From: Bacteroidota bacterium
GTDB lineage: Bacteria > Bacteroidota > Ignavibacteria > UBA10030 > UBA6906
Assembly: GCA_030835135.1 (NCBI GenBank)
Contig: JAUQWO010000064.1
Location: 124,001-188,000 of the forward strand
Reading direction: 5' to 3'
DNA length: 64,000 nt
The translations under genes were made by a program, and so were the position numbers. Of this stretch, positions 1-64,000 are shown piece by piece. Numbering within the stretch: the first letter of the stretch is position 1; each line of letters starts with the position of its first letter. The notes under the pieces were generated by a model. That model was not told the origin of the DNA. It saw nothing but the letters and a program-made list of their open reading frames with translations, and ran no database searches.

Positions 1-863
1 CCATCATCCTCATACGTGTCCAGGAACCGGTCAAGGCACTGCATGATCTTGCTGACGGACCGTGCCCGTATGTCGGTGTCCTTTTCCAGGAGCAGCACGG
101 CTGCAAGCCAGTTCGAACATATCCATGGGGTCCAGTTGTTCACCCGCTTGGGTGTCAGCCCCATCCACCAGAAATCGTCGCGGGCAAGGTTCGGACCGAT
201 CACCCGCCGGTCCACCTCATGGGCGATCCGGGCGGTGATGAGCGGCGTGACCGCCTCGAGGGAATCATGCAGAAGGTAGGACGTCCACGCAAGGAGCGAC
301 GCGGTCTCCGCGGCGAACAGGTCCACGGTGGGTTCTTCGACATCGGGGAGACCCGATCCGGCACGCTGCATGCCGACGTGCGCCGGAACGCCCCAATAAC
401 TTTCCTCACAGATCGTCCAGATCCCGTTGATGATGTCATCGCGGAACCTCCCTCGCCCCTCGATGCACTCGGCGATGACCAGAGTGGCGAGTTGCTGCCT
501 GCGCGCGAACATCGTCGTCTGGAATCTGCCCCGGTCGCCGGTGCGGACATACTCCAGGAACCCGGTCGCCTTCAACTCAGGCCAGCTGCAACCGAGCGAT
601 CCTTCCGCCGCGCGTACATACGCTTCTCGCACGGGAGACGGAAGCGACCGCCATTGCTCACGCGCGGAGAAGGGCGGGATCAGGGTCCACGAACGTGGAA
701 CGGCCAGCGTTGTGCGAAGATCCTCCAGGGAGATCGATCCCGCGAGGATCCCGGTCGGGTGCCCCGCCGCATCGGTGACCGCTGCCGATACGGGCACGGA
801 AAGACACAGGGCGGTCAGGATGCCCAGGGCACTGCACCTCAACGAGCGGCATTGGGTGATCAC
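1..863 (-). CDS. Heparinase II/III-family polysaccharide lyase, N-terminal part (cut by window edge)
   Basis: The frame is open from a GTG at 861-863 to the window start, so about 287 N-terminal residues are present and the C-terminus is missing. A signal peptide is visible (short basic start, LGILTALCLSVPVSA). The body matches the alpha/alpha-toroid N-domain of heparinase II/III-type lyases: a CEESYWGVPAH segment, then DVEEPTVDLFAAETASLLAW, then FWWMGLTP and NNWTPWICSNWLAA. Such proteins are secreted or periplasmic and cleave uronic-acid glycans; substrate cannot be told from this half. The GTG is preceded by a purine-rich AGAGAGGA about 9 bases upstream. It is divergent from the desaturase at 1135. 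The family call is from recognised motifs; the start codon is less certain. Confidence 0.8.
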   Translation of the reverse strand, partial: MITQCRSLRCSALGILTALCLSVPVSAAVTDAAGHPTGILAGSISLEDLRTTLAVPRSWTLIPPFSAREQWRSLPSPVREAYVRAAEGSLGCSWPELKATGFLEYVRTGDRGRFQTTMFARRQQLATLVIAECIEGRGRFRDDIINGIWTICEESYWGVPAHVGMQRAGSGLPDVEEPTVDLFAAETASLLAWTSYLLHDSLEAVTPLITARIAHEVDRRVIGPNLARDDFWWMGLTPKRVNNWTPWICSNWLAAVLLLEKDTDIRARSVSKIMQCLDRFLDTYEDD

Positions 864-1134
864 CGGTCAGAGATCCTCTCTCTATAATAAGGGTACGCGT
901 GATGCGAGTTCGGGGGAGTGACCCGGCAGATGGTGTTCGCGCACCTGCCGGTACCTTGGAATCTACGCGGTTCGAGGCCGAAAGGCAAGCTCGCGGAACT
1001 GGCGGACCGTCTTTCGGCCGTGCAGGGACTAACGGGACGCTTCTGAAAGGGGTTATTTTTCTTAGAAGGATGAACGCGTTGCCGCTCCCCAGTGTTCCAT
1101 TGTTGAGGGACCACCAACCAGGGAGCGGTACAGG
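864..1134. other. Divergent intergenic region
   Basis: This 271-base spacer separates two divergent genes and should carry both promoters. A TATAAT-like string lies at about 882-889, near the lyase side. No conserved ORF, tRNA or obvious operator was seen. Confidence 0.4.
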
Positions 1135-2121
1135 ATGAACAAGCTTGAAGTGATCCGCAGTATCGAGGGATTCGTGGGCGACAACATTGGATCGCTGCTC
1201 AAGCCAGTAGGCGACAGCTGGCAGCCTTCCGATTTCCTGCCGGCCATGTCCGACCCCGACTGGAAAGAACGGGTGGACGCGCTCCAGGCCGGGGCCCGCA
1301 ACCTCCCCGATGATCTCCTCGTGGTGCTTGTCGGGGACATGGTGACGGAAGAGGCTCTTCCCACGTACCAGACGTGGATCAACCGACTCGATGGCCTGAC
1401 AGATGAGACCGGCGTGAGCACATCGCCGTGGAGCCAGTGGAGCCGCGGGTGGACCGCCGAGGAGAACCGTCACGGGGATCTCCTGAACAGATATCTGTTC
1501 CTTTCGGGGCGCGTGGACATGCGGGCCGTCGAGGTCACGATCCACCACCTGATCAACGCCGGCTTCGATCCGCAGACGGAGAACGATCCGTACCTCGGGT
1601 TCATCTACACATCCTTTCAGGAACGTGCCACGAAGATATCGCACCGCAACGTTGCCACGCTCGCGCTCCGTGCCGGGGACGAGACGCTGCACCGGATCTG
1701 CGGGATGATCGCGGGGGATGAGGCCCGGCATGAGAAGGCGTACAAGTTGTTCATGACGCGGATCTTCGAGATCGATCCTGTGGGTGCCATCATCGCCTTT
1801 GCGGCGATGATGAAACGGAAGATCGTGATGCCTGCCGTGATGATGCGCGACGGGATCAGCGACTCCCTCTTCCATCGCTTCTCACGGGTAGCCCAGCATA
1901 CCGGGGTGTACACGGCGATGGATTACGCCGACATCGTGGAGAGCCTGGTGAAGCACTGGAACATTGAGAACCTCCCCGGCCTCTCTGATATCGCCGCGCG
2001 TTCACAGGACTACCTCTGCGGACTGGCGGCCCGGTATCGCGCCCTCGCCGAACGGGCCCCGGCGTTCGCCGGACCCGACCGTTTCAGCTGGATCTTTGAC
2101 AGGCCGGTGGGTGAGGTGTGA
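1135..2121 (+). CDS. Acyl-ACP desaturase (fatty acid desaturase type 2)
   Basis: A 328-residue soluble di-iron enzyme of the stearoyl-ACP desaturase family, which inserts a cis double bond into acyl chains bound to acyl carrier protein and so adjusts membrane fluidity. The two iron-binding EENRHGD (about residue 109) and DEARHEK (about residue 194) motifs are both intact and spaced as in the family. No signal peptide or membrane segment is present, as expected. The ATG at 1135 has GGGAG about 10 bases upstream. It appears to be monocistronic. Electron donor is unknown; a ferredoxin would be expected but none is encoded here. Confidence 0.93.
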   Translation: MNKLEVIRSIEGFVGDNIGSLLKPVGDSWQPSDFLPAMSDPDWKERVDALQAGARNLPDDLLVVLVGDMVTEEALPTYQTWINRLDGLTDETGVSTSPWSQWSRGWTAEENRHGDLLNRYLFLSGRVDMRAVEVTIHHLINAGFDPQTENDPYLGFIYTSFQERATKISHRNVATLALRAGDETLHRICGMIAGDEARHEKAYKLFMTRIFEIDPVGAIIAFAAMMKRKIVMPAVMMRDGISDSLFHRFSRVAQHTGVYTAMDYADIVESLVKHWNIENLPGLSDIAARSQDYLCGLAARYRALAERAPAFAGPDRFSWIFDRPVGEV

Positions 2122-2240
2122 ACGCCGGCAGCACGGTGTGCGAACGAACGCAGGAGAAGGCAACGATTTCTTTACACTCCCATAATACACGGGTAACGTA
2201 GCGATCGTAGATTGCGTGCCGACATCCAGGAGGAGCCAGT

Positions 2241-2462
2241 ATGAGCGTATGCACAACGTGTGGCGTGGGCGAACTCAAGACCGCCCGCGGTGCGAGCAGG
2301 CGATCGTTCTATCAAACGTGTTCGAACCGCAAGTGTGGCGCGACACACGAACTTGTCCTGAGCATCTCCGATGCCGTCTCATCCCTCCCCAGGGAAACGC
2401 CCCGGAAAGCGAAGAAGGGACCCCCATCCGGCACCACCGAGTGGACCCCGGGCGGCGAGTGA
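2241..2462 (+). CDS. Small zinc-ribbon protein
   Basis: A 73-residue protein with an N-terminal CTTC pair and a second CSNRKC pair about 20 residues later, the layout of a single zinc ribbon, followed by a basic, proline-rich low-complexity tail. The start is well supported by a strong AGGAGG ribosome site 6 bases before ATG. Function is unknown: isolated ribbons of this type may bind nucleic acid or act as small regulators, but nothing here decides that. It stands alone between the desaturase and a barrel protein. Confidence 0.6.
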   Translation: MSVCTTCGVGELKTARGASRRSFYQTCSNRKCGATHELVLSISDAVSSLPRETPRKAKKGPPSGTTEWTPGGE

Positions 2463-2676
2463 CCCGGAACGGGCCCCTCGGTTCCCCCACCCGCTCCCCG
2501 CATAGGCATGGTCTCCGCATCAGTGACCGACGCAGCGGTCCCCTGATCGCCGACGGCAACCGCGTGACCTCCCGCAGGCGCACCTTCTCCCCCTCACGTT
2601 CCGTGTCCCGACCGTTTCCTCTTGTGTGTGATTGACATTTTCCCCCGGAAAACGCTCATTAGAAGATGGAGGAAAC

Positions 2677-3180
2677 ATGAAGGGACGGACCATTCGCATA
2701 ACAACGCTCGGCGGTCTGCTAGTCTGCTGCCTGCTCGCACTTTCACCACACACCACCCATGCGCAGGGGTCCTTCGGTATCGGACTCATCGTCGGAGAAC
2801 CGACCGGGATCTCATGGAAGTATCAGCTGAGCGAGCGCAACGCTCTGGACGGTGCACTGGGGTTCTCGCCCTTCGACCGCATGCGTCTCCATGTCGATTA
2901 TCTCTGGCTCGCGCGGCCATTCAATGAGCGCCGTCTCATTCTTTCCTATGGTGCCGGGCTGGCTATCGGATTCGGGAAGCGGTGGGTCGACGGGAGACGT
3001 GGCGTGTTCGGCTATGTCGTTCAGGAGGCCGGGCTGGCGGTACGGATCCCCGTGGGCCTGTCCTACACGATCCCGCGGACGCCGCTTGAGATCGGCCTGG
3101 AGATCGCCCCGCTGGTCATACTGGGACCCGAGGCCGGGCTGGGGGCGGATGGAGGCGTGATACTCCGCATTTATCCCTGA
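2677..3180 (+). CDS. Small outer-membrane beta-barrel-like protein (paralogue of 49589-50098)
   Basis: 167 residues with a cleavable signal peptide ending in THAQ and a body of alternating hydrophobic strands ending in an aromatic/hydrophobic C-terminus (LRIYP). The segment GIGLIVGEPTGISWK is shared almost word for word with the protein at 49589-50098 (GLGVIIGEPTGLSAK), so the two are paralogues of one small barrel family, similar to proteins annotated as BAPKO_0422-type outer-member barrels. GGAGG lies 5 bases upstream of the chosen ATG; the reading frame is open further upstream but without a ribosome site. Role unknown. Confidence 0.7.
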   Translation: MKGRTIRITTLGGLLVCCLLALSPHTTHAQGSFGIGLIVGEPTGISWKYQLSERNALDGALGFSPFDRMRLHVDYLWLARPFNERRLILSYGAGLAIGFGKRWVDGRRGVFGYVVQEAGLAVRIPVGLSYTIPRTPLEIGLEIAPLVILGPEAGLGADGGVILRIYP

Positions 3181-3506
3181 GTCGGAAGGCCACGGGTCTG
3201 TGAACCTCCTTGTGGGCCGGTAGGCTCACGACGGCGGTCGCCTCATCCGCGCGTGGTTCGTTCCGTTGCTACGGGCGCACATCTCCCGCTTGTGCACCCA
3301 GATCCTTGAAAATCGTTGAAATATGGCATATTGACAATGACTATGGTATTGGTGATATTATTCGTTGTTAAGCCAAACTAATTCCACCTTGCGGGTCTCG
3401 ATGCCATTCCCCGATCGGCTATCTCCGCAAGAGCGCTCATCCGAATTCCCGATCATCCTTATCTCAACGTAGTCCCTATCATCGTTTCGCGAAGAAGGAG
3501 ATACCC
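3181..3506. other. 326-base intergenic region upstream of the TonB receptor
   Basis: The first half is GC-rich with no ORF. The second half, about 3305-3375, is an AT-rich island that carries the promoter listed at 3331-3361. The 5' leader of the receptor would then be about 140 bases. No riboswitch fold was recognised. Confidence 0.5.
3331..3361 (+). promoter_or_regulatory. Candidate promoter of the TonB receptor
   Basis: TTGACA at 3331-3336 is followed after 19 bases by TATTAT at 3356-3361 (or 18 bases by GATATT), inside the only AT-rich island of the spacer. Placement upstream of 3507 fits. Spacing is slightly long, so this is a motif-level prediction. Confidence 0.45.
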
Positions 3507-6485
3507 ATGGTGCAACGGCTGCTGCATCCCCTGGCTCTGGCGTTGATCGTGGCGCTGTGCACGGTGCTCACCGCACATGCACAACGGTCATCCAACCTGA
3601 CCGGCACCGTAAAAGATGCGACAACGAGAGATGCCCTGCCGGGCGCGAACATCCTGGTCGTGGGGAAGAGCATGGGGGCGACCACCGACATCTCCGGCAA
3701 GTTCATCATCCGCAACATCCCCGCGGGCACCCAAACACTCCGCATCACGTACGTCGGGTACCGCACGGTCACGGCAACCGTCACCATCCCCGAAGGGGGC
3801 GATGTGCGCAAGGACTTCGACCTCTCCGCGGTCGCGATCGAGGGCGAAACGGTGGTCGTCACGGCACAGGCCGCCGGACAAAAGGAAGCGATCAATCAGC
3901 AGCTCACCTCGATGCCGGTCATGAACGTCGTCTCCGCGGCACGCATCCAGGAGCTGCCCGATGCCAATGCCGCCGAGTCCGTGAGCCGCCTCCCCGGTGT
4001 CTCCCTCATCCGCACCGGCGGTGAGGGCGCCAAGGTGGTCATCCGCGGTCTCTCGCCGCAGTTCAACCAGGTGACCATCGACGGCGTGGAGCTTCCGAGC
4101 GATGTCGCGTCATCGAACAATCTCACGTCGGGCGACCGCAACGCACAGGAATCTCAGTCGAACCAGTTGGGCGATCGCGCCGAGGACCTCAGCATGATCT
4201 CTTCGAGCATGCTCGGCGGCATCGAAGTCATCAAAGCCATCACGCCTGACATGGATGCGACGCTGATCGGTGGCGTGGTGAACTTCGGCATGCGCAAGGC
4301 CTCCCGCGGGATGACGTCGCTCATCGATCCGGAACTCGGGTGGCTCCCCAACATCGAACTGCGCGTCCAGGGGGGCTTCAACGACCTGAAGAGCACCCGG
4401 TCGGATTACCGGTTCGTGGGCTCGCTCGAGAAGCGGTTCATGGACGATGCGCTCGGCGTGTTCTTCCAGGCCTCCACGGAAAAGCGGAACCTGAGCTCGC
4501 ACAATCTCGGCGTGGGATACAACCTGAGTGACAAGATCCACGGTGATGCCGGCATCCCCGACCTCTCGACACTCGAGCTCACGGACGTGAACCGCACCCG
4601 CGAACGTGTGGGCGGTACGCTCGTGCTCGACTACCAGCATGAATCGGGCGAGATCGGATTGATGAATTTCGCCAGCGCGAGCGACACGCGGGCACTCAAC
4701 CGTGGGCAGGTGATCAATACCGGGAACCGGTGGGTGAACTACACCGCGGGTGAGACGCACGACGAGCTCAATATCATCAGCACCATGCTGAGCGTGAAGC
4801 AGGAGATCCCATTGTTCCATGTCGACATGAAGCTGTCGCACAGCTATTCAGAATCCCGCAGCCCCGAAGACCTGTACTTCAATTTCCGGCAGCAGGATGC
4901 CGGCTTGAACAATCTGGGCGACCTGACCAAGCTTCCCCCGCAGGTCCTCGCAAAGCTGATCACACCGAATCCCGCGACCGCGTATCAGGACGCGATCTCG
5001 ACGTCCACGACGCTCTCGCATGAGCGGGCGATCACCGGGAGCCTGGACCTGCAGACGGACCTGCAACTCCTTGACTGGGTCTCCACGAAGGTCAAGTTCG
5101 GCGGCTTCTACCAGCGCCGCACCCGCACCTACGACTTCAACACCAGCTCGGGATCCACGTGGGGTGAGGACGCGATGCTGAACGCCTTCCGGGCAGCCTA
5201 TCCGTCACTCATCACCAACGGCAGTCTCCTGAGCATGCTGAACTTCATCGATGACCCGTACCGCTACGGGACCTTCCTGAACGGTGACTACGATCTGACC
5301 CTGCCGATCAGCATCGACATGATGTGGAAGCTGCTCCCTGTTGCGCGGAGAACGGCACAGGTCGGTGACCGTGGCGGGTATCAGCCCAACGACCTCGGCA
5401 CCGTCATCAATGACTACAACGGCACGGAGGACAAGAGTGCCGCGTACGCCATGGCAACCTTCACCCTCGGCGAGCAGGTGACGATCCTCCCCGGCGTGCG
5501 CTACCAGAATCTGTCCACGGAGTACACCGGGGTGCGGGGCAAGCTCGTCCCCGGCGGACTGCAGGGCGGCGATACGACCGTCTCCATGGCGCACGGATAC
5601 TGGCTGCCGATGCTCCACCTCCGGTATGCACCGTTCGAATGGCTCCAGTTCCATTTCGCCTACACGAACACCCTGAACTACCCCGACTACAGCACGATCA
5701 CGCCGCGCTATCTCATCGGGACCGGCTTCATCTCCTACAACAATTTCAGGATCAAACCCGCGCGGTCGCAGAACCTGGACCTTGTCGCGGCATTTCATTC
5801 CAACGAGATCGGCTTGCTCACGCTCAACGGGTTCAAGAAGCGGATCGAGGACCTGATCTTCTTCTCCAAGACCTATGTGACGGACGTGAGCCAGTACCCT
5901 GATCTGCCCGCCCCGAGCGGACAGCTGTTCGAGTTCAACACCTACATCAACAACCCGATCGCGATCGATGTGTACGGCATCGAGACCGAATGGCAGACAC
6001 ACTTCTGGTACCTGCCCCAGCCGTTCACAGGCCTCGTGCTGAACATCAACTATACGCACATCTTCTCCGAGGCCAGCTATCCGAGGAGTGAGCTGTCCGT
6101 CACGTATGACGATGACGGGAACGCCACGACCACCCGTCTGGACACCGCCTACACGACGCGCCTGCTCAATCAGCCGAACGATATCCTGAACCTGACCATC
6201 GGCTACGACTACATGGGCTTCTCGGCACGCGTGTCGATGCTCTACCAGGACAACATCTTCAAGAAACCGGATTTCTGGATGCAGAACCGCGTCAACTCGG
6301 CGACGTATACCCGCTGGGACCTCTCGGTGAAACAGGAACTGCCGTGGTACGGCATGCAGCTCTTCTTCAATATGAACAACATCACCGGCGAGAATGAACT
6401 TGACATCAATCAGAAGACCAGCTTCGCCGCGTATGAGCAACGGTACGGCATGACCGCGGACCTCGGGTTGCGTATCCGGCTCTGA
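3507..6485 (+). CDS. TonB-dependent outer-membrane receptor with carboxypeptidase-regulatory-like N-domain
   Basis: 992 residues. After a signal peptide ending in AHAQ comes a CarboxypepD-regulatory-like/CNA-B fold (GTVKDATTRDALPGAN... to about residue 110), then a plug domain (SVSRLPGVSLIRTGGEGAKV, VVIRGLSPQFNQVTIDGVEL, about 150-250) and a long 22-strand barrel ending in GLRIRL, an aromatic/hydrophobic C-terminal strand. The plug resembles the TonB-Xanth-Caul subgroup that imports oligosaccharides. No SusD partner follows, so it is not a canonical Sus pair. AAGGAG lies 6 bases upstream of the start; a terminator follows at 6534-6563. Given the nearby lyase, fucosidases and deacylase, import of glycan fragments is a reasonable inference, not shown. 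Confidence 0.92.
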   Translation: MVQRLLHPLALALIVALCTVLTAHAQRSSNLTGTVKDATTRDALPGANILVVGKSMGATTDISGKFIIRNIPAGTQTLRITYVGYRTVTATVTIPEGGDVRKDFDLSAVAIEGETVVVTAQAAGQKEAINQQLTSMPVMNVVSAARIQELPDANAAESVSRLPGVSLIRTGGEGAKVVIRGLSPQFNQVTIDGVELPSDVASSNNLTSGDRNAQESQSNQLGDRAEDLSMISSSMLGGIEVIKAITPDMDATLIGGVVNFGMRKASRGMTSLIDPELGWLPNIELRVQGGFNDLKSTRSDYRFVGSLEKRFMDDALGVFFQASTEKRNLSSHNLGVGYNLSDKIHGDAGIPDLSTLELTDVNRTRERVGGTLVLDYQHESGEIGLMNFASASDTRALNRGQVINTGNRWVNYTAGETHDELNIISTMLSVKQEIPLFHVDMKLSHSYSESRSPEDLYFNFRQQDAGLNNLGDLTKLPPQVLAKLITPNPATAYQDAISTSTTLSHERAITGSLDLQTDLQLLDWVSTKVKFGGFYQRRTRTYDFNTSSGSTWGEDAMLNAFRAAYPSLITNGSLLSMLNFIDDPYRYGTFLNGDYDLTLPISIDMMWKLLPVARRTAQVGDRGGYQPNDLGTVINDYNGTEDKSAAYAMATFTLGEQVTILPGVRYQNLSTEYTGVRGKLVPGGLQGGDTTVSMAHGYWLPMLHLRYAPFEWLQFHFAYTNTLNYPDYSTITPRYLIGTGFISYNNFRIKPARSQNLDLVAAFHSNEIGLLTLNGFKKRIEDLIFFSKTYVTDVSQYPDLPAPSGQLFEFNTYINNPIAIDVYGIETEWQTHFWYLPQPFTGLVLNINYTHIFSEASYPRSELSVTYDDDGNATTTRLDTAYTTRLLNQPNDILNLTIGYDYMGFSARVSMLYQDNIFKKPDFWMQNRVNSATYTRWDLSVKQELPWYGMQLFFNMNNITGENELDINQKTSFAAYEQRYGMTADLGLRIRL

Positions 6486-6533
6486 TCCGGCCTTCCCTTT
6501 CGCGCCGGTCGGCGCCGTGCGACCGGTTCATGC

Positions 6534-6563
6534 AACGGCCCCTCGTTCACACGAGGGGCCGTT
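6534..6563 (+). terminator. Intrinsic terminator after the TonB receptor
   Basis: A perfect 13-bp stem (6534-6546 with 6551-6563) with a 4-base TCAC loop, 48 bases after the receptor stop codon, followed by a weak T-containing tail (CCGTTG). The stem is strong; the tract of Ts is short. Confidence 0.7.
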
Positions 6564-6641
6564 CCGTTGTCCCCCCCGTCCACCTCTTGCAACCGCACCC
6601 GAATCGGCCTATATTGCAGCACGAACCAGGACCCCCCGACC

Positions 6642-8318
6642 ATGGATCCATTGACCTCGCGCAGGACCTTTCTTGCCACCGTTGCGGGCGCCGGCACATC
6701 GGCGATCCTCGCAGGGTGCGCGACCACGCCGTTCACCACCCGGCCTTCCTTCGATCTCGCGATCATCAACGGCACCGTGATCGATGGGACCGGCGGCCCC
6801 GAACGCCGCCTGGATGTCGGGATCCGGAACGGCGTGATCACCGCCATCGGCGATCTCCGGCAGGCCTCCGCCACCCGTGTCATCGATGCCTCCGGACTGA
6901 AGGTGGTCCCCGGGTTCATCGATGTTCACTCGCACACCGATCTCGACCTCATCAAGAACCCGTATGCGCCCAGCAAGGTCCGCCAGGGCGTGACCACCGA
7001 GGTCACCGGTCAGGATGGCGAATCGGTCGCGCCGCTGGGCGGCATCGGTCTCGATCATACCTTGCAGGAGTTCCGGGGATCCTTCGGCTTCGATTGCCCG
7101 TACCGGACGATGGACGAATTCTTCACATTCCTCGGCGCCCGGGGTTCCGCGCAGAACCTCATTTCGTTCATCGGCCTGGGGACACTGCGTGCCGTGCACG
7201 TGGGCTTCGATGACCGTCCTGCTACCGCCGACGAGATCACGGCCATGCGCGCGGCCGCACGCGCGGCGATCGAACAGGGGTGCTTTGGGGCAAGCACCGG
7301 CCTGGAGTACACGCCGGGGAGCTTTGCCGATCAGGCCGAACTCGCCGCCTTGATGGAAGCGATCCCGGCGCGGGGCCGCCTCTACGCATCACACATGCGC
7401 AACGAAGATAACCGCGTGCTGGAGGCACTCACCGAGGCCATCGCCATCGCCCGCGCCTCCGGATCACGGCTGCAGGTCTCGCACCTTAAGGCGCAGAACA
7501 AGGGGAACTGGCCGAAGGTGACAACGGCACTGCGCATGATGGACGACGCCATTGCCGGCGGCATCGATGTGCATGCCGACCGGTATCCATACATCGCCTT
7601 CAATACCGGCCTCACCAACCTCTTCCCGCTGTGGTCGAGGGATGGCGGGACCGCAAAGTTCCTCGAACGCCTGAAGGATCCGGCCCTCGCGGCACGCCTG
7701 CGCGCGGATGTCCAGCGCAAAGTGGATGGCCTGGGATCGTGGGACGCGGTCATGATCTCGAGCGTGCGCCAGGAACAGAACAAACCCTACCAGGGAAAGA
7801 CGATCCTCCAGATCGGCACCGAACGCCGCGTCGATCCCTATGAGTTCGTCGTGGCACTGCAACTGGAAGAACAGGCAAGCGTCGGGATGGTCGGCTTCGG
7901 AATGGATGAACCAGGAACGGAAATGGTCCTGGCCTGGAAGAACACGGTGGTCGCATCCGATGCCGGTCCACGGGCCCCGGGTGACGGTTCCTGGCCCCAT
8001 CCCCGCGCCTACGGCACCTTCCCCCGCGCCATCGCACACTATCAACGCACACGGAAGATCACGACCCTGCCGGATATGATACGGAAGATGACCTCCCTGC
8101 CTGCCGGCGTCCTCGGGCTTCGCGACCGCGGCGTGATCGCGGAGGGGAAGGCCGCCGACATCGTGCTCTTCAACTATGACACGATCGCGGACCGGTCGGT
8201 CTTCACCGATCCGCATCGGTTCCCCGATGGGATCCCCTTCGTGATCGTCAATGGCATCCCGGTCGTGGACAACGACAGGCAGACCGATGCAAAGCCCGGA
8301 AAGGTCCTGCGCGCATGA
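6642..8318 (+). CDS. Tat-exported lipoprotein N-acyl-D-amino-acid deacylase (D-aminoacylase family)
   Basis: 558 residues of the amidohydrolase superfamily. The N-terminus has a twin-arginine motif (SRRTFLA) and a lipobox (ILAGC), so the enzyme should be exported folded and lipid-anchored. The domain proper starts with DLAIINGTVIDGTGG and shows the metal-binding HSHTD (about residue 101), the SHMRNED and LQVSHLKAQ histidines and a HADRYPY segment, as in D-aminoacylases that release D-amino acids from N-acyl-D-amino acids. Substrate could also be a related N-acyl or dipeptide compound. The chosen ATG puts the twin arginines at residues 7-8. The stop codon overlaps the start of tag (ATGA), indicating translational coupling. 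Confidence 0.87.
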   Translation: MDPLTSRRTFLATVAGAGTSAILAGCATTPFTTRPSFDLAIINGTVIDGTGGPERRLDVGIRNGVITAIGDLRQASATRVIDASGLKVVPGFIDVHSHTDLDLIKNPYAPSKVRQGVTTEVTGQDGESVAPLGGIGLDHTLQEFRGSFGFDCPYRTMDEFFTFLGARGSAQNLISFIGLGTLRAVHVGFDDRPATADEITAMRAAARAAIEQGCFGASTGLEYTPGSFADQAELAALMEAIPARGRLYASHMRNEDNRVLEALTEAIAIARASGSRLQVSHLKAQNKGNWPKVTTALRMMDDAIAGGIDVHADRYPYIAFNTGLTNLFPLWSRDGGTAKFLERLKDPALAARLRADVQRKVDGLGSWDAVMISSVRQEQNKPYQGKTILQIGTERRVDPYEFVVALQLEEQASVGMVGFGMDEPGTEMVLAWKNTVVASDAGPRAPGDGSWPHPRAYGTFPRAIAHYQRTRKITTLPDMIRKMTSLPAGVLGLRDRGVIAEGKAADIVLFNYDTIADRSVFTDPHRFPDGIPFVIVNGIPVVDNDRQTDAKPGKVLRA

Positions 8319-8890
8319 GCACCTCTTCACGCATACGGTGTGGCTGGGCCGGCACCGACCCCTTATATGTCGCGTATCACGATACCGAGTGGGGCGTCCC
8401 GGTGCACGATGACCGGCACCTCTTCGAGATGCTCACCCTGGAGGGCGCGCAGGCGGGACTGAGCTGGATCACGATCCTCCGGAAACGCGATAACTACCGG
8501 AAGGCATTCGATGGATTTCGCGCCGAGCGCATCGCCCGGTATGATGCGAAGAAGGTGCGCGCGCTCCTGGCCAATGAGGGGATCGTACGAAACCGGCTGA
8601 AGATTGCCTCCACCATCAGCAATGCCAGGGCATTCCTCGCGGTCCGGAAGGAGTTTGGCAGCTTCGACCACTACATCTGGCAGTTCGTTGGCGGCACGCC
8701 CCGGCAGGAACACCGGCATTCGCTGAAGGACATCCCCGCACACACGGCAGAGTCGGATGCCATGAGCAAGGACCTCAAGAAGCGGGGGTTCCGTTTCGTC
8801 GGCTCGACGATCTGCTATGCATTCATGCAGGCCGTGGGCATGGTGAACGACCATACGACCGATTGTTTCCGTCACGGCAAGGTACGGTAG
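8315..8890 (+). CDS. tag: DNA-3-methyladenine glycosylase I
   Basis: 191 residues, the usual size of Tag, which removes 3-methyladenine from alkylated DNA in base excision repair. The family signature RCGWAG near the N-terminus, YHDTEWG, the LEGAQAGLSWITIL segment and the C-terminal CFRH are all present; the Cys/His residues at the two ends match the zinc site of Tag. Its ATG overlaps the deacylase stop, an odd pairing of a repair enzyme with an exported lipoprotein. No other repair gene is adjacent. Confidence 0.95.
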   Translation: MSTSSRIRCGWAGTDPLYVAYHDTEWGVPVHDDRHLFEMLTLEGAQAGLSWITILRKRDNYRKAFDGFRAERIARYDAKKVRALLANEGIVRNRLKIASTISNARAFLAVRKEFGSFDHYIWQFVGGTPRQEHRHSLKDIPAHTAESDAMSKDLKKRGFRFVGSTICYAFMQAVGMVNDHTTDCFRHGKVR

Positions 8891-8891
8891 C

Positions 8892-10871
8892 GTGTCACTC
8901 TCCTCCGCCGCGAAGCACCGGCTCTTCGGTGCCATCCTCGTGCTGACCCCCGTGCTCTTCCTGCTGCTCACAGAGGGAGCGCTCCGGTTCTTTGCCGTCG
9001 GCACGGACCTCGGTCTCGTGCAGAGAACCATCGTGCGGGGTCGGGAGTTCTACACGATCAACCGCATGGTGGGACGCCGATACTTCTCCCGCCCGGGCGT
9101 AGCCATTCCGGAACCACCCGATGTGTTGTTCCCGGTCAGAAAGTCGCCACGGACCAAACGTGTGTTCTGCCTCGGGGAGTCCACCATGGCCGGATTCCCG
9201 TATGAGTACAACGCCACCCCCGCATCCCTGCTGAAGGATCAACTTGCATCGCTCTTCCCCGCCGATACGATCGAGGTCATCAACGTGGGGATGTCGGCCA
9301 TCGGCAGCACCGTTGTGCGCGATCTCCTCACCGATCTGATGCCGTACGAACCCGATATGTTCGTGATCTACATCGGGCACAACGAATACTACGGGGTCTT
9401 CGGACCGGGGTCGTCGTCGCCGCTCGCCGGATCGACCTGGCTGACCCGGTTGCACCTGACGCTGGTCAGGACACGGCTGTACGTCCTCCTGCAGGAGGCG
9501 TACAATCGGGCCGAGGGCCTCGTCCACACCGAACAACGCGCCGCCGAGGCGACGTTGATGGAGGCGATGGGGAACCGCACCGGCATCCCCTACCGCGGCG
9601 TGGTCTACAGCAAGGGGTTGGAGATCTTCCGCGAGAATATCACTGCCATCATCGACGAAGCACGCGGCCGCGACATCCCGGTCCTGTTCAGCACGCTCGT
9701 CGAGAACCTGTCCGATCAGCCACCGTTCCTCTCGGTGCACAGCCCCGCAGCGGATGCTGCAACGCAGGACGCCGTACGCCGACTCATCGATGAGAGCATC
9801 GCCGCGGCCCGGCGTGGGGACTGGGTGGACGCATCTGATGCGTTACAGCGGGCGGCGCTCCTCGACTCATCCTATGCCTCCACGCGCTTTCTCCTCGGTG
9901 CTGCCTTCCTTGCCCGCGGCGACAGCGCCGGCGCAGCAGTGGAATACCGTGCGGCGCGCGATCTCGACGCCCTGCGGTTCCGTGCTTCCGCGGAGCTCCA
10001 GCACACACTGCTCGCGATCTGCGCCGCCCGTTCCGTGCCCGTCGCCCGTGTCGATGCCGCCTTCGCTGCAGCGTCGCCGGGCGGGATCACCGGACACGGT
10101 CTCATTCTCGAGCACCTCCATCCGAACGTCCGTGGCTACGCACTCATGGCGAAGACCTGGGCCGCGGCCATCCGGGAGCACGGACTCCTTACATCCACGG
10201 GTCCGGCCGGCACCCTTCTGCCGGACAGTGTTTGGGAGCGCACGGCGCCGATCACACCCTTCGATGTCGCGATCGGCGCGGCGAAGACCGCCCAACTCAC
10301 CAGCCGGTGGCCGTTCGCGCCGGAACAATTTCGGCCGGCACCGACGCCGACCGACACCGTGACCATGATCGTCTCCCGGGCACTGCGCGATCGCACCCCC
10401 TGGACCCGTGCACGCTACAGCGTCGCGGAGTGGTATGAGCGGCGCACGGAGTACGACCGTGCACGCACCGAATACTGCGCGATCGCCAAGGCGCTCCCGT
10501 ATTCGTTCCAACCTCTCGTGCGTCGCGCCGATGCATTTGCCGCTGAAGGCCGGACCGCTGATGCCGCGGCCGGGTACCGCCAGAGCATCCGCGTCGAGGA
10601 AAACCCGTATGCACACATGAAGCTCGGTGTACTCCTGCTGCAGAACGCGGAAGCAGCCGGCGCCGCAGCCGAACTCGAGCAGGGCTTCGCCGTGGACGCC
10701 TCTCTGGGTGGTGTCCTCACGTCGGGTGAAGCGGCCTTCGGCCGTTCATTGCTTGCATACGCCTATGCCCGCAACAAACAGTATGCACAGGCAAAGGAAC
10801 AGGCCCGCAAGGCACTCGCACTGCAACCGGGGCAACGAGAAGCCGCGGAACTCCTGCGCCGACTGCCGTAG
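8892..10871 (+). CDS. Membrane-anchored SGNH/GDSL-type hydrolase with TPR repeats
   Basis: 659 residues starting at a GTG one base after the tag stop. One N-terminal transmembrane segment (LVLTPVLFLLLTEGALRFF) is followed by an SGNH hydrolase core: the nucleophile block is FCLGESTMAG (about residue 97), the GHNE block is VIYIGHNEYYG (about 160), and EHLHPNVRGYAL (about 415) supplies the catalytic histidine. Tandem TPR-like helices lie in the loop around 300-350 and again in the last 170 residues. Such enzymes act on O-acyl esters of glycans or lipids; here the substrate is unknown. The close spacing to tag suggests the same transcript. Confidence 0.78.
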   Translation: MSLSSAAKHRLFGAILVLTPVLFLLLTEGALRFFAVGTDLGLVQRTIVRGREFYTINRMVGRRYFSRPGVAIPEPPDVLFPVRKSPRTKRVFCLGESTMAGFPYEYNATPASLLKDQLASLFPADTIEVINVGMSAIGSTVVRDLLTDLMPYEPDMFVIYIGHNEYYGVFGPGSSSPLAGSTWLTRLHLTLVRTRLYVLLQEAYNRAEGLVHTEQRAAEATLMEAMGNRTGIPYRGVVYSKGLEIFRENITAIIDEARGRDIPVLFSTLVENLSDQPPFLSVHSPAADAATQDAVRRLIDESIAAARRGDWVDASDALQRAALLDSSYASTRFLLGAAFLARGDSAGAAVEYRAARDLDALRFRASAELQHTLLAICAARSVPVARVDAAFAAASPGGITGHGLILEHLHPNVRGYALMAKTWAAAIREHGLLTSTGPAGTLLPDSVWERTAPITPFDVAIGAAKTAQLTSRWPFAPEQFRPAPTPTDTVTMIVSRALRDRTPWTRARYSVAEWYERRTEYDRARTEYCAIAKALPYSFQPLVRRADAFAAEGRTADAAAGYRQSIRVEENPYAHMKLGVLLLQNAEAAGAAAELEQGFAVDASLGGVLTSGEAAFGRSLLAYAYARNKQYAQAKEQARKALALQPGQREAAELLRRLP

Positions 10872-10963
10872 TCCCACCCGGAACGTACCACCATCACCGT
10901 GCAGCTCATGGACAGGTCGCTGCCACCGATCGATCACCGCATCTCCAGAGAACCAGGGTCATT

Positions 10964-12409
10964 ATGAAACGATCACTTCTGTTGGTCTTTGCTCTCATCC
11001 TCGGCGCGGCCCTCGTCGTGCATGCGCAGAACCGGTCACCGTACGTGCCAGAGACCGACCCGCTCGTCGTCACAAAGCTCGCTACATGGCAGGGGTTGAA
11101 ATTCGGCCTGATGATGACGTGGGGTCCGTACAGCCAGTGGGGAGTGGTCGAGTCGTGGTCCATCTGTGCGGAGGATGAACCGTGGTGCCAGCGGAATGCG
11201 CCGGACTATGTCCGGTACAAGCAGGACTACGAGGGACTCAAGAAGACATTCAACCCCATCCACTTCGATCCGGAGAAATGGGCGCGTGCCGCAAAGGACG
11301 CAGGCATCAGGTACGTCGTGGGCATGGCCAAACACCACGATGGGTTCTGCATGTTCGATACGCGCACCACGGAGTACCGTGTCACCGACCCCGGTACACC
11401 GTTCTCATCTCATCCGAAGGCCAACATCCTGAAGGAGATCCTCACGGCATTCCGCGCGCAGGGACTCTGGACGGGCATCTACTTCTCCAAACCCGATTGG
11501 CATTCGGAGAACTACTGGTGGCCGTATTTTCCGACGCCCGACCGGAACGTGAACTACGACGTCACGAAGTATCCCGATCGGTGGAAGAGGTTCGTGGGGT
11601 TCACCCATACCCAGATCGAAGAGCTGATGACCGGGTATGGACCGATCGACATCCTGTGGCTTGACGGCGGCTGGGTACAGCCCATGACGCGTGAAGAGGT
11701 GCTCGGGTACATCACCGCACCCGACTACAAATACAGCCGCATCCAGAGTCAGGATATCTATATGCCGGAGCTTGCGCGCATGGCGCGCAGCCATCAACCG
11801 GGGCTCATCGTGGTGGACCGTGCGGTGCATGGCAAGTATCAGAACTATCTGACGCCGGAGAACGTTGTGCCGGACACGCTCCTGTCGTATCCATGGGAGT
11901 CGTGTATCACGGCGACCACAAGCTGGTCATACACGTTCAAGGACCAGTACAAGTCGGGGCGTGAACTCATCCATATGCTGGTGGACATTGTTGCGAAGGG
12001 CGGGAACCTTCTGCTGAACATCGGACCCGGACCGGATGGCACATGGCAACAGGAAGCATACGACAGGCTGGCGGAGATCGGGGAATGGATGAAGGTGAAC
12101 AGCAGCGCGATCTATGACACGCATCCGATCGCACCCTACCGTGAGGGGAACGTGCGGCTGACACAGGACAAGAACGGTGCGGTCTATGTGATCGCGCTTG
12201 CCGGGACCGGAGAGACCACGCCTCCCGGCATGGTTCGGCTGAGTGCACTCCGGCCGGCCGCGGACGCAACGGTGACACTGCTGGGATCCACGGCAGCACC
12301 GTCGTGGAAGGTGTCAGAAAAGGGATGTGCGATCGAGATCCCGGCTTCGCTCCGCAGCAAGGCCCCATGCAAGGATGCGTGGGTCGTCAGGATCTCGAAG
12401 GTACAGTAA
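10964..12409 (+). CDS. GH29 alpha-L-fucosidase (short form)
   Basis: 481 residues with a signal peptide (LILGAALVVHAQ). The GH29 barrel signatures are present: FGLMMTWGPYSQWG, AGIRYVVGMAKHHDGFCMFD and the nucleophile segment DILWLDGGW at about residue 233, where the second Asp is the predicted nucleophile. GNLLLNIGPGPDGTW follows, and a short beta-sandwich ends the protein. It would hydrolyse terminal alpha-L-fucose from glycans in the periplasm or outside. It converges on the second GH29 gene at 12485, with only 75 bases between the stops. Confidence 0.9.
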   Translation: MKRSLLLVFALILGAALVVHAQNRSPYVPETDPLVVTKLATWQGLKFGLMMTWGPYSQWGVVESWSICAEDEPWCQRNAPDYVRYKQDYEGLKKTFNPIHFDPEKWARAAKDAGIRYVVGMAKHHDGFCMFDTRTTEYRVTDPGTPFSSHPKANILKEILTAFRAQGLWTGIYFSKPDWHSENYWWPYFPTPDRNVNYDVTKYPDRWKRFVGFTHTQIEELMTGYGPIDILWLDGGWVQPMTREEVLGYITAPDYKYSRIQSQDIYMPELARMARSHQPGLIVVDRAVHGKYQNYLTPENVVPDTLLSYPWESCITATTSWSYTFKDQYKSGRELIHMLVDIVAKGGNLLLNIGPGPDGTWQQEAYDRLAEIGEWMKVNSSAIYDTHPIAPYREGNVRLTQDKNGAVYVIALAGTGETTPPGMVRLSALRPAADATVTLLGSTAAPSWKVSEKGCAIEIPASLRSKAPCKDAWVVRISKVQ

Positions 12410-12484
12410 GCTGCAAGCGCGGCGTCCGGGGAGCGACAGATGTTCCGTGAACCCGGACACCGCGGATGGTGATGTTCGCTGCTG

Positions 12485-14329
12485 CTATTGCACCGTGATC
12501 TCGTCCACAAATACCCAGGCCTTCCCCCCCGCACCTCTGTGCCACACAGGACACACGGCGACATTCGCCGCACGCACTTTCACGAATCGCGCCCGTGGAG
12601 AAGCAAGACCGACCGTGAGGTCTTTCACCGTGACACGGGGATCGTCCGCCGGTTCGCCTGTCGTCACCGACCCGGCGAAGGTGTAGTCGGTGCCGTTCGT
12701 GGAGATCATCACGTCCACCGCGCGGGGAAGAAAGATCCATGAGCCCTGCGCCTGCAAACAGCCGACGGTGACACTGGCGACCGTCCGTTCCTTCCCCAGA
12801 TCCAGAAGGGCTTCACAATCCGATCCCTCGAAGCCCGCCCATTCCGCATCATTCATCTCCAGCATCCCCCGCAGCCCATTGGACAGACCCGCTGCCCCTT
12901 GACCCGGGTATTTCGGGGAAGGAGATTCCTGCAGCGTGACCTTGTCCACGCCGAAGGTCGCAAAGGAATTCTCCGGAGCTTCCAGCACCGGCAGACCGGC
13001 AACGGGGCCATCGAGGTCGAGAGCGATCACGGCATCATACGGATCGAGCCCGTCTGCGGGGAGCGGGATGACAAGGCGATCGGCCAGGAGGCGACAGGTC
13101 AATCCCACGCCGCCGAGGACTGACGCTTTCGTGACGGTGCGACCGGGGAACATGCGCAGAAACAGGGTATCTCGTGGTACTGTCAGCAGATGCACGAACA
13201 CACGCTTCCCTTTGTTCGTGGACGCGATCCATGCCGATGGCCTGATCGGGCCACCCTGCGTCCCATAGATGCTCTCACCGTTCCGCTTCAGCCATGCCCC
13301 CATCCCCTGCAGCCGTTCGATCTGGCGTTGTTCGATGCGGCCATCGGGCATCGGACTGATATTCAGGAGCAGATTGCCGCCGCCGCCCGCGGTCTTCGCG
13401 AGCGTATGGATGCACTCCTTCAGCGACTTGATCCTGTCGTTCGGCTTCCACGACCATTGTGTACCGATCGTGATGCACGATTCCCACGGGTGTTCATTGT
13501 CGAAGGCACCGACCTCCTGCTCGGGTGTGCCGAAGTCGCCGGCGTATTTCGCGGATGCACTCATCCCCTTCGCTCCGGAACCGTGTCCCTTGTCCACCCG
13601 GTTATTGATGAGGAGTCCGTCCTTCAACCGTCGCGCATACGCATAGAGCTCCATCCCATCGTGATGGGTCCACGGGTCCTCCCATTGGCCATCGAACCAG
13701 AGCATCTCCGTGCCGTACTTCGTGATGAGTTCCGTGACCTGATCGCGGAGGTATGTGCGGTACCGGTTCATATCCGCCGCGGCGATCGGCTTGGGGTCGC
13801 CGCCGTAGGCCACAGGATAATCCGGATGATGCCAATCGAGGATGGAGTGATAGGTACAGAACATCACGCCCTGTGCTCTGCACGCGGTGGCGAGTTCTCC
13901 CACGACATCGCGCCGGAATGGGGTGGACATGATATCGTAGGTCGTGAATTTCGAATCCCAGAGGCAGAAACCATCGTGGTGCTTCGTCGTGATGACCAGA
14001 TACTTCATGCCGGCGGCCTTCGCCAATCCGGCCCACTCCGTTGCATTGAAGAGAACGGGGTTGAACTCCTTGTAGAGTCCGTCGTAATCCTCGATCCGTA
14101 CCTGCGGACCGCGCGACCACCCTATCTCGGCGCCGCGCAGCGTGATGGGCCCCCAGTGGATGAACATCCCGAAGCGCATCTCCTGCCACCGTCGCAATGA
14201 GGCGGCATTGGTCATGAGTTCGGGGTTGGCTTCACCTCCGCCGCTCTGTTGGGCGAACAGCGAGGGAGTGCACAGGGACAGCAGGATCGCAAGAAGCGCC
14301 GCTTTGCTGGTCGACATGGATCGTCTCAT
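12485..14329 (-). CDS. GH29 alpha-L-fucosidase with C-terminal discoidin-like domain
   Basis: 614 residues: signal peptide to about residue 26 (SLFAQQ), GH29 catalytic barrel (FGMFIHWGPITLRG, YLVITTKHHDGFCLWD, nucleophile segment TEMLWFDGQW at about residue 212, GNLLLNISPMPDG), then a C-terminal beta-sandwich of F5/8 type C (discoidin-like) appearance from about residue 480, which commonly binds carbohydrate. It is longer than, and clearly diverged from, the convergent fucosidase, so the two probably differ in linkage preference. A second in-frame ATG four codons in is an equally possible start. Confidence 0.9.
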   Translation of the reverse strand: MRRSMSTSKAALLAILLSLCTPSLFAQQSGGGEANPELMTNAASLRRWQEMRFGMFIHWGPITLRGAEIGWSRGPQVRIEDYDGLYKEFNPVLFNATEWAGLAKAAGMKYLVITTKHHDGFCLWDSKFTTYDIMSTPFRRDVVGELATACRAQGVMFCTYHSILDWHHPDYPVAYGGDPKPIAAADMNRYRTYLRDQVTELITKYGTEMLWFDGQWEDPWTHHDGMELYAYARRLKDGLLINNRVDKGHGSGAKGMSASAKYAGDFGTPEQEVGAFDNEHPWESCITIGTQWSWKPNDRIKSLKECIHTLAKTAGGGGNLLLNISPMPDGRIEQRQIERLQGMGAWLKRNGESIYGTQGGPIRPSAWIASTNKGKRVFVHLLTVPRDTLFLRMFPGRTVTKASVLGGVGLTCRLLADRLVIPLPADGLDPYDAVIALDLDGPVAGLPVLEAPENSFATFGVDKVTLQESPSPKYPGQGAAGLSNGLRGMLEMNDAEWAGFEGSDCEALLDLGKERTVASVTVGCLQAQGSWIFLPRAVDVMISTNGTDYTFAGSVTTGEPADDPRVTVKDLTVGLASPRARFVKVRAANVAVCPVWHRGAGGKAWVFVDEITVQ

Positions 14330-14440
14330 CGGGATGTATGGGTGACGGGAAGTGATGGCTGCGCGTTGCCATCAATCTACACCCAGAGGCCTGCAATGTC
14401 AATGAGGACTTGCGCCGGAGCTGCACGCCGTGTGATGCGA

Positions 14441-15376
14441 TCATCGATCCTGGCAATGTGCTTCAAGCCGTTCCACCGCGACGGGGATGCCCCGCCGTTC
14501 ACTGCGCCGCCAGGCATCGCAGGCGGCACTCAGCCGTCCTTGCTCCATCCGGCAGTCGCCGAGCATGAGCCATGCCTCCCCATCCATGCTGTCGGAAGCG
14601 ACGAGGGTTTCCAGGGCGGAGACGGCCTCGTCCAGCCGGCCGGCAGCGCGGAAGGACAACGCTTCGTTATACAGGAGCCACAGGCACGTATCGCACTCAC
14701 TGAGCGCATACGCATAGTCCTTCAGCGCATCCTCATATCTGCCGGCTGCATGAAGCAGATTGCCGCGTTCGGTGCGTGAGCGGACGTCGGCCGGGTCACA
14801 GCGCAACGCCAGCGTAAGATCCGCATAGGCCTCTGTCTGCCTGCCCGCTCTCCTCCAGAGGATCCCCCTCTCACAACGGGCGCTCACGTCACACGGGTCA
14901 CGCTGCAGGATCGCTGCCAGCTCCTCCAATTGAAGCACGCCAAGAGCAGTGACCCATGTCCGTCTCAATACACGTTCGGCATCCCACGGTCCGTCATCCT
15001 CCTGTGCAGCTTCGATCTGCTGCTCCCGGATCTGAAATCGCATCCATCGCGCGTCGCGGTCCCCTGGCGCAAGCCGGATCGTGCGGTCCAGATCGCCCCT
15101 TGCTCCCGGAAGGTCCCGGAGGCCGAAACGGGCAAGTGCGCGGTTGTACCACCCATCCGGATCGTTCGGTTCATGCAGAAGATACACAGAGAAGAGGCTC
15201 TCCGCTCTCACCAATGCACCATCACGGTACGAATCCTCTGCGTGGGCAAAAAGGGACTGATCGGCCGTTCTGCACCCCCAACCTCCGATCGCGGCGACCA
15301 TGACAATCAGAATGCTGGATCTTCTGATTACACGTCGCCCTATCCTCCGGAGGATATCCCGATGCCGTCCCATCAT
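14441..15376 (-). CDS. TPR-repeat protein, probably exported
   Basis: About 311 residues. A very basic N-terminus (RRIGRRVIRRSS) leads into a hydrophobic segment ending GGWGC, which could be a degenerate lipobox. The rest is a run of TPR units (for example NDPDGWYNRALARFGLRDLP, GRYEDALKDYAYALSE and GRLDEAVSALETLV), six or so in all, ending just before the stop. Such proteins act as periplasmic scaffolds; no partner is evident. An alternative start lies at 15406. It is divergent from the bacteriohemerythrin gene. Confidence 0.7.
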   Translation of the reverse strand: MMGRHRDILRRIGRRVIRRSSILIVMVAAIGGWGCRTADQSLFAHAEDSYRDGALVRAESLFSVYLLHEPNDPDGWYNRALARFGLRDLPGARGDLDRTIRLAPGDRDARWMRFQIREQQIEAAQEDDGPWDAERVLRRTWVTALGVLQLEELAAILQRDPCDVSARCERGILWRRAGRQTEAYADLTLALRCDPADVRSRTERGNLLHAAGRYEDALKDYAYALSECDTCLWLLYNEALSFRAAGRLDEAVSALETLVASDSMDGEAWLMLGDCRMEQGRLSAACDAWRRSERRGIPVAVERLEAHCQDR

Positions 15377-15537
15377 GTGCTTCCGATCCCTGCGCGATAC
15401 ATACATGCTCAACCTACACTTCCTTTTTCCTATCCACAAGGAGGGCAGACAGCTATGGAGACTATGAGCCACCTGTCCCATTATGCCACAACTGAAACGG
15501 CCACATCGCCGATTCATCGAAAAATGACAGATATTTG

Positions 15538-15553
15538 TGGCACGGGAATTGGA
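15538..15553 (+). promoter_or_regulatory. Sigma-54-like promoter upstream of bacteriohemerythrin
   Basis: TGGCAC, five bases, then TTGGA matches the sigma-54 pattern TGGCAC-N5-TTGCA except that the invariant -12 GC reads GG. It sits 55 bases before the start codon. The mismatch at the key dinucleotide keeps confidence low. Confidence 0.25.
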
Positions 15554-15607
15554 AGTTGAAGGAACGGGGAGTTCCGCATCATTCAAACGCAAGAGAAGGA
15601 GGTACTC

Positions 15608-16015
15608 ATGGCGTTGATGGATTGGCAGGAAACCCTGAGCGTTGGCGTTCCCACGATCGATACCGAGCACAAGAAGCTTGTGTCTCTGCTGAACGATCTC
15701 CACACAGCCATGCGCGAAGGCAAGAGCAAGGAAGCAATGGGCGTGGTGCTGAACGGGCTCATCACCTATACCGCGACCCACTTCGGGACCGAGGAAAAGT
15801 TCATGACCAAGCATGCGTATCCGGCGTATGCTGAACACAAGAAACAACACGATGATCTTGTGAAGCAGGCGCTGGATGTGAAAGCTGCGTTCGAAGCCGG
15901 CAAGACCGGCGTGAACATGGAACTCATGACCTTCCTGAAGGACTGGGTACAGACACATATCGTGGGGACCGACAAGAAGCTCGGAGCATTTCTGGCATCC
16001 CATGGTGTGAAGTAG
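15608..16015 (+). CDS. Bacteriohemerythrin (oxygen-binding di-iron protein)
   Basis: 135 residues, the normal length of single-domain bacteriohemerythrins. All iron ligands are visible: DTEHKKL, THFGTEEKFM (His and Glu), AEHKKQHDDL (two His) and WVQTHIVGTDKK (His and Asp). The fold binds O2 reversibly at a di-iron site and is used for oxygen storage, delivery or sensing in microaerobes. A strong GAAGGAGG site precedes ATG. A terminator follows at 16044-16072. This fits a micro-oxic or facultative lifestyle. Confidence 0.95.
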   Translation: MALMDWQETLSVGVPTIDTEHKKLVSLLNDLHTAMREGKSKEAMGVVLNGLITYTATHFGTEEKFMTKHAYPAYAEHKKQHDDLVKQALDVKAAFEAGKTGVNMELMTFLKDWVQTHIVGTDKKLGAFLASHGVK

Positions 16016-16043
16016 CCGCCCTTCCGACCATGAGCCGCACGGC

Positions 16044-16072
16044 GTGCCCGGGGGAGATCCATCCCCGGGCAC
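16044..16072. terminator. Bidirectional terminator between convergent genes
   Basis: A perfect 10-bp GC-rich stem (16044-16053 with 16063-16072) with a 9-base loop lies between the stop of bacteriohemerythrin and the stop of the T9SS propeller gene. There is no T tract, so it may act as a barrier hairpin or need Rho. Confidence 0.55.
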
Positions 16073-16099
16073 CGTCCTCGCCAGACTTGCTTCCCGCGC

Positions 16100-18625
16100 C
16101 TAGCGGATGATCACGAACTTCCGGATCTGGACGAACGTGCCGGCCTCGATCCGGTAGAAATAGACACCACTTGCGAGACCATGTCCATCAAACCGGTCTT
16201 CATGATATCCCGCATCCATCTCTCCCGACCGTACGACAGCCACCTCCTGGCCGAGCGCTGAATAGACCGCCAATCGCACTCGCGCGCGCTCGGGTAACCC
16301 GTAGCGGATCAGCGTTGAAGGATTGAAAGGATTGGGATAATTCTGATCCAGAGAATAGACATCGGGGATGTCCGATGGTGATCCTACCGCAGTGAGGGCA
16401 GCCGAGAACCTCCACGGAGCGCAGTACGCGGACGCGCCCGCAACATTCTTCGCACGCACCCGCCAGTAGTACGTCCCTGCCCCCGCAAGCGTGACAGCTT
16501 TCGTTGTATCGGTCAGGGTCGAATCGTCGAACACCGGGGATGCGAAGGTGGACGACGTCGCGACCTGCAGATGATAGGTCTCCGCCCCAGCCGCCTTCTT
16601 CCAGACACACACGGGATCCTGCGGAACCCCGACCGCCAGGTTGGATGGAAACACGAGCACAGGCATCTTCGGGACATGCGGCCATGCCGGACGACCATAG
16701 ACACCCCGCCCCCATGTCCCGGCGTAGATGGTGCCATCGGTCTGTATCGCAATGGACCTGATATCGGAGATCGGCAATCCGGAATTCAACCGGTACCACG
16801 GTGAGGTGCCATGCGTGGCGGACATCCAGACATAGTCGGTCGTCGCGACATACACATGCCCTTCGGCGTTCGTGGCGATCGCTTGTACCTTGCCAGCCGG
16901 ACCGCCGGACGCAGGGACCCACGTTGTGCCGTTGGTCGCAGAATAGTACAGGCCCGTTCCGGTTCCTGCGAACAATCTGCCGGACGGATCACACGCAAGC
17001 GCGTACACATGCAGGTCTGCCATGCCGCCCGATGCAACTGCCCAGGTCGTCCCCCGCGTCGCCGACCGGAACACACCGAATCCGTCCGTACCCGCAAAGA
17101 GCGTGTCCTGCGCGTTGTGGACCAGTGCGTACACGGTCTTGCCCGAGAGCGGTCCGGCCAGCGCGGAGTAGGCCCCACCCACGAACTTCGCGAATGCCCG
17201 CCCCGTGCTCATGGGAAGCCCTGCCAGATAGGTGGTATCACCTGTTCCGACCGTCACACCATACGGCAGGATCTTTGCCTGCCATGGGGGGGCGGAAGGC
17301 GCTCCCCCGGAATAGCCAGCGCGGACACTCTGTGTGTCCGTCCAGTCATTCGTGGTGGTCGCAACGCTCCCCCACCACGACTCATACGATACACCACCAT
17401 CCGTGAATCCTAAACCCTCCGCCACGCATGCCAGGAACCCATCGGACCCTTCTCCCATCGCCAACACGTGATAGGGGGGGAATGTTGCATGCCACGTTGC
17501 ACCGGTCCGCTGCTCCCATGGCGCGGATCCGTCCGCGGCACGCCAGATCCCCATCTGGGTGCCGGCATAGAGGATGCCGCCCCGGGTGCACAGCAACGAT
17601 GGAACGAATGTGTTCCGCAGATCTTCGGTCACATCGGTCCACCCCCGGCCCGACGCACGCAGGAGTCGCCCCGTCGATGCCGTGATGTAGAGGGTTGTAC
17701 CATCCGGACAATAGACATGCTTCGCCCCGACGCTGGCAGGTGCCGTCGTGGTCCAACTCACGCCGTTGTTCGTGGACCGGAGAAGGCTGCCATCGGCATC
17801 GACCGCATACACGTAGCCATTGGCGAGAAATGCGAATCCCCTGCCTGTGAAATTCGAATCAAGCTCCGTGTACCCCGTGCCGTCGGTCTTCAGGCGTACC
17901 AACCTGTTCGGTGACTCAATGCCAAAGATGTAGCCTCCCTTCGTGACGGCAAGATCGGACAGCACGGTGTTCGTAACGAACCTGGTCCAGGAGTTGCCGG
18001 AGGTCGTTGATTTGTAGGTCGCCTTCGTCCCCGCATCATCGCTCATGGCAAGATACAGGGCGCCGGAGGAATCCATGGCCAGATTCCGGACCCAGGGATG
18101 GCCGACATACCCGGGGACCTTCTGCTCCCAGATCGTGCCGCCATTCGTTGAGCGCATATACCATGCCCCCGCTTCGGAGGTATAGCGTCTGCGCCAGATG
18201 TTGCCTTTGCTGTCAACAAGCAGGGCGGAGATCTCGACCGTGTCGATCAGCGTCCAGGCGGATCCCTCATTTGTGGACCGGTACAGATATCCCGTGGCCG
18301 ACTCCACGTTCGGGGAATGGGGTCCCTGATAGGGATGCCCATAGGTGAGAGCCAGAAGACCGCCGTCTGGTTCCACCGCCATGAGACGGACGTTCTGCTC
18401 CTGGAGTCCGCTCGCCGCACGCTTCCAGGTCAGTCCGTCCACGGAGCGGTAGACACCTGACGCATCGGTGCCGAGGTACATGTCGCCCTCCGGAGTCCGC
18501 ACAAGGCATTGAACCTCGCCGGCGAGTGGCCCGCCGGTGTAGGTCCAGGATACCGATACTTGAGCGATCGCGACAGATGAGAAGAGCGTGGTGATCAGCA
18601 ATGCAGGGACAAATGACGTTCGCAT
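16100..18625 (-). CDS. Secreted beta-propeller (BNR/sialidase-like) protein with T9SS sorting domain
   Basis: About 841 residues from the ATG with AAGGGGG upstream; the frame is open further upstream but that part lacks export features. Signal peptide (LLITTLFSSVAIA), then many BNR-type repeats of the Y-R-S-x-N-x-G-x-x-W kind (LYRSTNEGSAWTLIDT and similar) forming propellers, a fibronectin-III-like module near residue 690-760, then a C-terminal sorting domain starting NYPNPFNPSTLIRYGLP. Proteins of this architecture leave the cell through the type IX secretion system. The asparagine/glycine-rich repeats match no specific enzyme active site, so adhesion or environmental sensing is as likely as hydrolysis. 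Confidence 0.82.
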   Translation of the reverse strand: MRTSFVPALLITTLFSSVAIAQVSVSWTYTGGPLAGEVQCLVRTPEGDMYLGTDASGVYRSVDGLTWKRAASGLQEQNVRLMAVEPDGGLLALTYGHPYQGPHSPNVESATGYLYRSTNEGSAWTLIDTVEISALLVDSKGNIWRRRYTSEAGAWYMRSTNGGTIWEQKVPGYVGHPWVRNLAMDSSGALYLAMSDDAGTKATYKSTTSGNSWTRFVTNTVLSDLAVTKGGYIFGIESPNRLVRLKTDGTGYTELDSNFTGRGFAFLANGYVYAVDADGSLLRSTNNGVSWTTTAPASVGAKHVYCPDGTTLYITASTGRLLRASGRGWTDVTEDLRNTFVPSLLCTRGGILYAGTQMGIWRAADGSAPWEQRTGATWHATFPPYHVLAMGEGSDGFLACVAEGLGFTDGGVSYESWWGSVATTTNDWTDTQSVRAGYSGGAPSAPPWQAKILPYGVTVGTGDTTYLAGLPMSTGRAFAKFVGGAYSALAGPLSGKTVYALVHNAQDTLFAGTDGFGVFRSATRGTTWAVASGGMADLHVYALACDPSGRLFAGTGTGLYYSATNGTTWVPASGGPAGKVQAIATNAEGHVYVATTDYVWMSATHGTSPWYRLNSGLPISDIRSIAIQTDGTIYAGTWGRGVYGRPAWPHVPKMPVLVFPSNLAVGVPQDPVCVWKKAAGAETYHLQVATSSTFASPVFDDSTLTDTTKAVTLAGAGTYYWRVRAKNVAGASAYCAPWRFSAALTAVGSPSDIPDVYSLDQNYPNPFNPSTLIRYGLPERARVRLAVYSALGQEVAVVRSGEMDAGYHEDRFDGHGLASGVYFYRIEAGTFVQIRKFVIIR

Positions 18626-18952
18626 AGTTCGCGCCCCCTTCGGCAATGTGGGACATGTCTCAGTGGGATGATGGATGCAGGTCACTACCGGGGAAAGTGT
18701 GCATGCGTGCGCGTGCATGTTCGATCCTCTCGATCGGGCCAAACACCGAACGTGCCGTAAGGTACCCTCCCCTTCCCCATATTGTCAAGCCTGTGCACAC
18801 AGTCCATATTTCACTCGTTGACAGCCACGTGGCCATGAATGCACTCCCCCCCGGGGGAAAAGCCCCACATTCCCTCAAATTTGCCTCATTGGAGCAGACC
18901 GCTCATGGCGTGATTTTTGCGGAGGGATGGGCAGGATCTCGCACGGTACACT
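18626..18952. other. 327-base divergent spacer between the T9SS propeller gene and the corrinoid operon
   Basis: It holds the minus-strand promoter listed at 18759-18788, a perfect 10-bp palindrome GCCACGTGGC at 18824-18833 directly after a TTGACA (18818-18823), and a C-rich/G-rich run at about 18844-18860. The palindrome could be an operator for the corrinoid operon, but no convincing -10 follows it. I saw no cobalamin-riboswitch features. Confidence 0.4.
18759..18788 (-). promoter_or_regulatory. Candidate promoter of the T9SS propeller gene
   Basis: On the minus strand TTGACA (18788-18783) is followed after 18 bases by TACCTT (18764-18759). The start codon lies about 130 bases downstream. 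Only the -35 box is a perfect consensus match. Confidence 0.4.
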
Positions 18953-19618
18953 ATGATCGATCGCGTACTGACCGCCTTCAACGAAGCTATCTTCGACACG
19001 GACCGGGAACGCGCCCTGCGCGTCATCCGTGAAGCCGAACAGGAAGGCATTCCTCCCGAGGACATCGTCTTCAAGGTCGTTGTCCCTTCGATCCACATTA
19101 TGATGAAGTCCACCAGCGAACGGAGAACCCCGAGCATCGCTCAGCATTTCGTCGCCGCACAGATCGCTTCCGAGGTCACCGAGACCATGGTGAGCCGATT
19201 TGCCCGATCTCCCGAGATCATCGGTCGGGTCGTGATCGGCACCTCCGTAGGCGACATGCACGGCCTGGGCAAGCGCATCGTGAGCGGATGCCTCAAAGCA
19301 CTGATGATCGAGGTGATCGACCTTGGCCTCAATGTCCCGGCCGAACGCTTCGTGGATGAAGCGGTCGCACAGAACGCCGACGTGATCGGCGTCTCATCCA
19401 TGATGGTCCACACCGCACGCGGTCCCTCGGCCGCTCTCGGCGTCCGCAAGATCCTGAAGGACCGGGCCCTCGAACGACGGATCAAACTTGCTGTCGGCGG
19501 CGCACCGTACCGGTTCGACCATGATCTCTATCGCACGGTCGGCGCCGACGCGTGGGCCGAGGATGGGATCATCGCAGGTACCGTGATCAGCGCACTGATC
19601 AAAGAGGCCCGGCAATGA
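18953..19618 (+). CDS. Corrinoid (cobalamin-binding) protein of methyltransferase systems
   Basis: 221 residues in the two-part MtbC/MtaC/MtgC-type layout: an N-terminal helical B12-binding-2 cap (to about residue 85) and a C-terminal Rossmann-like B12 domain with the base-off/His-on signature GDMHGLGKRI, that is D-x-H-x-x-G, near residue 100. Such proteins shuttle a methyl group on cobalamin between a substrate-specific methyltransferase and an acceptor methyltransferase. The ATG at 18953 gives the usual N-terminus; an upstream TTG frame is open but unlikely. Its stop overlaps the next start (ATGA). Confidence 0.88.
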   Translation: MIDRVLTAFNEAIFDTDRERALRVIREAEQEGIPPEDIVFKVVVPSIHIMMKSTSERRTPSIAQHFVAAQIASEVTETMVSRFARSPEIIGRVVIGTSVGDMHGLGKRIVSGCLKALMIEVIDLGLNVPAERFVDEAVAQNADVIGVSSMMVHTARGPSAALGVRKILKDRALERRIKLAVGGAPYRFDHDLYRTVGADAWAEDGIIAGTVISALIKEARQ

Positions 19619-20649
19619 TCACCTCGATGGAACGTCTCCGTGCTGCGGTCAATGGCACGCCGGCCGACAGGATCCCCGTGTTCTGCAACCTGCTCGACCA
19701 GGGCGCAAAGGAACTCGGCCTCGACCTCGAGTCGTACTACACCAGCGGCGAACACGTCGCCGAAGCCCAACTCCGTATGCTCCGGAAATACGGCCACGAC
19801 AACGTCTGGAGCCTTTTTTATGTCGGCAAGGAGGCCGAACTGCTTGGCTGCAAGCAGATCCTCTTCGCCAGCGAAGGCCCGCCCAACGTGCTGGACTTCG
19901 TCATTCGTACCCTTGAGGATATTGACGCCCTCGAAGTACCCGAACGGCTGGAAGAACACCCCGCGTTCACCGAGCAGACCCGGTGCTTTGAGATCCTGCG
20001 GCACGAGATCGGGGGAACGGTGCCGATCTGTTCGTACATCTCGTCGTCCATGACGATCCCCGCGATGCTCATGGGCATGGAACGATGGCTCGAGTTGCTG
20101 CTGCTGGGCCCCGTCGAGAAACGTGATCTGCTCATCGCAAAGTGCCACGAGTTCTTCGTGCGGGAGGTGCAGGCATGCCGGGCCGCAGGCGCCGATATCA
20201 TCGTGTATGCCAACCCCTTCGGGTCCACGGATTTTGTGCCGATGAACATCTTCACTTCGCTCTCCCTGCCGTGGATCATACGCGATATCCAGGCGATCGG
20301 ACCGGCCGGCGTGGTCTATTATTGCGGCATGGCGAGGATGAATGACGTCATCGCAACGGTGCGCGAACAGACAGGGCTCGGTGCGTATTACGTCAGCCCC
20401 CTGGATGATCTTGCCGAGGCGAAACAGATGATCGGGACGCAGGGACTGACCTGCGGGGTCATCAACGACATCCGACTGATCGAGTGGACTCCCGACGAGA
20501 TCCGTCAGGAGGTCAAGCGCATGATGGCAACCGGTATGCCCGGTGGACATTTCCTGTTCGGCACCGGCGTCATGCCCTATTGCATTCCCGAAGCGAACAT
20601 CAGGACCATGCTCGATGCCGCATACGAATACGGCCAGTGGCTCCACTAG
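19615..20649 (+). CDS. Uroporphyrinogen-decarboxylase-family corrinoid methyltransferase
   Basis: 344 residues of the UroD/MtaA/MtbA/CmuA superfamily, which moves methyl groups between a corrinoid protein and a thiol or folate. Start MERLRAAVNGTPADRIPVF and the late MPGGHFLFGTGVMPYCIP are typical. In MtaA-type enzymes zinc is held by H-x-C and a later C; here VVYYCGM replaces the H-x-C with Y-x-C style (the histidine is absent), while the later Cys in MPYC is kept. That suggests altered metal binding or a different acceptor. Its position directly after a corrinoid protein supports the methyltransferase role over haem synthesis. Confidence 0.85.
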   Translation: MITSMERLRAAVNGTPADRIPVFCNLLDQGAKELGLDLESYYTSGEHVAEAQLRMLRKYGHDNVWSLFYVGKEAELLGCKQILFASEGPPNVLDFVIRTLEDIDALEVPERLEEHPAFTEQTRCFEILRHEIGGTVPICSYISSSMTIPAMLMGMERWLELLLLGPVEKRDLLIAKCHEFFVREVQACRAAGADIIVYANPFGSTDFVPMNIFTSLSLPWIIRDIQAIGPAGVVYYCGMARMNDVIATVREQTGLGAYYVSPLDDLAEAKQMIGTQGLTCGVINDIRLIEWTPDEIRQEVKRMMATGMPGGHFLFGTGVMPYCIPEANIRTMLDAAYEYGQWLH

Positions 20650-21250
20650 TGCACGGACACAGGAGCAGACTGTTCTCATAGGCTGCGGGATCCTCGCCCG
20701 GGAGATCCGGACTTTGATCAGGAAGAATCACTGGCCTCTCGAGACTGTCCTGCTCGATTCCGACCTCCACAATGACTATTGCTCGCTCGAGAAAGCGCTG
20801 GCATCCTCACTCTCCGAGCACCAGACGGACCGGACGGTCGTCTTCTACGGATGCTGCCATCCCAGGATCGACGAGATCGTCGCCGGCGCGGCGACCGTGC
20901 GCACGCAGGGACAAAACTGTATCGAGATGCTTCTCGGTCGTGATGTGTTCACCACGGAACTGGAACAGGGGGCGTACTTCCTGGTGGAACCCTGGGCCCG
21001 GAACTGGCACCGGGTGATCATGCATGCATTCGGTACCGCGAATCCCGATGTGATCCGGTCCATCTTCAACGAGGACCGGCGCTACCTTCTCGCCCTCCGC
21101 ACCCCCTGCACAACCGATTTCACCGTGGACGCGGAAGAAGCAGGCCGCATCGCCGGCCTGCCGGTCCGGTGGATGGATGTCTCTCTCGACCACCTGGAAC
21201 ACACACTCCGCGCCGCCTTCGTCCTCCGGTCCTCACGGAACGCACCATGA
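20615..21250 (+). CDS. DUF1638-family protein of the corrinoid operon
   Basis: 211 residues. The start at 20615 has AGGA 9 bases upstream and overlaps the methyltransferase end by 35 bases; there is no later in-frame start before the conserved VLIGCGILAREI segment. Conserved features are that IGCG motif, VVFYGCCHPRIDEI, GQNCIEMLLG and FLVEPWARNW. Family members are typically encoded beside corrinoid proteins and methyltransferases and carry conserved cysteines, so a role in corrinoid or metal handling is often assumed, but I know of no established biochemical function. Stop overlaps the kinase start (ATGA). Confidence 0.75.
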   Translation: MPHTNTASGSTSARTQEQTVLIGCGILAREIRTLIRKNHWPLETVLLDSDLHNDYCSLEKALASSLSEHQTDRTVVFYGCCHPRIDEIVAGAATVRTQGQNCIEMLLGRDVFTTELEQGAYFLVEPWARNWHRVIMHAFGTANPDVIRSIFNEDRRYLLALRTPCTTDFTVDAEEAGRIAGLPVRWMDVSLDHLEHTLRAAFVLRSSRNAP

Positions 21251-23301
21251 ACGGGAAGGCTGCCACGGACCACGAGACTGCCGCCCTGGAAGAACGGATC
21301 CGCAGACTCGCCGGTGAGAAATCCTCGCTGGAACTGGTGATCAGCCTGATGAACCGGATGAGTGCAGCACCGGGGCTGGACACCACGATCGAGAACATGC
21401 TTCGCGCCGTTGCCGATGTGATCGGCGGGGTCGACCTCATCCTGTACTATGTGAGCGACGGCGAGATCCATTCAACCGACATCAACAACACGGCCCGGGT
21501 GCACACCGCGATCGCGGATCCCCTGGTGCAACGCGTGTTCACCTCACGGCACTTGGAGGAGATCGAACTGCCGTTCGAGGACACCCGGATGACCACGGAG
21601 GAATTCGCCCATGCCTACACCTGGGCGGTCCCCCTCCTGGTGGGTGAAGAACTTATCGGCGTCTTCAAGATCGAATGCCTGCACATCAGCCTCGGTGAGA
21701 TGCCGAGAGAGCTTTCGACCTTCTTCTCGTATGCCGCCATGGTCCTGAAGAACAGGATCCTGGGACATTCCCGTCTGCAACGCGCATACACCGCGCTCTC
21801 CGAGGAAGTGGCCGTCCGCACGAAGGCAGAAGAGGAACTCCGCGATCTGAACAAGGACCTCGAAGGGCGTGTGCTCGCACGGACCGCACAGTTACAGGCG
21901 GCGAACGAACAGCTCAGGGCCAGCGAGGAGCGGTTCTCGGCAGCGTTTCACCACAGCCCGATCGCCAGTTCCATTACCCGGGCGGACGACCTGCGCCTCG
22001 TCGACGTCAACGACGTCTTCCTCGCCTCCAGCGGATACACCAGGGATGAGCTCATCGGCAAGGTCCCGTCAGAGCTCGGGCTCTTCGAACGGGGAAAGGA
22101 ACTCACTGCCGCCCTCGAGTCGCTCCGCGCCCACGGCGAATCGCCCCCCTTTGAATCCCGCTACCGCACGAAGTCCGGAACCACCGGAGTGAATCTCCAC
22201 GCGATCCGGGTGATCGCTATCGGTGGCGTGCCGCATCTCCTGGCGATGACGCTGGATATCACCGATCGCAAGCGCTCCAGCGAGAAGGCCAATCAACTCG
22301 CCGCGATCGTCCAATCCTCGGAGGACGCGATCATTGGCAAAGACCTCGCCGGGATCATCACGAGCTGGAACCCCGGCGCCGAACGGATCTACGGGTATAC
22401 CGAGCGCGAAGCGATCGGTCAGCCCATCGCAATGTTGCTTCCGCCCGGGCATGAAGAAGAAGGTCAGGAGATCATCCGCCGCGTCCTGGCCGGCGAACAC
22501 ATCGAACACTATGAGGCGATGCGGTGCACCCGGTCGGGCGACCACCTGCTCATGTCGCTCAGTGTCTCTCCTATCCGCAACGCGGACGGCCAGGTGATCG
22601 CCGCATCCACGATCGCACGCAACATCACGGAAAAGCGCCGTTCGGAGGATGCCCTCCGCCGATCCCTGCGGGAGAAGGAGATCATGCTGAAGGAGATCCA
22701 TCACCGGGTCAAGAACAACCTGCAGATCATCTCCAGCCTTCTGAGCCTCCAGTCCGGCCGGTATCGCGATCAGGAGATCCTCCGCGCCTTCGATGAGAGT
22801 CAGCGCCGTGTCCGCACCATGGCGATGGTGCACGAACAGTTGTACCGGTCCGAGAATTTCGCCAGCATCAACTTCGGTGAAAACCTCACACGGATCACCC
22901 GCGAATTGATCTCGGCGTACGGCCGGCCGGGCATCCGCCTCTCGATGGAGATCGAGCCGGTGACCCTCGCGATCGATAACGCGATCCCATGCGGCCTCAT
23001 CGCGAACGAACTCCTCTCGAATGCCTTGAAACATGCCTTTCCGGGGGGACGCGCGGGGACCCTCACCGTCGGACTGCACATGATCGATCCCGCACACGCA
23101 CGCCTTGTCGTGAGTGACGATGGCGTGGGGCTCCCCGAAGGCAAGCGGGGATGCAGCAACCCCACGACCCTCGGCATGACCCTCGTGACCTCCCTGGCCG
23201 AGCAGATCGACGGCTCCCTGACATGCGCCACCGGGTCCGGGTGCACATTCACCCTCGATATCCCCCTCACCGCCGCCGATCCCGGGTACCTGCCGCCTTG
23301 A
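21247..23301 (+). CDS. GAF-PAS-PAS sensor histidine kinase (HisKA_2 type)
   Basis: 684 residues with no membrane segment, so cytosolic. Order: GAF-like domain (about 30-180), coiled coil (190-225), PAS (about 230-345), second PAS (about 355-470, WNPGAERIYGYTEREAIG), HisKA_2 dimerisation/phosphoacceptor helix with EIHHRVKNNLQIISSLLSLQ (His at about 485), and an HATPase domain (NELLSNALKHAF, DDGVGLP, GMTLV). This kinase class usually signals to stand-alone receivers. It is translationally coupled to the corrinoid/methyltransferase genes, which suggests it senses or reports on that pathway. No response regulator is adjacent. Confidence 0.9.
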   Translation: MNGKAATDHETAALEERIRRLAGEKSSLELVISLMNRMSAAPGLDTTIENMLRAVADVIGGVDLILYYVSDGEIHSTDINNTARVHTAIADPLVQRVFTSRHLEEIELPFEDTRMTTEEFAHAYTWAVPLLVGEELIGVFKIECLHISLGEMPRELSTFFSYAAMVLKNRILGHSRLQRAYTALSEEVAVRTKAEEELRDLNKDLEGRVLARTAQLQAANEQLRASEERFSAAFHHSPIASSITRADDLRLVDVNDVFLASSGYTRDELIGKVPSELGLFERGKELTAALESLRAHGESPPFESRYRTKSGTTGVNLHAIRVIAIGGVPHLLAMTLDITDRKRSSEKANQLAAIVQSSEDAIIGKDLAGIITSWNPGAERIYGYTEREAIGQPIAMLLPPGHEEEGQEIIRRVLAGEHIEHYEAMRCTRSGDHLLMSLSVSPIRNADGQVIAASTIARNITEKRRSEDALRRSLREKEIMLKEIHHRVKNNLQIISSLLSLQSGRYRDQEILRAFDESQRRVRTMAMVHEQLYRSENFASINFGENLTRITRELISAYGRPGIRLSMEIEPVTLAIDNAIPCGLIANELLSNALKHAFPGGRAGTLTVGLHMIDPAHARLVVSDDGVGLPEGKRGCSNPTTLGMTLVTSLAEQIDGSLTCATGSGCTFTLDIPLTAADPGYLPP

Positions 23302-23370
23302 TTGTGGACCGCGCGTGAAGTACTTTCCATGACTGTCACACCGTATTCCAGCATGAAGGACCCTGACCCC

Positions 23371-26061
23371 GTGCGAACTTCACTCATCTGCGCAATGCTC
23401 TGTCTCTGTGCCGTCACCACCCGGAGCGCATTCCTGCGAGACGTCCCTCTGACCGTCCGTCAACCCGACGGAACCGTCCTCCAGTGCTACGCCACAGGCG
23501 ATGAGTTCTGCAACTGGCTTCACGACAAACAGGGATATACGATCGTGCAGGATCCGGCGACGGGAACGTACGTCTACGCACAGCGGAGCGGCACCGTGCT
23601 GCTCGGTACCCGCATGGTTGCCGGACACGACGATCCGCGTGCGGGCGGACTGACGCCGTATGCCACGATCCCCGAAGAAGCGGCCGCCCGGATGCGTGCC
23701 GCCATGCCCTGGTATGAGCCGCCTGCACACGCCCTGGCACCACGTTCCGGTATCCTGAACAATGTGGTCGTCTTCATCCGCTTCAGCGACGACGCCGAGT
23801 TCACCGATCCGCTCTCGAAATACGACAATGCATTCAACGTGACCACCCCCGGTGTGAATTCGATGTACAACTATTTCAAGGAAGTGTCGTACGGACGGCT
23901 CGAGATCTTCACGACGTTCTATCCCGTATCACCCGGTGCCTCCATCGTGAGTTATCAGGACCCCCAGCCACGCTCCTACTTTCTTCCCTATAGCACCACC
24001 AATACCGGCGGCTACGTGAATGACCAGTACGCCCGCGAACGGGAGCTGCTCCTCCGCGCCGTCGCTGCCGTCGCACCCCAGATCCCCCCGGGGCTCGTAG
24101 TGGACGGCGACAATGACGGCTATGCGGACAACGTCTGTTTCATCGTCAGGGGCACGCCCTCCGCATGGGCGACCCTGCTCTGGCCCCATATGTCCTCGAT
24201 GGGCAGCTCCGGTCCGACACTGGGAGGAAAGAAGATCGGCGCGTACAATTTCCAGATCGAATCCATGGCTGGCGTCAATGTCCTGTCCCACGAGATGATG
24301 CACACACTCGGCGCCCCGGACACGTACCGGTATGCATCTCCGGACGCCGTGGCACCCACAGGCGCATGGGACATCATGGCCTCCACCTCCAATCCACCCC
24401 AACATACCGGGGCATACATCCGCTACCGCTACATGACATGGATCTCGAGCCTCCCGAAGATCACGGCCTCCGGCCGCTACTCATTGCGACCGGTGAGTTC
24501 GCCCACGAACAATTGCTACCGGATCGATTCGCCGAATCCCGGAGAGTTCTTCGTGCTCGAATACAGAAAGAAGACATCCATTTTCGAAAACTCACTTCCC
24601 GGACAGGGGCTGCTCGTCTACCGGATCGACAGTCTCATCTCCGGCAACGCTGGCGGCCCGCCCGATGGCGTCTATATCTACCGTCCGGGCGGCAATCCGA
24701 CCACCAGCTGGCCACCCAATGGCACCCTCAACCAGGCGGCGCTCAGCGCCGGTGGACGGACGGCGATAAATGATACAACGGATCCGGCCTGCCTCCTCAC
24801 TTCGGGCGCGCGCGGCAATCTCGATATCTCGGACGTCAGTGCGATCGGCGATAGCATCTCGTTCACCGTGACGATCAAGAACAGGATACCGGACTGGACC
24901 GTCACCGCACTCACCCCCGCCAACGATCTGAATGGCATCGCCTTCCCACAACCACAGACAGGATGGGCCGCCGGATCATCGGTTCTCTTCCGGACAACGA
25001 ACGGGGGCACCACGTGGACCAATCTGCCCGCCCGCCCCGTTGCCACCCTCTACGGGGTGAGTGCGGTCGATCACCTGCGCGCATGGGCGATCGGGTCGAC
25101 CGCGGTCTATCGGACCACCGACGGCGGGTCAACATGGACAACGACATTCCTGACCATCCCCGGCGGCGGGCGCCTCTATGCTCTGACGATGCTCTCCCCC
25201 ACCGTCGGCTGGCTCTCCGGCGCGGGCGGCACGCTCTACAAAACAACGAATGGGGGGGACAATTGGACGCTCGTCACCACCGGAACGCCACGGATACTCC
25301 GCGCCCTGCACTTCCGCGATGAGGGACACGGGTGGGCGGTGGGCGATGGCGGGACGGTTGCTTCAACATCCGACAGCGGGGCGAGCTGGTCGGTCCACAC
25401 ATTCACCGATACGCTGGCATTCAACGGCGTGGCGTTCGCCGATTCGCTCACCGGCGTGCTGGTCGGTCGCTACGGCCGCGTCTACCGCACCACCAACGGC
25501 GGTGCGCTCTGGATCATCCAGAGCATGCCCACACGGTCGCATCTGAATGCCGTGGCGTTCCATGGCCGCGATACGGGGTGGATCGCCGGGGACAATGGTA
25601 CGATCCTCCGGACGATCGATGGTGCGAACTCCTGGACAGCGATGATCAGTGGCAGCATGGTGAACCTGCGGTGCTTCACACCAGCCGACGGGAAGAGTCC
25701 TTGGACCGCGGGAGGACACGGGATGGCTCTGCGCGCAACATCAACACCGACGGGGATCGGGGCGGGGGCGTTGTCCGGGGAACCGTCCACGTTCACGCTC
25801 GCACAGAATTTCCCCAATCCGTTCAACCCGTCCACATCCATCGCCTACGCGGTGCCCGTCGGCGCGCACGGCCCGGGCATGGTCGATCTCACGGTGTATG
25901 ATCTGCTCGGACGGACAGTGGCAACGCTGGTGCACCAGAGGCAGGAGCCCGGTGCTCATGTCGTCCGGTTCCACGGCTCCGGATATGCCAGCGGGATGTA
26001 CATCTATCGGTTGACGGTGGATGGGACCGCCATCGCACGGACGATGCTTCTCATGAAGTAG
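23371..26061 (+). CDS. Secreted M6-family metalloprotease with YCF48-like propeller and T9SS sorting domain
   Basis: About 896 residues from the GTG at 23371, which has AAGGA 10 bases upstream and gives a clean signal peptide (RTSLICAMLCLCAVTTRSA); in-frame ATGs at 23353 and 23329 are alternatives. Residues 60-420 are an M6/immune-inhibitor-A-like peptidase with the zinc site HEMMHTLGAPD at about residue 306, matching HExxHxxGxxD. The next 350 residues are repeats of the G-W-x-x-G/T-x-D-G-G-x-x-W type (YCF48/BNR propeller). The end has a NFPNPFNPSTSIAY sorting domain. It should be secreted and degrade protein outside the cell. Confidence 0.88.
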   Translation: MRTSLICAMLCLCAVTTRSAFLRDVPLTVRQPDGTVLQCYATGDEFCNWLHDKQGYTIVQDPATGTYVYAQRSGTVLLGTRMVAGHDDPRAGGLTPYATIPEEAAARMRAAMPWYEPPAHALAPRSGILNNVVVFIRFSDDAEFTDPLSKYDNAFNVTTPGVNSMYNYFKEVSYGRLEIFTTFYPVSPGASIVSYQDPQPRSYFLPYSTTNTGGYVNDQYARERELLLRAVAAVAPQIPPGLVVDGDNDGYADNVCFIVRGTPSAWATLLWPHMSSMGSSGPTLGGKKIGAYNFQIESMAGVNVLSHEMMHTLGAPDTYRYASPDAVAPTGAWDIMASTSNPPQHTGAYIRYRYMTWISSLPKITASGRYSLRPVSSPTNNCYRIDSPNPGEFFVLEYRKKTSIFENSLPGQGLLVYRIDSLISGNAGGPPDGVYIYRPGGNPTTSWPPNGTLNQAALSAGGRTAINDTTDPACLLTSGARGNLDISDVSAIGDSISFTVTIKNRIPDWTVTALTPANDLNGIAFPQPQTGWAAGSSVLFRTTNGGTTWTNLPARPVATLYGVSAVDHLRAWAIGSTAVYRTTDGGSTWTTTFLTIPGGGRLYALTMLSPTVGWLSGAGGTLYKTTNGGDNWTLVTTGTPRILRALHFRDEGHGWAVGDGGTVASTSDSGASWSVHTFTDTLAFNGVAFADSLTGVLVGRYGRVYRTTNGGALWIIQSMPTRSHLNAVAFHGRDTGWIAGDNGTILRTIDGANSWTAMISGSMVNLRCFTPADGKSPWTAGGHGMALRATSTPTGIGAGALSGEPSTFTLAQNFPNPFNPSTSIAYAVPVGAHGPGMVDLTVYDLLGRTVATLVHQRQEPGAHVVRFHGSGYASGMYIYRLTVDGTAIARTMLLMK

Positions 26062-26081
26062 TCGAAGGCGTTGCTCAACGG

Positions 26082-26127
26082 CGCATGCCGCATCACCGTA
26101 GCAACCTCGGCGATGGTGCGGCATGCG
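26082..26127. terminator. Hairpin between convergent genes
   Basis: An 11-bp inverted repeat (26082-26092 with 26117-26127) with a 24-base loop lies between the M6 protease stop and the DinB stop. No T run follows, so termination is likely but not certain. Confidence 0.4.
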
Positions 26128-26154
26128 TGTCGTACCGCGCCCGGGCACCCCGGG

Positions 26155-26727
26155 TCACTTCCCGCGCGCTTCAGCCTCCCGGGCTGAGGTCCACGGGGGA
26201 ACGACGCCCACCATACGGGCATACGCTACTGACTGACCGAGGTGCTCGTGCTGATGCGAAAGGATCAGCATGAGCAGCGACCGCACCGTCATCGGATGGC
26301 CGAAGAACTCCACCGACCTCTCCAGGTCGGCATCAGGCACTCCCTTGATGGAGGTCTTCAGGAAGTCAAAGGACTGCGTCAGGCGCTCCGCGAGTTCCTT
26401 CTTGCCCGTCACAGATTTCTCCCACTTCTCTGCGTCCGCGGGGCCTGTGATCGCGATGCCATCCGGCAGCGTGAAACCCGCCATCCGGCCGATCATGAAG
26501 TTCGAGAAGGCGATGTGGGCATACACCTCGCTCACGGAACGAACACCCTTTGCCGGCCGCCAGGACAATTTCTTGTCCGGGATCGCGTTCTCGAGATCCA
26601 TGATCTCCTTCTGGACGTACTCGATGTGGCCGACGAGATCCGTCTGGAACCCGCTGCCGGCGAACCCCGGCGCCAACGACATCACACAGAACACACCCAG
26701 CATGAACAGTGAACGAACGGTACGCAT
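26155..26727 (-). CDS. Exported DinB-family metal-dependent protein
   Basis: 190 residues with a signal peptide (SLFMLGVFCVMSLAPGFAG) followed by a DinB/YfiT-like four-helix bundle. The three metal-ligand histidines of the fold can be placed in VYAHIAFSN and LSHQHEHLGQ. DinB proteins are often thiol-dependent transferases in the cytosol; an exported version is less common and its substrate is unknown. The start is chosen because the upstream extension lacks any export feature and because an AAAGG site precedes this ATG. Confidence 0.8.
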   Translation of the reverse strand: MRTVRSLFMLGVFCVMSLAPGFAGSGFQTDLVGHIEYVQKEIMDLENAIPDKKLSWRPAKGVRSVSEVYAHIAFSNFMIGRMAGFTLPDGIAITGPADAEKWEKSVTGKKELAERLTQSFDFLKTSIKGVPDADLERSVEFFGHPMTVRSLLMLILSHQHEHLGQSVAYARMVGVVPPWTSAREAEARGK

Positions 26728-26898
26728 GGCAGGACCTTTTACACTAGTGGGACATGGTGGTATGCCGGGCCGGTGGCCCGTCCGCACTCGCAGACGTCGC
26801 GGTGTTCATGGGAATGCGGCACAAGGCAGCATACTCATGAACAGAGGGCGGCTGCGCATTGTTCCTCGCGCGCGCGCTGATTTCCATTCCCCGCCGGC

Positions 26899-26927
26899 TT
26901 GACTTTGCGCGGCGGGAACGGTACGTT
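26899..26927 (+). promoter_or_regulatory. Candidate sigma-70-type promoter of the cytochrome b gene
   Basis: TTGACT (26899-26904), exactly 17 bases, then TACGTT (26922-26927), 80 bases before the ATG at 27007. The rest of the 279-base spacer holds no visible ORF. Confidence 0.5.
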
Positions 26928-27006
26928 GCACTCGAGGAAGCAAGGAATCCTGCCTTCCCCCCACATGTGGCAACCATCACACGTCACGATCGAACGGGAG
27001 ACCCCT

Positions 27007-27741
27007 ATGGTGTCACGCATCAGGGTATGGGACCTGTCATTGCGCGTTTTTCATTGGACATTCGCTCTCTGCGTCATCGCTGCGCTCGCCATCGCACTCA
27101 CGGTGGACGATGACAGTCCCGCATTTCGCGGGCACATGCTCGCAGGCCTGTCCGCCGGGTTCATGCTGATCGTCCGGATCATCGTCGCGATCGTTGGAGG
27201 TAAGTTCTCACGGTTCACCGGATTGCTTTTCTCACCCGTGGAAACCGTGCGCTACCTCGTTGGTGCCGTCACCGGAAGTGCCCGGCGCTATACCGGTCAC
27301 AATCCCGGCACCGCCAACGCAGCGCTCGGCATGTTCACCCTGGTGGTCCTTCTGGTAGCGAGCGGACTCACGATGAGTTCCGAGTTTGCCGAAGATGCGC
27401 ACAAAGTATTCGCCTACCTGATGATCGGGTTGATCGGAGCGCACCTCCTGGGCATCACCCTCCACACGATCCGCTACAAGGAAATGATCAGCTTCAGCAT
27501 GATCACCGGCTGGAAACAGGGTGAGGAGGGGGCCGGACGTGCGAGCGCAGGGACGCCGGCAGGTCTGATCGTCCTGCTGCTGGTCGTCCTGTGGTTCTTC
27601 GGACTCTCCTCTTCCTTCGACTTCACGACGGGAAAACTGCGGATCCCTCTGACAGGGCAAACGATCACGCTGGGCGGCGAAAGTGCGGAACCCGGCGATG
27701 TGCAAGGAGAGCCAGAGGGAGACCACGAAGACGACAGATGA
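27007..27741 (+). CDS. Membrane cytochrome b (Ni/Fe-hydrogenase b / cytochrome b561-like)
   Basis: 244 residues with an N-terminal RVWDLSLRVFHWTFA segment, the hallmark of bacterial cytochrome b561/hydrogenase b-type subunits, and four to five transmembrane helices with histidines placed for two b haems (FHW in helix 1, GHM in helix 2, GAHLLGITLH in a late helix). It would pass electrons between the quinone pool and a soluble or periplasmic redox partner. A fifth C-terminal hydrophobic helix precedes an acidic tail (EGDHEDDR). No hydrogenase is encoded nearby, so the partner is unknown. GGGAG precedes ATG. Confidence 0.83.
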   Translation: MVSRIRVWDLSLRVFHWTFALCVIAALAIALTVDDDSPAFRGHMLAGLSAGFMLIVRIIVAIVGGKFSRFTGLLFSPVETVRYLVGAVTGSARRYTGHNPGTANAALGMFTLVVLLVASGLTMSSEFAEDAHKVFAYLMIGLIGAHLLGITLHTIRYKEMISFSMITGWKQGEEGAGRASAGTPAGLIVLLLVVLWFFGLSSSFDFTTGKLRIPLTGQTITLGGESAEPGDVQGEPEGDHEDDR

Positions 27742-27839
27742 ACTTTTCTCAGCGCCACCGTGTTCTTCAAGGCTGGAGCGGTCACTCCGGGCCGCCGATC
27801 TCCGCCATCGAACAAACCACCACACATTCAGGGGCCACT

Positions 27840-28544
27840 ATGGTTGCCACCGATCACAGGATCTTCGAGATCTTTGGACTGGTCGTCATGCTGTTCATGC
27901 TCACATTCGTTGATGTCGCCGCCCAGACCACGCCGTCGGTCACTGCTGCCACGGATACATTCGTCACCGTCATCCAGCGCCGCACACAGGATGAGATCAA
28001 AGCCGACATGGCGTATGTTGCTGCTTTGCGGAACGGGGCCCAGGCCCGGAAGGAGCGCCTGAAGGAAGAGGTGCGGGTCCTCGAAGGCCGGATCACATCG
28101 CTCGAGAAGGAGATCGAATCGCTGGATGGACGGCTGGACACGCTGGACTCCGACAAGGACTCCGCCGCGTATGCGATCGCAAAGGACAGGAAAGCACTGC
28201 TGGACAAACTGAAGGACCTGCTCGAGGTCCGCACGGATGCCCGGAAAGCAGAGACCGCGGCCGCGCAGGCAGCGCTGGGGTTCGTGGAGGCCCGCGAGCG
28301 GATGTGTACCCACGAATCGTCGCTGCTCGGGAAGAAGGCAGAACGAGATGCACTCGTCAAGAAGGGGGCTTCAAATCCGGCCCTCCCACAACTCGACAAG
28401 TCCATCACGTCCATGGAGACCGAGTTGAATGAACTCTGGGAGAAAGCCCTGAGCGCGCAGGACGATTGGGTCTCCGCCGAGAAGGACCTTCTCGATGCCC
28501 TGCGCAAACTTGCAGAAGCACAGGATGAGTTCCACGCTCCCTGA
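27840..28544 (+). CDS. Exported coiled-coil protein of unknown function
   Basis: 234 residues: hydrophobic signal or anchor (IFGLVVMLFMLTFVDVAAQ), then almost wholly charged heptad-rich helix (VLEGRITSLEKEIESLDGRL, ALLDKLKDLLEV and further repeats), a single Cys in RMCTHE, and a helical end. No domain is recognised. It follows the cytochrome b gene by 98 bases and may share its transcript. AGGGG precedes ATG. A periplasmic structural or scaffold role is plausible. Confidence 0.65.
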   Translation: MVATDHRIFEIFGLVVMLFMLTFVDVAAQTTPSVTAATDTFVTVIQRRTQDEIKADMAYVAALRNGAQARKERLKEEVRVLEGRITSLEKEIESLDGRLDTLDSDKDSAAYAIAKDRKALLDKLKDLLEVRTDARKAETAAAQAALGFVEARERMCTHESSLLGKKAERDALVKKGASNPALPQLDKSITSMETELNELWEKALSAQDDWVSAEKDLLDALRKLAEAQDEFHAP

Positions 28545-28568
28545 TCCCGTCCCCCGGAATCCCTGATG

Positions 28569-31500
28569 TCATGACTGTGTGCCGGGCGTGCATCCACCAA
28601 CCACCGACGTGGGTGAGGGTGCGTCCGGCACGCCCGCTGTTCCCATCCGCACCACGATGCGGTGTTTCACCAGCTCACGGACCAGCGGAATGATGCCCCC
28701 CAGGATCGGCTGCCCATCCATCACAACGCGAGTGACTCCCCTCTCGCAATGATCAGGGTTCTCCACGCGGATCTCGTACATCGCGTCGCCGTGCCGGTAG
28801 CTCATCGTAAAACCATCCCACCATGCCGGGATGACAGGGACGATCTGCAACGTCTCCCCTCGTACACACAAGCCCAGTATCTCCTCAACCCAGACACGGT
28901 ACATTAACCCCGCTGATCCGGTGTACCAGGACCACCCCCCTTGCCCGATCCTCCCCGGCAGACGGTAGACATCTGCAGCGATCACGTACGGTTCCGTACC
29001 GTATCGCCAGACCGAGGCAGGGTCACGCGAATGTTCAACGGGATTGAGCATGCGCATCATCCTCCCGGCACGAGTCCCTTCACCGCTCCGCGCCATTGCC
29101 TGAACCAGCCAGAGCGCCGCGTGGGTATACTGCCCTCCATTCTCACGCACCCCGGGCGGGTATCCCTGTATGTATCCGGGAGAAGGGACCGTTCGGTCGA
29201 AGGGAGGGTCGAACAACAGGATGAGCCCCTCGTCCTCCCTGACGAGGTGGTCCCAGGCGGAGCGCAATGCCTGCCGTGCCCGGGCGCCATCCGCGGCTCC
29301 ACTGATCCATACCCAGGATTGGGGGAGAGAATCGATGTGTGCCTCTTCACTCGATGCAGCACCGATCGGCGTCCCATCGTCGAAGGTCGCCCGGAGATAC
29401 CACTCCCCGTCCCAGGCAAAGGCCTCCGTTGCACCGATCAATGCCTCGCGGCCGTTCATGTACATATCGCGCGCTTCATCCAACCCCATGAGTTCCGACA
29501 GTTCGGCCATACCTCGCAGCACGTCCGCGAGGAACCATGCCAGCCACACACTTTCGCCCTTGCCGCCGGCGCCGACCCGGTTCATGCCATCGTTCCAGTC
29601 CCCTGACCCGATCAATGGCAGTCCATGCGCGCCGGACGTCGAGCCGCGCGCCACAGCCCGCTGACAATGATCGAAGAGCGACGATCGCACCGGAGAAAGG
29701 GCCGGCACCTGAAGACTCTCATGCTCGGTCCGGTCGAGCGCAGGGGCATGGAGGAAGGCGACCGTCTCATGAAGGATGGAGACATCCCCCGTGATCCTGA
29801 CATAGTGTGCCACAACGGCAGGAAGCCAGAGGAGGTCATCAGAGATCCGTGAACGGATCCCTGCTCCGCTCTGCGGGTGCCACCAGTGTTGAACATCTCC
29901 TTCGGCGAACTGCCGGCCGGCCGCACGAAGGATGTGTGCGCGCGCCTCTCCGGGATATGTATGGAGCAACGCCATCACGTCCTGCAACTGATCGCGGAAG
30001 CCGAATGCTCCTCCCGATTGATAGAATCCCGATCGCCCCCAGAGTCGACACACGAGGGTCTGATACAACAGCCAGCGGTTCACGAGCAGATCCATGGCAG
30101 GTTCCGGCGTATGCGTGCTGATCGCATCCAGGCGCGCATCCCACCACAGCCGCGTCGCCACGAGCGCGGTATCCACCGCAGCAGCGTCCCGATACGTGTG
30201 GATCAACGCCCTTGCCTTGAGCACCGTCGGAGCCTGCCCGAGCAGACAGATGAGTTGGATCTGTTCTCCCGGGGTCAGGCGCACCATGACCTGGATCGCG
30301 GCGCACGGATCGAGACCGGCCCCCGTCCGACGCGACAACCCCACGCGTTCCATCGCAGCAGGATTCTCCATCGAACGGTTGCGGCCAAGAAAACTGGTCC
30401 GGTCTGCGGAATATGAATCCGCCGGCAGACTCATCGCCACGAACGCCACCTGATCGCCGAAATCGGGATGATAGCGATTGCGGGCAAAGATCGCATTCGC
30501 TTCCTCATCCCAGCCGGTCACAACATGCATCTGCGATGACTCGCGGAACTCACCCAATGTCCACTCGACGTAGTATGTCACCGACAGCCGGCGGATACGC
30601 GGGGAATCATTCCGCAATTCCAGCTTCTGCAGTTTCACCGGTTCTCCGCCCCCGTCGTCCACAGGGACAAAGACCGTGAGTTCTTGATCGATGCCGTGAC
30701 TGTTGTGTTCGAAGACCGAATAGCCCGCGCCGTGTCTTGCACGGTAGGCGGTTTGTTCCCGTATCGGACGGGCGCAGGGCGTCCAACAGGCCCCGGTCTC
30801 CTCATCGCGCACATACAAGGCCTCGCTCGCCGGGTCCATCACCGGATCATTCGACCATTGAGTCAGCCTGTTGCTTTGACTGTTCCCCTGCCACGTAAAT
30901 CCTGCACCGGTCTCACTGACAAGCGTCCCGAATCCTGGATTGGCGATGACATTGACCCACGGCGTGGGAGTGTTCATGCCCGGACCAAGATAGATGGCAT
31001 ACTCGTGGCCATCCGGTGTGAACCCACCGATACTATTGAAGTAGGGGAGTTCCATGAACGGCAGTGCCGCGGACGGATCACGATATTCACGCCGCACGAT
31101 AAAGGGTGCGGGGAGGCCAGGTGTTTCCGGTGCCACGCTGAGCTGTTGCGACAGATTGCCGCGCGCTGCGATCATGACCACGGACGCAACGGCCCGCAAG
31201 AGCTCCTGATCCTCAACCGGGATCGATTCGGCACTACGGAGGAACACACCACCCGGCTTGTCGACGCCTGTGATATCGGCATGAGCGTGGATGAGCCGTT
31301 CGAGCTGCTCCTGCAGTGGACGCTCGTAGCCGGCCGACTCTTCATTCAGGATCACAAGATCCGTGTGCAGCCCGTGCATGCGCCAGTACGCATGCGCCTG
31401 CAGCATCTGTCGGACCAGGCCGAGATCCTGTTTGTCGTCGATGGCCACCAGCGCGACGGGCAGGTCCCCTGATATCCCGTAACCCCAGAGGCCGGCCTGC

Positions 31501-34500
31501 CCTTTGCGGTTCTCCGCAATGCGTTCTGCCGGCGAGCGAAGGAGGAGGTTCGGGAAGAGCATATGACTCCCCAGTTGCTGAAAGCGCCGAGCTTCATCGG
31601 GTTGGATCCGCATGAGACGAAGTTCAAGCTGGGCTGCCCCCCACGCAAGATCCATTGCGCGCGCGATCACGGACTCGTCGCCGTACGTGCTCAGCATTTT
31701 CAGGACCCGTTCACGGCTCGGCCCGCAGGCAACGATCATGGACATCTGGACCCGCTGTCCGGGATCCACGATCACACTCTGCCGCAGACTCAGGATGGGG
31801 TCCAGAGCGACGCCGTGACTGTTCCCCGGCTCCTGGACCGCTCCCATCGGTGCCGTAAGGGTCCGGCCCCGGCCAATGAAACGTGTCCGGTCGGTCTCGC
31901 ACCTGATCCCCCCGGCTGCAGACCTGCCCCCGGTGAAGCGATGGCCGACATGGACCGGTGTTTCACCCTCGTGTCGCAGGCGCCGGGAGGCGAGGATCGC
32001 ACCTTCCTCCGGCACGATCTCTGTCTGAATGAAGAGCTTATTGAAGGCCGGATGCTGACGATCGGTAGCGTGTGGCGCAAGGGCGAGCTCATAGTAACTC
32101 GTCAGGTCGAGCCGGCGCGGCCGCAGGGAGCGGTTGATGAGCGTGATCCGGCGGATCTCGACATCGTCGTCGGGCACGACAATGATCTCGGTTTCGCACT
32201 CGATGCCATGATCGGTGCGCCGGAAGACAGCACGGTCCAGAGAGAAATCTGCCGAGAACCCCTCCGGAGTTCCGCCGATCGGGTGAAACGTGGTGCACCA
32301 CAACCGGCCGGCGTCCACATCATGGATGTAGCAGAACACTCCCCACGCATCTCGCGTCCGGTCCGACATCCACCGTGTGATGTCGAACTCGTTCCAGCGG
32401 ATGTAGCCGCCGCCCGCATTCGTGATCATCAACGCCAACGCGCCATTGGAGAGGAGTTGGGTCCGGGGAGTGACGGTGTGTGCGGTCCCGAATTGGCTCA
32501 CGGAAGGCGCACCTTCGCCGGGGACGGCCACGGATGACACGCGTGCGCGCATGGAGATCTGGTTCGCCGGCGCGATGTGCGGTGATCGTTCATGGAGCAA
32601 TGGCTCCGCAGCGCGGATCCGCATATCGTTGTGGAAGTACCCCTGGAGCAGATCACCATGCAGGAGGTTGGTCAATGCCAGGAAACCCATTCCCTGATGG
32701 TGCGCCATATATGCGCGCACGATCTCTCCGCGCTCACCTTCGCGCTCCGTCTGCCTGCTGAAATCCATGGCTTCGAAGAACCCGTGGGTGCCAAGCATCC
32801 CGAGCCCGGCAAGCCTCCGCAGGTTGGTGACAGCGTCGCGGGGCGCGGTGCTCAACGCAAGGAGGGTTGCGTACGGCGCCACCACCACGTCCTCCGTGGT
32901 CCCCCGTTTCAGCCCGAGCGCCGGCACGCCGAACGCTTTATACTGATAGGTCTTGTTGATGTCGAGGTCGCCGGAAGCTGATTCGGACACCCCCCAGGGC
33001 GTGTGATGAACCCGGCCATACGAGATCTGGGCCACCACCGCCTCCCGCATGGCGCGGTCCAGAAGCGAGCGTGGGTACGCTCGTTGAAAGAGCAGGGGCA
33101 TCAGATACTCAAACATCGTCCCGGTCCAACTCAGCAGTACCTGTCGGTGATAGAGTGTGCCGTACGGCCGGTTCATGGCGAACCAATGCTCGGGCGGGAC
33201 GTCCCCCCTGGCGATCGCAATGAAGCTGCCGAGTCGCGCTTCGCTCGCAAGCAGGTCGTAGTACGCATGGTCCAGCCGCCCTTCGGTCACATTGTATCCG
33301 ATCGAAAAGAGCCGACGTCCCTTGTCATACAGGAATCGCATACTGATCGATCCCGACAACTCATGCACGTCATTGACCAGCCGCTCGCCGGATGCCAGCA
33401 TCTCGCCGGCCAGCCATTTTGCCCTGTCGAATGCCGCAAAGACACGGTTGATCCACGTGAGCACCCCGACGTCTTCACGCGCTGTGCGAACACGGATCCG
33501 CCGCAGTGGCTCGATCCATGCGAGTTCACCCCGGGCCAGATCATGCAACGAGGGAGCACGGGTCAGGGCCTGAATAATGGCCGGCAACGCCGACGGATCG
33601 TTCCTGGCGATATCCTCCGCCGACCGCTCCCCCAGGATCTCGATCCAGACAAGATATCGGTCAATGACTGCGAGCCACACAGCGAGTTGCTCCTGTACCT
33701 GGCGCGACCGGGCCGCTACGCCTCCCGCGTCACGATCAGCGGTGGGAAGAGTGGCATTCGCTTCCACGACCATACGTTTCATGCTGCGAAGCGTACGGAT
33801 CAGGTCCACGATGCGGTCCGGGCGAGCATCGCATGCCAGTAACATGATCCGGACCGCCTCCGCATCGGCCGCGGGAGATGGATCCGCCGCGATCGCCTGA
33901 CGCAGGATATCCCCGGCATCATACAGCCCGGCAGAGGCCCTCCGGTCGAGCAGGTCCGTGCGCATCATCGCCCCGAGTCCCTGCTCCAACGTCACGAGTG
34001 CACCGAGGAGATTGCCGCTGTCCACCGTAGAAACGTACCGGGGCCGGAGCGGAGCCAAGGTCTGGATGTCGTACCAATTCAGCAGGTGCCCTTCGTGGCG
34101 CTCCAGCCGGCCGATCGTCCCCATCGTTGCCGAGAGTCGGTGGATGAGACCGTCGATGCTGATGTAACCGAATTCCTGAGCCCCGAGCGCGCTGACCATC
34201 CAGAGCCCGATGTTGGTCGGACTGGTCCGCATCGCCAGTTGGTCCTGATAGGCAACCTGGTAGTTATCAGGGGGGAGCCACGACGTACCGTCATTCACAA
34301 ACTCAGCGAAGTACCTCCACGTCCTGCTGGCGACATTTCTCAGGAAGAGCCTGTCTGATTCGTTGAGGAGCGCTCCGGGAAGCTGAACCGCCGGCCGTCG
34401 GTTCAGCAACCAGCCGATACCTGGTGAGACCAACCAGAGAACAAGCCAGGGAATGGCGATGGGCAAGGCCGGACTCCCCGAGGCATAGACCGCCACGGCC

Positions 34501-37500
34501 ACAATGGCACTGAGAAGGCTGGCGCGAGACATGGACAGGAGGAAGGCGGGAAGTCGTGAGCGTGCATCACCTTCCACGACCCGCGCCGAGCTCCACTCCA
34601 GCATTTTGCGATGAGACACGAACCGGCGATGGAGTGCGCGGACGATGGCGTCCAGGGCGATCCATCCCTGATACGGCAGGAGTGCGGCTTCCACGCCGAC
34701 GCGCAGGAGGTCATGACCGATCTTTCTGATGGACATTCGCGTGGCACCGGGAGACGTGGTGGCCCATGCGAGTGGCGGCGACATCGAATGGAGCAGGAGT
34801 TGTGCCGCGACCACACAGGACGCGACCACGCCGGCCTGCAATGAGACAGACCACGACGCAACGAGGAGAATGGTGCTCGCGATCGGAAGAAGACTCCGCC
34901 GGAGGTTATCAAGGATCTTACCGCGGGCAAACAATGAGAGCACGTTCGTGACACGTGTCCCGTCCTGCGCGGGAACCCGGGGGGAGACCCACTCTGCGAT
35001 CTGCCAATCCCCCCTCACCCAGCGGTGATGACGCCTGATGTAGCTCTGATAGTCCTGCGGAAATTCATCAAAGAGTTCGATGTCACTGGCCAGCCCCACC
35101 CGCACGTGCACCCCTTCAATGAGGTCATGACTGAGGATCCTCGACTCCGGGAATCTCTTCGCGAGGATGCGGTGGAACGCACGGACATCATAGATCCCCT
35201 TGCCGTGATATGATCCCTCCCCTGCGAGGTCCTGATGCACATCCGACACCGCACTGGTGTATGGGTCGACCCCGATCGGATTCGAGAACAAACGGCTGAA
35301 CGGCGATCCGCTCATGCTTGGTAGAGAAGCACTGACCCGCGGTTGGATGATCGCGTATCCGCCGGTGATGTGGCCGTTCCTGTCGAACCGGGCATGGTTG
35401 AGTGGGTGTGAAAGTGTTTCGATCATCCGGCGCGCGGTGCCATTCGGCAGTTGTGTGTCGCTGTCCAGGGTGATGACGTACCGGATATGCGTCACGTGAT
35501 CCTGCTCGCCGACGTGCAGAAGCCGCGGCGCGCCCCGGGGTCGGGCGCCAGTGATCAGGGCATTCAGCTCCTCCAGTTTGCCCCGCTTTCGTTCCCACCC
35601 GATGAACCGTTGTTCCGAATCGCTCCAGGTACGGTCACGGTGGAACAGGAGGAACCGCTTGCCACCGTAGCGAAGGTTCAGTTCCTGGATCCCTGCCTTC
35701 GCGGTCCGCAGCAGCACTTCATCTCCCTCGCGATGCGCTTCCGGGGCATCAGGGAGATCCGTGAAGAGGGCGAAGAGCAGGTTGTTCTCCTTGTTCGCGA
35801 GGTAGCGGATCTCCAGTTTCTCCACGTCTTCGGTTATCGCCTGGGGCGTGGTCAGGATCACAGGGACGACCACGAGCGTCCGGCATGCATCCGGAATGCC
35901 GGACAACCTGTAGTCCATCTTCGGGAGGATCCGTGGGGGCAACAGCCGCATGACGAGGAAGTTCGCCGCCTCGAGAGCAAGCTGACTCCCGGGAATGATC
36001 AGAAGGAGGACAGCCAGCAGGAGCACGAGAGGGCCCGCGGAATGCAGGCTCCAATGGACCGGCAGAAGGACACTGGTGATCGTGAAGACAGTGAGCACGA
36101 GGGTATACAACAGGGCGTGATGACGGTATGTCCATTGCAGGGTCCGGAACGCCAGGGTTTCACGACAACCGATCGATCTCGCCAGCTCGCTTCTCCGCGC
36201 GCCGATCAGGTATGTTGCCACGTGACCCGCATGCACTTCATCGCCGGTTCCGCGGAAGAGATGTGTGGCGAGATCGATGGCATGGCGCGCGATATGGTCC
36301 TCCGCAAGCCCGGACCCCCGATGGAGTTCTTCGACGGCCCTCCGGCACCGATCACGGGTACTGAAATCCGTGTGCGGATACACCCCCGCCGGATCCTGAC
36401 GCAACAACGATTCCACATGGCTCAGCTCTTCAAAGCACACATTCCAATCGAGCAGGTCGAGACGGCGCAGACTGGAAAAGGCATTGCCCACCGAGATCTG
36501 ATCGCTGGTCTGCCTCGCCTTGGCAACGGCGCTGAGGTCGTTCAGCGACCGCTGCCACCTGCGTTCGAGCCAACTCTGTACCGGAGCCCGCGCGGATTCT
36601 TCATCATAGAGATAGTCGATCAACTGCGACGCGAAGTAGGGACTCGGATCAGGCTGTGTCGCGGTCATGTCCGAAAGGATCGAGAAGATGCGTTGAGGGT
36701 CACGCCGGTTCACCGCAATGAGCCTGTTCGCCCAGAGATTGGCGATACTGCGCTCACGGAGTTCGGTCCTGGTCCGTGCCGCGATATGCTGGATCCCTTC
36801 GATCAGTGCGATCCGCAGCATTTGGGGAACAGCCCACAATTCGCCGATGGTCAGCGGGACATCGATCTGGTACGCGGAAAGGAATGCAATGATGGTATCC
36901 CGGTCCACACGCAGATCAGAATGACGAACCAGAGCTCTCGCAAGTGCGGACACCCGCGGTTCTTCATCTCCGGGTCCGCCCATCAGCGCCGGGAGTTGAC
37001 GATAGAAACGCCGGGGTATGTTCAGGACGATGTTGCGGACGGTGCCTTCGATGATATACTCATTGTCAAGCAACCATTCGGCCACGGGAGACACGCTCTG
37101 TTCCAGGGTGTTCGCGACATCAAGGTCGAGACATGCCTCATGGATCTGGCGCCGGTCCCTTTCGATGCGTCTGAGCAGTCGGGGATCGTGCAGAGCGGTG
37201 GGATTCAGCCGGTGCGTTGAGGACAGCCGGCGGGCAAGATCCTGAAGCTGGGGACCTGTCATCGACCGCACAGGGCTGCCACCCTCGACGCTCTCACCCA
37301 CCGCATCCGGATATCGGATGAAGAGCGCGGGAGGAGCCTCTCCGGATTCAGAGAGGAGTGCCACCGGGTGCTGCATGTCCACGAACGGGACCTGGAGGAT
37401 AAGGACGCTCTCCCCGGAGACCAGCCAACGCGCGTGTTCGTGAATGATGGCGGGGGGGATACGGGAACCTGTGCGCCGTTTCCACACCAGCAGGAGGGTT

Positions 37501-37790
37501 CCCCCGATCACGCCGCACAGGAGCGCAGGGACCGGAGAGATGCTCCACGGGGTTTCGGGTGTCCATGCAACAACCATCGACACGGCCAGAGCGACCGCTC
37601 CCGAGAGTATGGATGCGACCACCACCTCCGCATACGAGCGCCACCCGGGTGTGTCTTTGACAGTGAGTTCGCCGGTAGCGCCTTTGCTCGCATGCACATC
37701 ACGGCGGTAACCCTTCCTGCGGAGGTGGCAGGAGGCCTTGGATGCACCATCCTGTCCGCCGAAGTATCCAACGAGTATCCCTGCGTACAT
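28569..37790 (-). CDS. ndvB: Giant cyclic beta-1,2-glucan synthase (NdvB-like, GT84 + glycoamylase + GH94)
   Basis: About 3,073 residues. Order: short N-terminal domain (MYAGILVGYFGGQDGASKAS), two transmembrane segments (about 55-110), a long helical region, more membrane helices (about 560-640), GT84 glycosyltransferase with the TLDSDTQLPNG acidic motif (about 773) and HHRWVRGDW (about 925), further membrane helices (about 970-1150), a glycoamylase-like domain with AHHQGMGFLAL (about 1698), and C-terminal GH94-type phosphorylase modules with SGDWNDGMNRVG (about 2732) and YPPGVRENGGQYTHAALW. This is the arrangement of Brucella/Rhizobium Cgs/NdvB enzymes that make periplasmic cyclic glucans for osmotic and envelope homeostasis. 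AGGA precedes the chosen ATG; element 37862-37921 lies just upstream. Confidence 0.93.
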   Translation of the reverse strand: MYAGILVGYFGGQDGASKASCHLRRKGYRRDVHASKGATGELTVKDTPGWRSYAEVVVASILSGAVALAVSMVVAWTPETPWSISPVPALLCGVIGGTLLLVWKRRTGSRIPPAIIHEHARWLVSGESVLILQVPFVDMQHPVALLSESGEAPPALFIRYPDAVGESVEGGSPVRSMTGPQLQDLARRLSSTHRLNPTALHDPRLLRRIERDRRQIHEACLDLDVANTLEQSVSPVAEWLLDNEYIIEGTVRNIVLNIPRRFYRQLPALMGGPGDEEPRVSALARALVRHSDLRVDRDTIIAFLSAYQIDVPLTIGELWAVPQMLRIALIEGIQHIAARTRTELRERSIANLWANRLIAVNRRDPQRIFSILSDMTATQPDPSPYFASQLIDYLYDEESARAPVQSWLERRWQRSLNDLSAVAKARQTSDQISVGNAFSSLRRLDLLDWNVCFEELSHVESLLRQDPAGVYPHTDFSTRDRCRRAVEELHRGSGLAEDHIARHAIDLATHLFRGTGDEVHAGHVATYLIGARRSELARSIGCRETLAFRTLQWTYRHHALLYTLVLTVFTITSVLLPVHWSLHSAGPLVLLLAVLLLIIPGSQLALEAANFLVMRLLPPRILPKMDYRLSGIPDACRTLVVVPVILTTPQAITEDVEKLEIRYLANKENNLLFALFTDLPDAPEAHREGDEVLLRTAKAGIQELNLRYGGKRFLLFHRDRTWSDSEQRFIGWERKRGKLEELNALITGARPRGAPRLLHVGEQDHVTHIRYVITLDSDTQLPNGTARRMIETLSHPLNHARFDRNGHITGGYAIIQPRVSASLPSMSGSPFSRLFSNPIGVDPYTSAVSDVHQDLAGEGSYHGKGIYDVRAFHRILAKRFPESRILSHDLIEGVHVRVGLASDIELFDEFPQDYQSYIRRHHRWVRGDWQIAEWVSPRVPAQDGTRVTNVLSLFARGKILDNLRRSLLPIASTILLVASWSVSLQAGVVASCVVAAQLLLHSMSPPLAWATTSPGATRMSIRKIGHDLLRVGVEAALLPYQGWIALDAIVRALHRRFVSHRKMLEWSSARVVEGDARSRLPAFLLSMSRASLLSAIVAVAVYASGSPALPIAIPWLVLWLVSPGIGWLLNRRPAVQLPGALLNESDRLFLRNVASRTWRYFAEFVNDGTSWLPPDNYQVAYQDQLAMRTSPTNIGLWMVSALGAQEFGYISIDGLIHRLSATMGTIGRLERHEGHLLNWYDIQTLAPLRPRYVSTVDSGNLLGALVTLEQGLGAMMRTDLLDRRASAGLYDAGDILRQAIAADPSPAADAEAVRIMLLACDARPDRIVDLIRTLRSMKRMVVEANATLPTADRDAGGVAARSRQVQEQLAVWLAVIDRYLVWIEILGERSAEDIARNDPSALPAIIQALTRAPSLHDLARGELAWIEPLRRIRVRTAREDVGVLTWINRVFAAFDRAKWLAGEMLASGERLVNDVHELSGSISMRFLYDKGRRLFSIGYNVTEGRLDHAYYDLLASEARLGSFIAIARGDVPPEHWFAMNRPYGTLYHRQVLLSWTGTMFEYLMPLLFQRAYPRSLLDRAMREAVVAQISYGRVHHTPWGVSESASGDLDINKTYQYKAFGVPALGLKRGTTEDVVVAPYATLLALSTAPRDAVTNLRRLAGLGMLGTHGFFEAMDFSRQTEREGERGEIVRAYMAHHQGMGFLALTNLLHGDLLQGYFHNDMRIRAAEPLLHERSPHIAPANQISMRARVSSVAVPGEGAPSVSQFGTAHTVTPRTQLLSNGALALMITNAGGGYIRWNEFDITRWMSDRTRDAWGVFCYIHDVDAGRLWCTTFHPIGGTPEGFSADFSLDRAVFRRTDHGIECETEIIVVPDDDVEIRRITLINRSLRPRRLDLTSYYELALAPHATDRQHPAFNKLFIQTEIVPEEGAILASRRLRHEGETPVHVGHRFTGGRSAAGGIRCETDRTRFIGRGRTLTAPMGAVQEPGNSHGVALDPILSLRQSVIVDPGQRVQMSMIVACGPSRERVLKMLSTYGDESVIARAMDLAWGAAQLELRLMRIQPDEARRFQQLGSHMLFPNLLLRSPAERIAENRKGQAGLWGYGISGDLPVALVAIDDKQDLGLVRQMLQAHAYWRMHGLHTDLVILNEESAGYERPLQEQLERLIHAHADITGVDKPGGVFLRSAESIPVEDQELLRAVASVVMIAARGNLSQQLSVAPETPGLPAPFIVRREYRDPSAALPFMELPYFNSIGGFTPDGHEYAIYLGPGMNTPTPWVNVIANPGFGTLVSETGAGFTWQGNSQSNRLTQWSNDPVMDPASEALYVRDEETGACWTPCARPIREQTAYRARHGAGYSVFEHNSHGIDQELTVFVPVDDGGGEPVKLQKLELRNDSPRIRRLSVTYYVEWTLGEFRESSQMHVVTGWDEEANAIFARNRYHPDFGDQVAFVAMSLPADSYSADRTSFLGRNRSMENPAAMERVGLSRRTGAGLDPCAAIQVMVRLTPGEQIQLICLLGQAPTVLKARALIHTYRDAAAVDTALVATRLWWDARLDAISTHTPEPAMDLLVNRWLLYQTLVCRLWGRSGFYQSGGAFGFRDQLQDVMALLHTYPGEARAHILRAAGRQFAEGDVQHWWHPQSGAGIRSRISDDLLWLPAVVAHYVRITGDVSILHETVAFLHAPALDRTEHESLQVPALSPVRSSLFDHCQRAVARGSTSGAHGLPLIGSGDWNDGMNRVGAGGKGESVWLAWFLADVLRGMAELSELMGLDEARDMYMNGREALIGATEAFAWDGEWYLRATFDDGTPIGAASSEEAHIDSLPQSWVWISGAADGARARQALRSAWDHLVREDEGLILLFDPPFDRTVPSPGYIQGYPPGVRENGGQYTHAALWLVQAMARSGEGTRAGRMMRMLNPVEHSRDPASVWRYGTEPYVIAADVYRLPGRIGQGGWSWYTGSAGLMYRVWVEEILGLCVRGETLQIVPVIPAWWDGFTMSYRHGDAMYEIRVENPDHCERGVTRVVMDGQPILGGIIPLVRELVKHRIVVRMGTAGVPDAPSPTSVVGGCTPGTQS

Positions 37791-37861
37791 CTCGGGTTCC
37801 TGAGTGGTTGAGATGGAGTGTGAAGTCCCGGCACCAGGAACGGACTCTTGAGGCGTGGTAC

Positions 37862-37921
37862 AGTATACCGGACCGGAATGATGCATGAATCAACTGGAAG
37901 GATGAAAGAGTAGCTAATCCC
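37862..37921 (-). promoter_or_regulatory. Conserved 60-bp stress-island promoter element, copy A (before ndvB)
   Basis: Read on the minus strand it starts GGGATTAGCTACTCTTTCAT, has a central GATTCATGCA and ends with TATACT, a good -10 box about 65 bases ahead of the ndvB start. By eye about 49 of 60 positions equal copy D (52743-52802) with no gaps, although the downstream genes are unrelated. The upstream half contains an imperfect dyad GGATTA-N9-TCATCC, suitable for a dimeric activator. Confidence 0.75.
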
Positions 37922-38009
37922 TGCCGGCTCACTCCTGATACGCCTGACGGTGCCACCAGTGCGACCTGCGCCGGGGATGAACAGGGTATGACGAACCGAT
38001 GGTCGGTCA

Positions 38010-38660
38010 CTACCTCTTGGGGCTGCGCCGGGCTTCCCCGAAGTGCAGGTGACTGCGCAGAGCCAGCTTTTCGAGGATATTGCTGATATGGCTCCTCACG
38101 GCGGACGATGTGATCCTGAGGTGACGGGCGATCTCGATATCGTTCTCCCCATTCGCGACATGCATGGTGATCTCGCGCTCGCGCCTCGTCATGCGACTCC
38201 CGGGTGGCAATGCTGCTCCAGTCTTCCGGGATGCCCGGTCGGCGACGAAATGGAGAAGCGATCCTGTGAGGGACGGAGGGTGGGCAACCCCTCCGCCGAC
38301 AACAGCGCGGATGGTTCTCAGGACATCGTCGACGGTGGCATTCTTCAAGATGAAACCGGACGCTCCCGCCTGCACAAACCCAACAATGTCTTCCTGCGAC
38401 GGCATCAGTCCCATGCCTATGACCCGGGAATGCGGCAAGAGACCGATCAATGTCGTCACCGCACGCAATGCATTCGTGCTCCGCAACCCCATGTCCAGCA
38501 GGATCACATCTGGCTTGCACTGCCGTGCCACCCGCACCATGTCGCGGCCGCCGCTGAGCGCCTTCACCACGCGGAAGTCCGGCTGTTCACTGATTACTGC
38601 GGCGATACCATCACGCAGTATCCGGTTGGCTTCGATGATCATGAACCTGATTGCTCTCAT
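38010..38660 (-). CDS. NarL/FixJ-type response regulator with non-canonical receiver (RR1)
   Basis: 216 residues: receiver domain (1-120), linker, and LuxR-type HTH (MTRREREITMHVANGENDIE, IARHLRITSSAVRSHISNIL). The phosphoacceptor Asp (VILLDMGLR) and the conserved Lys (FILKNA) are present, but one acidic-pocket residue is Ala (MIIEANRILRDG) and the switch Thr/Ser position is Gly (VIGMGLMPSQ). That points to weakened or absent phospho-activation. It is a clear paralogue of RR2 (48412-49068). No kinase is adjacent. Copy A of the 60-bp element lies between it and ndvB; it is the last gene after marC, 41 bases away. Confidence 0.9.
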   Translation of the reverse strand: MRAIRFMIIEANRILRDGIAAVISEQPDFRVVKALSGGRDMVRVARQCKPDVILLDMGLRSTNALRAVTTLIGLLPHSRVIGMGLMPSQEDIVGFVQAGASGFILKNATVDDVLRTIRAVVGGGVAHPPSLTGSLLHFVADRASRKTGAALPPGSRMTRREREITMHVANGENDIEIARHLRITSSAVRSHISNILEKLALRSHLHFGEARRSPKR

Positions 38661-38701
38661 TGTCGGATGATCCTCATGATGACGGATGGATGTGACCCTG
38701 C

Positions 38702-39367
38702 CTATTGCCAGAAGCTGGCGTCCAGCATGAGGTCCCGCACCCCATTGATCACGAACTGAGCTCCGATACACACAAGCAGAAATCCCATGATCCGTGAGAG
38801 GCTATTGACCCCATTGATACCCAGCACACGGCGGAGCCCCCCCGCTCCCCGCAGAACGAGCCATGACACCAGCGCCGCAAGAACGATCGCGATCACGACG
38901 CCGGCATAGGCCCACGGCTTGTCGTTCCCCTGGCGCCCGTTGATCGTCGAGGACATGGTGATGACCGTTGCGATCGCACCGGGGCCGGCCAAGCTGGGCA
39001 TAGCCAGCGGACTGAACGAGATGTCCCGCTTCTGTTCGACCTCCGGATCGACCACAACCGCAGGCTTGTTCTCTTCAGGAAAGAGCATCCGGAATCCGAG
39101 AAGGCCAATGACCAGTCCGCCGGCAATGCGGATGCCCGGAATGGAGATCCCAAAGACCAGCATGACAAGATGCCCGGCCAGCAGGAACGTCACGAGGATC
39201 CCTGTCATGTAGATGCAGGCCCATGTGACCTGCCGGTTGCGCTCCTGCACGGTCAGGTGGGTGCTGATGCTGAGGAGCAGGACCGCGGCGCTGATGGGGT
39301 TGATGATCGGCACGAGCGTAATAAGCGTGACACCCACCCATGAGAGGAAATCCCCGAGGCCGCTCAT
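38702..39367 (-). CDS. MarC-family integral membrane protein
   Basis: 221 residues with six hydrophobic helices and the family segments FLSWVGVTLITLVPIINPIS at the N-terminus, LLGFRMLF, and SPLAMPSLAGPGAIATVITM in the middle. MarC/UPF0056 proteins are widespread inner-membrane proteins without an agreed transport substrate. The ATG at 39367 overlaps the stop of the small phosphoketolase-tail ORF upstream (ATGA), so the two are translationally coupled. A longer in-frame start upstream is unlikely. Confidence 0.9.
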   Translation of the reverse strand: MSGLGDFLSWVGVTLITLVPIINPISAAVLLLSISTHLTVQERNRQVTWACIYMTGILVTFLLAGHLVMLVFGISIPGIRIAGGLVIGLLGFRMLFPEENKPAVVVDPEVEQKRDISFSPLAMPSLAGPGAIATVITMSSTINGRQGNDKPWAYAGVVIAIVLAALVSWLVLRGAGGLRRVLGINGVNSLSRIMGFLLVCIGAQFVINGVRDLMLDASFWQ

Positions 39368-39516
39368 GAGGCTTCCCCGGAGGGTGGTGCGGCCCACCTC
39401 CAGTCCACGATCAGGGGCATGTCTTCGCCGTAGCGTTCGATATAGATCCTGTGTTCACGCAACTCCCGGGTCAGGGGTTCTGGGTGTGAACCGCGAGACT
39501 GTTCGCGCATATGCAT
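39364..39516 (-). CDS. 50-residue stand-alone phosphoketolase C-terminal-tail protein
   Basis: A short ORF with AAGGG 9 bases before ATG, ending in an ATGA overlap with marC. Its product contains LTRELREHRIYIERYGEDMP followed by LIVDWRW, which is the well-known C-terminal tail of xylulose-5-phosphate/fructose-6-phosphate phosphoketolases (pattern L-x-E-x-x-E-H-x-x-Y-I-x-x-x-G-E-D-M-P-x-I-x-x-W-x-W). The thiamine-diphosphate and transketolase-like domains are absent, and no other phosphoketolase gene lies in the window. It may be a relic or an independently kept small protein; coupling to marC favours retention. Confidence 0.7.
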   Translation of the reverse strand: MHMREQSRGSHPEPLTRELREHRIYIERYGEDMPLIVDWRWAAPPSGEAS

Positions 39517-39558
39517 TCCCCGCTACCCTTCAGTGGTGACAGCGTTATCCCGCGTTCC

Positions 39559-40230
39559 CTACCGGAGTGCACCGCTCTCCGCGGCATCCTTCATCTTCTC
39601 ATTCGCGAAGATGGCGACTTCGACGCGCCTGTTGAGCTGACGGCCTGCGGCATTGTCATTCGACGCCACAGGATGCAGCTCGCCGGTCCCGACGGTGGAG
39701 ATCCTCGAGGCGGGGACCCCCTGGCCCTTATGATAGTCGGCAACGGCCTGTGCACGACGTTCCGAAAGCGCTTGATTGTACTGGGTCGTGCCTTCGTTAT
39801 CCGTCGCACCTTCGATCAGGATATTGGTATCGGGGTACTTGTTCAGGATCCTTGCGAGATTGTCGATGTTCGCTCTGGCAGCGGGCTGGAGTTCCGACGA
39901 ATTCGTGACGAACAGGATGCCGGAGTCGAATGTGATCTTGATCCCTTCCCCGACGCGTTCCACTTTCGCGTTGGCGAGATCCCGTCTCAATTCCTCTGCC
40001 CGCTTGTCCATATTGTTCCCGATGATAGCTCCGGTGGTACCACCCACCGCCGCGCCGATGATCGCACCAAGCGCCGTGTTCCCCGCCGCGTTCCCAATCA
40101 ACCCACCCACCACGGCCCCACCGCCCGCGCCGATCGCCCCACCCTTTACCGCATTGCTCGCCGAGCAACCCACGAAGATCGTGGCGATGCAGAGCACCGT
40201 GGCAAGTGTTCCCTTGTGGTAGAATCTCAT
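39559..40230 (-). CDS. OmpA-family lipoprotein with glycine-zipper domain
   Basis: 223 residues: lipobox ATIFVGC, a glycine-zipper stretch (about 30-70; GGAIGAGGGAVVGGLIGNAA) likely to insert in or cross a membrane, a short charged helix, and an OmpA-like peptidoglycan-binding domain (about 105-215) with NSSELQPAARANIDNLARIL and the ATDNEG...LSERRAQAV...NRRVEVAI signature. It should tether the outer membrane to the wall. It is similar in build to YiaD-type proteins. GAGAGG precedes the ATG; the upstream frame does not look coding. Confidence 0.88.
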   Translation of the reverse strand: MRFYHKGTLATVLCIATIFVGCSASNAVKGGAIGAGGGAVVGGLIGNAAGNTALGAIIGAAVGGTTGAIIGNNMDKRAEELRRDLANAKVERVGEGIKITFDSGILFVTNSSELQPAARANIDNLARILNKYPDTNILIEGATDNEGTTQYNQALSERRAQAVADYHKGQGVPASRISTVGTGELHPVASNDNAAGRQLNRRVEVAIFANEKMKDAAESGALR

Positions 40231-40403
40231 TGCAGACCTCTCTGAGAAAAAATGCGCAGCACATTGACCCCCTCCACATTGCTCGCACGACTCTGCGAGG
40301 TGAATGAACCGAGACCCGTGCCCGGCAACGCTCCCATGAACTTCTGGCGTTCCATCCCGGGTCGTTCCTGGCACCACGACAGTGCACGATACCGAGGGAT
40401 ACG

Positions 40404-40553
40404 CTACACGAGCTTCTTGCCGCTGATGACCCGTACCAGGATCGAAATGATCGCCAGCACCAACAACACATGCACGAACCCTCCCATGGTATAGGAGGTG
40501 ACCAACCCGAGAAGCCACAGGACGACGAGAACGACTGCAATGGTATAGAACAT
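40404..40553 (-). CDS. Small lmo0937-family membrane protein
   Basis: 49 residues with two transmembrane helices (TIAVVLVVLWLLGLVTSYTM and VHVLLVLAIISILVRVI), the pattern of the lmo0937 family, often found near CsbD and other general-stress genes. AAGGA lies 8 bases before the ATG. Upstream in-frame residues look non-coding. Function unknown. Confidence 0.8.
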   Translation of the reverse strand: MFYTIAVVLVVLWLLGLVTSYTMGGFVHVLLVLAIISILVRVISGKKLV

Positions 40554-40679
40554 GGTGATAATCCTTCTCTTGTGAACCACGTACGTCGGTATCTGGTGCG
40601 GAATACACGTCCAGCCATCCCTGCTGGTGCCGGGAACTTCCGTCGTCCCGACCTCAAGAGAATTCACGAGCCGATCATC

Positions 40680-41858
40680 CTACCTGAACATCGTCCCGTA
40701 GAACCGGATGCCCTCTACCTGACGCTCCACTTCCCACAAACATTCCCATCCCGAATGGTCCTCTTTCTTGCTCGACCGCCCGAACCGTGGGGGACGGTAG
40801 AACACATTGATACCCTCTTTCATGGCCGGGAGAACATACCCGGGGACATCAGCGCAATCGCAATAGCCGGTCGTTACTCCCCTCGCCTGCATCGTTCGGG
40901 ATGCCGTGGCCAGAGCAGCATCGTACGCCTTTCCCACCGCCCGGACGTACTCCTGCACACTGTCCACATCGTACACCACCACGCTCACGGCCGTTTGAAC
41001 CTCCGTCGTTAACCTGTCGAATGCATGTCGGGCAAATCGGGCCGCCAATGCCGGAACATCTCCACCCGTCAACGTGGAATCCAATCCTTCCAGCTTGTGC
41101 AGGGCGAAGTACGACAGATGCAGATTGTCAGGCGAGGCAACAATGAACCGCGCTGAGGTCCCCAGAGATCCTATGGTGTACGGGGTCCCTCCGTAACAGG
41201 TCGACAGGATCATGAGATCGTACCTGTCGTTCCCCCGGGTGAATCCCTGCACACCATCCGCCAGATCACGCACCGTGAAGGGCCGGTCCGGATAAGACGC
41301 GTCGTACCCCGTCCCTCCAAACTCCGGGATCCCATGGCCAAAATACATGAACAACGATGTTGCACCGGATCCCTGTCCCCCGTGGAAACGCTGGAACAGT
41401 TCCCCTTCGGGGGCAAGGTGCGACCGCTCCTGGTCCCGCCAGTAGTTCTCGTGCACGACAAGCCGCCCGCCCCGGTAATAGAACATTTCACCGTCGCTCA
41501 CCGGGAAGAAGAGCCACGCCGTGCCCGCGTGTTTCTGGTGAAAGATCCAGACCTCGGCAGATGGGTTGCTTTCTGCGATCACTTTCATGCCCGCGAGCGC
41601 TTCCTCATCTGCCATGTGGCCGTTCCCGCTGGTGTCATGGTAGAGATAGTTCCCATCACCATGGATGACGCACACGATCGACAACCGCACCGGCGGATCT
41701 GCTTCCCCCCCCTGCACCCTGCCACGCTGGAGCGGAGTACCGGCGCCACAGGAGGATAGGACGAGGGCAAGCATGATGTACCCGAGAGCCAGGGCACTCC
41801 GGCCCTGACCCCCGGTACGGATATTGCTTCGCCCGATGTTCGCCAATGTGTTGTGCAT
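40680..41858 (-). CDS. Lipoprotein with clostripain-like (C11, caspase-fold) peptidase domain
   Basis: 392 residues. The lipobox is ALVLSSC (about residue 37). A caspase-haemoglobinase-type core follows: a strand with IVCVIHGDGNYLYHD, the predicted catalytic histidine in FMYFGHGIPEFGG (about 175) and the predicted catalytic cysteine in LMILSTCYGGTPYTIG (about 220). Order and spacing fit clan CD peptidases such as clostripain C11. The His-Gly and Cys positions are seen directly; activity is inferred. It sits 10 bases after a signal-peptide/TM gene in the stress island, so a periplasmic protease or cleavage-activated factor in envelope stress is possible. GGGGAG precedes ATG. Confidence 0.65.
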   Translation of the reverse strand: MHNTLANIGRSNIRTGGQGRSALALGYIMLALVLSSCGAGTPLQRGRVQGGEADPPVRLSIVCVIHGDGNYLYHDTSGNGHMADEEALAGMKVIAESNPSAEVWIFHQKHAGTAWLFFPVSDGEMFYYRGGRLVVHENYWRDQERSHLAPEGELFQRFHGGQGSGATSLFMYFGHGIPEFGGTGYDASYPDRPFTVRDLADGVQGFTRGNDRYDLMILSTCYGGTPYTIGSLGTSARFIVASPDNLHLSYFALHKLEGLDSTLTGGDVPALAARFARHAFDRLTTEVQTAVSVVVYDVDSVQEYVRAVGKAYDAALATASRTMQARGVTTGYCDCADVPGYVLPAMKEGINVFYRPPRFGRSSKKEDHSGWECLWEVERQVEGIRFYGTMFR

Positions 41859-41868
41859 GGGACTCCCC

Positions 41869-42336
41869 TTACCTGAGCAAGAGGATCAACACAATGATAC
41901 CGACCAGCAGCGTGACAAGACTGATGGTGATGACCTGGTCGGCCTGTTCAGTGTCCTGCACGATGAACTCTGCGAAGGCATTGAGCCGCGCATCCGGTAC
42001 TGCCTCATAGCCGTTGGTGCCGGACAGTTGGTGCTGTTTGTCGAGCAGCGAGGTCCTGAGACGTTCGATCCCGATCGCATCGGCACTCGAGAGGGTCGGT
42101 GATTCATGAAGAATATCCAGGACCCGGGTCATTGTGCCCATGGAGCCGGTGAGGATGGCACGCTTTTCAGCCGCCACATTCGTACTCTTCACTCGGTGGG
42201 CGGTATCCTTGAGGTATTGCTGGAGGTCTCCTTTACCATCGGCATGGGCCGACAGCCCGAGAAGGGACATCATGATGGTTACGGCGAGAACGTTGTGAGC
42301 TTTCATTGCGGTAGCTTTCGATAAGTGGGACGGCAT
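41869..42336 (-). CDS. Exported small protein with C-terminal membrane anchor, unknown function
   Basis: 155 residues from an ATG with AGGAG 7 bases upstream. It has a signal peptide ending SAHA, a mostly helical periplasmic part (LQQYLKDTAHRVKSTNVAAE and a DAIGIERLRTSLLD stretch) and a C-terminal hydrophobic helix (VITISLVTLLVGIIVLILLL) followed by a single Arg. No family recognised. It is 10 bases ahead of the clostripain-like gene and probably co-translated. Confidence 0.65.
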   Translation of the reverse strand: MPSHLSKATAMKAHNVLAVTIMMSLLGLSAHADGKGDLQQYLKDTAHRVKSTNVAAEKRAILTGSMGTMTRVLDILHESPTLSSADAIGIERLRTSLLDKQHQLSGTNGYEAVPDARLNAFAEFIVQDTEQADQVITISLVTLLVGIIVLILLLR

Positions 42337-42392
42337 CAACTTCTCCTGCAACGACTGTGGTGACACAACACCTTCTGCGGCCCGCCCCCGCC

Positions 42393-42578
42393 CTACAGCT
42401 TTCCGATCAACGCGCGCACTTCGTCCCTGGTCTTTCCGAGCTTCTTCTGCAACCTCCCCAGAAGCTCTTCCTCCTTGCCCTCACGAAAGAGCACGTCATT
42501 GTCTGTCAGTCCGGCGAACTGCTGCTTGAGTTTGCCGGCCATCTCGTTCCAGTTGCCTGTGATGGTGAGTGTGTCCAT
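42393..42578 (-). CDS. CsbD-family general stress protein (short)
   Basis: 61 residues. The CsbD signature is WNEMAGKLKQQFAGLTDNDV followed by EGKEEELLGRLQKKLGKTRDEV. CsbD-like proteins are small, highly charged and induced in general stress, with unknown molecular action. The ATG at 42578 (GAGG 10 bases upstream) is preferred over one nine codons upstream, which lacks a ribosome site. Confidence 0.88.
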   Translation of the reverse strand: MDTLTITGNWNEMAGKLKQQFAGLTDNDVLFREGKEEELLGRLQKKLGKTRDEVRALIGKL

Positions 42579-42608
42579 GGTCAATGTCCTCTGGCCGATC
42601 TTCATGTT

Positions 42609-43049
42609 CTATCCGATCCTCTTGTACAGATCCCTCATCGTGTCACCGATCCCATCCAGTTCGTGCTTCACATCCGTCTTGAACGTTTCCCAGGCGGTTT
42701 CTCCCTGATCGCTGTAGTCCGCCAACTTCTTCTTCAATTGCATGTTCTTCTGTTCGAGAACGGCGAGGTCCTTGGCATACTCTACCTTCGCCTTCTTTCC
42801 TGCTTTGGTGATCTGTGTTGCGAGCGAGTCGATCGCTCTTTCGTTCGCGACGATCACCAGCTCGGTCTCGCGCTTGAAGGACTGCCAATCCGCACGATAG
42901 CTGTCCCGTGCTTCCTTCAGCTGCTGCGTGGTTTCTGTCGCTCTCATACGCGCAGCATCGACTTTCTGATCGGCGGTGTTGTCGCACCCGGCCAGGAGCA
43001 TCCCTGCCATCGAAGCCACAAGAGTTGCGACACCAAATGCATTCTTCAT
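42609..43049 (-). CDS. Coiled-coil lipoprotein
   Basis: 146 residues with a clear lipobox (GMLLAGC) and a helical, lysine/glutamate-rich body (TQQLKEARDSYRADWQSFKR, VLEQKNMQLKKKLADY). The ATG at 43049 has AGGAAGG 6 bases upstream. It may be a periplasmic helical spacer or chaperone; no defined family. It lies 30 bases upstream of the csbD-like gene in the same direction. Confidence 0.68.
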   Translation of the reverse strand: MKNAFGVATLVASMAGMLLAGCDNTADQKVDAARMRATETTQQLKEARDSYRADWQSFKRETELVIVANERAIDSLATQITKAGKKAKVEYAKDLAVLEQKNMQLKKKLADYSDQGETAWETFKTDVKHELDGIGDTMRDLYKRIG

Positions 43050-43078
43050 GATCATCCTTCCTGATTGAGTTGCGTCGT

Positions 43079-43693
43079 TCAGATCGCACCTGCAAAAAGC
43101 ACGATGCCCGAAACGATGATCAGTATGCCCGCGACGCGGCTGACCCATCGCATTCCACCGGCGGTGATCTTCCCATAGAACAATGTTGCGACGGTGCCAA
43201 GGCTCTGGAACCAGAGATTCGAGCCTACGAAGACGCCGAGCACCAGGAGGATCGCTTCAGCGACCCCGTGTTCCTGCCCGAGCCCGAGCATCGCGAAGAC
43301 AGCGATGAACGCGAAGATGGACAACGGGTTGGTCAGCGCCAGCACAAGTGAGGAGAGGTAGATTCCCCACAAGCCGCGGCTCTCAAAGAACTGTGATGGA
43401 TCGGTGGTGCGCTTTGCCTTCAGTGTCCTGATGCCGAGGACGAGCAGGAGCACGCCTCCGACCAGACGAACCCAGAAGGCCTGACCTTCGATCACATCCA
43501 GGACGACGGTCAGGCCGAACGCTGCTATCGCGCTATACAATGCATCGACCGTCGCAGCTCCGAGTCCGATGACCATGCCCCGTCCTCGCCCTTCGGTAAG
43601 GGTCTTGCGGATACACAGGACACCGAGCGGGCCGATGGGCACTGCCATCGCGAAGCCGATGATCAGGCCTTTGAGTGGTACCGTTGCATCCAT
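43079..43693 (-). CDS. LysE-family translocator
   Basis: 204 residues, six hydrophobic helices, with the family N-terminus GLIIGFAMAVPIGPLGVLCI and RKTLTEGRGRGMVIGLGAAT, and LALTNPLSIFAF in the middle. LysE/RhtB proteins export amino acids or related small cations. The gene follows a hairpin at 43763-43802 after the OmpA gene and could be expressed at a different level from the genes before it. Substrate cannot be inferred. Confidence 0.9.
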   Translation of the reverse strand: MDATVPLKGLIIGFAMAVPIGPLGVLCIRKTLTEGRGRGMVIGLGAATVDALYSAIAAFGLTVVLDVIEGQAFWVRLVGGVLLLVLGIRTLKAKRTTDPSQFFESRGLWGIYLSSLVLALTNPLSIFAFIAVFAMLGLGQEHGVAEAILLVLGVFVGSNLWFQSLGTVATLFYGKITAGGMRWVSRVAGILIIVSGIVLFAGAI

Positions 43694-43762
43694 GGACTTC
43701 TCTCTTGACCAGATAGTGTCCGCCGGACCTCGATGCCGTATCTCCACGTGTTCCGAAGGATC

Positions 43763-43802
43763 CGCATACAGGGGCCCGGATCGGATCCGGACCCTGCATG
43801 CG
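43763..43802. repeat. 40-base imperfect hairpin between ompA-like and lysE-like genes
   Basis: Outer arms 43763-43773 and 43792-43802 pair at 10 of 11 positions, and the inner arms CCGGATC/GATCCGG pair perfectly around a single G. No T tract. It could attenuate, protect or process the long transcript from the copy B promoter. Confidence 0.55.
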
Positions 43803-43824
43803 TTGTGAGGAGAGGGCTCGACTG

Positions 43825-44691
43825 CTACCTCTGGACCACGGGACGGTCGACGATGATCTCCACCCTGCGGTTGTTCGCGCGCCCTTCGCTGCTGGCGTTA
43901 TCCGCCACGGGGCGAGTTTCACCCATACCCGAAGCCATCACCAGGTTGCTGGCATATCCGCGAGAGACGATGTAGGAGCGTACCGCATCCGCGCGCCTCT
44001 GCGAGAGGTCCATATTATGTTCGGCGGATCCCTGCGAATCCGTGAACCCTTCCACCGTAAGCCTTCGGTCCTTCGTCGCGAGGAGGGCTGTGGTCACCTG
44101 ATTCAACCGCTCCCGCGCTGCCGGCAACAGTTCCGACCGGTTCGAGGCGAACAGCACACTGCCGGAAAGGGTCAGCACAAGTCCACGCGCATCTTCCCTG
44201 GCACCGGCAAGCTTGACAAGGTCGGCCTGCGCCGCTGCCGCCCGCACGTCTGCCTCACGGCGTGCGGTCTGCTCAATGGCCAGCTGATCCGACTTTTCCT
44301 TGTTCAGTTGTTCCGAGGCCGCAAGATTCACTTGCGCGGTCTTGGCGATCTCCGCCTGCGTTGCTTCCAACGATATCTTTGCAGCGGCAGTGGCGGCATT
44401 GCCGGCCGCGGTAACGGCCAGCGCTTCTGCAAGATGGGCTTTCCGGCCCGCGATGTAGGCGAGATCCCGGGTCATGAAGGACTTCGGCTCTTCTTTGAAT
44501 GATGCTTCGGCCAGTGCCAGGGCCTGTTGCGCCTTGCGCACCTCTGCCGGCACCAATTGCTGAGCCTGACCGGTACTGACATGCTGATAGGCCGCGCGGG
44601 CAAAGACGAGCTCTGACGGGGGTGCTGTTGCAGCGCATCCAGCAAGGCCCAGCAGGGTGAGGATAACGAACATCGTTCCTATGATTTTCAT
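43825..44691 (-). CDS. OmpA-family lipoprotein with N-terminal DUF4398-like helical domain
   Basis: 288 residues: lipobox LLGLAGC, a helical DUF4398-type region (FARAAYQHVSTGQAQQLVPA and later), a long alanine-rich coiled coil (about 70-165) that may span the periplasm, and a C-terminal OmpA peptidoglycan-binding domain (NRSELLPAARERLNQV, EGFTDSQGSAEHN, LSQRRADAVRSY, NNRRVEIIV). It is encoded 3 bases after a second DUF4398 lipoprotein, a pairing seen widely in Bacteria. Envelope bracing is the likely role. Confidence 0.9.
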   Translation of the reverse strand: MKIIGTMFVILTLLGLAGCAATAPPSELVFARAAYQHVSTGQAQQLVPAEVRKAQQALALAEASFKEEPKSFMTRDLAYIAGRKAHLAEALAVTAAGNAATAAAKISLEATQAEIAKTAQVNLAASEQLNKEKSDQLAIEQTARREADVRAAAAQADLVKLAGAREDARGLVLTLSGSVLFASNRSELLPAARERLNQVTTALLATKDRRLTVEGFTDSQGSAEHNMDLSQRRADAVRSYIVSRGYASNLVMASGMGETRPVADNASSEGRANNRRVEIIVDRPVVQR

Positions 44692-44694
44692 GAT

Positions 44695-45072
44695 CTACTT
44701 TCTTTCCGGAGGTAATTGATTGGCTTTGCGGAGTTGCTGAACCCGCTCGATCGCTTGTGCAGCTTCCTTCTTGTCAGCATCCCCCCGTGACAGTGCAACT
44801 GCCACTTCGGCATCGGCTTCCGCTCGAAGGAGCATGGACTCAGCCTGATCCTGTTGCCCCGCGGCCGCCAGTTCCTGGGCCTTTGCGAGCTGTTCCTTTG
44901 CATACTGTAGATACAGGGACGCCGTAGGCACGGCGGATGCCCCCGCTTCCTCCGCGGCGCGAATCGCCGATGTCGGAGCTTCCTTGTTCAGCGCCGGACT
45001 GCTCCCACACCCGACGATCGCGATCCCGAGCAACATGGTACTTCCCCAGACAGCCACATGTAGATTGCGCAT
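44695..45072 (-). CDS. DUF4398-domain lipoprotein
   Basis: 125 residues with lipobox IAIVGC followed by the DUF4398 helical hairpin (AAEEAGASAVPTASLYLQYA, EQLAKAQELAAAGQ, AEADAEVAVALSRG). AAGGAG lies before ATG. It is the first gene after copy B of the 60-bp element (45149-45208), about 75 bases downstream of its -10 box, and is followed at once by the OmpA/DUF4398 gene. Confidence 0.85.
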   Translation of the reverse strand: MRNLHVAVWGSTMLLGIAIVGCGSSPALNKEAPTSAIRAAEEAGASAVPTASLYLQYAKEQLAKAQELAAAGQQDQAESMLLRAEADAEVAVALSRGDADKKEAAQAIERVQQLRKANQLPPERK

Positions 45073-45148
45073 GGTGTTCTCCTTTGTGTAGCGATGCGAT
45101 GCATCTCGTTGAACGTGACTCACTGTGAGACCCGCAGAGCGTTGTACG

Positions 45149-45208
45149 AGTCTACCGAAAGATCCCGTCGAACCCAATAGGTCGAAGGGATGAACGTGTA
45201 GCTAATCC
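45149..45208 (-). promoter_or_regulatory. Conserved stress-island promoter element, copy B (before DUF4398/ompA operon)
   Basis: Read on the minus strand it begins GGATTAGCTACACGTTCATC and ends in TAGACT, with one base more between the two halves than in copies A, C and D. The TAG stop codon of the upstream gene (45202-45621) is embedded in GGATTAG, so the element overlaps that gene's end. The first gene it serves starts at 45072. Confidence 0.65.
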
Positions 45209-45621
45209 TTTGCGACCGCATGCAGCCTGCGCGAGGCCGCACCCCACAACCTCGCGTGGCCGTTCCCTTGCGTGCCTTCCATCCCGTTGCCCGGGATCAA
45301 CGCGATCCGTTCCGACGACTCGATCCCCTTGAAGTGCGCCATGCACGCATCGATCCCGGTGAGGACTTCCGACCGGAGCTCGATCATCGCCCCTTCTTCC
45401 TGCGCCCTGCGGATGGCGTCCTGCCTCATCTTCATCCGTACAAAGCCCCGGATGCGTCTCTCCTGATCAGCGCGAGATACGCGTGTGACGATCCCCGCCA
45501 CGAGGGCACTCATGACCGCGGAGACCCGACGTGTGACACTTCTCACCCGCTGCTTCTTCGCGAGCGCTTCTGTCACGAACAGCATCGCGACCACGGCGAG
45601 AACGGATATGGTGATGATCAT
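45202..45621 (-). CDS. Membrane-anchored hypothetical protein
   Basis: 139 residues. One N-terminal helix (ISVLAVVAMLFVTEALA) is followed by basic, helical sequence (VRSVTRRVSAVMSALVAGIV, RRIRGFVRMKMRQDAIRRAQ). No family recognised. A strong AGGAGG precedes ATG. It follows the AI-2E gene by 76 bases and is probably in the same operon; its stop lies inside promoter element B. Confidence 0.6.
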   Translation of the reverse strand: MIITISVLAVVAMLFVTEALAKKQRVRSVTRRVSAVMSALVAGIVTRVSRADQERRIRGFVRMKMRQDAIRRAQEEGAMIELRSEVLTGIDACMAHFKGIESSERIALIPGNGMEGTQGNGHARLWGAASRRLHAVAKD

Positions 45622-45697
45622 GACACCCTCCTGGAGTGATTGTACGCATTCCGGCCATGCCGGCTGGAACCACGGAACCCAACACCGTCGAGCACTA

Positions 45698-46756
45698 TCA
45701 CGTGCATCCTTTCGGAGGCCGCTCGGGCCCCGATTCCGACCCGAGCACCACAGCGATCCATTGCGTATCCTGCCTGGATTCACATGCGAGTTTCAGCGTC
45801 ATGGTCAATGGTACACAGAGCAGCGCGCCAACGACCCCGAGCAACGTGCCCCAGAATACCAGGGAAAGAAAGACGACAAGCGTGGACAACCCGAGCCGGC
45901 GGCCCAGGATCCGGGGTTCGATCACGTTGCCAAGGATCGCCCCGATGGCAATGTATCCGGCCGCAGTCAATGCCGCCGACCCCGGTCCGAATTGCACGAG
46001 CGCGAGCAATATCGCGGGAACAGCTGCAACGATCGAACCGACGTTGGGCACAAAGTGGAACAGGAACGCCAGGAACCCCCAGAGCACCGGGAAATCCACC
46101 CCCAGGATCAGAAGCCAGAGTGTCGTTAACACGCCGGCCACGAGATTGATCAGGGTCTTGATGACCATGTAGCGTTTGATCTGGCCGACGAACCGGGTCA
46201 CCCCCGGAAACACGGCATGCGGCTGTTCCAGGATCGACCGCAGTTTGATCGGGAAACTCGATGCTTCAAGCAGGATGAACAGGACCGTGAAAAGGATGAG
46301 CAGGACGTTGGACAGGGCTGAACCCAGCGATGACAGGAGAGAGGCGGTCAGGTCCATCACTCCGGCTGGATTGAGAGACCGGAGGAGGCTCTCATCGGTG
46401 ATCACAACACCATGCGCCTTCGACACGTCTTTGAGTGACAGGACCAGGTCGTGCATCGTGATCCGGTACGCGGGCAAGGCATCGTAGAAATTCGTCAGAG
46501 ATGCCCCGACAACGCCTCCCAGCACTCCGAGGAACGCGAGCATAACGACCATCACGACCCCAACGGCCAGCACGGAGGGAACCCGGTGGCGTTCCATCCA
46601 GCGCAATGGTACCGTGCCCAGGATGGCCAGGAACACAGAGACGAGCAGGAGCACCAGGACATGCTGCGCCTGATTGATCCCCCAGAGGATCACCACCAGA
46701 GCAGCAGCAAGGACAATGGGACGCGAGCCCACGTGCGACATCAGGACACCTGCCAT
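45698..46756 (-). CDS. AI-2E family transporter
   Basis: 352 residues with about eight transmembrane helices and family segments: VLLLVSVFLAILGTVPLRWM, FILLEASSFPIKL, and the C-terminal block VLWGFLAFLFHFVPNVGSIV ... GNVIEPRILGRRLGLSTLVV. This family (PerM/TqsA-like) includes exporters and ion transporters; the autoinducer-2 name should not be read as function. The start at 46756 has GGAGG 10 bases upstream. It lies 21 bases after the AsmA-like gene. Confidence 0.9.
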   Translation of the reverse strand: MAGVLMSHVGSRPIVLAAALVVILWGINQAQHVLVLLLVSVFLAILGTVPLRWMERHRVPSVLAVGVVMVVMLAFLGVLGGVVGASLTNFYDALPAYRITMHDLVLSLKDVSKAHGVVITDESLLRSLNPAGVMDLTASLLSSLGSALSNVLLILFTVLFILLEASSFPIKLRSILEQPHAVFPGVTRFVGQIKRYMVIKTLINLVAGVLTTLWLLILGVDFPVLWGFLAFLFHFVPNVGSIVAAVPAILLALVQFGPGSAALTAAGYIAIGAILGNVIEPRILGRRLGLSTLVVFLSLVFWGTLLGVVGALLCVPLTMTLKLACESRQDTQWIAVVLGSESGPERPPKGCT

Positions 46757-46777
46757 CGGGATCACACCTCCATGAAT

Positions 46778-48169
46778 TCAGAAACCAACAACATCGCCCA
46801 CCCCGCTGCGCAGCGCAAACCACGCGAACTCGATGAACGTTTCGCCCTTCCGGTGATCGTATCGGACAGCCCCGATCGCCGTGGCACCGGACCCATCCGG
46901 CATGTTGCTGCCCCGCATCGTGATCGTGTTACCGATGAACGATGCGATCCTATGCATGATGCCCTCTGCGCTGCCGGTCCTCTCGTCGATCATCGCAATG
47001 GTGAGATCCTGGTAGTACGCCCGCACGCTCCCCCGGGCACGTCCCCCGTTGACCGTGATCGCAAAGGTCGCATCATGCAGGACACCTCCGGTGATGCGTA
47101 CATGCTCCGCGCGTTCGAGGAATGCGTTCAATGACAGGAGCCCCATCCTTCTGAGCGAGCCGGAGAACCTGTACGAAAGCCCCGGAGAGCCGATCGGTAT
47201 CACCATCGCAGCGGTCATCTCCCCGGCGTTCATGAAGCGGCCACTGGCCCGGACAAACACGGTATCAGCAGGGTCTGCGGTAGTCACGACACGTTCCACC
47301 CCGATCTGCACACTGTCAAACGAGATCACGCCGGGTTGTTCCCGAACGCCGGACCTCTCACCGTAGCGCAACTGTCCGTTCGTCATTCCCAGGCTATCGA
47401 TCCGTACATCATTCCCGATCGAGGAGAGGAGTTGCGATGGCATCCGGGGGCCCACGGAGTCTTTGAAGAAGGGCTTCTCCTTGTTGAGCAGGATATCGAA
47501 TTGCGGATCCTGGCATCGGATGGATCGGGCACCGAATGATCCCCCGTCGAGAGGAGCGAGCCATGCGACACCGGACGCTTCAACGCGCGGCACTGCCATC
47601 CGCAGGCGGGTCTTCCTGAATGAACTCGAGGCGAAGAACAATTCATCCTCATGCGAGGGGAGCATCGTTAACGAAGAGATGGAGAGGGTCGAGTCGGCGA
47701 CCGATACGCGGAGGGAATCACACAGAACTTCGTAGTCCGATCCCGGGAGCATCAGCGTGCCCTGCCGCATCTCGATGACCACAGCAGCAAGGTGCGCGGG
47801 CGTGATGTCCTGATGCCATATCAACGACCACCAGGCCATACCGCTCACGGCAATGGGACCACCGCAGGCCAACCACGATGTGTCCCGCGAGGCAACGACG
47901 AGGGAATCGCATTCCACACGGTTGCTGAGGATGCCTATCGTGATGTTGCCAGGCTGGAGTTCGTACTGTGGATATGCCTCAGCGAAAGCCCGCACCAGTC
48001 GGGGTTTGACCATGCTGTTCACGATGGGGTCAATGAACAGGACCAGAGCGGCAACGCCGAATGCGAGCACGGCGGCAACGACCGCTCCCGTGCGCCGGAC
48101 GGCCTTCGCCCCCAGCCACCACCTTCCGCCTTGTGCTGTCGATGTGCTCACGCTCTGCTCCACGCCCAT
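46778..48169 (-). CDS. AsmA/DUF748-like envelope protein
   Basis: About 463 residues. One N-terminal membrane helix (TGAVVAAVLAFGVAALVLFI) precedes a long beta-rich periplasmic part of repeated strand-turn units (for example ITIGILSNRVECDSLVVASR and FDSVQIGVERVVTTADPADT) resembling the DUF748/AsmA-like repeat-beta-groove proteins that bridge the two membranes and move phospholipids. The call rests on topology and repeat style, not on a strong motif. A GTG at 48151 with GGAG 6 bases upstream is an alternative start. Copy C of the 60-bp element lies about 100 bases upstream. Confidence 0.6.
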   Translation of the reverse strand: MGVEQSVSTSTAQGGRWWLGAKAVRRTGAVVAAVLAFGVAALVLFIDPIVNSMVKPRLVRAFAEAYPQYELQPGNITIGILSNRVECDSLVVASRDTSWLACGGPIAVSGMAWWSLIWHQDITPAHLAAVVIEMRQGTLMLPGSDYEVLCDSLRVSVADSTLSISSLTMLPSHEDELFFASSSFRKTRLRMAVPRVEASGVAWLAPLDGGSFGARSIRCQDPQFDILLNKEKPFFKDSVGPRMPSQLLSSIGNDVRIDSLGMTNGQLRYGERSGVREQPGVISFDSVQIGVERVVTTADPADTVFVRASGRFMNAGEMTAAMVIPIGSPGLSYRFSGSLRRMGLLSLNAFLERAEHVRITGGVLHDATFAITVNGGRARGSVRAYYQDLTIAMIDERTGSAEGIMHRIASFIGNTITMRGSNMPDGSGATAIGAVRYDHRKGETFIEFAWFALRSGVGDVVGF

Positions 48170-48272
48170 CTCCACATCTGCACGACCACGGGCTGTTCGG
48201 TCATCACCATCGTGCCGGGATCCTGATCTCTCCGGCTCATCCCGCGGACGACGGTCGCAGGGGGATGGATAC

Positions 48273-48332
48273 AGTGTGCCGGAAACCGGGCAAGGATGAA
48301 TCGGGCGAAAGGATGAATCGGGGGTTAATCCC
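48273..48332 (-). promoter_or_regulatory. Conserved stress-island promoter element, copy C (before AsmA/AI-2E operon)
   Basis: It aligns with copy D over 60 bases without gaps, about 41 identities by eye. Conserved blocks are GGGATTAA at the upstream end, TTCATCCTTTC, GATTCATCC and CCGG; the -10 equivalent is weak (CACACT). Here the upstream dyad is clearest: GGATTAA pairs with TTCATCC apart from one base. RR2 ends 80 bases upstream. Confidence 0.65.
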
Positions 48333-48411
48333 CAAACGAAGAAGTACCGGGGGCGATCAGAGGGAAGCGAAGACAGAACGGCGATGGGAACGATGAACGA
48401 TGCAGCGAACG

Positions 48412-49068
48412 CTACGAGTGGTCCTTGTTCTCGTATGTATGTGCGGCGATCTCCAGCCGGCTATGCAGCGCCATCTTTTCAAGGATGTTGTGTATGTGGC
48501 TCTTCACGGTGTACGTCGACAGATTCAATCTGCTGGCGATCTCCTTGTTGCTCAATCCTTCAGCAATGAGGACGATCACTTCACGCTCGCGTTTCGTCAT
48601 GCGCACCGCGCTCGCAACCGCCCGCTTGCCCTTGGCCAGCGCATGATTGACCACGTGGGAGAACAACGAGCCGGTCAGAAGAGGGGGGAGGATCTTTGTG
48701 CCGTGTGCAACGGCACGGATCGTTGCCAGGACATCTGCCACGGTCGCATCCTTGAGGATGAACCCTGCAGCGCCAGCTTCGACGAACTCCACGATATCCT
48801 GTTGCGATGGGATGAGTCCCATCCCGATCACCTTGACCTGCGGCAGTTCCTTCGTGAGGACCGTGACCACCTGCACGCCGTTCTCATTGCGCAGCCCGAG
48901 ATCGATGAGTACGACGTGGGGCTTCGTCGTTCGCACCTGCAGGAGAGTGTCATGATTCCCACCGCTTGCTGCGACGACCCTGAGGTCCGCCTGCTTGTTG
49001 ATCATCGCTTTGATGCCATCGCGCAGGATGCGGTTATCCTCAATAAGTAGGATCCTCAACTTCTTCAT
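48412..49068 (-). CDS. NarL/FixJ-type response regulator with atypical switch residue (RR2)
   Basis: 218 residues, receiver plus LuxR-type HTH (MTKREREVIVLIAEGLSNKE, IASRLNLSTYTVKSHIHNIL). Acidic pocket (LLIEDNRILRDG), phosphoacceptor Asp (VVLIDLGLR) and Lys (FILKDA) are intact, but the switch Thr/Ser position is Gly in VIGMGLIPSQ, the same unusual block as in RR1. The C-terminal ENKDHS is a short charged tail. No kinase is next to it. It sits directly upstream of element C, as RR1 sits directly upstream of element A. No strong ribosome site is visible before ATG. Confidence 0.9.
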   Translation of the reverse strand: MKKLRILLIEDNRILRDGIKAMINKQADLRVVAASGGNHDTLLQVRTTKPHVVLIDLGLRNENGVQVVTVLTKELPQVKVIGMGLIPSQQDIVEFVEAGAAGFILKDATVADVLATIRAVAHGTKILPPLLTGSLFSHVVNHALAKGKRAVASAVRMTKREREVIVLIAEGLSNKEIASRLNLSTYTVKSHIHNILEKMALHSRLEIAAHTYENKDHS

Positions 49069-49252
49069 GCGGTACCATGGACCCCTGGGGTGTCCGAGCG
49101 TGGATTTTGTGCCGACGACCACCGTCATCAAGATAGCAGATTTTCCAGCAAAGGACAACCGACCACACCACGCACCGGACGCGAACCCGTTCGATGCGCA
49201 TCAACGCTGTGTGGGGGCAGCGTCACGTTGGGCTGATACTGGACTGTGATCA

Positions 49253-49462
49253 CTACTCCCCCGCGGCACAGTGTGCAGCAGCCAGAGTGACCCCAAGCGC
49301 CGCTCCGTAGCCGCGTCCCGATGCGCAACGGGCCAGTGCCGCACGGAGGGACTTCCGCGCACGGTGGAGACGGGATCGGACGGTGCCAGGAGGGCAATCC
49401 AGGAACTCAGCGATCTCATCTGCGCGCGCTGCTCCGTGGTGTCCGACACTCCCCATTTGCAC
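49253..49462 (-). pseudogene. Remnant of an ECF sigma factor (region 4 only)
   Basis: The frame encodes ADEIAEFLDCPPGTVRSRLH followed by RARKSLRAALARC, the helix-turn-helix of sigma-70 region 4 in ECF sigma factors, then about 25 alanine-rich residues. There are only about 125 bases between it and the end of the preceding gene, not enough for region 2, and no good start or ribosome site is present. It is therefore probably a truncated gene rather than a working sigma factor; an independent small HTH protein cannot be excluded. Confidence 0.55.
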
Positions 49463-49588
49463 CCAAACAGTAACTCGAACAGATCGCCAACATCGCCGTC
49501 CACGAAGCCGTGATCGATTCTGCCTGTGTCCGCCGTGCTCCCCCCGGGGATGTCAGCGCAGTGCCACCCCAAGGGGTATCTGATCGAT

Positions 49589-50098
49589 CTAGAAGTAATA
49601 CCGGACCCCGAGACCGGCATCCAGGCCGAGTGCTGAAGCAGGCAGGAGTTCAAATGATGGTGCGATCTCCATGAAGAAGTCCGCCACCGTCCCTTCCGGC
49701 AGCCAGAGGATGCCGATCACCCCCCGGAGAGCCAGAGACTCATCATACCCTGCGCCTGCATTGAGCCGTGCACCGATACCATAATAGAGGGGGAACCGTC
49801 TATTGGAATGGATCGCGGCAAACGCGTGCCAGAGGTGATCCATATGATAGTGCACCCGACGGCCACGATCGTCGTGACCCCGGGGCTTGCCGACCCAATT
49901 GCTGCCAATGGACCACCCGAGGCCAAAGTCGAGCGCATGCAACCCGGAGATCCATACCTTTGCACTGAGCCCGGTTGGCTCACCGATGATGACGCCGAGA
50001 CCGAGACCATGATCCTGTCCGAACGAGCCCTGCGCACTCCAGAGGACACAGATCAGGAGGAGGACCGATCGGACGCCGAACGAGTTCCATCTATGCAT
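49589..50098 (-). CDS. Small outer-membrane beta-barrel-like protein (paralogue of 2677-3180)
   Basis: 169 residues: signal peptide (VLLLICVLWSAQGSFGQ), then GLGLGVIIGEPTGLSAK, and strands ending in LDAGLGVRYYF, a typical aromatic C-terminal barrel strand. Shared N-terminal block and length mark it as a paralogue of the protein at 2677. It lies in the stress-island transcript that starts at element D. The role is unknown. Confidence 0.72.
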   Translation of the reverse strand: MHRWNSFGVRSVLLLICVLWSAQGSFGQDHGLGLGVIIGEPTGLSAKVWISGLHALDFGLGWSIGSNWVGKPRGHDDRGRRVHYHMDHLWHAFAAIHSNRRFPLYYGIGARLNAGAGYDESLALRGVIGILWLPEGTVADFFMEIAPSFELLPASALGLDAGLGVRYYF

Positions 50099-50110
50099 GA
50101 AGTTGATCCC

Positions 50111-50398
50111 TCACTCGAGTCCACCATGCGTTTCTCCCGTCCCGGGACCACCCGACTCCGGAGAGGGCGTGACCGTGTCCATCGGCCCTTTCGCAACGCC
50201 AGGGGTCAGGAGCCGCTTCGACCTCGGGCGGTGCAGGGCATGATGCACCGGAACGTCCTTGGGCGGAGAGTGCATATGGGGCGGCAACGATCTCCCCTCG
50301 GCGTCGCGTGGTTCGCTGGGTTCAGGCACCGTCGGCGTGCTGCCCCTGCGGTGACGGTCAGTCGCGCCGTGCTGTGGGTGTGGATCACGTTCACTCAT
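50111..50398 (-). CDS. Histidine/proline-rich small hypothetical protein
   Basis: 95 residues, rich in His, Pro and Gly (SERDPHPQHGATDRHRRG, LPPHMHSPPKDVPVHHALH), with no predicted fold. Support for coding is positional: its ATG overlaps the preceding stop region by 8 bases with GAGAGG before it, and its stop is 12 bases ahead of the next start. The composition could also come from a GC-rich non-coding frame, so this is uncertain. If real, the many histidines could bind metal. Confidence 0.4.
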   Translation of the reverse strand: MSERDPHPQHGATDRHRRGSTPTVPEPSEPRDAEGRSLPPHMHSPPKDVPVHHALHRPRSKRLLTPGVAKGPMDTVTPSPESGGPGTGETHGGLE

Positions 50399-50756
50399 GC
50401 TCGACCTCTCTCCGTCGCATACCGTCTCCTCGTGCATCCACAGGGAAGGCACAGCACCCGATCCTGCTCCGGTACGGCCCCATGCATTGAGTCTCAACCG
50501 GACATTCGCCGCACCAGCCAGGCAACGAGTCCACGGGGATAGCTCCTTCGAAGGGCGGGGTTTCCGGGACGCGAAGGTGCATCTTGCGCAGGGTACTTTC
50601 TGATACCGTCGATCCCCGGAACGGATTCGCCCCGGCAACGATCGTATAGAGCGCGAAGGCCTCTCCTGATCCCGTTTCCTGCCACCCCGCAAACACGGCG
50701 TCGCCCTCCGGGATATCCTGCACCCGGGGTGTCCATGTGCTGTGGACTACATCCAT
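50391..50756 (-). CDS. Conserved hypothetical protein with Cys-rich end
   Basis: 121 residues. The first 75 contain IPEGDAVFAGWQETGSGEAF, ALYTIVAGANPFRGSTVSES and TLRKMHLRVPETPP, a pattern I recognise from uncharacterised proteins in Bacteroidota stress clusters. The tail holds five cysteines (GWCGECPVETQC, GCCAF), possibly a metal site. GGGAG precedes the upstream alternative ATG; the start at 50756 gives the better N-terminus. It follows the SPFH gene by 36 bases. Confidence 0.6.
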   Translation of the reverse strand: MDVVHSTWTPRVQDIPEGDAVFAGWQETGSGEAFALYTIVAGANPFRGSTVSESTLRKMHLRVPETPPFEGAIPVDSLPGWCGECPVETQCMGPYRSRIGCCAFPVDARGDGMRRREVEHE

Positions 50757-50792
50757 CGTCTTCTCCCACTTCCGTCCGGTCACCCGGAGACT

Positions 50793-51683
50793 CTACTTGG
50801 TGTCCAGGATGATCGGCAACCCATCCCTGCCGGCACCGACAATGATCACCTTGGTATTTGGCGATTGAGCGATCTTCTCCGTCGCTTCGATCCCCTTCCA
50901 GCGCAAGAGCTGCTCACTGATCCCGGCAGCGACGATCGTCTGGAAATCAGCGATCCCCTTCGCCTCGATCCGCTTCCTGTCCGCTTCCTGCTTTTCCTTT
51001 GTCAGAATGAACTCCATCCTCTGACTCTCCTGGTCGGCACGCTGCTTCTGCTCGATGGCTTCCGTCAACTGGGTCGGCAGTGCAACATTCCGGATCGGGG
51101 TATTCTCGATCGTGACTCCACGGGGCGCAACAGTCCGGGCCAACTCCTCCTGGATCGTCGATCCCAGCCGTTCGCGCTCCGTCGAGTAGAGAGCACTGGC
51201 CTGGAAACTTGCCGTCACGGCCCGGCAGATGGAACGGAATTGAGGGATCAAGATGATCGTCTGGTAGTCGCCGCCGGCAACGGTTTTGTACACACGCGCC
51301 GCGGAATCCGGATTCAGCCTGTACAGGGCACTCACCTCGAGCCCGATCGTCAACCCCTCCCGTGAAAGCACCTGCATTGTCTCCTTGTGCTCCTGTGTCT
51401 GGATGGAGTACTTGATCACATTCGCCAGCGGATTCACCGGACTGATGCCTGCACGCAGGGTCTGGTCGGAGACGACGCCGAAGAAGTCCACCACGCCGAC
51501 ATGGCCGGCGGGGACCTGCGTGAAGCACTGAAGGATGGCCAGGATCCCGAACACAGCCGCGCCGAGCGCGCTGATCCGGGCGACCGGCCGGAAGCTCAGA
51601 TCATTCTGACGCACCTTCCTCGATGCGTTCACCCAGACCACGAAGGCGATCACCGATATCACAAGCGTGAGAAGGAAGAACAT
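50793..51683 (-). CDS. SPFH/band 7 (prohibitin-like) membrane protein
   Basis: 296 residues: one N-terminal helix, a second hydrophobic segment (ISALGAAVFGILAILQCF), then a prohibitin-type SPFH domain (VPAGHVGVVDFFGVVSDQTL, GLTIGLEVSALYRLNP, RGVTIENTPIRNVALP) and a helical C-terminus (EKQEADRKRIEAKGIADF). Such proteins form large rings at the membrane and protect or organise proteases and membrane proteins. No FtsH or NfeD gene is next to it. GAGGA precedes ATG. Confidence 0.9.
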   Translation of the reverse strand: MFFLLTLVISVIAFVVWVNASRKVRQNDLSFRPVARISALGAAVFGILAILQCFTQVPAGHVGVVDFFGVVSDQTLRAGISPVNPLANVIKYSIQTQEHKETMQVLSREGLTIGLEVSALYRLNPDSAARVYKTVAGGDYQTIILIPQFRSICRAVTASFQASALYSTERERLGSTIQEELARTVAPRGVTIENTPIRNVALPTQLTEAIEQKQRADQESQRMEFILTKEKQEADRKRIEAKGIADFQTIVAAGISEQLLRWKGIEATEKIAQSPNTKVIIVGAGRDGLPIILDTK

Positions 51684-51753
51684 GGCAGTGTCCTCATATG
51701 GTAAGTGGTTCGTTCATGGATCGTGCGCACATGTCGCCACCCCGCTCCGATGG

Positions 51754-52203
51754 CTACCCTTCTGCCCGGTGTGCCGTGGCCGGCTCCCCGAAATGCAGGG
51801 CGGAGGCAACAGCTTCAACGGCGTTGCGCTCCTGCTTCCACTCCTGTTCACGACGAGCCACCTCCGTCACTTCACCCTGCGCAAAGCAGTGATATGCCTC
51901 GTTGGCTGTGGCAACGGTCTGTTCAAGCTTCGCGAGCTCGACAGGGGTCATGGCGGTCAACGGACAGTGCACGACGAGAAAGGGCCCGTCAAGTTCCGTG
52001 TGGTGGGCAGAGCCGGACTCTTTCCACTCGTGAAAGAAGATGGTGCGCCATTCAGGGGCAGGGGTGCTGGAGAGATCAAAGAATATCTGGTAGTCGACAC
52101 CGGACCCGATCACTTTCCGTGTCTTATCCGTGTTCATGCGCTCGATGTGAATGTCAGGGGCAATGAACCCGGCTCCTGTTCGCGGCATCAATGGTGTCAT
52201 CAT
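51754..52203 (-). CDS. Conserved hypothetical protein
   Basis: 149 residues, soluble, no signal peptide from the selected start (AGGAGG 6 bases upstream). Central segment VIGSGVDYQIFFDLSSTPAP, EWRTIFFHEW and PLTAMTPVELAKLEQTVATA, followed by a charged helical end. The D-L-S-x-x-P-x-x-E-W block resembles small uncharacterised proteins found with CsbD-type stress genes. No function known. Confidence 0.6.
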   Translation of the reverse strand: MMTPLMPRTGAGFIAPDIHIERMNTDKTRKVIGSGVDYQIFFDLSSTPAPEWRTIFFHEWKESGSAHHTELDGPFLVVHCPLTAMTPVELAKLEQTVATANEAYHCFAQGEVTEVARREQEWKQERNAVEAVASALHFGEPATAHRAEG

Positions 52204-52310
52204 ATAGTCCTCCTGGTGCAAACCTCGTACGTTGACCGATACGGGCACTGCGCCTGTTACGATCGTTGCTGCCTGCAGACCGCGCATCACACAGAATGCG
52301 TCACTCCAGG

Positions 52311-52655
52311 TCATCCCCGGGACGGTTTGCGTTTCGCTGTCGGAACCCGGCGCCTTCCAGCCGTGACCACGCGGCCCACCGTCCGGCGTGGGGCTGCCTG
52401 TATCGAGTTCAAGCGTGACTGCAGGACCATAAGCTTGGCATTGGATTTCTTCAACTCGATGACGAGTTTCTTGAAGTCGTCCAGTTGCTGCTTCGATCTG
52501 TCACTGGCGATGCCGTACCTCTCCTGGAGCTTGCCGACCAGTTCTTCGTACTTCCCTGCAATGGCGGCGAGCTCGTCGTTCATCATCTTCCCCCAATGAT
52601 GAACTGCTTTCCCCCTCCGTTGCTTCCATTCTCCCTCGATCCGATCCCAATTCAT
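52311..52655 (-). CDS. CsbD-family general stress protein with basic tail
   Basis: 114 residues. The CsbD motif (WDRIEGEWKQRRGKAVHHWG, LAAIAGKYEELVGKLQERYG) is followed by a helix and a lysine/arginine-rich tail (RVVTAGRRRVPTAKRKPSRG) that could bind nucleic acid or polyphosphate. It is the first gene after copy D of the 60-bp element, whose -10 lies about 85 bases upstream. AAGGA lies 9 bases before ATG. Confidence 0.85.
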   Translation of the reverse strand: MNWDRIEGEWKQRRGKAVHHWGKMMNDELAAIAGKYEELVGKLQERYGIASDRSKQQLDDFKKLVIELKKSNAKLMVLQSRLNSIQAAPRRTVGRVVTAGRRRVPTAKRKPSRG

Positions 52656-52742
52656 CACAGCATTCCTTTCATGCGTGCGCCAGCCACCAACATCAGCGTG
52701 CCCGGAATCCCCATGGAGACCCGGGCCGAAACGACATGATGG

Positions 52743-52802
52743 AGTATACCGGAAGGACGGGTTGCTTGAATCGGCTGAAAGGATGAAAGAGTAGCTAATC
52801 CC
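52743..52802 (-). promoter_or_regulatory. Conserved stress-island promoter element, copy D (before csbD/SPFH operon)
   Basis: Read on the minus strand: GGGATTAGCTACTCTTTCAT, then CCTTTCAGCC, GATTCAAGCA, and a TATACT -10 box at the downstream end. The first 27 bases are identical to copy A. It is 88 bases upstream of the csbD-like start at 52655. Confidence 0.75.
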
Positions 52803-52873
52803 TTACGGGAGAAAGAAATGCGGCCCCGGGGAGTTCCGGGGCCGGAAGGTTCAGCGAGGAGAGGAGGAACGGA

Positions 52874-54064
52874 TCAACATCCACCCAGGACTCGTTTCTG
52901 GGTCTTTTTCACGGGTCCGGCAGGACCGCTCTTCCGGATCAGTTCCGGCAGCACCCTCCGTGCATGCTCCTGAAAGCGCGTGGCAGGATCGCCGGTTGCA
53001 CTTCCCGGTACGAGAGGGGAGCCGCCCTCAAGGAATTGGCGCCGGAAGCCTTCGAGACCTCCCCGCAGCACACGGATGTTCGTATACCCGAGCTCAGTCG
53101 CCATGATCGCGATCCGCCGCTGCGTGGACTCGTCCTCCGCAACGACGACGTTGGTCTTGTGCCTGAGTGTCAGGACCTGATTGGGCTCTTTCTCGAAGAG
53201 ATTGTCGATGGTGAACGACGTTGATCCGGGCAGACTGAAGTGAGCGAACGCTTCGGCGGAACGGAAATCGATCACCTGGAGTGACGGATCCTCATGGAGC
53301 AGCCGGAAGGCCAGTTCGTCCACCGCCATGGTGTCCAGCGGGTACGAGCGGACAAGGTCCTCGTCCGCGACCATGTGTTGCAGTGCTGCCTTTCTCTCCG
53401 GGAACATGAACGCCGACAATGCCACGAGCAAGCCGATCGAGGCGAGGCCGATATAGTAGCGGGTCATCCTGATCGGGCGTGCCTCGACGCCATTGACCCG
53501 ATTCTCCACGATCGAGACGAGAACAAATGCACCGAGCGCGCTGATGGCCAGGAGGAACGCGAAAAGATGCTGGGGCAAGCCGAGGGTCTCGAACATACGC
53601 GGGCTTCCCCAGCTGGATGCTTTGTACAGACCCTCGAACAGCGGATACCCCTCGGCGAACACGAAGACACCCAGCACGGCGCCACCGATGAAGATCATCG
53701 CATCAACCTTCCCGATCGCAGCGGCGCAGACACTGGTGCCCGGACAGAAACCGCCGATGACGAAACCGAGCCCCATGATGAGGCCGCCGATGACGGCCGA
53801 CCAGAGGAACGTGGGGTTCACGTACACGAGGGTGATGTCCAGCAGGCCAAAATGCTCCAGCGCCATCACACCGATCATGGCAACGATGCCTGCGGTGAAG
53901 AAGACCCGCAGCACGGTGAAATCGTACCCGTAGAAGAGTCCGACCAGCTTTCGTGATGTCGAGAATCCCGCCTGTTCGAGGATCGCCCCGAACGCGATAC
54001 CGATCACGAGTGCAACGATGAAGTTCAGATCGTTGCCGATGATTTCCGGAACCAGTGGTCCCAT
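52874..54064 (-). CDS. YeeE/YedE sulfur transporter fused to an inactive rhodanese domain
   Basis: 396 residues. Residues 1-240 form seven or so membrane helices with the conserved GFVIGGFCPGTSVCAAAIGK motif of YeeE/YedE (TsuA/PmpA) thiosulfate or sulfur-compound transporters. Residues 245-370 are rhodanese-like (LQVIDFRSAEAFAHFSLPGS, RVLRGGLEGFR), but the loop that should hold the catalytic Cys reads VVVAEDESTQ with no cysteine, so sulfurtransfer by the usual route is not possible. The C-terminus ends VLGGC with a lone cysteine. It pairs with the short YeeE gene 12 bases upstream. Confidence 0.88.
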   Translation of the reverse strand: MGPLVPEIIGNDLNFIVALVIGIAFGAILEQAGFSTSRKLVGLFYGYDFTVLRVFFTAGIVAMIGVMALEHFGLLDITLVYVNPTFLWSAVIGGLIMGLGFVIGGFCPGTSVCAAAIGKVDAMIFIGGAVLGVFVFAEGYPLFEGLYKASSWGSPRMFETLGLPQHLFAFLLAISALGAFVLVSIVENRVNGVEARPIRMTRYYIGLASIGLLVALSAFMFPERKAALQHMVADEDLVRSYPLDTMAVDELAFRLLHEDPSLQVIDFRSAEAFAHFSLPGSTSFTIDNLFEKEPNQVLTLRHKTNVVVAEDESTQRRIAIMATELGYTNIRVLRGGLEGFRRQFLEGGSPLVPGSATGDPATRFQEHARRVLPELIRKSGPAGPVKKTQKRVLGGC

Positions 54065-54076
54065 GGGCGTCTCTCC

Positions 54077-54592
54077 TTAGATCCAGAGTTTTCGGAAGAA
54101 GTAGGCGAACACGTATGCCCCGGCAAAGATCGCCAGCATGGTGATGATGCCGCCTGTCGACATCACCGCCATCCCGCTCAATGCCGCCCCGCTCGTACAC
54201 CCGCGCCCCAACTGGGAACCGATGCCCCACAAGAGGCCGCCGCCCAACGCGCCGGTAATGCGGACCTTCGCGGTCGACCGCGGACCGAATTCGAGTTTCA
54301 GGTCCATACGGTCGGAGATTACACCCGACACGAACGCCCCGATCAGCACACCCACCACCTCGAAGACCAGCCAGTTCATGAGGGGATTGCCCGCATGGTC
54401 TCCGGCATACTCCTTGTAGAATGTGGTCGCAGCCGTATGGGCGGGCGCAACCGTTTCGACCCCGGCCACGACCGCGCTCTTGAACGCGCCACTCGCTCCC
54501 AGGCCGCGGCCTGTAATGTAGATCGTGGCGGTCAGGAGCAGACCCAACAGGACACCTGCAAGATACGGATTCATGTATGGTCGTGGCTTCAT
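54077..54592 (-). CDS. YeeE/YedE-family sulfur transporter, short subunit
   Basis: 171 residues, about five helices, with the family motif GIGSQLGRGCTSGAALSGMA near the C-terminus. Two-gene YeeE sets of this kind (PmpA/PmpB-like) import thiosulfate or other sulfane-sulfur compounds. Its ATG overlaps the end of the cytochrome b gene, so all four genes from 56840 to 52874 form one tightly packed operon. Confidence 0.9.
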   Translation of the reverse strand: MKPRPYMNPYLAGVLLGLLLTATIYITGRGLGASGAFKSAVVAGVETVAPAHTAATTFYKEYAGDHAGNPLMNWLVFEVVGVLIGAFVSGVISDRMDLKLEFGPRSTAKVRITGALGGGLLWGIGSQLGRGCTSGAALSGMAVMSTGGIITMLAIFAGAYVFAYFFRKLWI

Positions 54593-55266
54593 GATGCCTT
54601 CTCCTGTGCGATCACCGGATCTGGTGCGGGCGCCCCTCCGTCCGGCTCTGTTCCATGGTCCGCAAGGTCCTCAACACCCGTCAGCATGGCCTTCAGGTTG
54701 GAGGTCACGGTCTCGCCCGTGGTGATGAGATAGAGATGTCCGACGACGAATGACACAAGGAGGAACGCACCGATCGTGTGGGCGATCGCGATGACCTCCA
54801 GCGACTCGATGTTCAACCCCGCGATCCCGTACTGCTGGGGATACCGGTAGAGCATGTACAGCAACCCGGATGTCACAATGATCGGGATGACCAGGACCTT
54901 CAGGCCGAAGTAGGTGATCTTCTGGAGCGGGTTCAGCTTGCTGAGCACCGTCTTCCTCGTCGGATGCGGGGCATTCCGGAAGATCCCGAAGAGATAGTAG
55001 TTCAACTGGGACCGGATGTTCGTGAGGGTCGGCACATACTGCCGCCACTCGCCTGTCGTCAGGTGCCAGAAAACGGCGAAGACGATGAGCAGGAGGAGCA
55101 TGATCGCCGCCACATTGTGATACCGCACCGCGTCCCGGAAGCCGAAGAACGCATACGTGCCGTGGATCTCGAAACCGGTGAATCCGAGGAAGAAGATCAG
55201 AACGGCCTGCAACCAGTGCCAGAACCGCTCGAAGGCCTTGTACACCACCACCGATCGCGTGCTCAT
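54589..55266 (-). CDS. Cytochrome b/b6-domain membrane subunit (thiosulfate-reductase-type)
   Basis: 225 residues with four main transmembrane helices. Haem-ligand histidines fit FWHWLQAVLIF, RYHNVAAIML, FWHLTTGEW and late SFVVGHLYLITTGE. The VYKAFERFWHWLQ start is typical of cytochrome b561-like subunits that link the quinone pool to periplasmic multihaem cytochromes. Start and stop overlap its neighbours by 4 bases (ATGA). It most likely feeds the octahaem cytochrome. Confidence 0.9.
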   Translation of the reverse strand: MSTRSVVVYKAFERFWHWLQAVLIFFLGFTGFEIHGTYAFFGFRDAVRYHNVAAIMLLLLIVFAVFWHLTTGEWRQYVPTLTNIRSQLNYYLFGIFRNAPHPTRKTVLSKLNPLQKITYFGLKVLVIPIIVTSGLLYMLYRYPQQYGIAGLNIESLEVIAIAHTIGAFLLVSFVVGHLYLITTGETVTSNLKAMLTGVEDLADHGTEPDGGAPAPDPVIAQEKAS

Positions 55267-56840
55267 GCGTCACCTCTCCTGTGTGCCTTGCGTGCCAGTA
55301 TCACCCTGATGGAGCCATGGATCACGGCGCCCGCCACCGTAAGGAGCAGCAGCCAGGTCCCGCCCGTGTCCACAAGGGGAGAATAGTCCCTCCCGGGCAT
55401 GTAGAAGTCGGTCAACCCCGCAAGCCGCCCGTTCGTGCGCGTATGGCATTCGCCGCAGGGAACCGTCTCCTGTTTCGAGGCCACCATATGGTTGACCGGC
55501 CAGTTCATGGCGGTCGTGATGAAGGTGGTCTTCCCGCTGAAAGGCAGGTTGACATCCTTCATGCCGGTCGCCGCAGCGGTGGACCAGTCGAAGTCCAGCC
55601 AGAACGCTCCCTCCCCTTTCGCATCCGCATACAGCTTCGGCTGGATGAGGATCCTGTTGACCGGATCGAACGGCTGGCGGGCCCGGTGGACCTTTACCGG
55701 GATGATCTTCGACGCAACATCGGCGTACGAACCGCGCAAGGGGTTCAGGACAAGCGTCTGCGTGGTATCCCCGACCTTGTCTCCGAGGAGGTAATGCGAC
55801 GCCGTGCCGTTGAACCAGACATACTCGGGGGTCACATCCTTCGCCCATTGAAAGGTCCCCTTGATGGACATGTACGCATGATTGCCCATGGTGTCTTCTT
55901 CAACGAACGGTTCGCCGTTCCTGAGCCGCCCCGCCGTTGACCAATCCCAGAACATCTTCGTCGCGTTGTCCTTTGCGTACGTCGGAATATGACAGCTCTG
56001 ACATGCCACCTTCCGTGTATGCTCGTTCAGAATATCATCCGTGTGCGGCGTCTCCGTGTGACACTGTTCGCACGTGGCGCGGTGCTGATTCGTGGACGCC
56101 AGGGAATAGAGCTTCCCGGCGATGACATGTCTCTCGGTCTGGTGACAATCCACGCAGACCATATTCATCCCATCGGTCCCCATATGGATGTCGGTGGCAG
56201 CCGCCGGTTCGAACATCGACATCTCCAGGTCCCCGTGTTTGACGTTGTTGCCTCCTCCGCCAAAGAAGTGGCACACGCCACAATTCGACCTCCTGGGCCT
56301 GCCGATGTGCCCGGCAATGGCCCTCAGGTCCAGCGTCGGGATGGGTGCCCCACCCTTCTCAGGAGCCTTCGCGTAGGTATCGGTATTGTCATGGCAGACG
56401 AGACAGTCGATATTGGTGGAATCGGTGTACACCTCCCCCTGCGCATCCATCCCGTAGCCGATATGACATTTGGCACAACTCCGCTCGTTGCCTCGGGTCC
56501 CGATGCAGAAATTGTTGATAGCGTTCTTCTTGCCGAGGTACACCACACCCCGTCCGGCGATGTACTCTTCACGCTCCCAGTTCCAGTGGTTCGACTCCAT
56601 GATCTCCGTGTGACGCTGATTGTGACAGGCGATGCACGCCGCCGTCACCTGCTGCGGAGATGCAAAGACCTTCTGCAGAGAGGGGAACGCTGCATGGTTC
56701 ACGGATGGGACCGGCTTCTTCGCGTACCGTTCCTTCAGCTTCATGAGGGTCGTGGCCTCCGATTCCTTGCGCAACAGCGACCCGGCGGCCAGAAGGATGG
56801 CGAGGCCGAGGAAGGCCAGAATGAGGACGATCTTTTTCAT
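55263..56840 (-). CDS. Octahaem c-type cytochrome of the tetrathionate reductase family
   Basis: 525 residues. It has an N-terminal signal anchor and eight CxxCH haem sites, in order CIACH, CAKCH, CLVCH, CGVCH, CVDCH, CEQCH, CQSCH and CGECH, plus a C-terminal membrane helix (LLLLTVAGAVIHGSIRVIL). Eight sites and this overall layout match octahaem tetrathionate reductase (Otr), which reduces tetrathionate and, in vitro, nitrite and hydroxylamine. Unlike the soluble Shewanella enzyme, it is membrane-anchored at its C-terminus and coupled to a cytochrome b. Physiological substrate is inferred from the adjoining sulfur transporters. Confidence 0.9.
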   Translation of the reverse strand: MKKIVLILAFLGLAILLAAGSLLRKESEATTLMKLKERYAKKPVPSVNHAAFPSLQKVFASPQQVTAACIACHNQRHTEIMESNHWNWEREEYIAGRGVVYLGKKNAINNFCIGTRGNERSCAKCHIGYGMDAQGEVYTDSTNIDCLVCHDNTDTYAKAPEKGGAPIPTLDLRAIAGHIGRPRRSNCGVCHFFGGGGNNVKHGDLEMSMFEPAAATDIHMGTDGMNMVCVDCHQTERHVIAGKLYSLASTNQHRATCEQCHTETPHTDDILNEHTRKVACQSCHIPTYAKDNATKMFWDWSTAGRLRNGEPFVEEDTMGNHAYMSIKGTFQWAKDVTPEYVWFNGTASHYLLGDKVGDTTQTLVLNPLRGSYADVASKIIPVKVHRARQPFDPVNRILIQPKLYADAKGEGAFWLDFDWSTAAATGMKDVNLPFSGKTTFITTAMNWPVNHMVASKQETVPCGECHTRTNGRLAGLTDFYMPGRDYSPLVDTGGTWLLLLTVAGAVIHGSIRVILARKAHRRGDA

Positions 56841-56896
56841 CGCAACACGTTCCTGTGTTCGGACAGTACCAGCTACTCACCCCGTTTCCATGCGCC

Positions 56897-56932
56897 GATC
56901 CCCGGCAGGACCAGCATCACCGGCCGGGGGTC
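56897..56932 (-). terminator. Hairpin between fadL-like and octahaem cytochrome genes
   Basis: A 10-bp stem with one G-T pair (56897-56906 with 56923-56932) and a 16-base loop lies 27 bases past the fadL-like stop. No T tract, so strength is uncertain; it may separate the channel gene from the cytochrome operon. Confidence 0.4.
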
Positions 56933-56958
56933 AACAACGGGCGGGGGAGCAGACGGTG

Positions 56959-58446
56959 TTAGTGCAGCATCCACGACAGGGAGATATGAAAGAGATCCTC
57001 TCCCAGTTCACTCGTGCTATTGTTGTACTCCCGGGCGATCTGACTTGCGGCCGCCGCGGTCTGCTTCTTGTTCAGCGCCATCTCATACGCCACGTGCACG
57101 CTCAGCGGGCCCGCGATGTTCACGCTCGCTCCGGCCATCACATGGTTCTCCACGATCGCGGGGAAGACCGGAAAGATCGTTTCCTGGGGAACAGGGTTGG
57201 TGCCGTACGCATACCCGGCACGGACCGTGAACATCCGGGAGAGATCATACTCACCTCCGAACCGCACATTGTAGGAATCCTTCCACTGCATCGGGAAGAG
57301 GATCTCGAAGGTGCCGGCATTGCCGAGCATACGGTTGATGTTGGCATTGTTGCCATTGGACATCGACAGTGTCATGGTGTTGAATGCGCTGCTCCAGTTG
57401 ATCCATTCAGCCTCCGCCGAGACACGGAAGTGCGGGGCCAGACGCCAGGAGAAGCCCGCTCCAATGGACTGTGGGAACTTCAACGTCACATCCAGGTCGT
57501 AGGATGCCGCCACACCCTTCGTCATATCGATCCCCATCCCCGTGAACTGCGCCACCACCGCGGCCTGCGCCTGTTGCTGTGTGGCCGTGGGGTTGGCTGC
57601 CATGTACCCCTGCATTGCCCGCCCGAACGCATCGTTCATCTGCGCGGTCATGTCCATGGCAGCCTTGCCGCCCTTGTACGTGATACTCGTCGGCAGTGTA
57701 TAGGAGACGCCGAGGGAGAAGTCGTCGGTGGGGTTGTACGCGATCCCGATCTTCCCTCCGACGCTGAACCCGGTGAGCTCATTCATATCGGCCAACGCGG
57801 TCACTTCGGAATAGCCGAACCCACCCTGCGCCGGCGGAGCCGAGAAGAGCGCTCCGAAGGTCATGCCCGGAGGGACACCGTTCGGCACACCCTGCATGAT
57901 CGAGGGCTGGAGACTGTACGGCATCTTGAATTCGAGTTGGCTGTATACAAGATGTGCCGACACTCCGACGGACAACTGGGGCGTCAGTCTGTATGCAACA
58001 CTTGGCCCACCCTGCATGACCGCGAGCCTGGAATGATAGTCCTGCGCCGTCGGAAAGAGCGTATGCTTGAGCGCAAAGTCCGCGCCCATCCCACCCTGCG
58101 TGAAGACCCCGATCCCCCAGGCCAGAGGGGCATCGGGAGATTGATGTGCATACGCAAGGCCCGGCATCGGGAAATAGTTCGTCTTTCCTTCCACCTCGGA
58201 GTTGAGTATATTCGTGAACTTCAGGGATGGGACCATCAGCGAGAAGTTCGCATCGATCGACGAACCGTTCAGGAACGAGATCCCTGCAGGATTGGTCATC
58301 ATGAGCATCGGACTATCGAACAGGCCGATGGTGGTGCCGCCCCGGCCAATGGTCTTTGCGTTGAAACCGACAATGCGCGTCCCGTTCGTCGCAAACGCTG
58401 TCGCCGTAAGTGTCGCAACGAATACAACGATCCCCAGGCGTTTCAT
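56959..58446 (-). CDS. OMPP1/FadL/TodX-family outer-membrane channel
   Basis: 495 residues with a signal peptide ending ATAFATNG, then the FadL N-terminal hatch (NAKTIGRGGTTIGLFDSPML, MTNPAGISFLNGS) and about 14 barrel strands, ending ISLSWMLH. This family takes up hydrophobic compounds such as fatty acids and aromatic hydrocarbons. GGGAG precedes ATG. Transcription is divergent from the HTH-PocR regulator, with shared promoter DNA, which suggests control by that regulator. Confidence 0.92.
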   Translation of the reverse strand: MKRLGIVVFVATLTATAFATNGTRIVGFNAKTIGRGGTTIGLFDSPMLMMTNPAGISFLNGSSIDANFSLMVPSLKFTNILNSEVEGKTNYFPMPGLAYAHQSPDAPLAWGIGVFTQGGMGADFALKHTLFPTAQDYHSRLAVMQGGPSVAYRLTPQLSVGVSAHLVYSQLEFKMPYSLQPSIMQGVPNGVPPGMTFGALFSAPPAQGGFGYSEVTALADMNELTGFSVGGKIGIAYNPTDDFSLGVSYTLPTSITYKGGKAAMDMTAQMNDAFGRAMQGYMAANPTATQQQAQAAVVAQFTGMGIDMTKGVAASYDLDVTLKFPQSIGAGFSWRLAPHFRVSAEAEWINWSSAFNTMTLSMSNGNNANINRMLGNAGTFEILFPMQWKDSYNVRFGGEYDLSRMFTVRAGYAYGTNPVPQETIFPVFPAIVENHVMAGASVNIAGPLSVHVAYEMALNKKQTAAAASQIAREYNNSTSELGEDLFHISLSWMLH

Positions 58447-58497
58447 GGTGACTCCCGTTCAGAGGTGAAAAGAGGGATGAGATCCAAGGAAATGAAC

Positions 58498-58526
58498 TTG
58501 ACAGCTGATGCTTAGTGCAGTATATT
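58498..58526 (+). promoter_or_regulatory. Near-consensus promoter of the HTH-PocR gene
   Basis: TTGACA (58498-58503), exactly 17 bases, then TATATT (58521-58526). A minus-strand promoter for the fadL-like gene overlaps it: TTGCTA (58546-58541), 16 bases, TATACT (58524-58519). Confidence 0.65.
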
Positions 58527-58546
58527 GCTATGGTATAATATAGCAA
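58525..58546. promoter_or_regulatory. Perfect dyad operator between divergent promoters
   Basis: TTGCTAT and ATAGCAA are perfect 7-bp inverted arms separated by 8 bases (GGTATAAT). The dyad starts at the -10 box of the rightward promoter and contains the -35 of the leftward one, so one bound dimer could shut or balance both. The adjacent HTH-PocR protein is the obvious candidate ligand. Confidence 0.6.
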
Positions 58547-58566
58547 ACAATGGCATATGATGCAAT

Positions 58567-59319
58567 ATGGCTGACCTCCTCACCGCAAAAGAGCTTCAAG
58601 ACCTCCTGAAGATCGACCGGACGACCATCTACCGCATGCTTACGGATGGGCGCCTCAAGGGGGTGAAAGTTGGCAACCAATGGCGATTCCCGAAGGATGC
58701 TGTTGATGCCCTGCTCTCAGGCGCCCGGCCAGAGGACACAGAGAAGACACCGACGGCGCATCAGGTGCTCCCCCTCAACTGTATCCAACCCATCCAGGAT
58801 GTTTTCGCGGACATCACGCAGGTCAGTTCCCTCACGACTGCCCCGGACGGAACGCCACTCACGCAGCTCAGCAGCCCGTGTGCATTCTGCTCGTTGATCC
58901 TGGGTTCAGCTTCGGGGAAGGAAGCGTGCGTCGCATCGTGGCGGAAGCTGGCAACGCAGCAGGAAGTGAAGCCCCGCTTCATCATGTGCCATGCCGGGCT
59001 GCACTACGCGCGGGCACGGATCGAGATCGGGGGGACTCTTGTCGCGATGGTGGTGGCGGGACAGTTCTACGCCGCGGCACCCGACCGTGCCGAGGAGCAG
59101 GGGCGCATTCGGGCGCTGGCAACGACACACGGCATCCCTGTCGAGACATTGGTGACGGCAGCACACGAGATCCCCGTGGTGGACGCACGGAAGGAAGCAC
59201 AGATCGGAACATGGATGGAGAAGATCGCAGGGACCTTCGAGCACTTCGGAAAGGAACGCTCGGAGATGATGTCGCGCTTGCGCCGGATAGCGGATATTAC
59301 GGCGATCGATGCGCCATGA
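58567..59319 (+). CDS. Excisionase-type HTH regulator with PocR sensory domain
   Basis: 250 residues. The N-terminus is a MerR/excisionase-like winged HTH (LLTAKELQDLLKIDRTTIYR, GRLKGVKVGNQWRFP, residues 1-50). From about residue 68 is a PocR domain: SPCAFCSLILGSASGKEACV, FIMCHAGLHYARARIEIGG and VVAGQFYA, with the cysteine set typical of the family. PocR domains bind small hydrocarbon-type ligands, for example propanediol in Salmonella PocR. Divergent from a FadL-type channel. No Shine-Dalgarno is evident; the leader is short. The last 414 bases overlap the antisense radical SAM ORF. Confidence 0.87.
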   Translation: MADLLTAKELQDLLKIDRTTIYRMLTDGRLKGVKVGNQWRFPKDAVDALLSGARPEDTEKTPTAHQVLPLNCIQPIQDVFADITQVSSLTTAPDGTPLTQLSSPCAFCSLILGSASGKEACVASWRKLATQQEVKPRFIMCHAGLHYARARIEIGGTLVAMVVAGQFYAAAPDRAEEQGRIRALATTHGIPVETLVTAAHEIPVVDARKEAQIGTWMEKIAGTFEHFGKERSEMMSRLRRIADITAIDAP

Positions 59320-60858
59320 CCCGCGGGCCCAGGCCGTTTCGGCTGCGCCTCCGGCTCCGGGCGCGAGCCGCGTACCTCCGAAATGCGCTTCAAACACCCG
59401 CCGGAAATGCGATCCGTAGATCGCGAGGGTGATCGCCGTAGAGAACAATCGCGGACGGCGAAACAGCGACCAAAAGAATAGCTGCCAGTAGTGGAGCCGC
59501 TCCTTCCCCACCATCCCGAGCAGGACCATGGACTTGATGACGGCGACAAGCTGCGCGGGACCGACCGGTGCGCGGTGCAACTGCGGTGGCGTGTGCCCCC
59601 TGAGGAATTCCGTGACCCGACGATAGTATTCCCCCGGCGAGTAGACCGTTGCCAGTATCTTCCGATATCCCTCCAGAAGCACACTCCGGTCCATCTTCGG
59701 CGAGAAGTTCATCGAGAAATCCGTATTGTTCCCAGTGAACACGTCCAGCAGACGTTCCTCCTTTTTCAACCGTGCGTGCAGGCGTGAGTTGATCGGGGCA
59801 TTCAACAACCCGACCATCGCCACCACGATGCCGCTCTCCCTGATGAATTGGATCAACGCATCAAAGATCGCCGGCGGGTCGTTGTCGAACCCAACGATGA
59901 ACCCGCCCTGCACCTGCAATCCGGCCTTCTGCAACACCTTCACACTCGCGATCATATCCCGCCCCCTGTTCGGGGTCTTCTTGCACTCCTCCAGGCTCTC
60001 CGGATTCGGACTCTCGATCCCGACGAACACTTCTTCGAAACCTGCCCGGGCCACCATCGCCAGCAGGTCGGGATCGTCTGCAAGGTTGAGTGAGGCTTCC
60101 GTGCCGAGTGAGAATGGATATCCATGGACCTCCATCCACGTGATCACGGCTGGCAGGACCTCCTTCTTCAGCTTGTCTCTGTTCCCGATGAAGTTATCAT
60201 CCACGAAGAAGACGTGCCCGCGCCATCCCGTCGCATACACCGCCTCCAGCTCAGCGATCACCTGGCCTGCGGACTTGGTTCGCGGCCGGTGTCCGTAGAG
60301 CACGGTGATGTCACAGAATTCACAATCATACGGACAGCCCCTCGAGTACTGAACGTTCATCGTTGCATAGTTCCGCTGGTCGATCAGTTCCCACAGGGGA
60401 AGCGGGGTCGATGAAAGATCGGCCCAGGCGGCCGTCGTGTAGCACGCCTGTGGTGTACCCCGCCGGAGATCCTCCAGGAATTGCGGCAGGGTGATCTCCG
60501 CTTCGTTCAGCACGAAATGGGCAACCCCCGTAAATTCCGCATGCCGCGCGGTGAAGAGTGGCCCTCCTGCGACAACAGGGACTCCGGCTGCATTGCACCG
60601 TGCGATCACCTCACGCGCAGAATCCGCCTGCACCGACATGCCGCCCAGGAACACATAGTCGGCCCAGCGGAGATCGCCGTCAGCAAGCGGAGCAATGTTG
60701 AGATCGACGAGCTTCTTCGAACACTCCTGCGGAAGGAGTGCCGCTACGGTCAGCAATCCGAGCGGCGGCTGACCCGCCTTGCGGGCGATGAACGAGAGCG
60801 CATGTTTGAAGGACCAGAAGGTATCAGGGTATTCGGGACAGACGAGAAGAATGTTCAT
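58906..60858 (-). CDS. B12-binding-domain radical SAM protein with unusual 3' extension
   Basis: 650 residues from the ATG with GGGAG upstream. Residues 1-140 are a B12-binding-like Rossmann domain (MNILLVCPEYPDTFW, VFLGGMSVQADSAREVIARC), 160-390 a radical SAM barrel with the cluster motif RGCPYDCEFCD (CxxxCxxC) and FFVDDNFIGNRDKL, followed by a DUF4070-like region (MNFSPKMDRSVLLEGYRKIL). Family members usually end near residue 500, around YGSHFRRVFEAHF. Here the frame stays open another 137 codons antisense to the PocR gene, giving Cys/His-rich sequence that looks non-native. A lost stop codon or sequence error near 59330 is possible. Element E lies just upstream. Confidence 0.82.
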   Translation of the reverse strand: MNILLVCPEYPDTFWSFKHALSFIARKAGQPPLGLLTVAALLPQECSKKLVDLNIAPLADGDLRWADYVFLGGMSVQADSAREVIARCNAAGVPVVAGGPLFTARHAEFTGVAHFVLNEAEITLPQFLEDLRRGTPQACYTTAAWADLSSTPLPLWELIDQRNYATMNVQYSRGCPYDCEFCDITVLYGHRPRTKSAGQVIAELEAVYATGWRGHVFFVDDNFIGNRDKLKKEVLPAVITWMEVHGYPFSLGTEASLNLADDPDLLAMVARAGFEEVFVGIESPNPESLEECKKTPNRGRDMIASVKVLQKAGLQVQGGFIVGFDNDPPAIFDALIQFIRESGIVVAMVGLLNAPINSRLHARLKKEERLLDVFTGNNTDFSMNFSPKMDRSVLLEGYRKILATVYSPGEYYRRVTEFLRGHTPPQLHRAPVGPAQLVAVIKSMVLLGMVGKERLHYWQLFFWSLFRRPRLFSTAITLAIYGSHFRRVFEAHFGGTRLAPGAGGAAETAWARGSWRIDRRNIRYPAQARHHLRAFLSEVLEGPCDLLHPCSDLCFLPCVHHGDLVCCRHQCLDRDAVCRCQRPNAPLLLGTVGCRGVELSRHHHRDKSPPDLDPCPRVVQPGMAHDEAGLHFLLRCQLPPRCDARFLPRS

Positions 60859-60916
60859 CGGACGGCTCCCACGGGTCAGCGGCAGCATGCATGCAGGGGG
60901 TATCACCCCCCACACG

Positions 60917-60979
60917 AATGTAGCGCGCGATGCATGGCGGCCGCATCGATCAAAAGGATGAAATTAGAGCTAGATCTCC
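60917..60979 (-). promoter_or_regulatory. Weaker copy E of the 60-bp stress element (before radical SAM gene)
   Basis: On the minus strand AGCTCTAATTTCATCCTTTT matches the ATTAGCTACTCTTTCATCC core with small shifts, and a TACATT -10-like box falls at the same distance (one base longer, as in copy B). The radical SAM start is about 60 bases downstream. The central GATTCA block is not well kept, so this copy is tentative. Confidence 0.4.
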
Positions 60980-61050
60980 CCATCGCAACGAAGGACAAAA
61001 TAGATCAATTACTTCTCGCTATTGACCACCGGATATGGTATACTGAATCA

Positions 61051-61187
61051 TTGATCATTTGTGATCGTTGTGTGGTTTTCGCTGACTCCGTATCATCGGA
61101 GTGGGGCCTGCAAGGGCCCACCAGTCAAATCCGCGGCTTTCGGCAGAGAACGCAACCATGGTCAGTATCGACAGGGCTGCGTTTTTT
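61051..61187 (+). ncRNA. Candidate small RNA or attenuated cspA leader
   Basis: A transcript starting just after the extended -10 (61036-61044) and ending at the T6 run (61182-61187) would be about 137 nt and would contain three hairpins, with no long ORF. It could be an independent sRNA or a terminated leader of the cold-shock gene 79 bases further on. The class is unknown; this is a structural inference. Confidence 0.3.
61149..61187 (+). terminator. Terminator-like hairpin inside the cspA leader
   Basis: AACGCA (61149-61154) pairs with TGCGTT (61178-61183); inside it CC pairs with GG and GTC with GAC around AGTATC. The 3' arm runs into six Ts (61182-61187). The stem is imperfect but the T tract is good. 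Confidence 0.5.
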
Positions 61188-61265
61188 CGTTTTGAGGCAC
61201 ACTTCTGATTGTGGATGACCGTGTCCGCCGGCTGCGGATGTACATTACGTGAAAGGACGTGTTCC

Positions 61266-61466
61266 ATGGAAAAAGGAACAGTCAAATGGTTCAACGGAGC
61301 CAAAGGCTTCGGATTCATCTCACGCGAAACCGGTGAGGATATCTTTGTGCACTTCAAAGAGATCATCGGCGACGGCTACAAGACCCTCAACGAGGGTGAC
61401 AGCGTCAGCTTCGAGGTGGTGAAGGGACCGAAGGGTCTCCAGGCCACCGGCGTGACACGGGCATAA
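61266..61466 (+). CDS. cspA: Cold-shock-domain protein
   Basis: 66 residues, the normal length of CspA-family RNA chaperones. RNP1 is KGFGFI and RNP2 is DIFVHF; the start [20 protein letters not shown] is typical. It binds single-stranded RNA and DNA and melts mRNA structure in the cold. AAAGGA precedes ATG. A strong terminator follows at 61492-61522. The long 5' leader is as expected for cold-induced csp genes. Confidence 0.97.
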
Positions 61467-61491
61467 CTGTCCCGGCCTCCCAGGCCACACC

Positions 61492-61522
61492 GCCCCGGTC
61501 GCTCAGCGACCGGGGCTTTTTT
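61492..61522 (+). terminator. Strong intrinsic terminator after cspA
   Basis: A perfect 11-bp stem (61492-61502 with 61506-61516), 3-base TCA loop, followed at once by six Ts (61517-61522). It is the clearest terminator in the window. Confidence 0.92.
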
Positions 61523-61567
61523 GTCCCCCGGGCCACGAACGGCAACTGCAGAAAGGTGATGGGTTTC

Positions 61568-61852
61568 ATGCCTGAACGGCGAACACCACGGTCCCGCACA
61601 CGGTCCAGTCGGCCTGACCCGTTGACATCCAAACTCGATGATGTGCGGAAGAAGGTGCGTTCCTACATCCTGAACCAGACATCGATGGGCGAGTTTCAAG
61701 AGACCCTCCGGCGTTCGGCGGGCAAGGATGAATTTGCCCCGCACCCTCTTGACGAGCAACGGTTTCGGAAGATCGTCAGCGACGTCGTCCGCACACGCAG
61801 GAGTGATGCAAAGAAACGCAGGGGAACCCCGGAAAGGAAACAGCATCCATGA
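61568..61852 (+). CDS. Small basic hypothetical protein
   Basis: 94 residues, arginine/lysine-rich at both ends (PERRTPRSRTRSSRPDP, RTRRSDAKKRRGTPERKQHP) with a central helical part (KLDDVRKKVRSYILNQTSMG). AAAGG lies 11 bases before this ATG; another ATG at 61559 is possible. The stop overlaps the next start (ATGA). A nucleic-acid-binding role is possible from charge alone. Confidence 0.5.
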   Translation: MPERRTPRSRTRSSRPDPLTSKLDDVRKKVRSYILNQTSMGEFQETLRRSAGKDEFAPHPLDEQRFRKIVSDVVRTRRSDAKKRRGTPERKQHP

Positions 61853-62079
61853 CACACGATACGACATTCCGCGCCACGCTCACTCAACACTTGCCCCGTC
61901 ACACATGGATATCGATCGCGGACATCTACGCAATGGTGGAGCAGAGCACTCCCCTGGATGCGGATGACCGGCGGTGTTCCGGTCGTGTTGCGCACGTCCC
62001 CTCGTGGCACAAGAATGTGCGCAAGGTCCTGTACGCCCTGCGGCGCGAAGGTCGTTTGCTCAGCCGTTCAACCCCGTGA
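61849..62079 (+). CDS. Small winged-helix-like hypothetical protein
   Basis: 76 residues. The segment TWISIADIYAMVEQSTPLDA plus PSWHKNVRKVLYALRREGRL looks like the winged-helix found in Mrr-N-type or related HTH modules, where W-x-x-x-V-R-x-x-L-x-x-L-x-x-x-G-x-L ends the domain. It is translationally coupled to the basic protein before it. The pair could be a DNA-binding couple; no neighbouring nuclease or methylase is present. Confidence 0.55.
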   Translation: MTHDTTFRATLTQHLPRHTWISIADIYAMVEQSTPLDADDRRCSGRVAHVPSWHKNVRKVLYALRREGRLLSRSTP

Positions 62080-62128
62080 TTTGCGGGCCCCCCTCTTCGG
62101 GGTCCCGGTGAGGGGTCGGCGCGCCTCC

Positions 62129-62156
62129 GGTCCGGCATCACGCCACACGCCGGACC
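62129..62156. terminator. Bidirectional hairpin between convergent genes
   Basis: GGTCCGGC (62129-62136) and GCCGGACC (62149-62156) form a perfect 8-bp stem with a 12-base loop, between the stop at 62079 and the barrel gene's stop at 62175. There is no T run. Confidence 0.45.
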
Positions 62157-62174
62157 AGACCTCGACACGGGTGG

Positions 62175-62726
62175 TCACACAAGGAAGCTCAGGCCGAACG
62201 AGAAGAGCAGCATGCTCCCCCTCTTCTGCTCCGTCAGTGTCTTCAGGTAGCTCGCACTGAAGTCCAGCGAAGTCCGCCGCGTCAGATAGTACCGCAGCCC
62301 GCCATTCACACCCAACCATCCGCGTTCCGCGGGATTCCCAAAGTCGATCTTGTAGAACGACGCTCCCACGTACGGCACCACCCGCGCGTCCTTCATGAGG
62401 AATGAATACGTGATGAACACCGTGCTGCCGAAGGTCACCGCGGTGGTGCTCTTTTCCTCCGTCCGGCCCGTCAGAGGCGCAACGGTCGTGAGGGTGGTCG
62501 TGGTGATCGTGAGCGTTGGTCCAATGCCGATCTGAATGTTGTCCGTGATGAACGGCGCGAATTTCCCCGCGATCGTACCGACATTGACCGAGACATCCGT
62601 GGCAAAGGTCGTGAAGTAGGAGCCCTGCAGCTGCAGCTCCACATCTCCCTTTTGTTGCTGGGCCGTCGCAGGGCCTGACACAAGGACAAGCAGCAGAAAC
62701 ATGGCGGACAATGCGGTCGCTCGCAT
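62175..62726 (-). CDS. Outer-membrane beta-barrel protein
   Basis: 183 residues with signal peptide (FLLLVLVSGPATAQ) and an 8-strand-like barrel pattern (DVELQLQGSYFTTFA, ITYSFLMKDARVVPYVGASF, YLTRRTSLDFSASYL), closing with LLFSFGLSFLV. The plan resembles OmpW/OprF-like small barrels. The selected ATG has GGAG 7-8 bases upstream. It is divergent from the SSS transporter; a tandem repeat upstream (62860-62881) may be its activator site. Confidence 0.78.
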   Translation of the reverse strand: MRATALSAMFLLLVLVSGPATAQQQKGDVELQLQGSYFTTFATDVSVNVGTIAGKFAPFITDNIQIGIGPTLTITTTTLTTVAPLTGRTEEKSTTAVTFGSTVFITYSFLMKDARVVPYVGASFYKIDFGNPAERGWLGVNGGLRYYLTRRTSLDFSASYLKTLTEQKRGSMLLFSFGLSFLV

Positions 62727-62859
62727 GATGGGGCTCCATATGGTGAGAAGGAACGGGTCCAGGGTTTCGTAGATGATACCGTATTCGGGAACGACCTGCC
62801 ACACCCCGGACGTCTCTCCGTGCCATATAATAGATGAAACAGCATTTCCTACCTGACTT

Positions 62860-62881
62860 TGTCGATATTTCTGTCGATATT
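62860..62881 (-). repeat. Tandem 10-bp repeat, candidate activator site
   Basis: TGTCGATATT occurs twice with a 12-bp period (62860-62869 and 62872-62881). On the minus strand it is followed about 25 bases later by TATTAT (near 62830), a plausible -10 for the barrel gene. Tandem direct repeats of about one helical turn are typical for OmpR/PhoB-type activators. Confidence 0.45.
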
Positions 62882-62992
62882 CCCGTGGTGGTGTTTGCCT
62901 CGCCAGGGAAACCCCACCCCACGACCACTCATCCCGCTCTTTCAGCACGATCATCCGACGCCGTACGCATTCCACCCGAGGAGATCCACGCG

Positions 62993-64000
62993 ATGCAGTT
63001 AGCGCCTGTCGACATTGCCATCATCATCCTGTACCTCATCGCCACCATGGCGATCGGCACGGCCTTTCAGCGCCGAGCCTCAAAGAAACTGGATGCGTAC
63101 TATCTCGCGAACCGACAGGCGACCTGGTGGATGATCGGCCTGTCCGGATGCTCCAGCTACGTCGACATCGGCGGCACGATGCTCATCATCGGCGTTATGT
63201 TCTACACCGGACTCAAATCCATCTGGATCATTCATTTCGGCTGGGGATTCTTCGGCATGGCCATGTTCATGGCATTCCAGGCGAAATACATCCGGCGCTC
63301 CGGGGTCATGACGCCGGCCGAATGGATGGAAACCCGGTTCGGCAAGGGGCGGGAGACCGAGATCCTCCGGACGATCATCGCGGCATTCATCCTCCTCTCC
63401 ATGATGCTGATGCTCATCTATGTCGCGGTCGGCACCGGAAAGTTCGTCGAAGAGTTCGTGCCCCTCCCCCGCTGGGAATCGACCCTGATCCTGTTCGTTG
63501 TCGTCGGCATCTATGTGACCCTCGGTGGGTTCTTCGGCGTCATCTGGACCGACCTCTTCCAGACGGTCCTGATCATGGTCGGCGCAGTGATCATGACGAT
63601 CGCCGCGCTCCAGTTGCCCGACGGCCTGTCCGCGCTCGCGGCACGCAGCCCGGGCTGGGACTCGCTGGCGATCCCCTGGAATCTCTGGCCCGACTATGTC
63701 GCAACGGTGCCAGCCCAGTTCCATCAGTATGCACCTCTCGGCCCGTATCTCGGTGCCAGCCTGGTCTGGCTCGTGTACAAGTTGCTCCTCGGACCGTTCG
63801 GGTGGGACTTCGCGTTCTTCCTTACCACGAAAAGTCCGCGCGAGGCATCCCTGTCCGCAGGCATGTGGACCCTCGGTCATACGGTGCGGTGGCTCGTGGC
63901 CGGGTCGTTCCTGACCTTCGGCGTCTATTATCTCGGCAGCGGCGCCAACTTCGATGCCGAGAAGATCATGCCGCTGGTGGTCAAGAGCATGCCGGCCGGC
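62993..64000 (+). CDS. Sodium:solute symporter (SSS family), N-terminal part (cut by window edge)
   Basis: 336 codons are present, the frame running off the window end. The SSS/SGLT plan is clear: DIAIIILYLIATMAIGTAFQ (helix 1), LANRQATWWMIGLSGCSSYV (helix 2 with the substrate-side Ser), GVMTPAEWMETRFG, and VGIYVTLGGFFGVIWTDLFQ typical of helix 5-6 in sugar/solute symporters. It imports a solute with Na+. GAGGAG lies 10 bases upstream of ATG. In view of the glycan genes elsewhere in the window a sugar or uronate is possible, but the substrate is unknown. Confidence 0.93.
   Translation, partial: MQLAPVDIAIIILYLIATMAIGTAFQRRASKKLDAYYLANRQATWWMIGLSGCSSYVDIGGTMLIIGVMFYTGLKSIWIIHFGWGFFGMAMFMAFQAKYIRRSGVMTPAEWMETRFGKGRETEILRTIIAAFILLSMMLMLIYVAVGTGKFVEEFVPLPRWESTLILFVVVGIYVTLGGFFGVIWTDLFQTVLIMVGAVIMTIAALQLPDGLSALAARSPGWDSLAIPWNLWPDYVATVPAQFHQYAPLGPYLGASLVWLVYKLLLGPFGWDFAFFLTTKSPREASLSAGMWTLGHTVRWLVAGSFLTFGVYYLGSGANFDAEKIMPLVVKSMPAG

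Follow-up and report, generated by a model that had tools for sequence, protein, structure and literature searches.

Why should a sensor histidine kinase stand at the end of a chain of B12 methyl-transfer genes? The question is posed by four plus-strand genes at 18953-23301 of the window (the whole 64,000-nucleotide stretch analysed), which encode a corrinoid protein, a URO-D-fold methyltransferase, a DUF1638 protein and a histidine kinase. As originally predicted, the four are chained by overlapping codons, which we located as an ATGA at 19615-19618, a 35-bp overlap at 20615-20649 and a second ATGA at 21247-21250. The corrinoid (B12-binding) protein is MtbC/MtgC-like (18953..19618, +; ATG at 18953, TGA at 19618; 221 aa); it matched PF02310 (8e-21) and, weakly, PF02607 in Pfam, scored below the cut-off for TIGR02370, and consists of a cap and a Rossmann domain with the cobalt-ligand motif DMHGLG (the DxHxxG signature), residues D101, H103 and G106 being invariant in alignment A7. 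The methyltransferase, of the MtaA/CmuA superfamily (19615..20649, +; ATG at 19615, TAG at 20649; 344 aa), matched PF01208 (1.4e-43), and its 94 bits against TIGR01463 (MtaA/CmuA) fall below the cut-off of 235. The DUF1638 protein is of the short form (20615..21250, +; ATG at 20615, TGA at 21250; 211 aa), exceeds the gathering cut-off of PF07796 (4e-27; 95.5 bits against 27), and carries three cysteines, C24, C81 and C102, that are invariant in the family sample (alignment A10).

The kinase (21247..23301, +; ATG at 21247, TGA at 23301; 684 aa) has the architecture GAF-PAS-PAS-HisKA_2-HATPase. It begins with a cassette-specific N-terminal GAF domain, GAFN (21247..21846, +; defined by alignment A9 and an AF2 model), and continues through two Pfam PAS domains to the HisKA_2 dimerisation and phosphoacceptor domain (22693..22920, +; PF07568, 5.3e-29, residues 483-558) and the HATPase_c domain (22996..23271, +; PF02518, 6e-11, residues 584-675); the last two score over cut-off, and the H-box (EIHHRVKNNLQ) and the N and G boxes are intact in the sequence. 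No response regulator gene is adjacent to this kinase and no DNA-binding response regulator is linked to it in the window; many cassettes of relatives have REC domains fused or adjacent. Promoter and terminator scans performed no better than on shuffled sequence, and Rfam gave no match in the window, indicating that the cassette has no cobalamin riboswitch.

The zinc site of the URO-D protein is lost. Alignment to MtaA (4ay7) confirmed the predicted replacement of H-x-C by YYC, with loss of the zinc-site histidine, and revealed that the third zinc ligand, a cysteine, is also gone. Among the triads of corrinoid protein, URO-D protein and DUF1638, the site was lost in 33 of 33 URO-D proteins, whereas six of six metabolic URO-D paralogues, one of them from the source genome, kept it (one of the six, L026, being readable at the first motif only). 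Every cassette nevertheless includes the URO-D protein, which is conserved along its entire length (alignment A6). A zinc-free URO-D-fold protein, CdmB, serves as the methyl:corrinoid transferase for chloromethane (PMC13222342).

The partners of a methyl-transfer pathway were found only in part. The absence of MttB, initially noted for the window, extends to the whole genome and to all 10 cassette genomes checked (the source genome and 9 others), and a catabolic unit with a remote MttB was therefore rejected. A remote pterin MTII was likewise rejected, because the pterin domains in eight of eight cassette genomes belonged only to FolP and MetH; the cassettes read contained no MTII gene. The prediction that a RamA-type activator is missing held for the cassette in the window but not for the genome, which encodes one RamA-like activase elsewhere (C46:239052-239738), and in many Pseudomonadota a RamA-like gene lies directly upstream within the cassette. 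Of the dedicated MttB/RamA pair that the original prediction had raised as a possible contrary finding, only RamA exists, and its inclusion in the Pseudomonadota cassettes would suit a Co(I)-dependent sensor no less than an enzyme. Compared with a corrinoid methyltransferase system, the set comprises a DxHxxG corrinoid protein, a URO-D-fold protein with predicted methyltransferase I activity and RamA (in the source genome only outside the cassette), but includes no methyl acceptor enzyme of either the thiol zinc type or the pterin type.

Signalling proteins, by comparison, accompany the triad persistently. In a sample of Ignavibacteria-type Bacteroidota and Pseudomonadota with 31 triads whose downstream sequence was readable, a signalling protein adjoined or was fused to DUF1638 in 29, compared with 0 of 17 DUF1638 loci that lack the triad (Fisher p about 4e-11, a value that is only a guide because the loci share phylogenetic kinship), and adjacency of the kinase by chance was thus rejected. 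The concern that relatives might lack the kinase was not borne out either, given that the partner is kept in nearly every triad and that a second lineage carries DUF1638, a GAF-like domain and the kinase as a single protein (L065, L066, L107, L109-L113, L115 and Azoarcus KH32C). The outputs vary, from HisKA_2 in the window to HisKA-REC-HPt (L036), GGDEF-EAL-CZB (L037), HisKA-REC (L018 and L019) and GAF/PAS domains only (L098, L100, L102 and L103), yet the first domain of the output proteins remains a conserved, cassette-specific GAF fold. Some loci depart from this arrangement and weigh against a sensory reading: L062 has the triad without a co-directional output gene, DUF1638 of L048 bears a GAF-like domain but the kinases sit upstream, and the GAF-only outputs (the L098 group and L053) have at most a putative catalytic partner. 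The URO-D tree contains three separate lineages (A1, A2 and B), each paired with signalling genes, with the fusion in lineage B. The triad is a conserved unit that shares an operon, or a single polypeptide, with a signalling protein; the output of this protein can be exchanged, but its leading domain keeps a conserved GAF fold.

GAFN itself follows the cassette. Across 10 cassette genomes it occurs in one copy per genome, at the cassette, with the sole exception of one extra copy in G692, and it was found in 0 of 3 cassette-less relatives. Its AF2 model matches GAF structures (Foldseek probability 1.00), and the type A and type B GAF domains are weakly homologous (hhalign E 5e-4, probability 32%), a point against the sensory reading. 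DUF1638 was modelled by AF2 as an alpha/beta protein (pLDDT 89.8); Foldseek returned no solved structure above a TM of about 0.4, so the fold provides no function for DUF1638, and a PDB sequence search gave no credible match.

With regard to C1 metabolism, the cassette copy of Azoarcus sp. KH32C lies inside a methylotrophy island, flanked by methylotrophy genes, and at L036 a PQQ alcohol dehydrogenase is encoded about 3 kb from the kinase. The KH32C copy is on plasmid pAZKH (AZKH_RS24050-RS24065) and comprises genes for a corrinoid protein, a URO-D protein, a DUF1638-GAF-kinase fusion and a second kinase. Apart from KH32C and L036, none of the loci retrieved had a match to the tested C1 enzymes, and a C1-gene link was rejected as a general rule.

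Because B12 methyl-transfer genes that ordinarily serve metabolism are joined, and sometimes fused, to a signalling protein, in the window as in dozens of other bacteria, the cassette is probably a chemical sensor derived from a B12 enzyme. The suggestion that the cobalamin unit works as a sensor tied to the kinase is supported by the retained signalling partner, by the fusion of kinase and DUF1638, and by the lack of MttB (0/10 genomes) and of a dedicated pterin MTII (0/8). The exchange of outputs under a constant input, the near-restriction of GAFN to the cassette, the lost zinc site, the RamA-like genes of Pseudomonadota cassettes and the joint action of DUF1638 with a RamA-like protein in methionine synthesis (PMC5764234) speak for it too. 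We are confident that the cassette is a signalling module. The full explanation, in which it is a sensory system and not a catabolic methyltransferase and the corrinoid state is read via DUF1638 to the GAF domain, we regard as likely; that the signal is the methyl or redox state of the corrinoid protein seems rather likely, and DUF1638 as the relay is slightly favoured. The linkage of the genes is directly observed; what we infer is how the chemistry runs, which ligand is bound and which way the signal travels. The URO-D protein would bind a methylated compound, as a zinc-free methyl:corrinoid transferase comparable to CdmB with chloromethane, and would then deliver that compound's methyl group to the corrinoid cobalt in its Co(I) form. 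Depending on whether the cobalt is then methyl-Co(III), Co(II) or Co(I), the corrinoid protein may dock differently onto DUF1638, which would hand the change to the GAF domain and thereby switch the kinase or cyclase. The cobalt would be held as Co(I) by a RamA-type activase from the cassette or from elsewhere; because the set has no methyl acceptor enzyme, the methyl mark would behave as a resettable tag that persists until it is lost by demethylation or photolysis. Against this mechanism, the URO-D protein could be no more than an inactive scaffold.

One alternative is a methyltransferase operon of the ordinary catabolic or assimilatory kind, with a kinase that merely regulates its expression. 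MecA has this role in the mec dichloromethane cassette, which unites a corrinoid protein with URO-D proteins and a PocR kinase, a case in which the kinase beside the corrinoid genes simply regulates a catabolic operon (PMC9768040). CdmB, zinc-free yet catabolic, and the Azoarcus KH32C copy within its methylotrophy island are consistent with this explanation, but it is unlikely in view of cassette genomes without MttB or a dedicated pterin MTII and cassettes without an MTII gene, of the absence of a linked DNA-binding response regulator in the window, and of a DUF1638-kinase fusion and a GGDEF-EAL output, which would be unexpected for an operon regulator. Alternatively, the cassette might report the Co(I)/Co(II) balance or the photolysis of alkyl-cobalt, as a sensor of cobalt redox, oxygen or light in which the URO-D protein is a scaffold without methyl transfer. 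The lost zinc site, the presence of RamA and DUF1638, the downstream PAS and GAF domains, which often read redox or light, and a hemerythrin gene 3 kb away all point in this direction, as does the precedent of CarH that B12 proteins can be light sensors; we nevertheless consider it improbable, since the full-length conservation of the URO-D protein in every cassette exceeds what a scaffold would need. Co-expression alone, with the gene set brought into one operon by accident and then passed on horizontally as a unit, would accord with the nesting of the window copy among Pseudomonadota in the URO-D tree and with the absence of the cassette from G001 and G002, two genomes of the same genus, but is very improbable because of the fusion in lineage B and the swapping of outputs, through which the pairing stays in lineages A1, A2 and B alike.

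The sensory reading, if true, means that bacteria sense methylated compounds by B12 methyl transfer and do not only eat them, and that a covalent organometallic mark carries the signal; DUF1638 would gain a function open to testing, that of reading or servicing its corrinoid partner, and the modular input could serve to build biosensors for methyl compounds. We found no earlier description of such a sensor, and in the open-access literature searched, none of the three papers that mention DUF1638 links it to signalling. The chances seem about even that it is a new sensor class, in which the whole corrinoid methyltransferase reaction (RamA, corrinoid protein and zinc-free URO-D protein) is the input, DUF1638 reads methyl transfer from an outside compound to cobalt, and a dedicated GAF domain drives exchangeable outputs (histidine kinase or c-di-GMP turnover).

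Among known systems, CarH, a B12-dependent photoreceptor, also uses a B12-binding domain for sensing, as proposed for the cassette, but it is a one-component DNA-binding repressor that uses adenosylcobalamin and has no methyltransferase. The cassette differs in other ways from further systems. The MsmS/RdmS sensor kinases of Methanosarcina are likewise described as methyltransferase-associated, but they lack an H-box, are not fused to DUF1638 and have no corrinoid protein mentioned alongside (PMC11784639). The text on the mlp gene clusters mentions neither DUF1638 nor a kinase (PMC10418091), indicating that these are not the same set. The Cdm chloromethane methyltransferase (CdmB/CdmC) resembles the cassette in pairing a zinc-free methyl:corrinoid transferase of the URO-D fold with a corrinoid protein of its own, but it is catabolic and has the MTII CdmA, and the paper's text mentions neither a kinase nor DUF1638 (PMC13222342). 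The mec cassette (MecA-J) likewise clusters a histidine kinase with a corrinoid protein and URO-D-family methyltransferases, but it is a degradative operon that also encodes a transporter, an MTII and a receiver-type regulator, its kinase has a PocR domain, and DUF1638 is not listed (PMC9768040); the window cassette has a GAF-PAS-PAS-HisKA_2 kinase without PocR and no dedicated MTII. The split B12 methionine synthase also brings together a corrinoid protein, DUF1638 and a RamA-like activase (Phaeobacter inhibens, PMC5764234; Ruegeria mtgC/mtgD, PMC12478193); in P. inhibens, B12-dependent methionine synthesis requires DUF1638, which acts with the RamA-like protein but for which no role has been proposed (PMC5764234). 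At C46 (L016) the source genome has a comparable cluster that encodes a corrinoid protein, DUF1638, RamA and a URO-D protein, whereas the cassette, without a methyl acceptor enzyme, combines a zinc-less URO-D protein and a short DUF1638 with a signalling protein.

The corrinoid protein (18953-19618), URO-D methyltransferase (19615-20649), DUF1638 (20615-21250) and histidine kinase (21247-23301) genes all lie on the + strand and are joined, in that order, by ATGA, 35-bp and ATGA overlaps, as the original prediction had described. The neighbour upstream (16100-18742) is divergent and the one downstream encodes a secreted protein, so the set has the appearance of a closed unit; its G+C content is that of the flanks. 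A bacteriohemerythrin-type protein (PF01814; 15608-16015, +), with a possible link to oxygen, is encoded ~3 kb upstream. At 58906-60915 (-) lies the gene of a probable B12-binding radical SAM protein that carries a CPYDCEFCD motif and whose B12-binding match is below the cut-off.

A search for the same four-gene set in other genomes, which the original prediction had proposed, covered 84,980 species genomes and samples of Bacteroidota and Pseudomonadota, and further cassettes were found and mapped with domain models built in this analysis. A signalling protein adjoined or was fused to DUF1638 in 29 of the 31 corrinoid-URO-D-DUF1638 triads uncut by a contig end, compared with 0 of 17 DUF1638 loci without a triad (Fisher p about 4e-11, only a guide because the loci are related). 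L039, L116 and L118, cut by contig ends, and L108, L114 and L117, whose upstream genes were off the contig or not found, were left out of the count. The exceptions were L062, in which no output gene runs in the same direction, and the intermediate L048, in which DUF1638 carries a GAF-like domain and the kinases are separate upstream genes. Type A cassettes have the order (RamA)-corrinoid-URO-D-DUF1638-output, and type B cassettes the order corrinoid-URO-D-[DUF1638-GAF-HisKA-HATPase fusion]. At L042:7992-8560, the DUF1638 gene is broken into two ORFs by an apparent frameshift, which could be a sequencing error, and the other cassette genes are intact.

The signalling proteins of the 29 triads contain a kinase or GGDEF/EAL domain in 24 cases and GAF/PAS domains only in 5. 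The output is HisKA_2 in the window, HisKA-REC-HPt in L036 and L104, HisKA-REC in L018, L019, L097, L105 and L106, GGDEF-EAL ending in a CZB domain in L037, and a 2,537-aa PAS/GAF kinase in L047. In L098 the gene of a GAF/PAS-only protein precedes those of an NMT1-like binding protein, a membrane kinase-REC and a REC-PAS-kinase, and the order in L100 is similar; from RamA-corrinoid-URO-D-DUF1638-GAF/PAS onward, these genes form a long apparent signalling operon (L098:4840-15841, domains checked; L100:3-11472), in which the NMT1-like substrate-binding protein may provide a second input. Directly upstream of the L019 cassette, on the same strand, are a PAS protein and a chemoreceptor with a C-terminus resembling the zinc-binding CZB domain (L019:9377-11756).

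Across these outputs, the N-terminal ~200 residues are homologous (alignment A9). This region, GAFN, is barely recognised by Pfam, and its AF2 model (pLDDT 79) matched GAF structures at probability 1.00. L099 has a GAFN-kinase output. In 10 cassette genomes, GAFN occurred once per genome, at the cassette, except for one extra copy in G692, and it was absent from 3 cassette-less relatives. The extra copy belongs to a GAFN-kinase-REC protein (L130:7275-10586, contig 29) with no corrinoid, URO-D or DUF1638 genes within 15 kb, which may be an orphan output served in trans by the G692 cassette. The type B stretch between DUF1638 and kinase aligned weakly to GAFN (hhalign E 5e-4, probability 32%), so the DUF1638-GAF-output order is probably common to split and fused forms. 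This shared order is the strongest reason for placing DUF1638 after the corrinoid unit and before the signalling protein.

The main rival explanation is a catabolic operon carrying its own regulator, the form in which the mec dichloromethane cassette is built (PMC9768040); it is opposed by the fusion of the kinase to DUF1638, by the GGDEF-EAL outputs and by the lack of a methyl acceptor enzyme (MTII). The only pterin-binding proteins in 8 genomes were one FolP-sized and one MetH-like protein, which argues that there is no dedicated MTII, and the substrate methyltransferase MttB was missing in 10/10 cassette genomes tested. The window URO-D protein has VVYYCG in place of the first part of the MtaA zinc motif (H-x-C, later C), bearing out the predicted loss, and the second Cys is absent as well. 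The zinc site was gone in 33/33 triad URO-D proteins vs kept in 6/6 metabolic URO-D proteins (for L026, only the first motif could be read), a sequence pattern that argues against thiol methylation by the triad proteins. Methyl:corrinoid transfer is compatible with zinc loss, as CdmB, which acts on chloromethane, is itself a URO-D protein without zinc (PMC13222342). The cassette might instead be purely a sensor of redox state, oxygen or light; URO-D conservation favours chemistry beyond such sensing.

For a sensory cassette, we propose that URO-D would bind a methyl compound and then methylate Co(I) of the corrinoid protein, that DUF1638 would read the changed corrinoid protein and act on the GAF domain, with output following, and that RamA would reset the cobalt. 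Most type A cassettes of Pseudomonadota begin with a RamA-like gene, which makes a requirement for Co(I) probable. DUF1638 has three invariant Cys, C24, C81 and C102 (alignment A10), in signalling and metabolic forms alike, each at or shortly after a beta-strand end in the AF2 model, and perhaps forming a metal or redox site; the modelled fold had no close relative among solved structures.

On Azoarcus sp. KH32C plasmid pAZKH (L147, record 271288-276437), a type B cassette comprises a corrinoid protein, URO-D, a DUF1638-GAF-kinase annotated merely as 'ATP-binding protein' and a second kinase. It sits within a methylotrophy island (fae, fhc, mch, PQQ methanol/ethanol dehydrogenase), and its position between the formylmethanofuran dehydrogenase genes and the PQQ methanol/ethanol dehydrogenase cluster suggests a C1 compound as the ligand in this one case; no general link to C1 genes was found among the compared loci.

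The host genome of the window (88 contigs, 4.9 Mb) has no MttB and one further DUF1638, a longer form on contig 46, clustered with a corrinoid protein, a RamA-like activase and a URO-D protein that retains the zinc motif; this cluster resembles the DUF1638/RamA set of B12-dependent methionine synthesis (PMC5764234). In G001 and G002, two genomes of the same genus, the long-form cluster is the only one present, so the cassette in the window is an addition of patchy occurrence. In the URO-D tree, its protein falls within the fully supported clade A1 (100/99), whose other members are mostly Pseudomonadota, a position consistent with horizontal transfer between phyla.

Another corrinoid unit coupled to signalling is the related corrinoid-URO-D-RamA-GAF/GGDEF diguanylate cyclase operon, without DUF1638, on Candidatus Thiodictyon syntrophicum plasmid pTs417 (L148, record 38703-43694). 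In the open-access papers searched, we found no corrinoid methyltransferase unit described as an input to two-component or c-di-GMP signalling, which are themselves known kinds of signalling.
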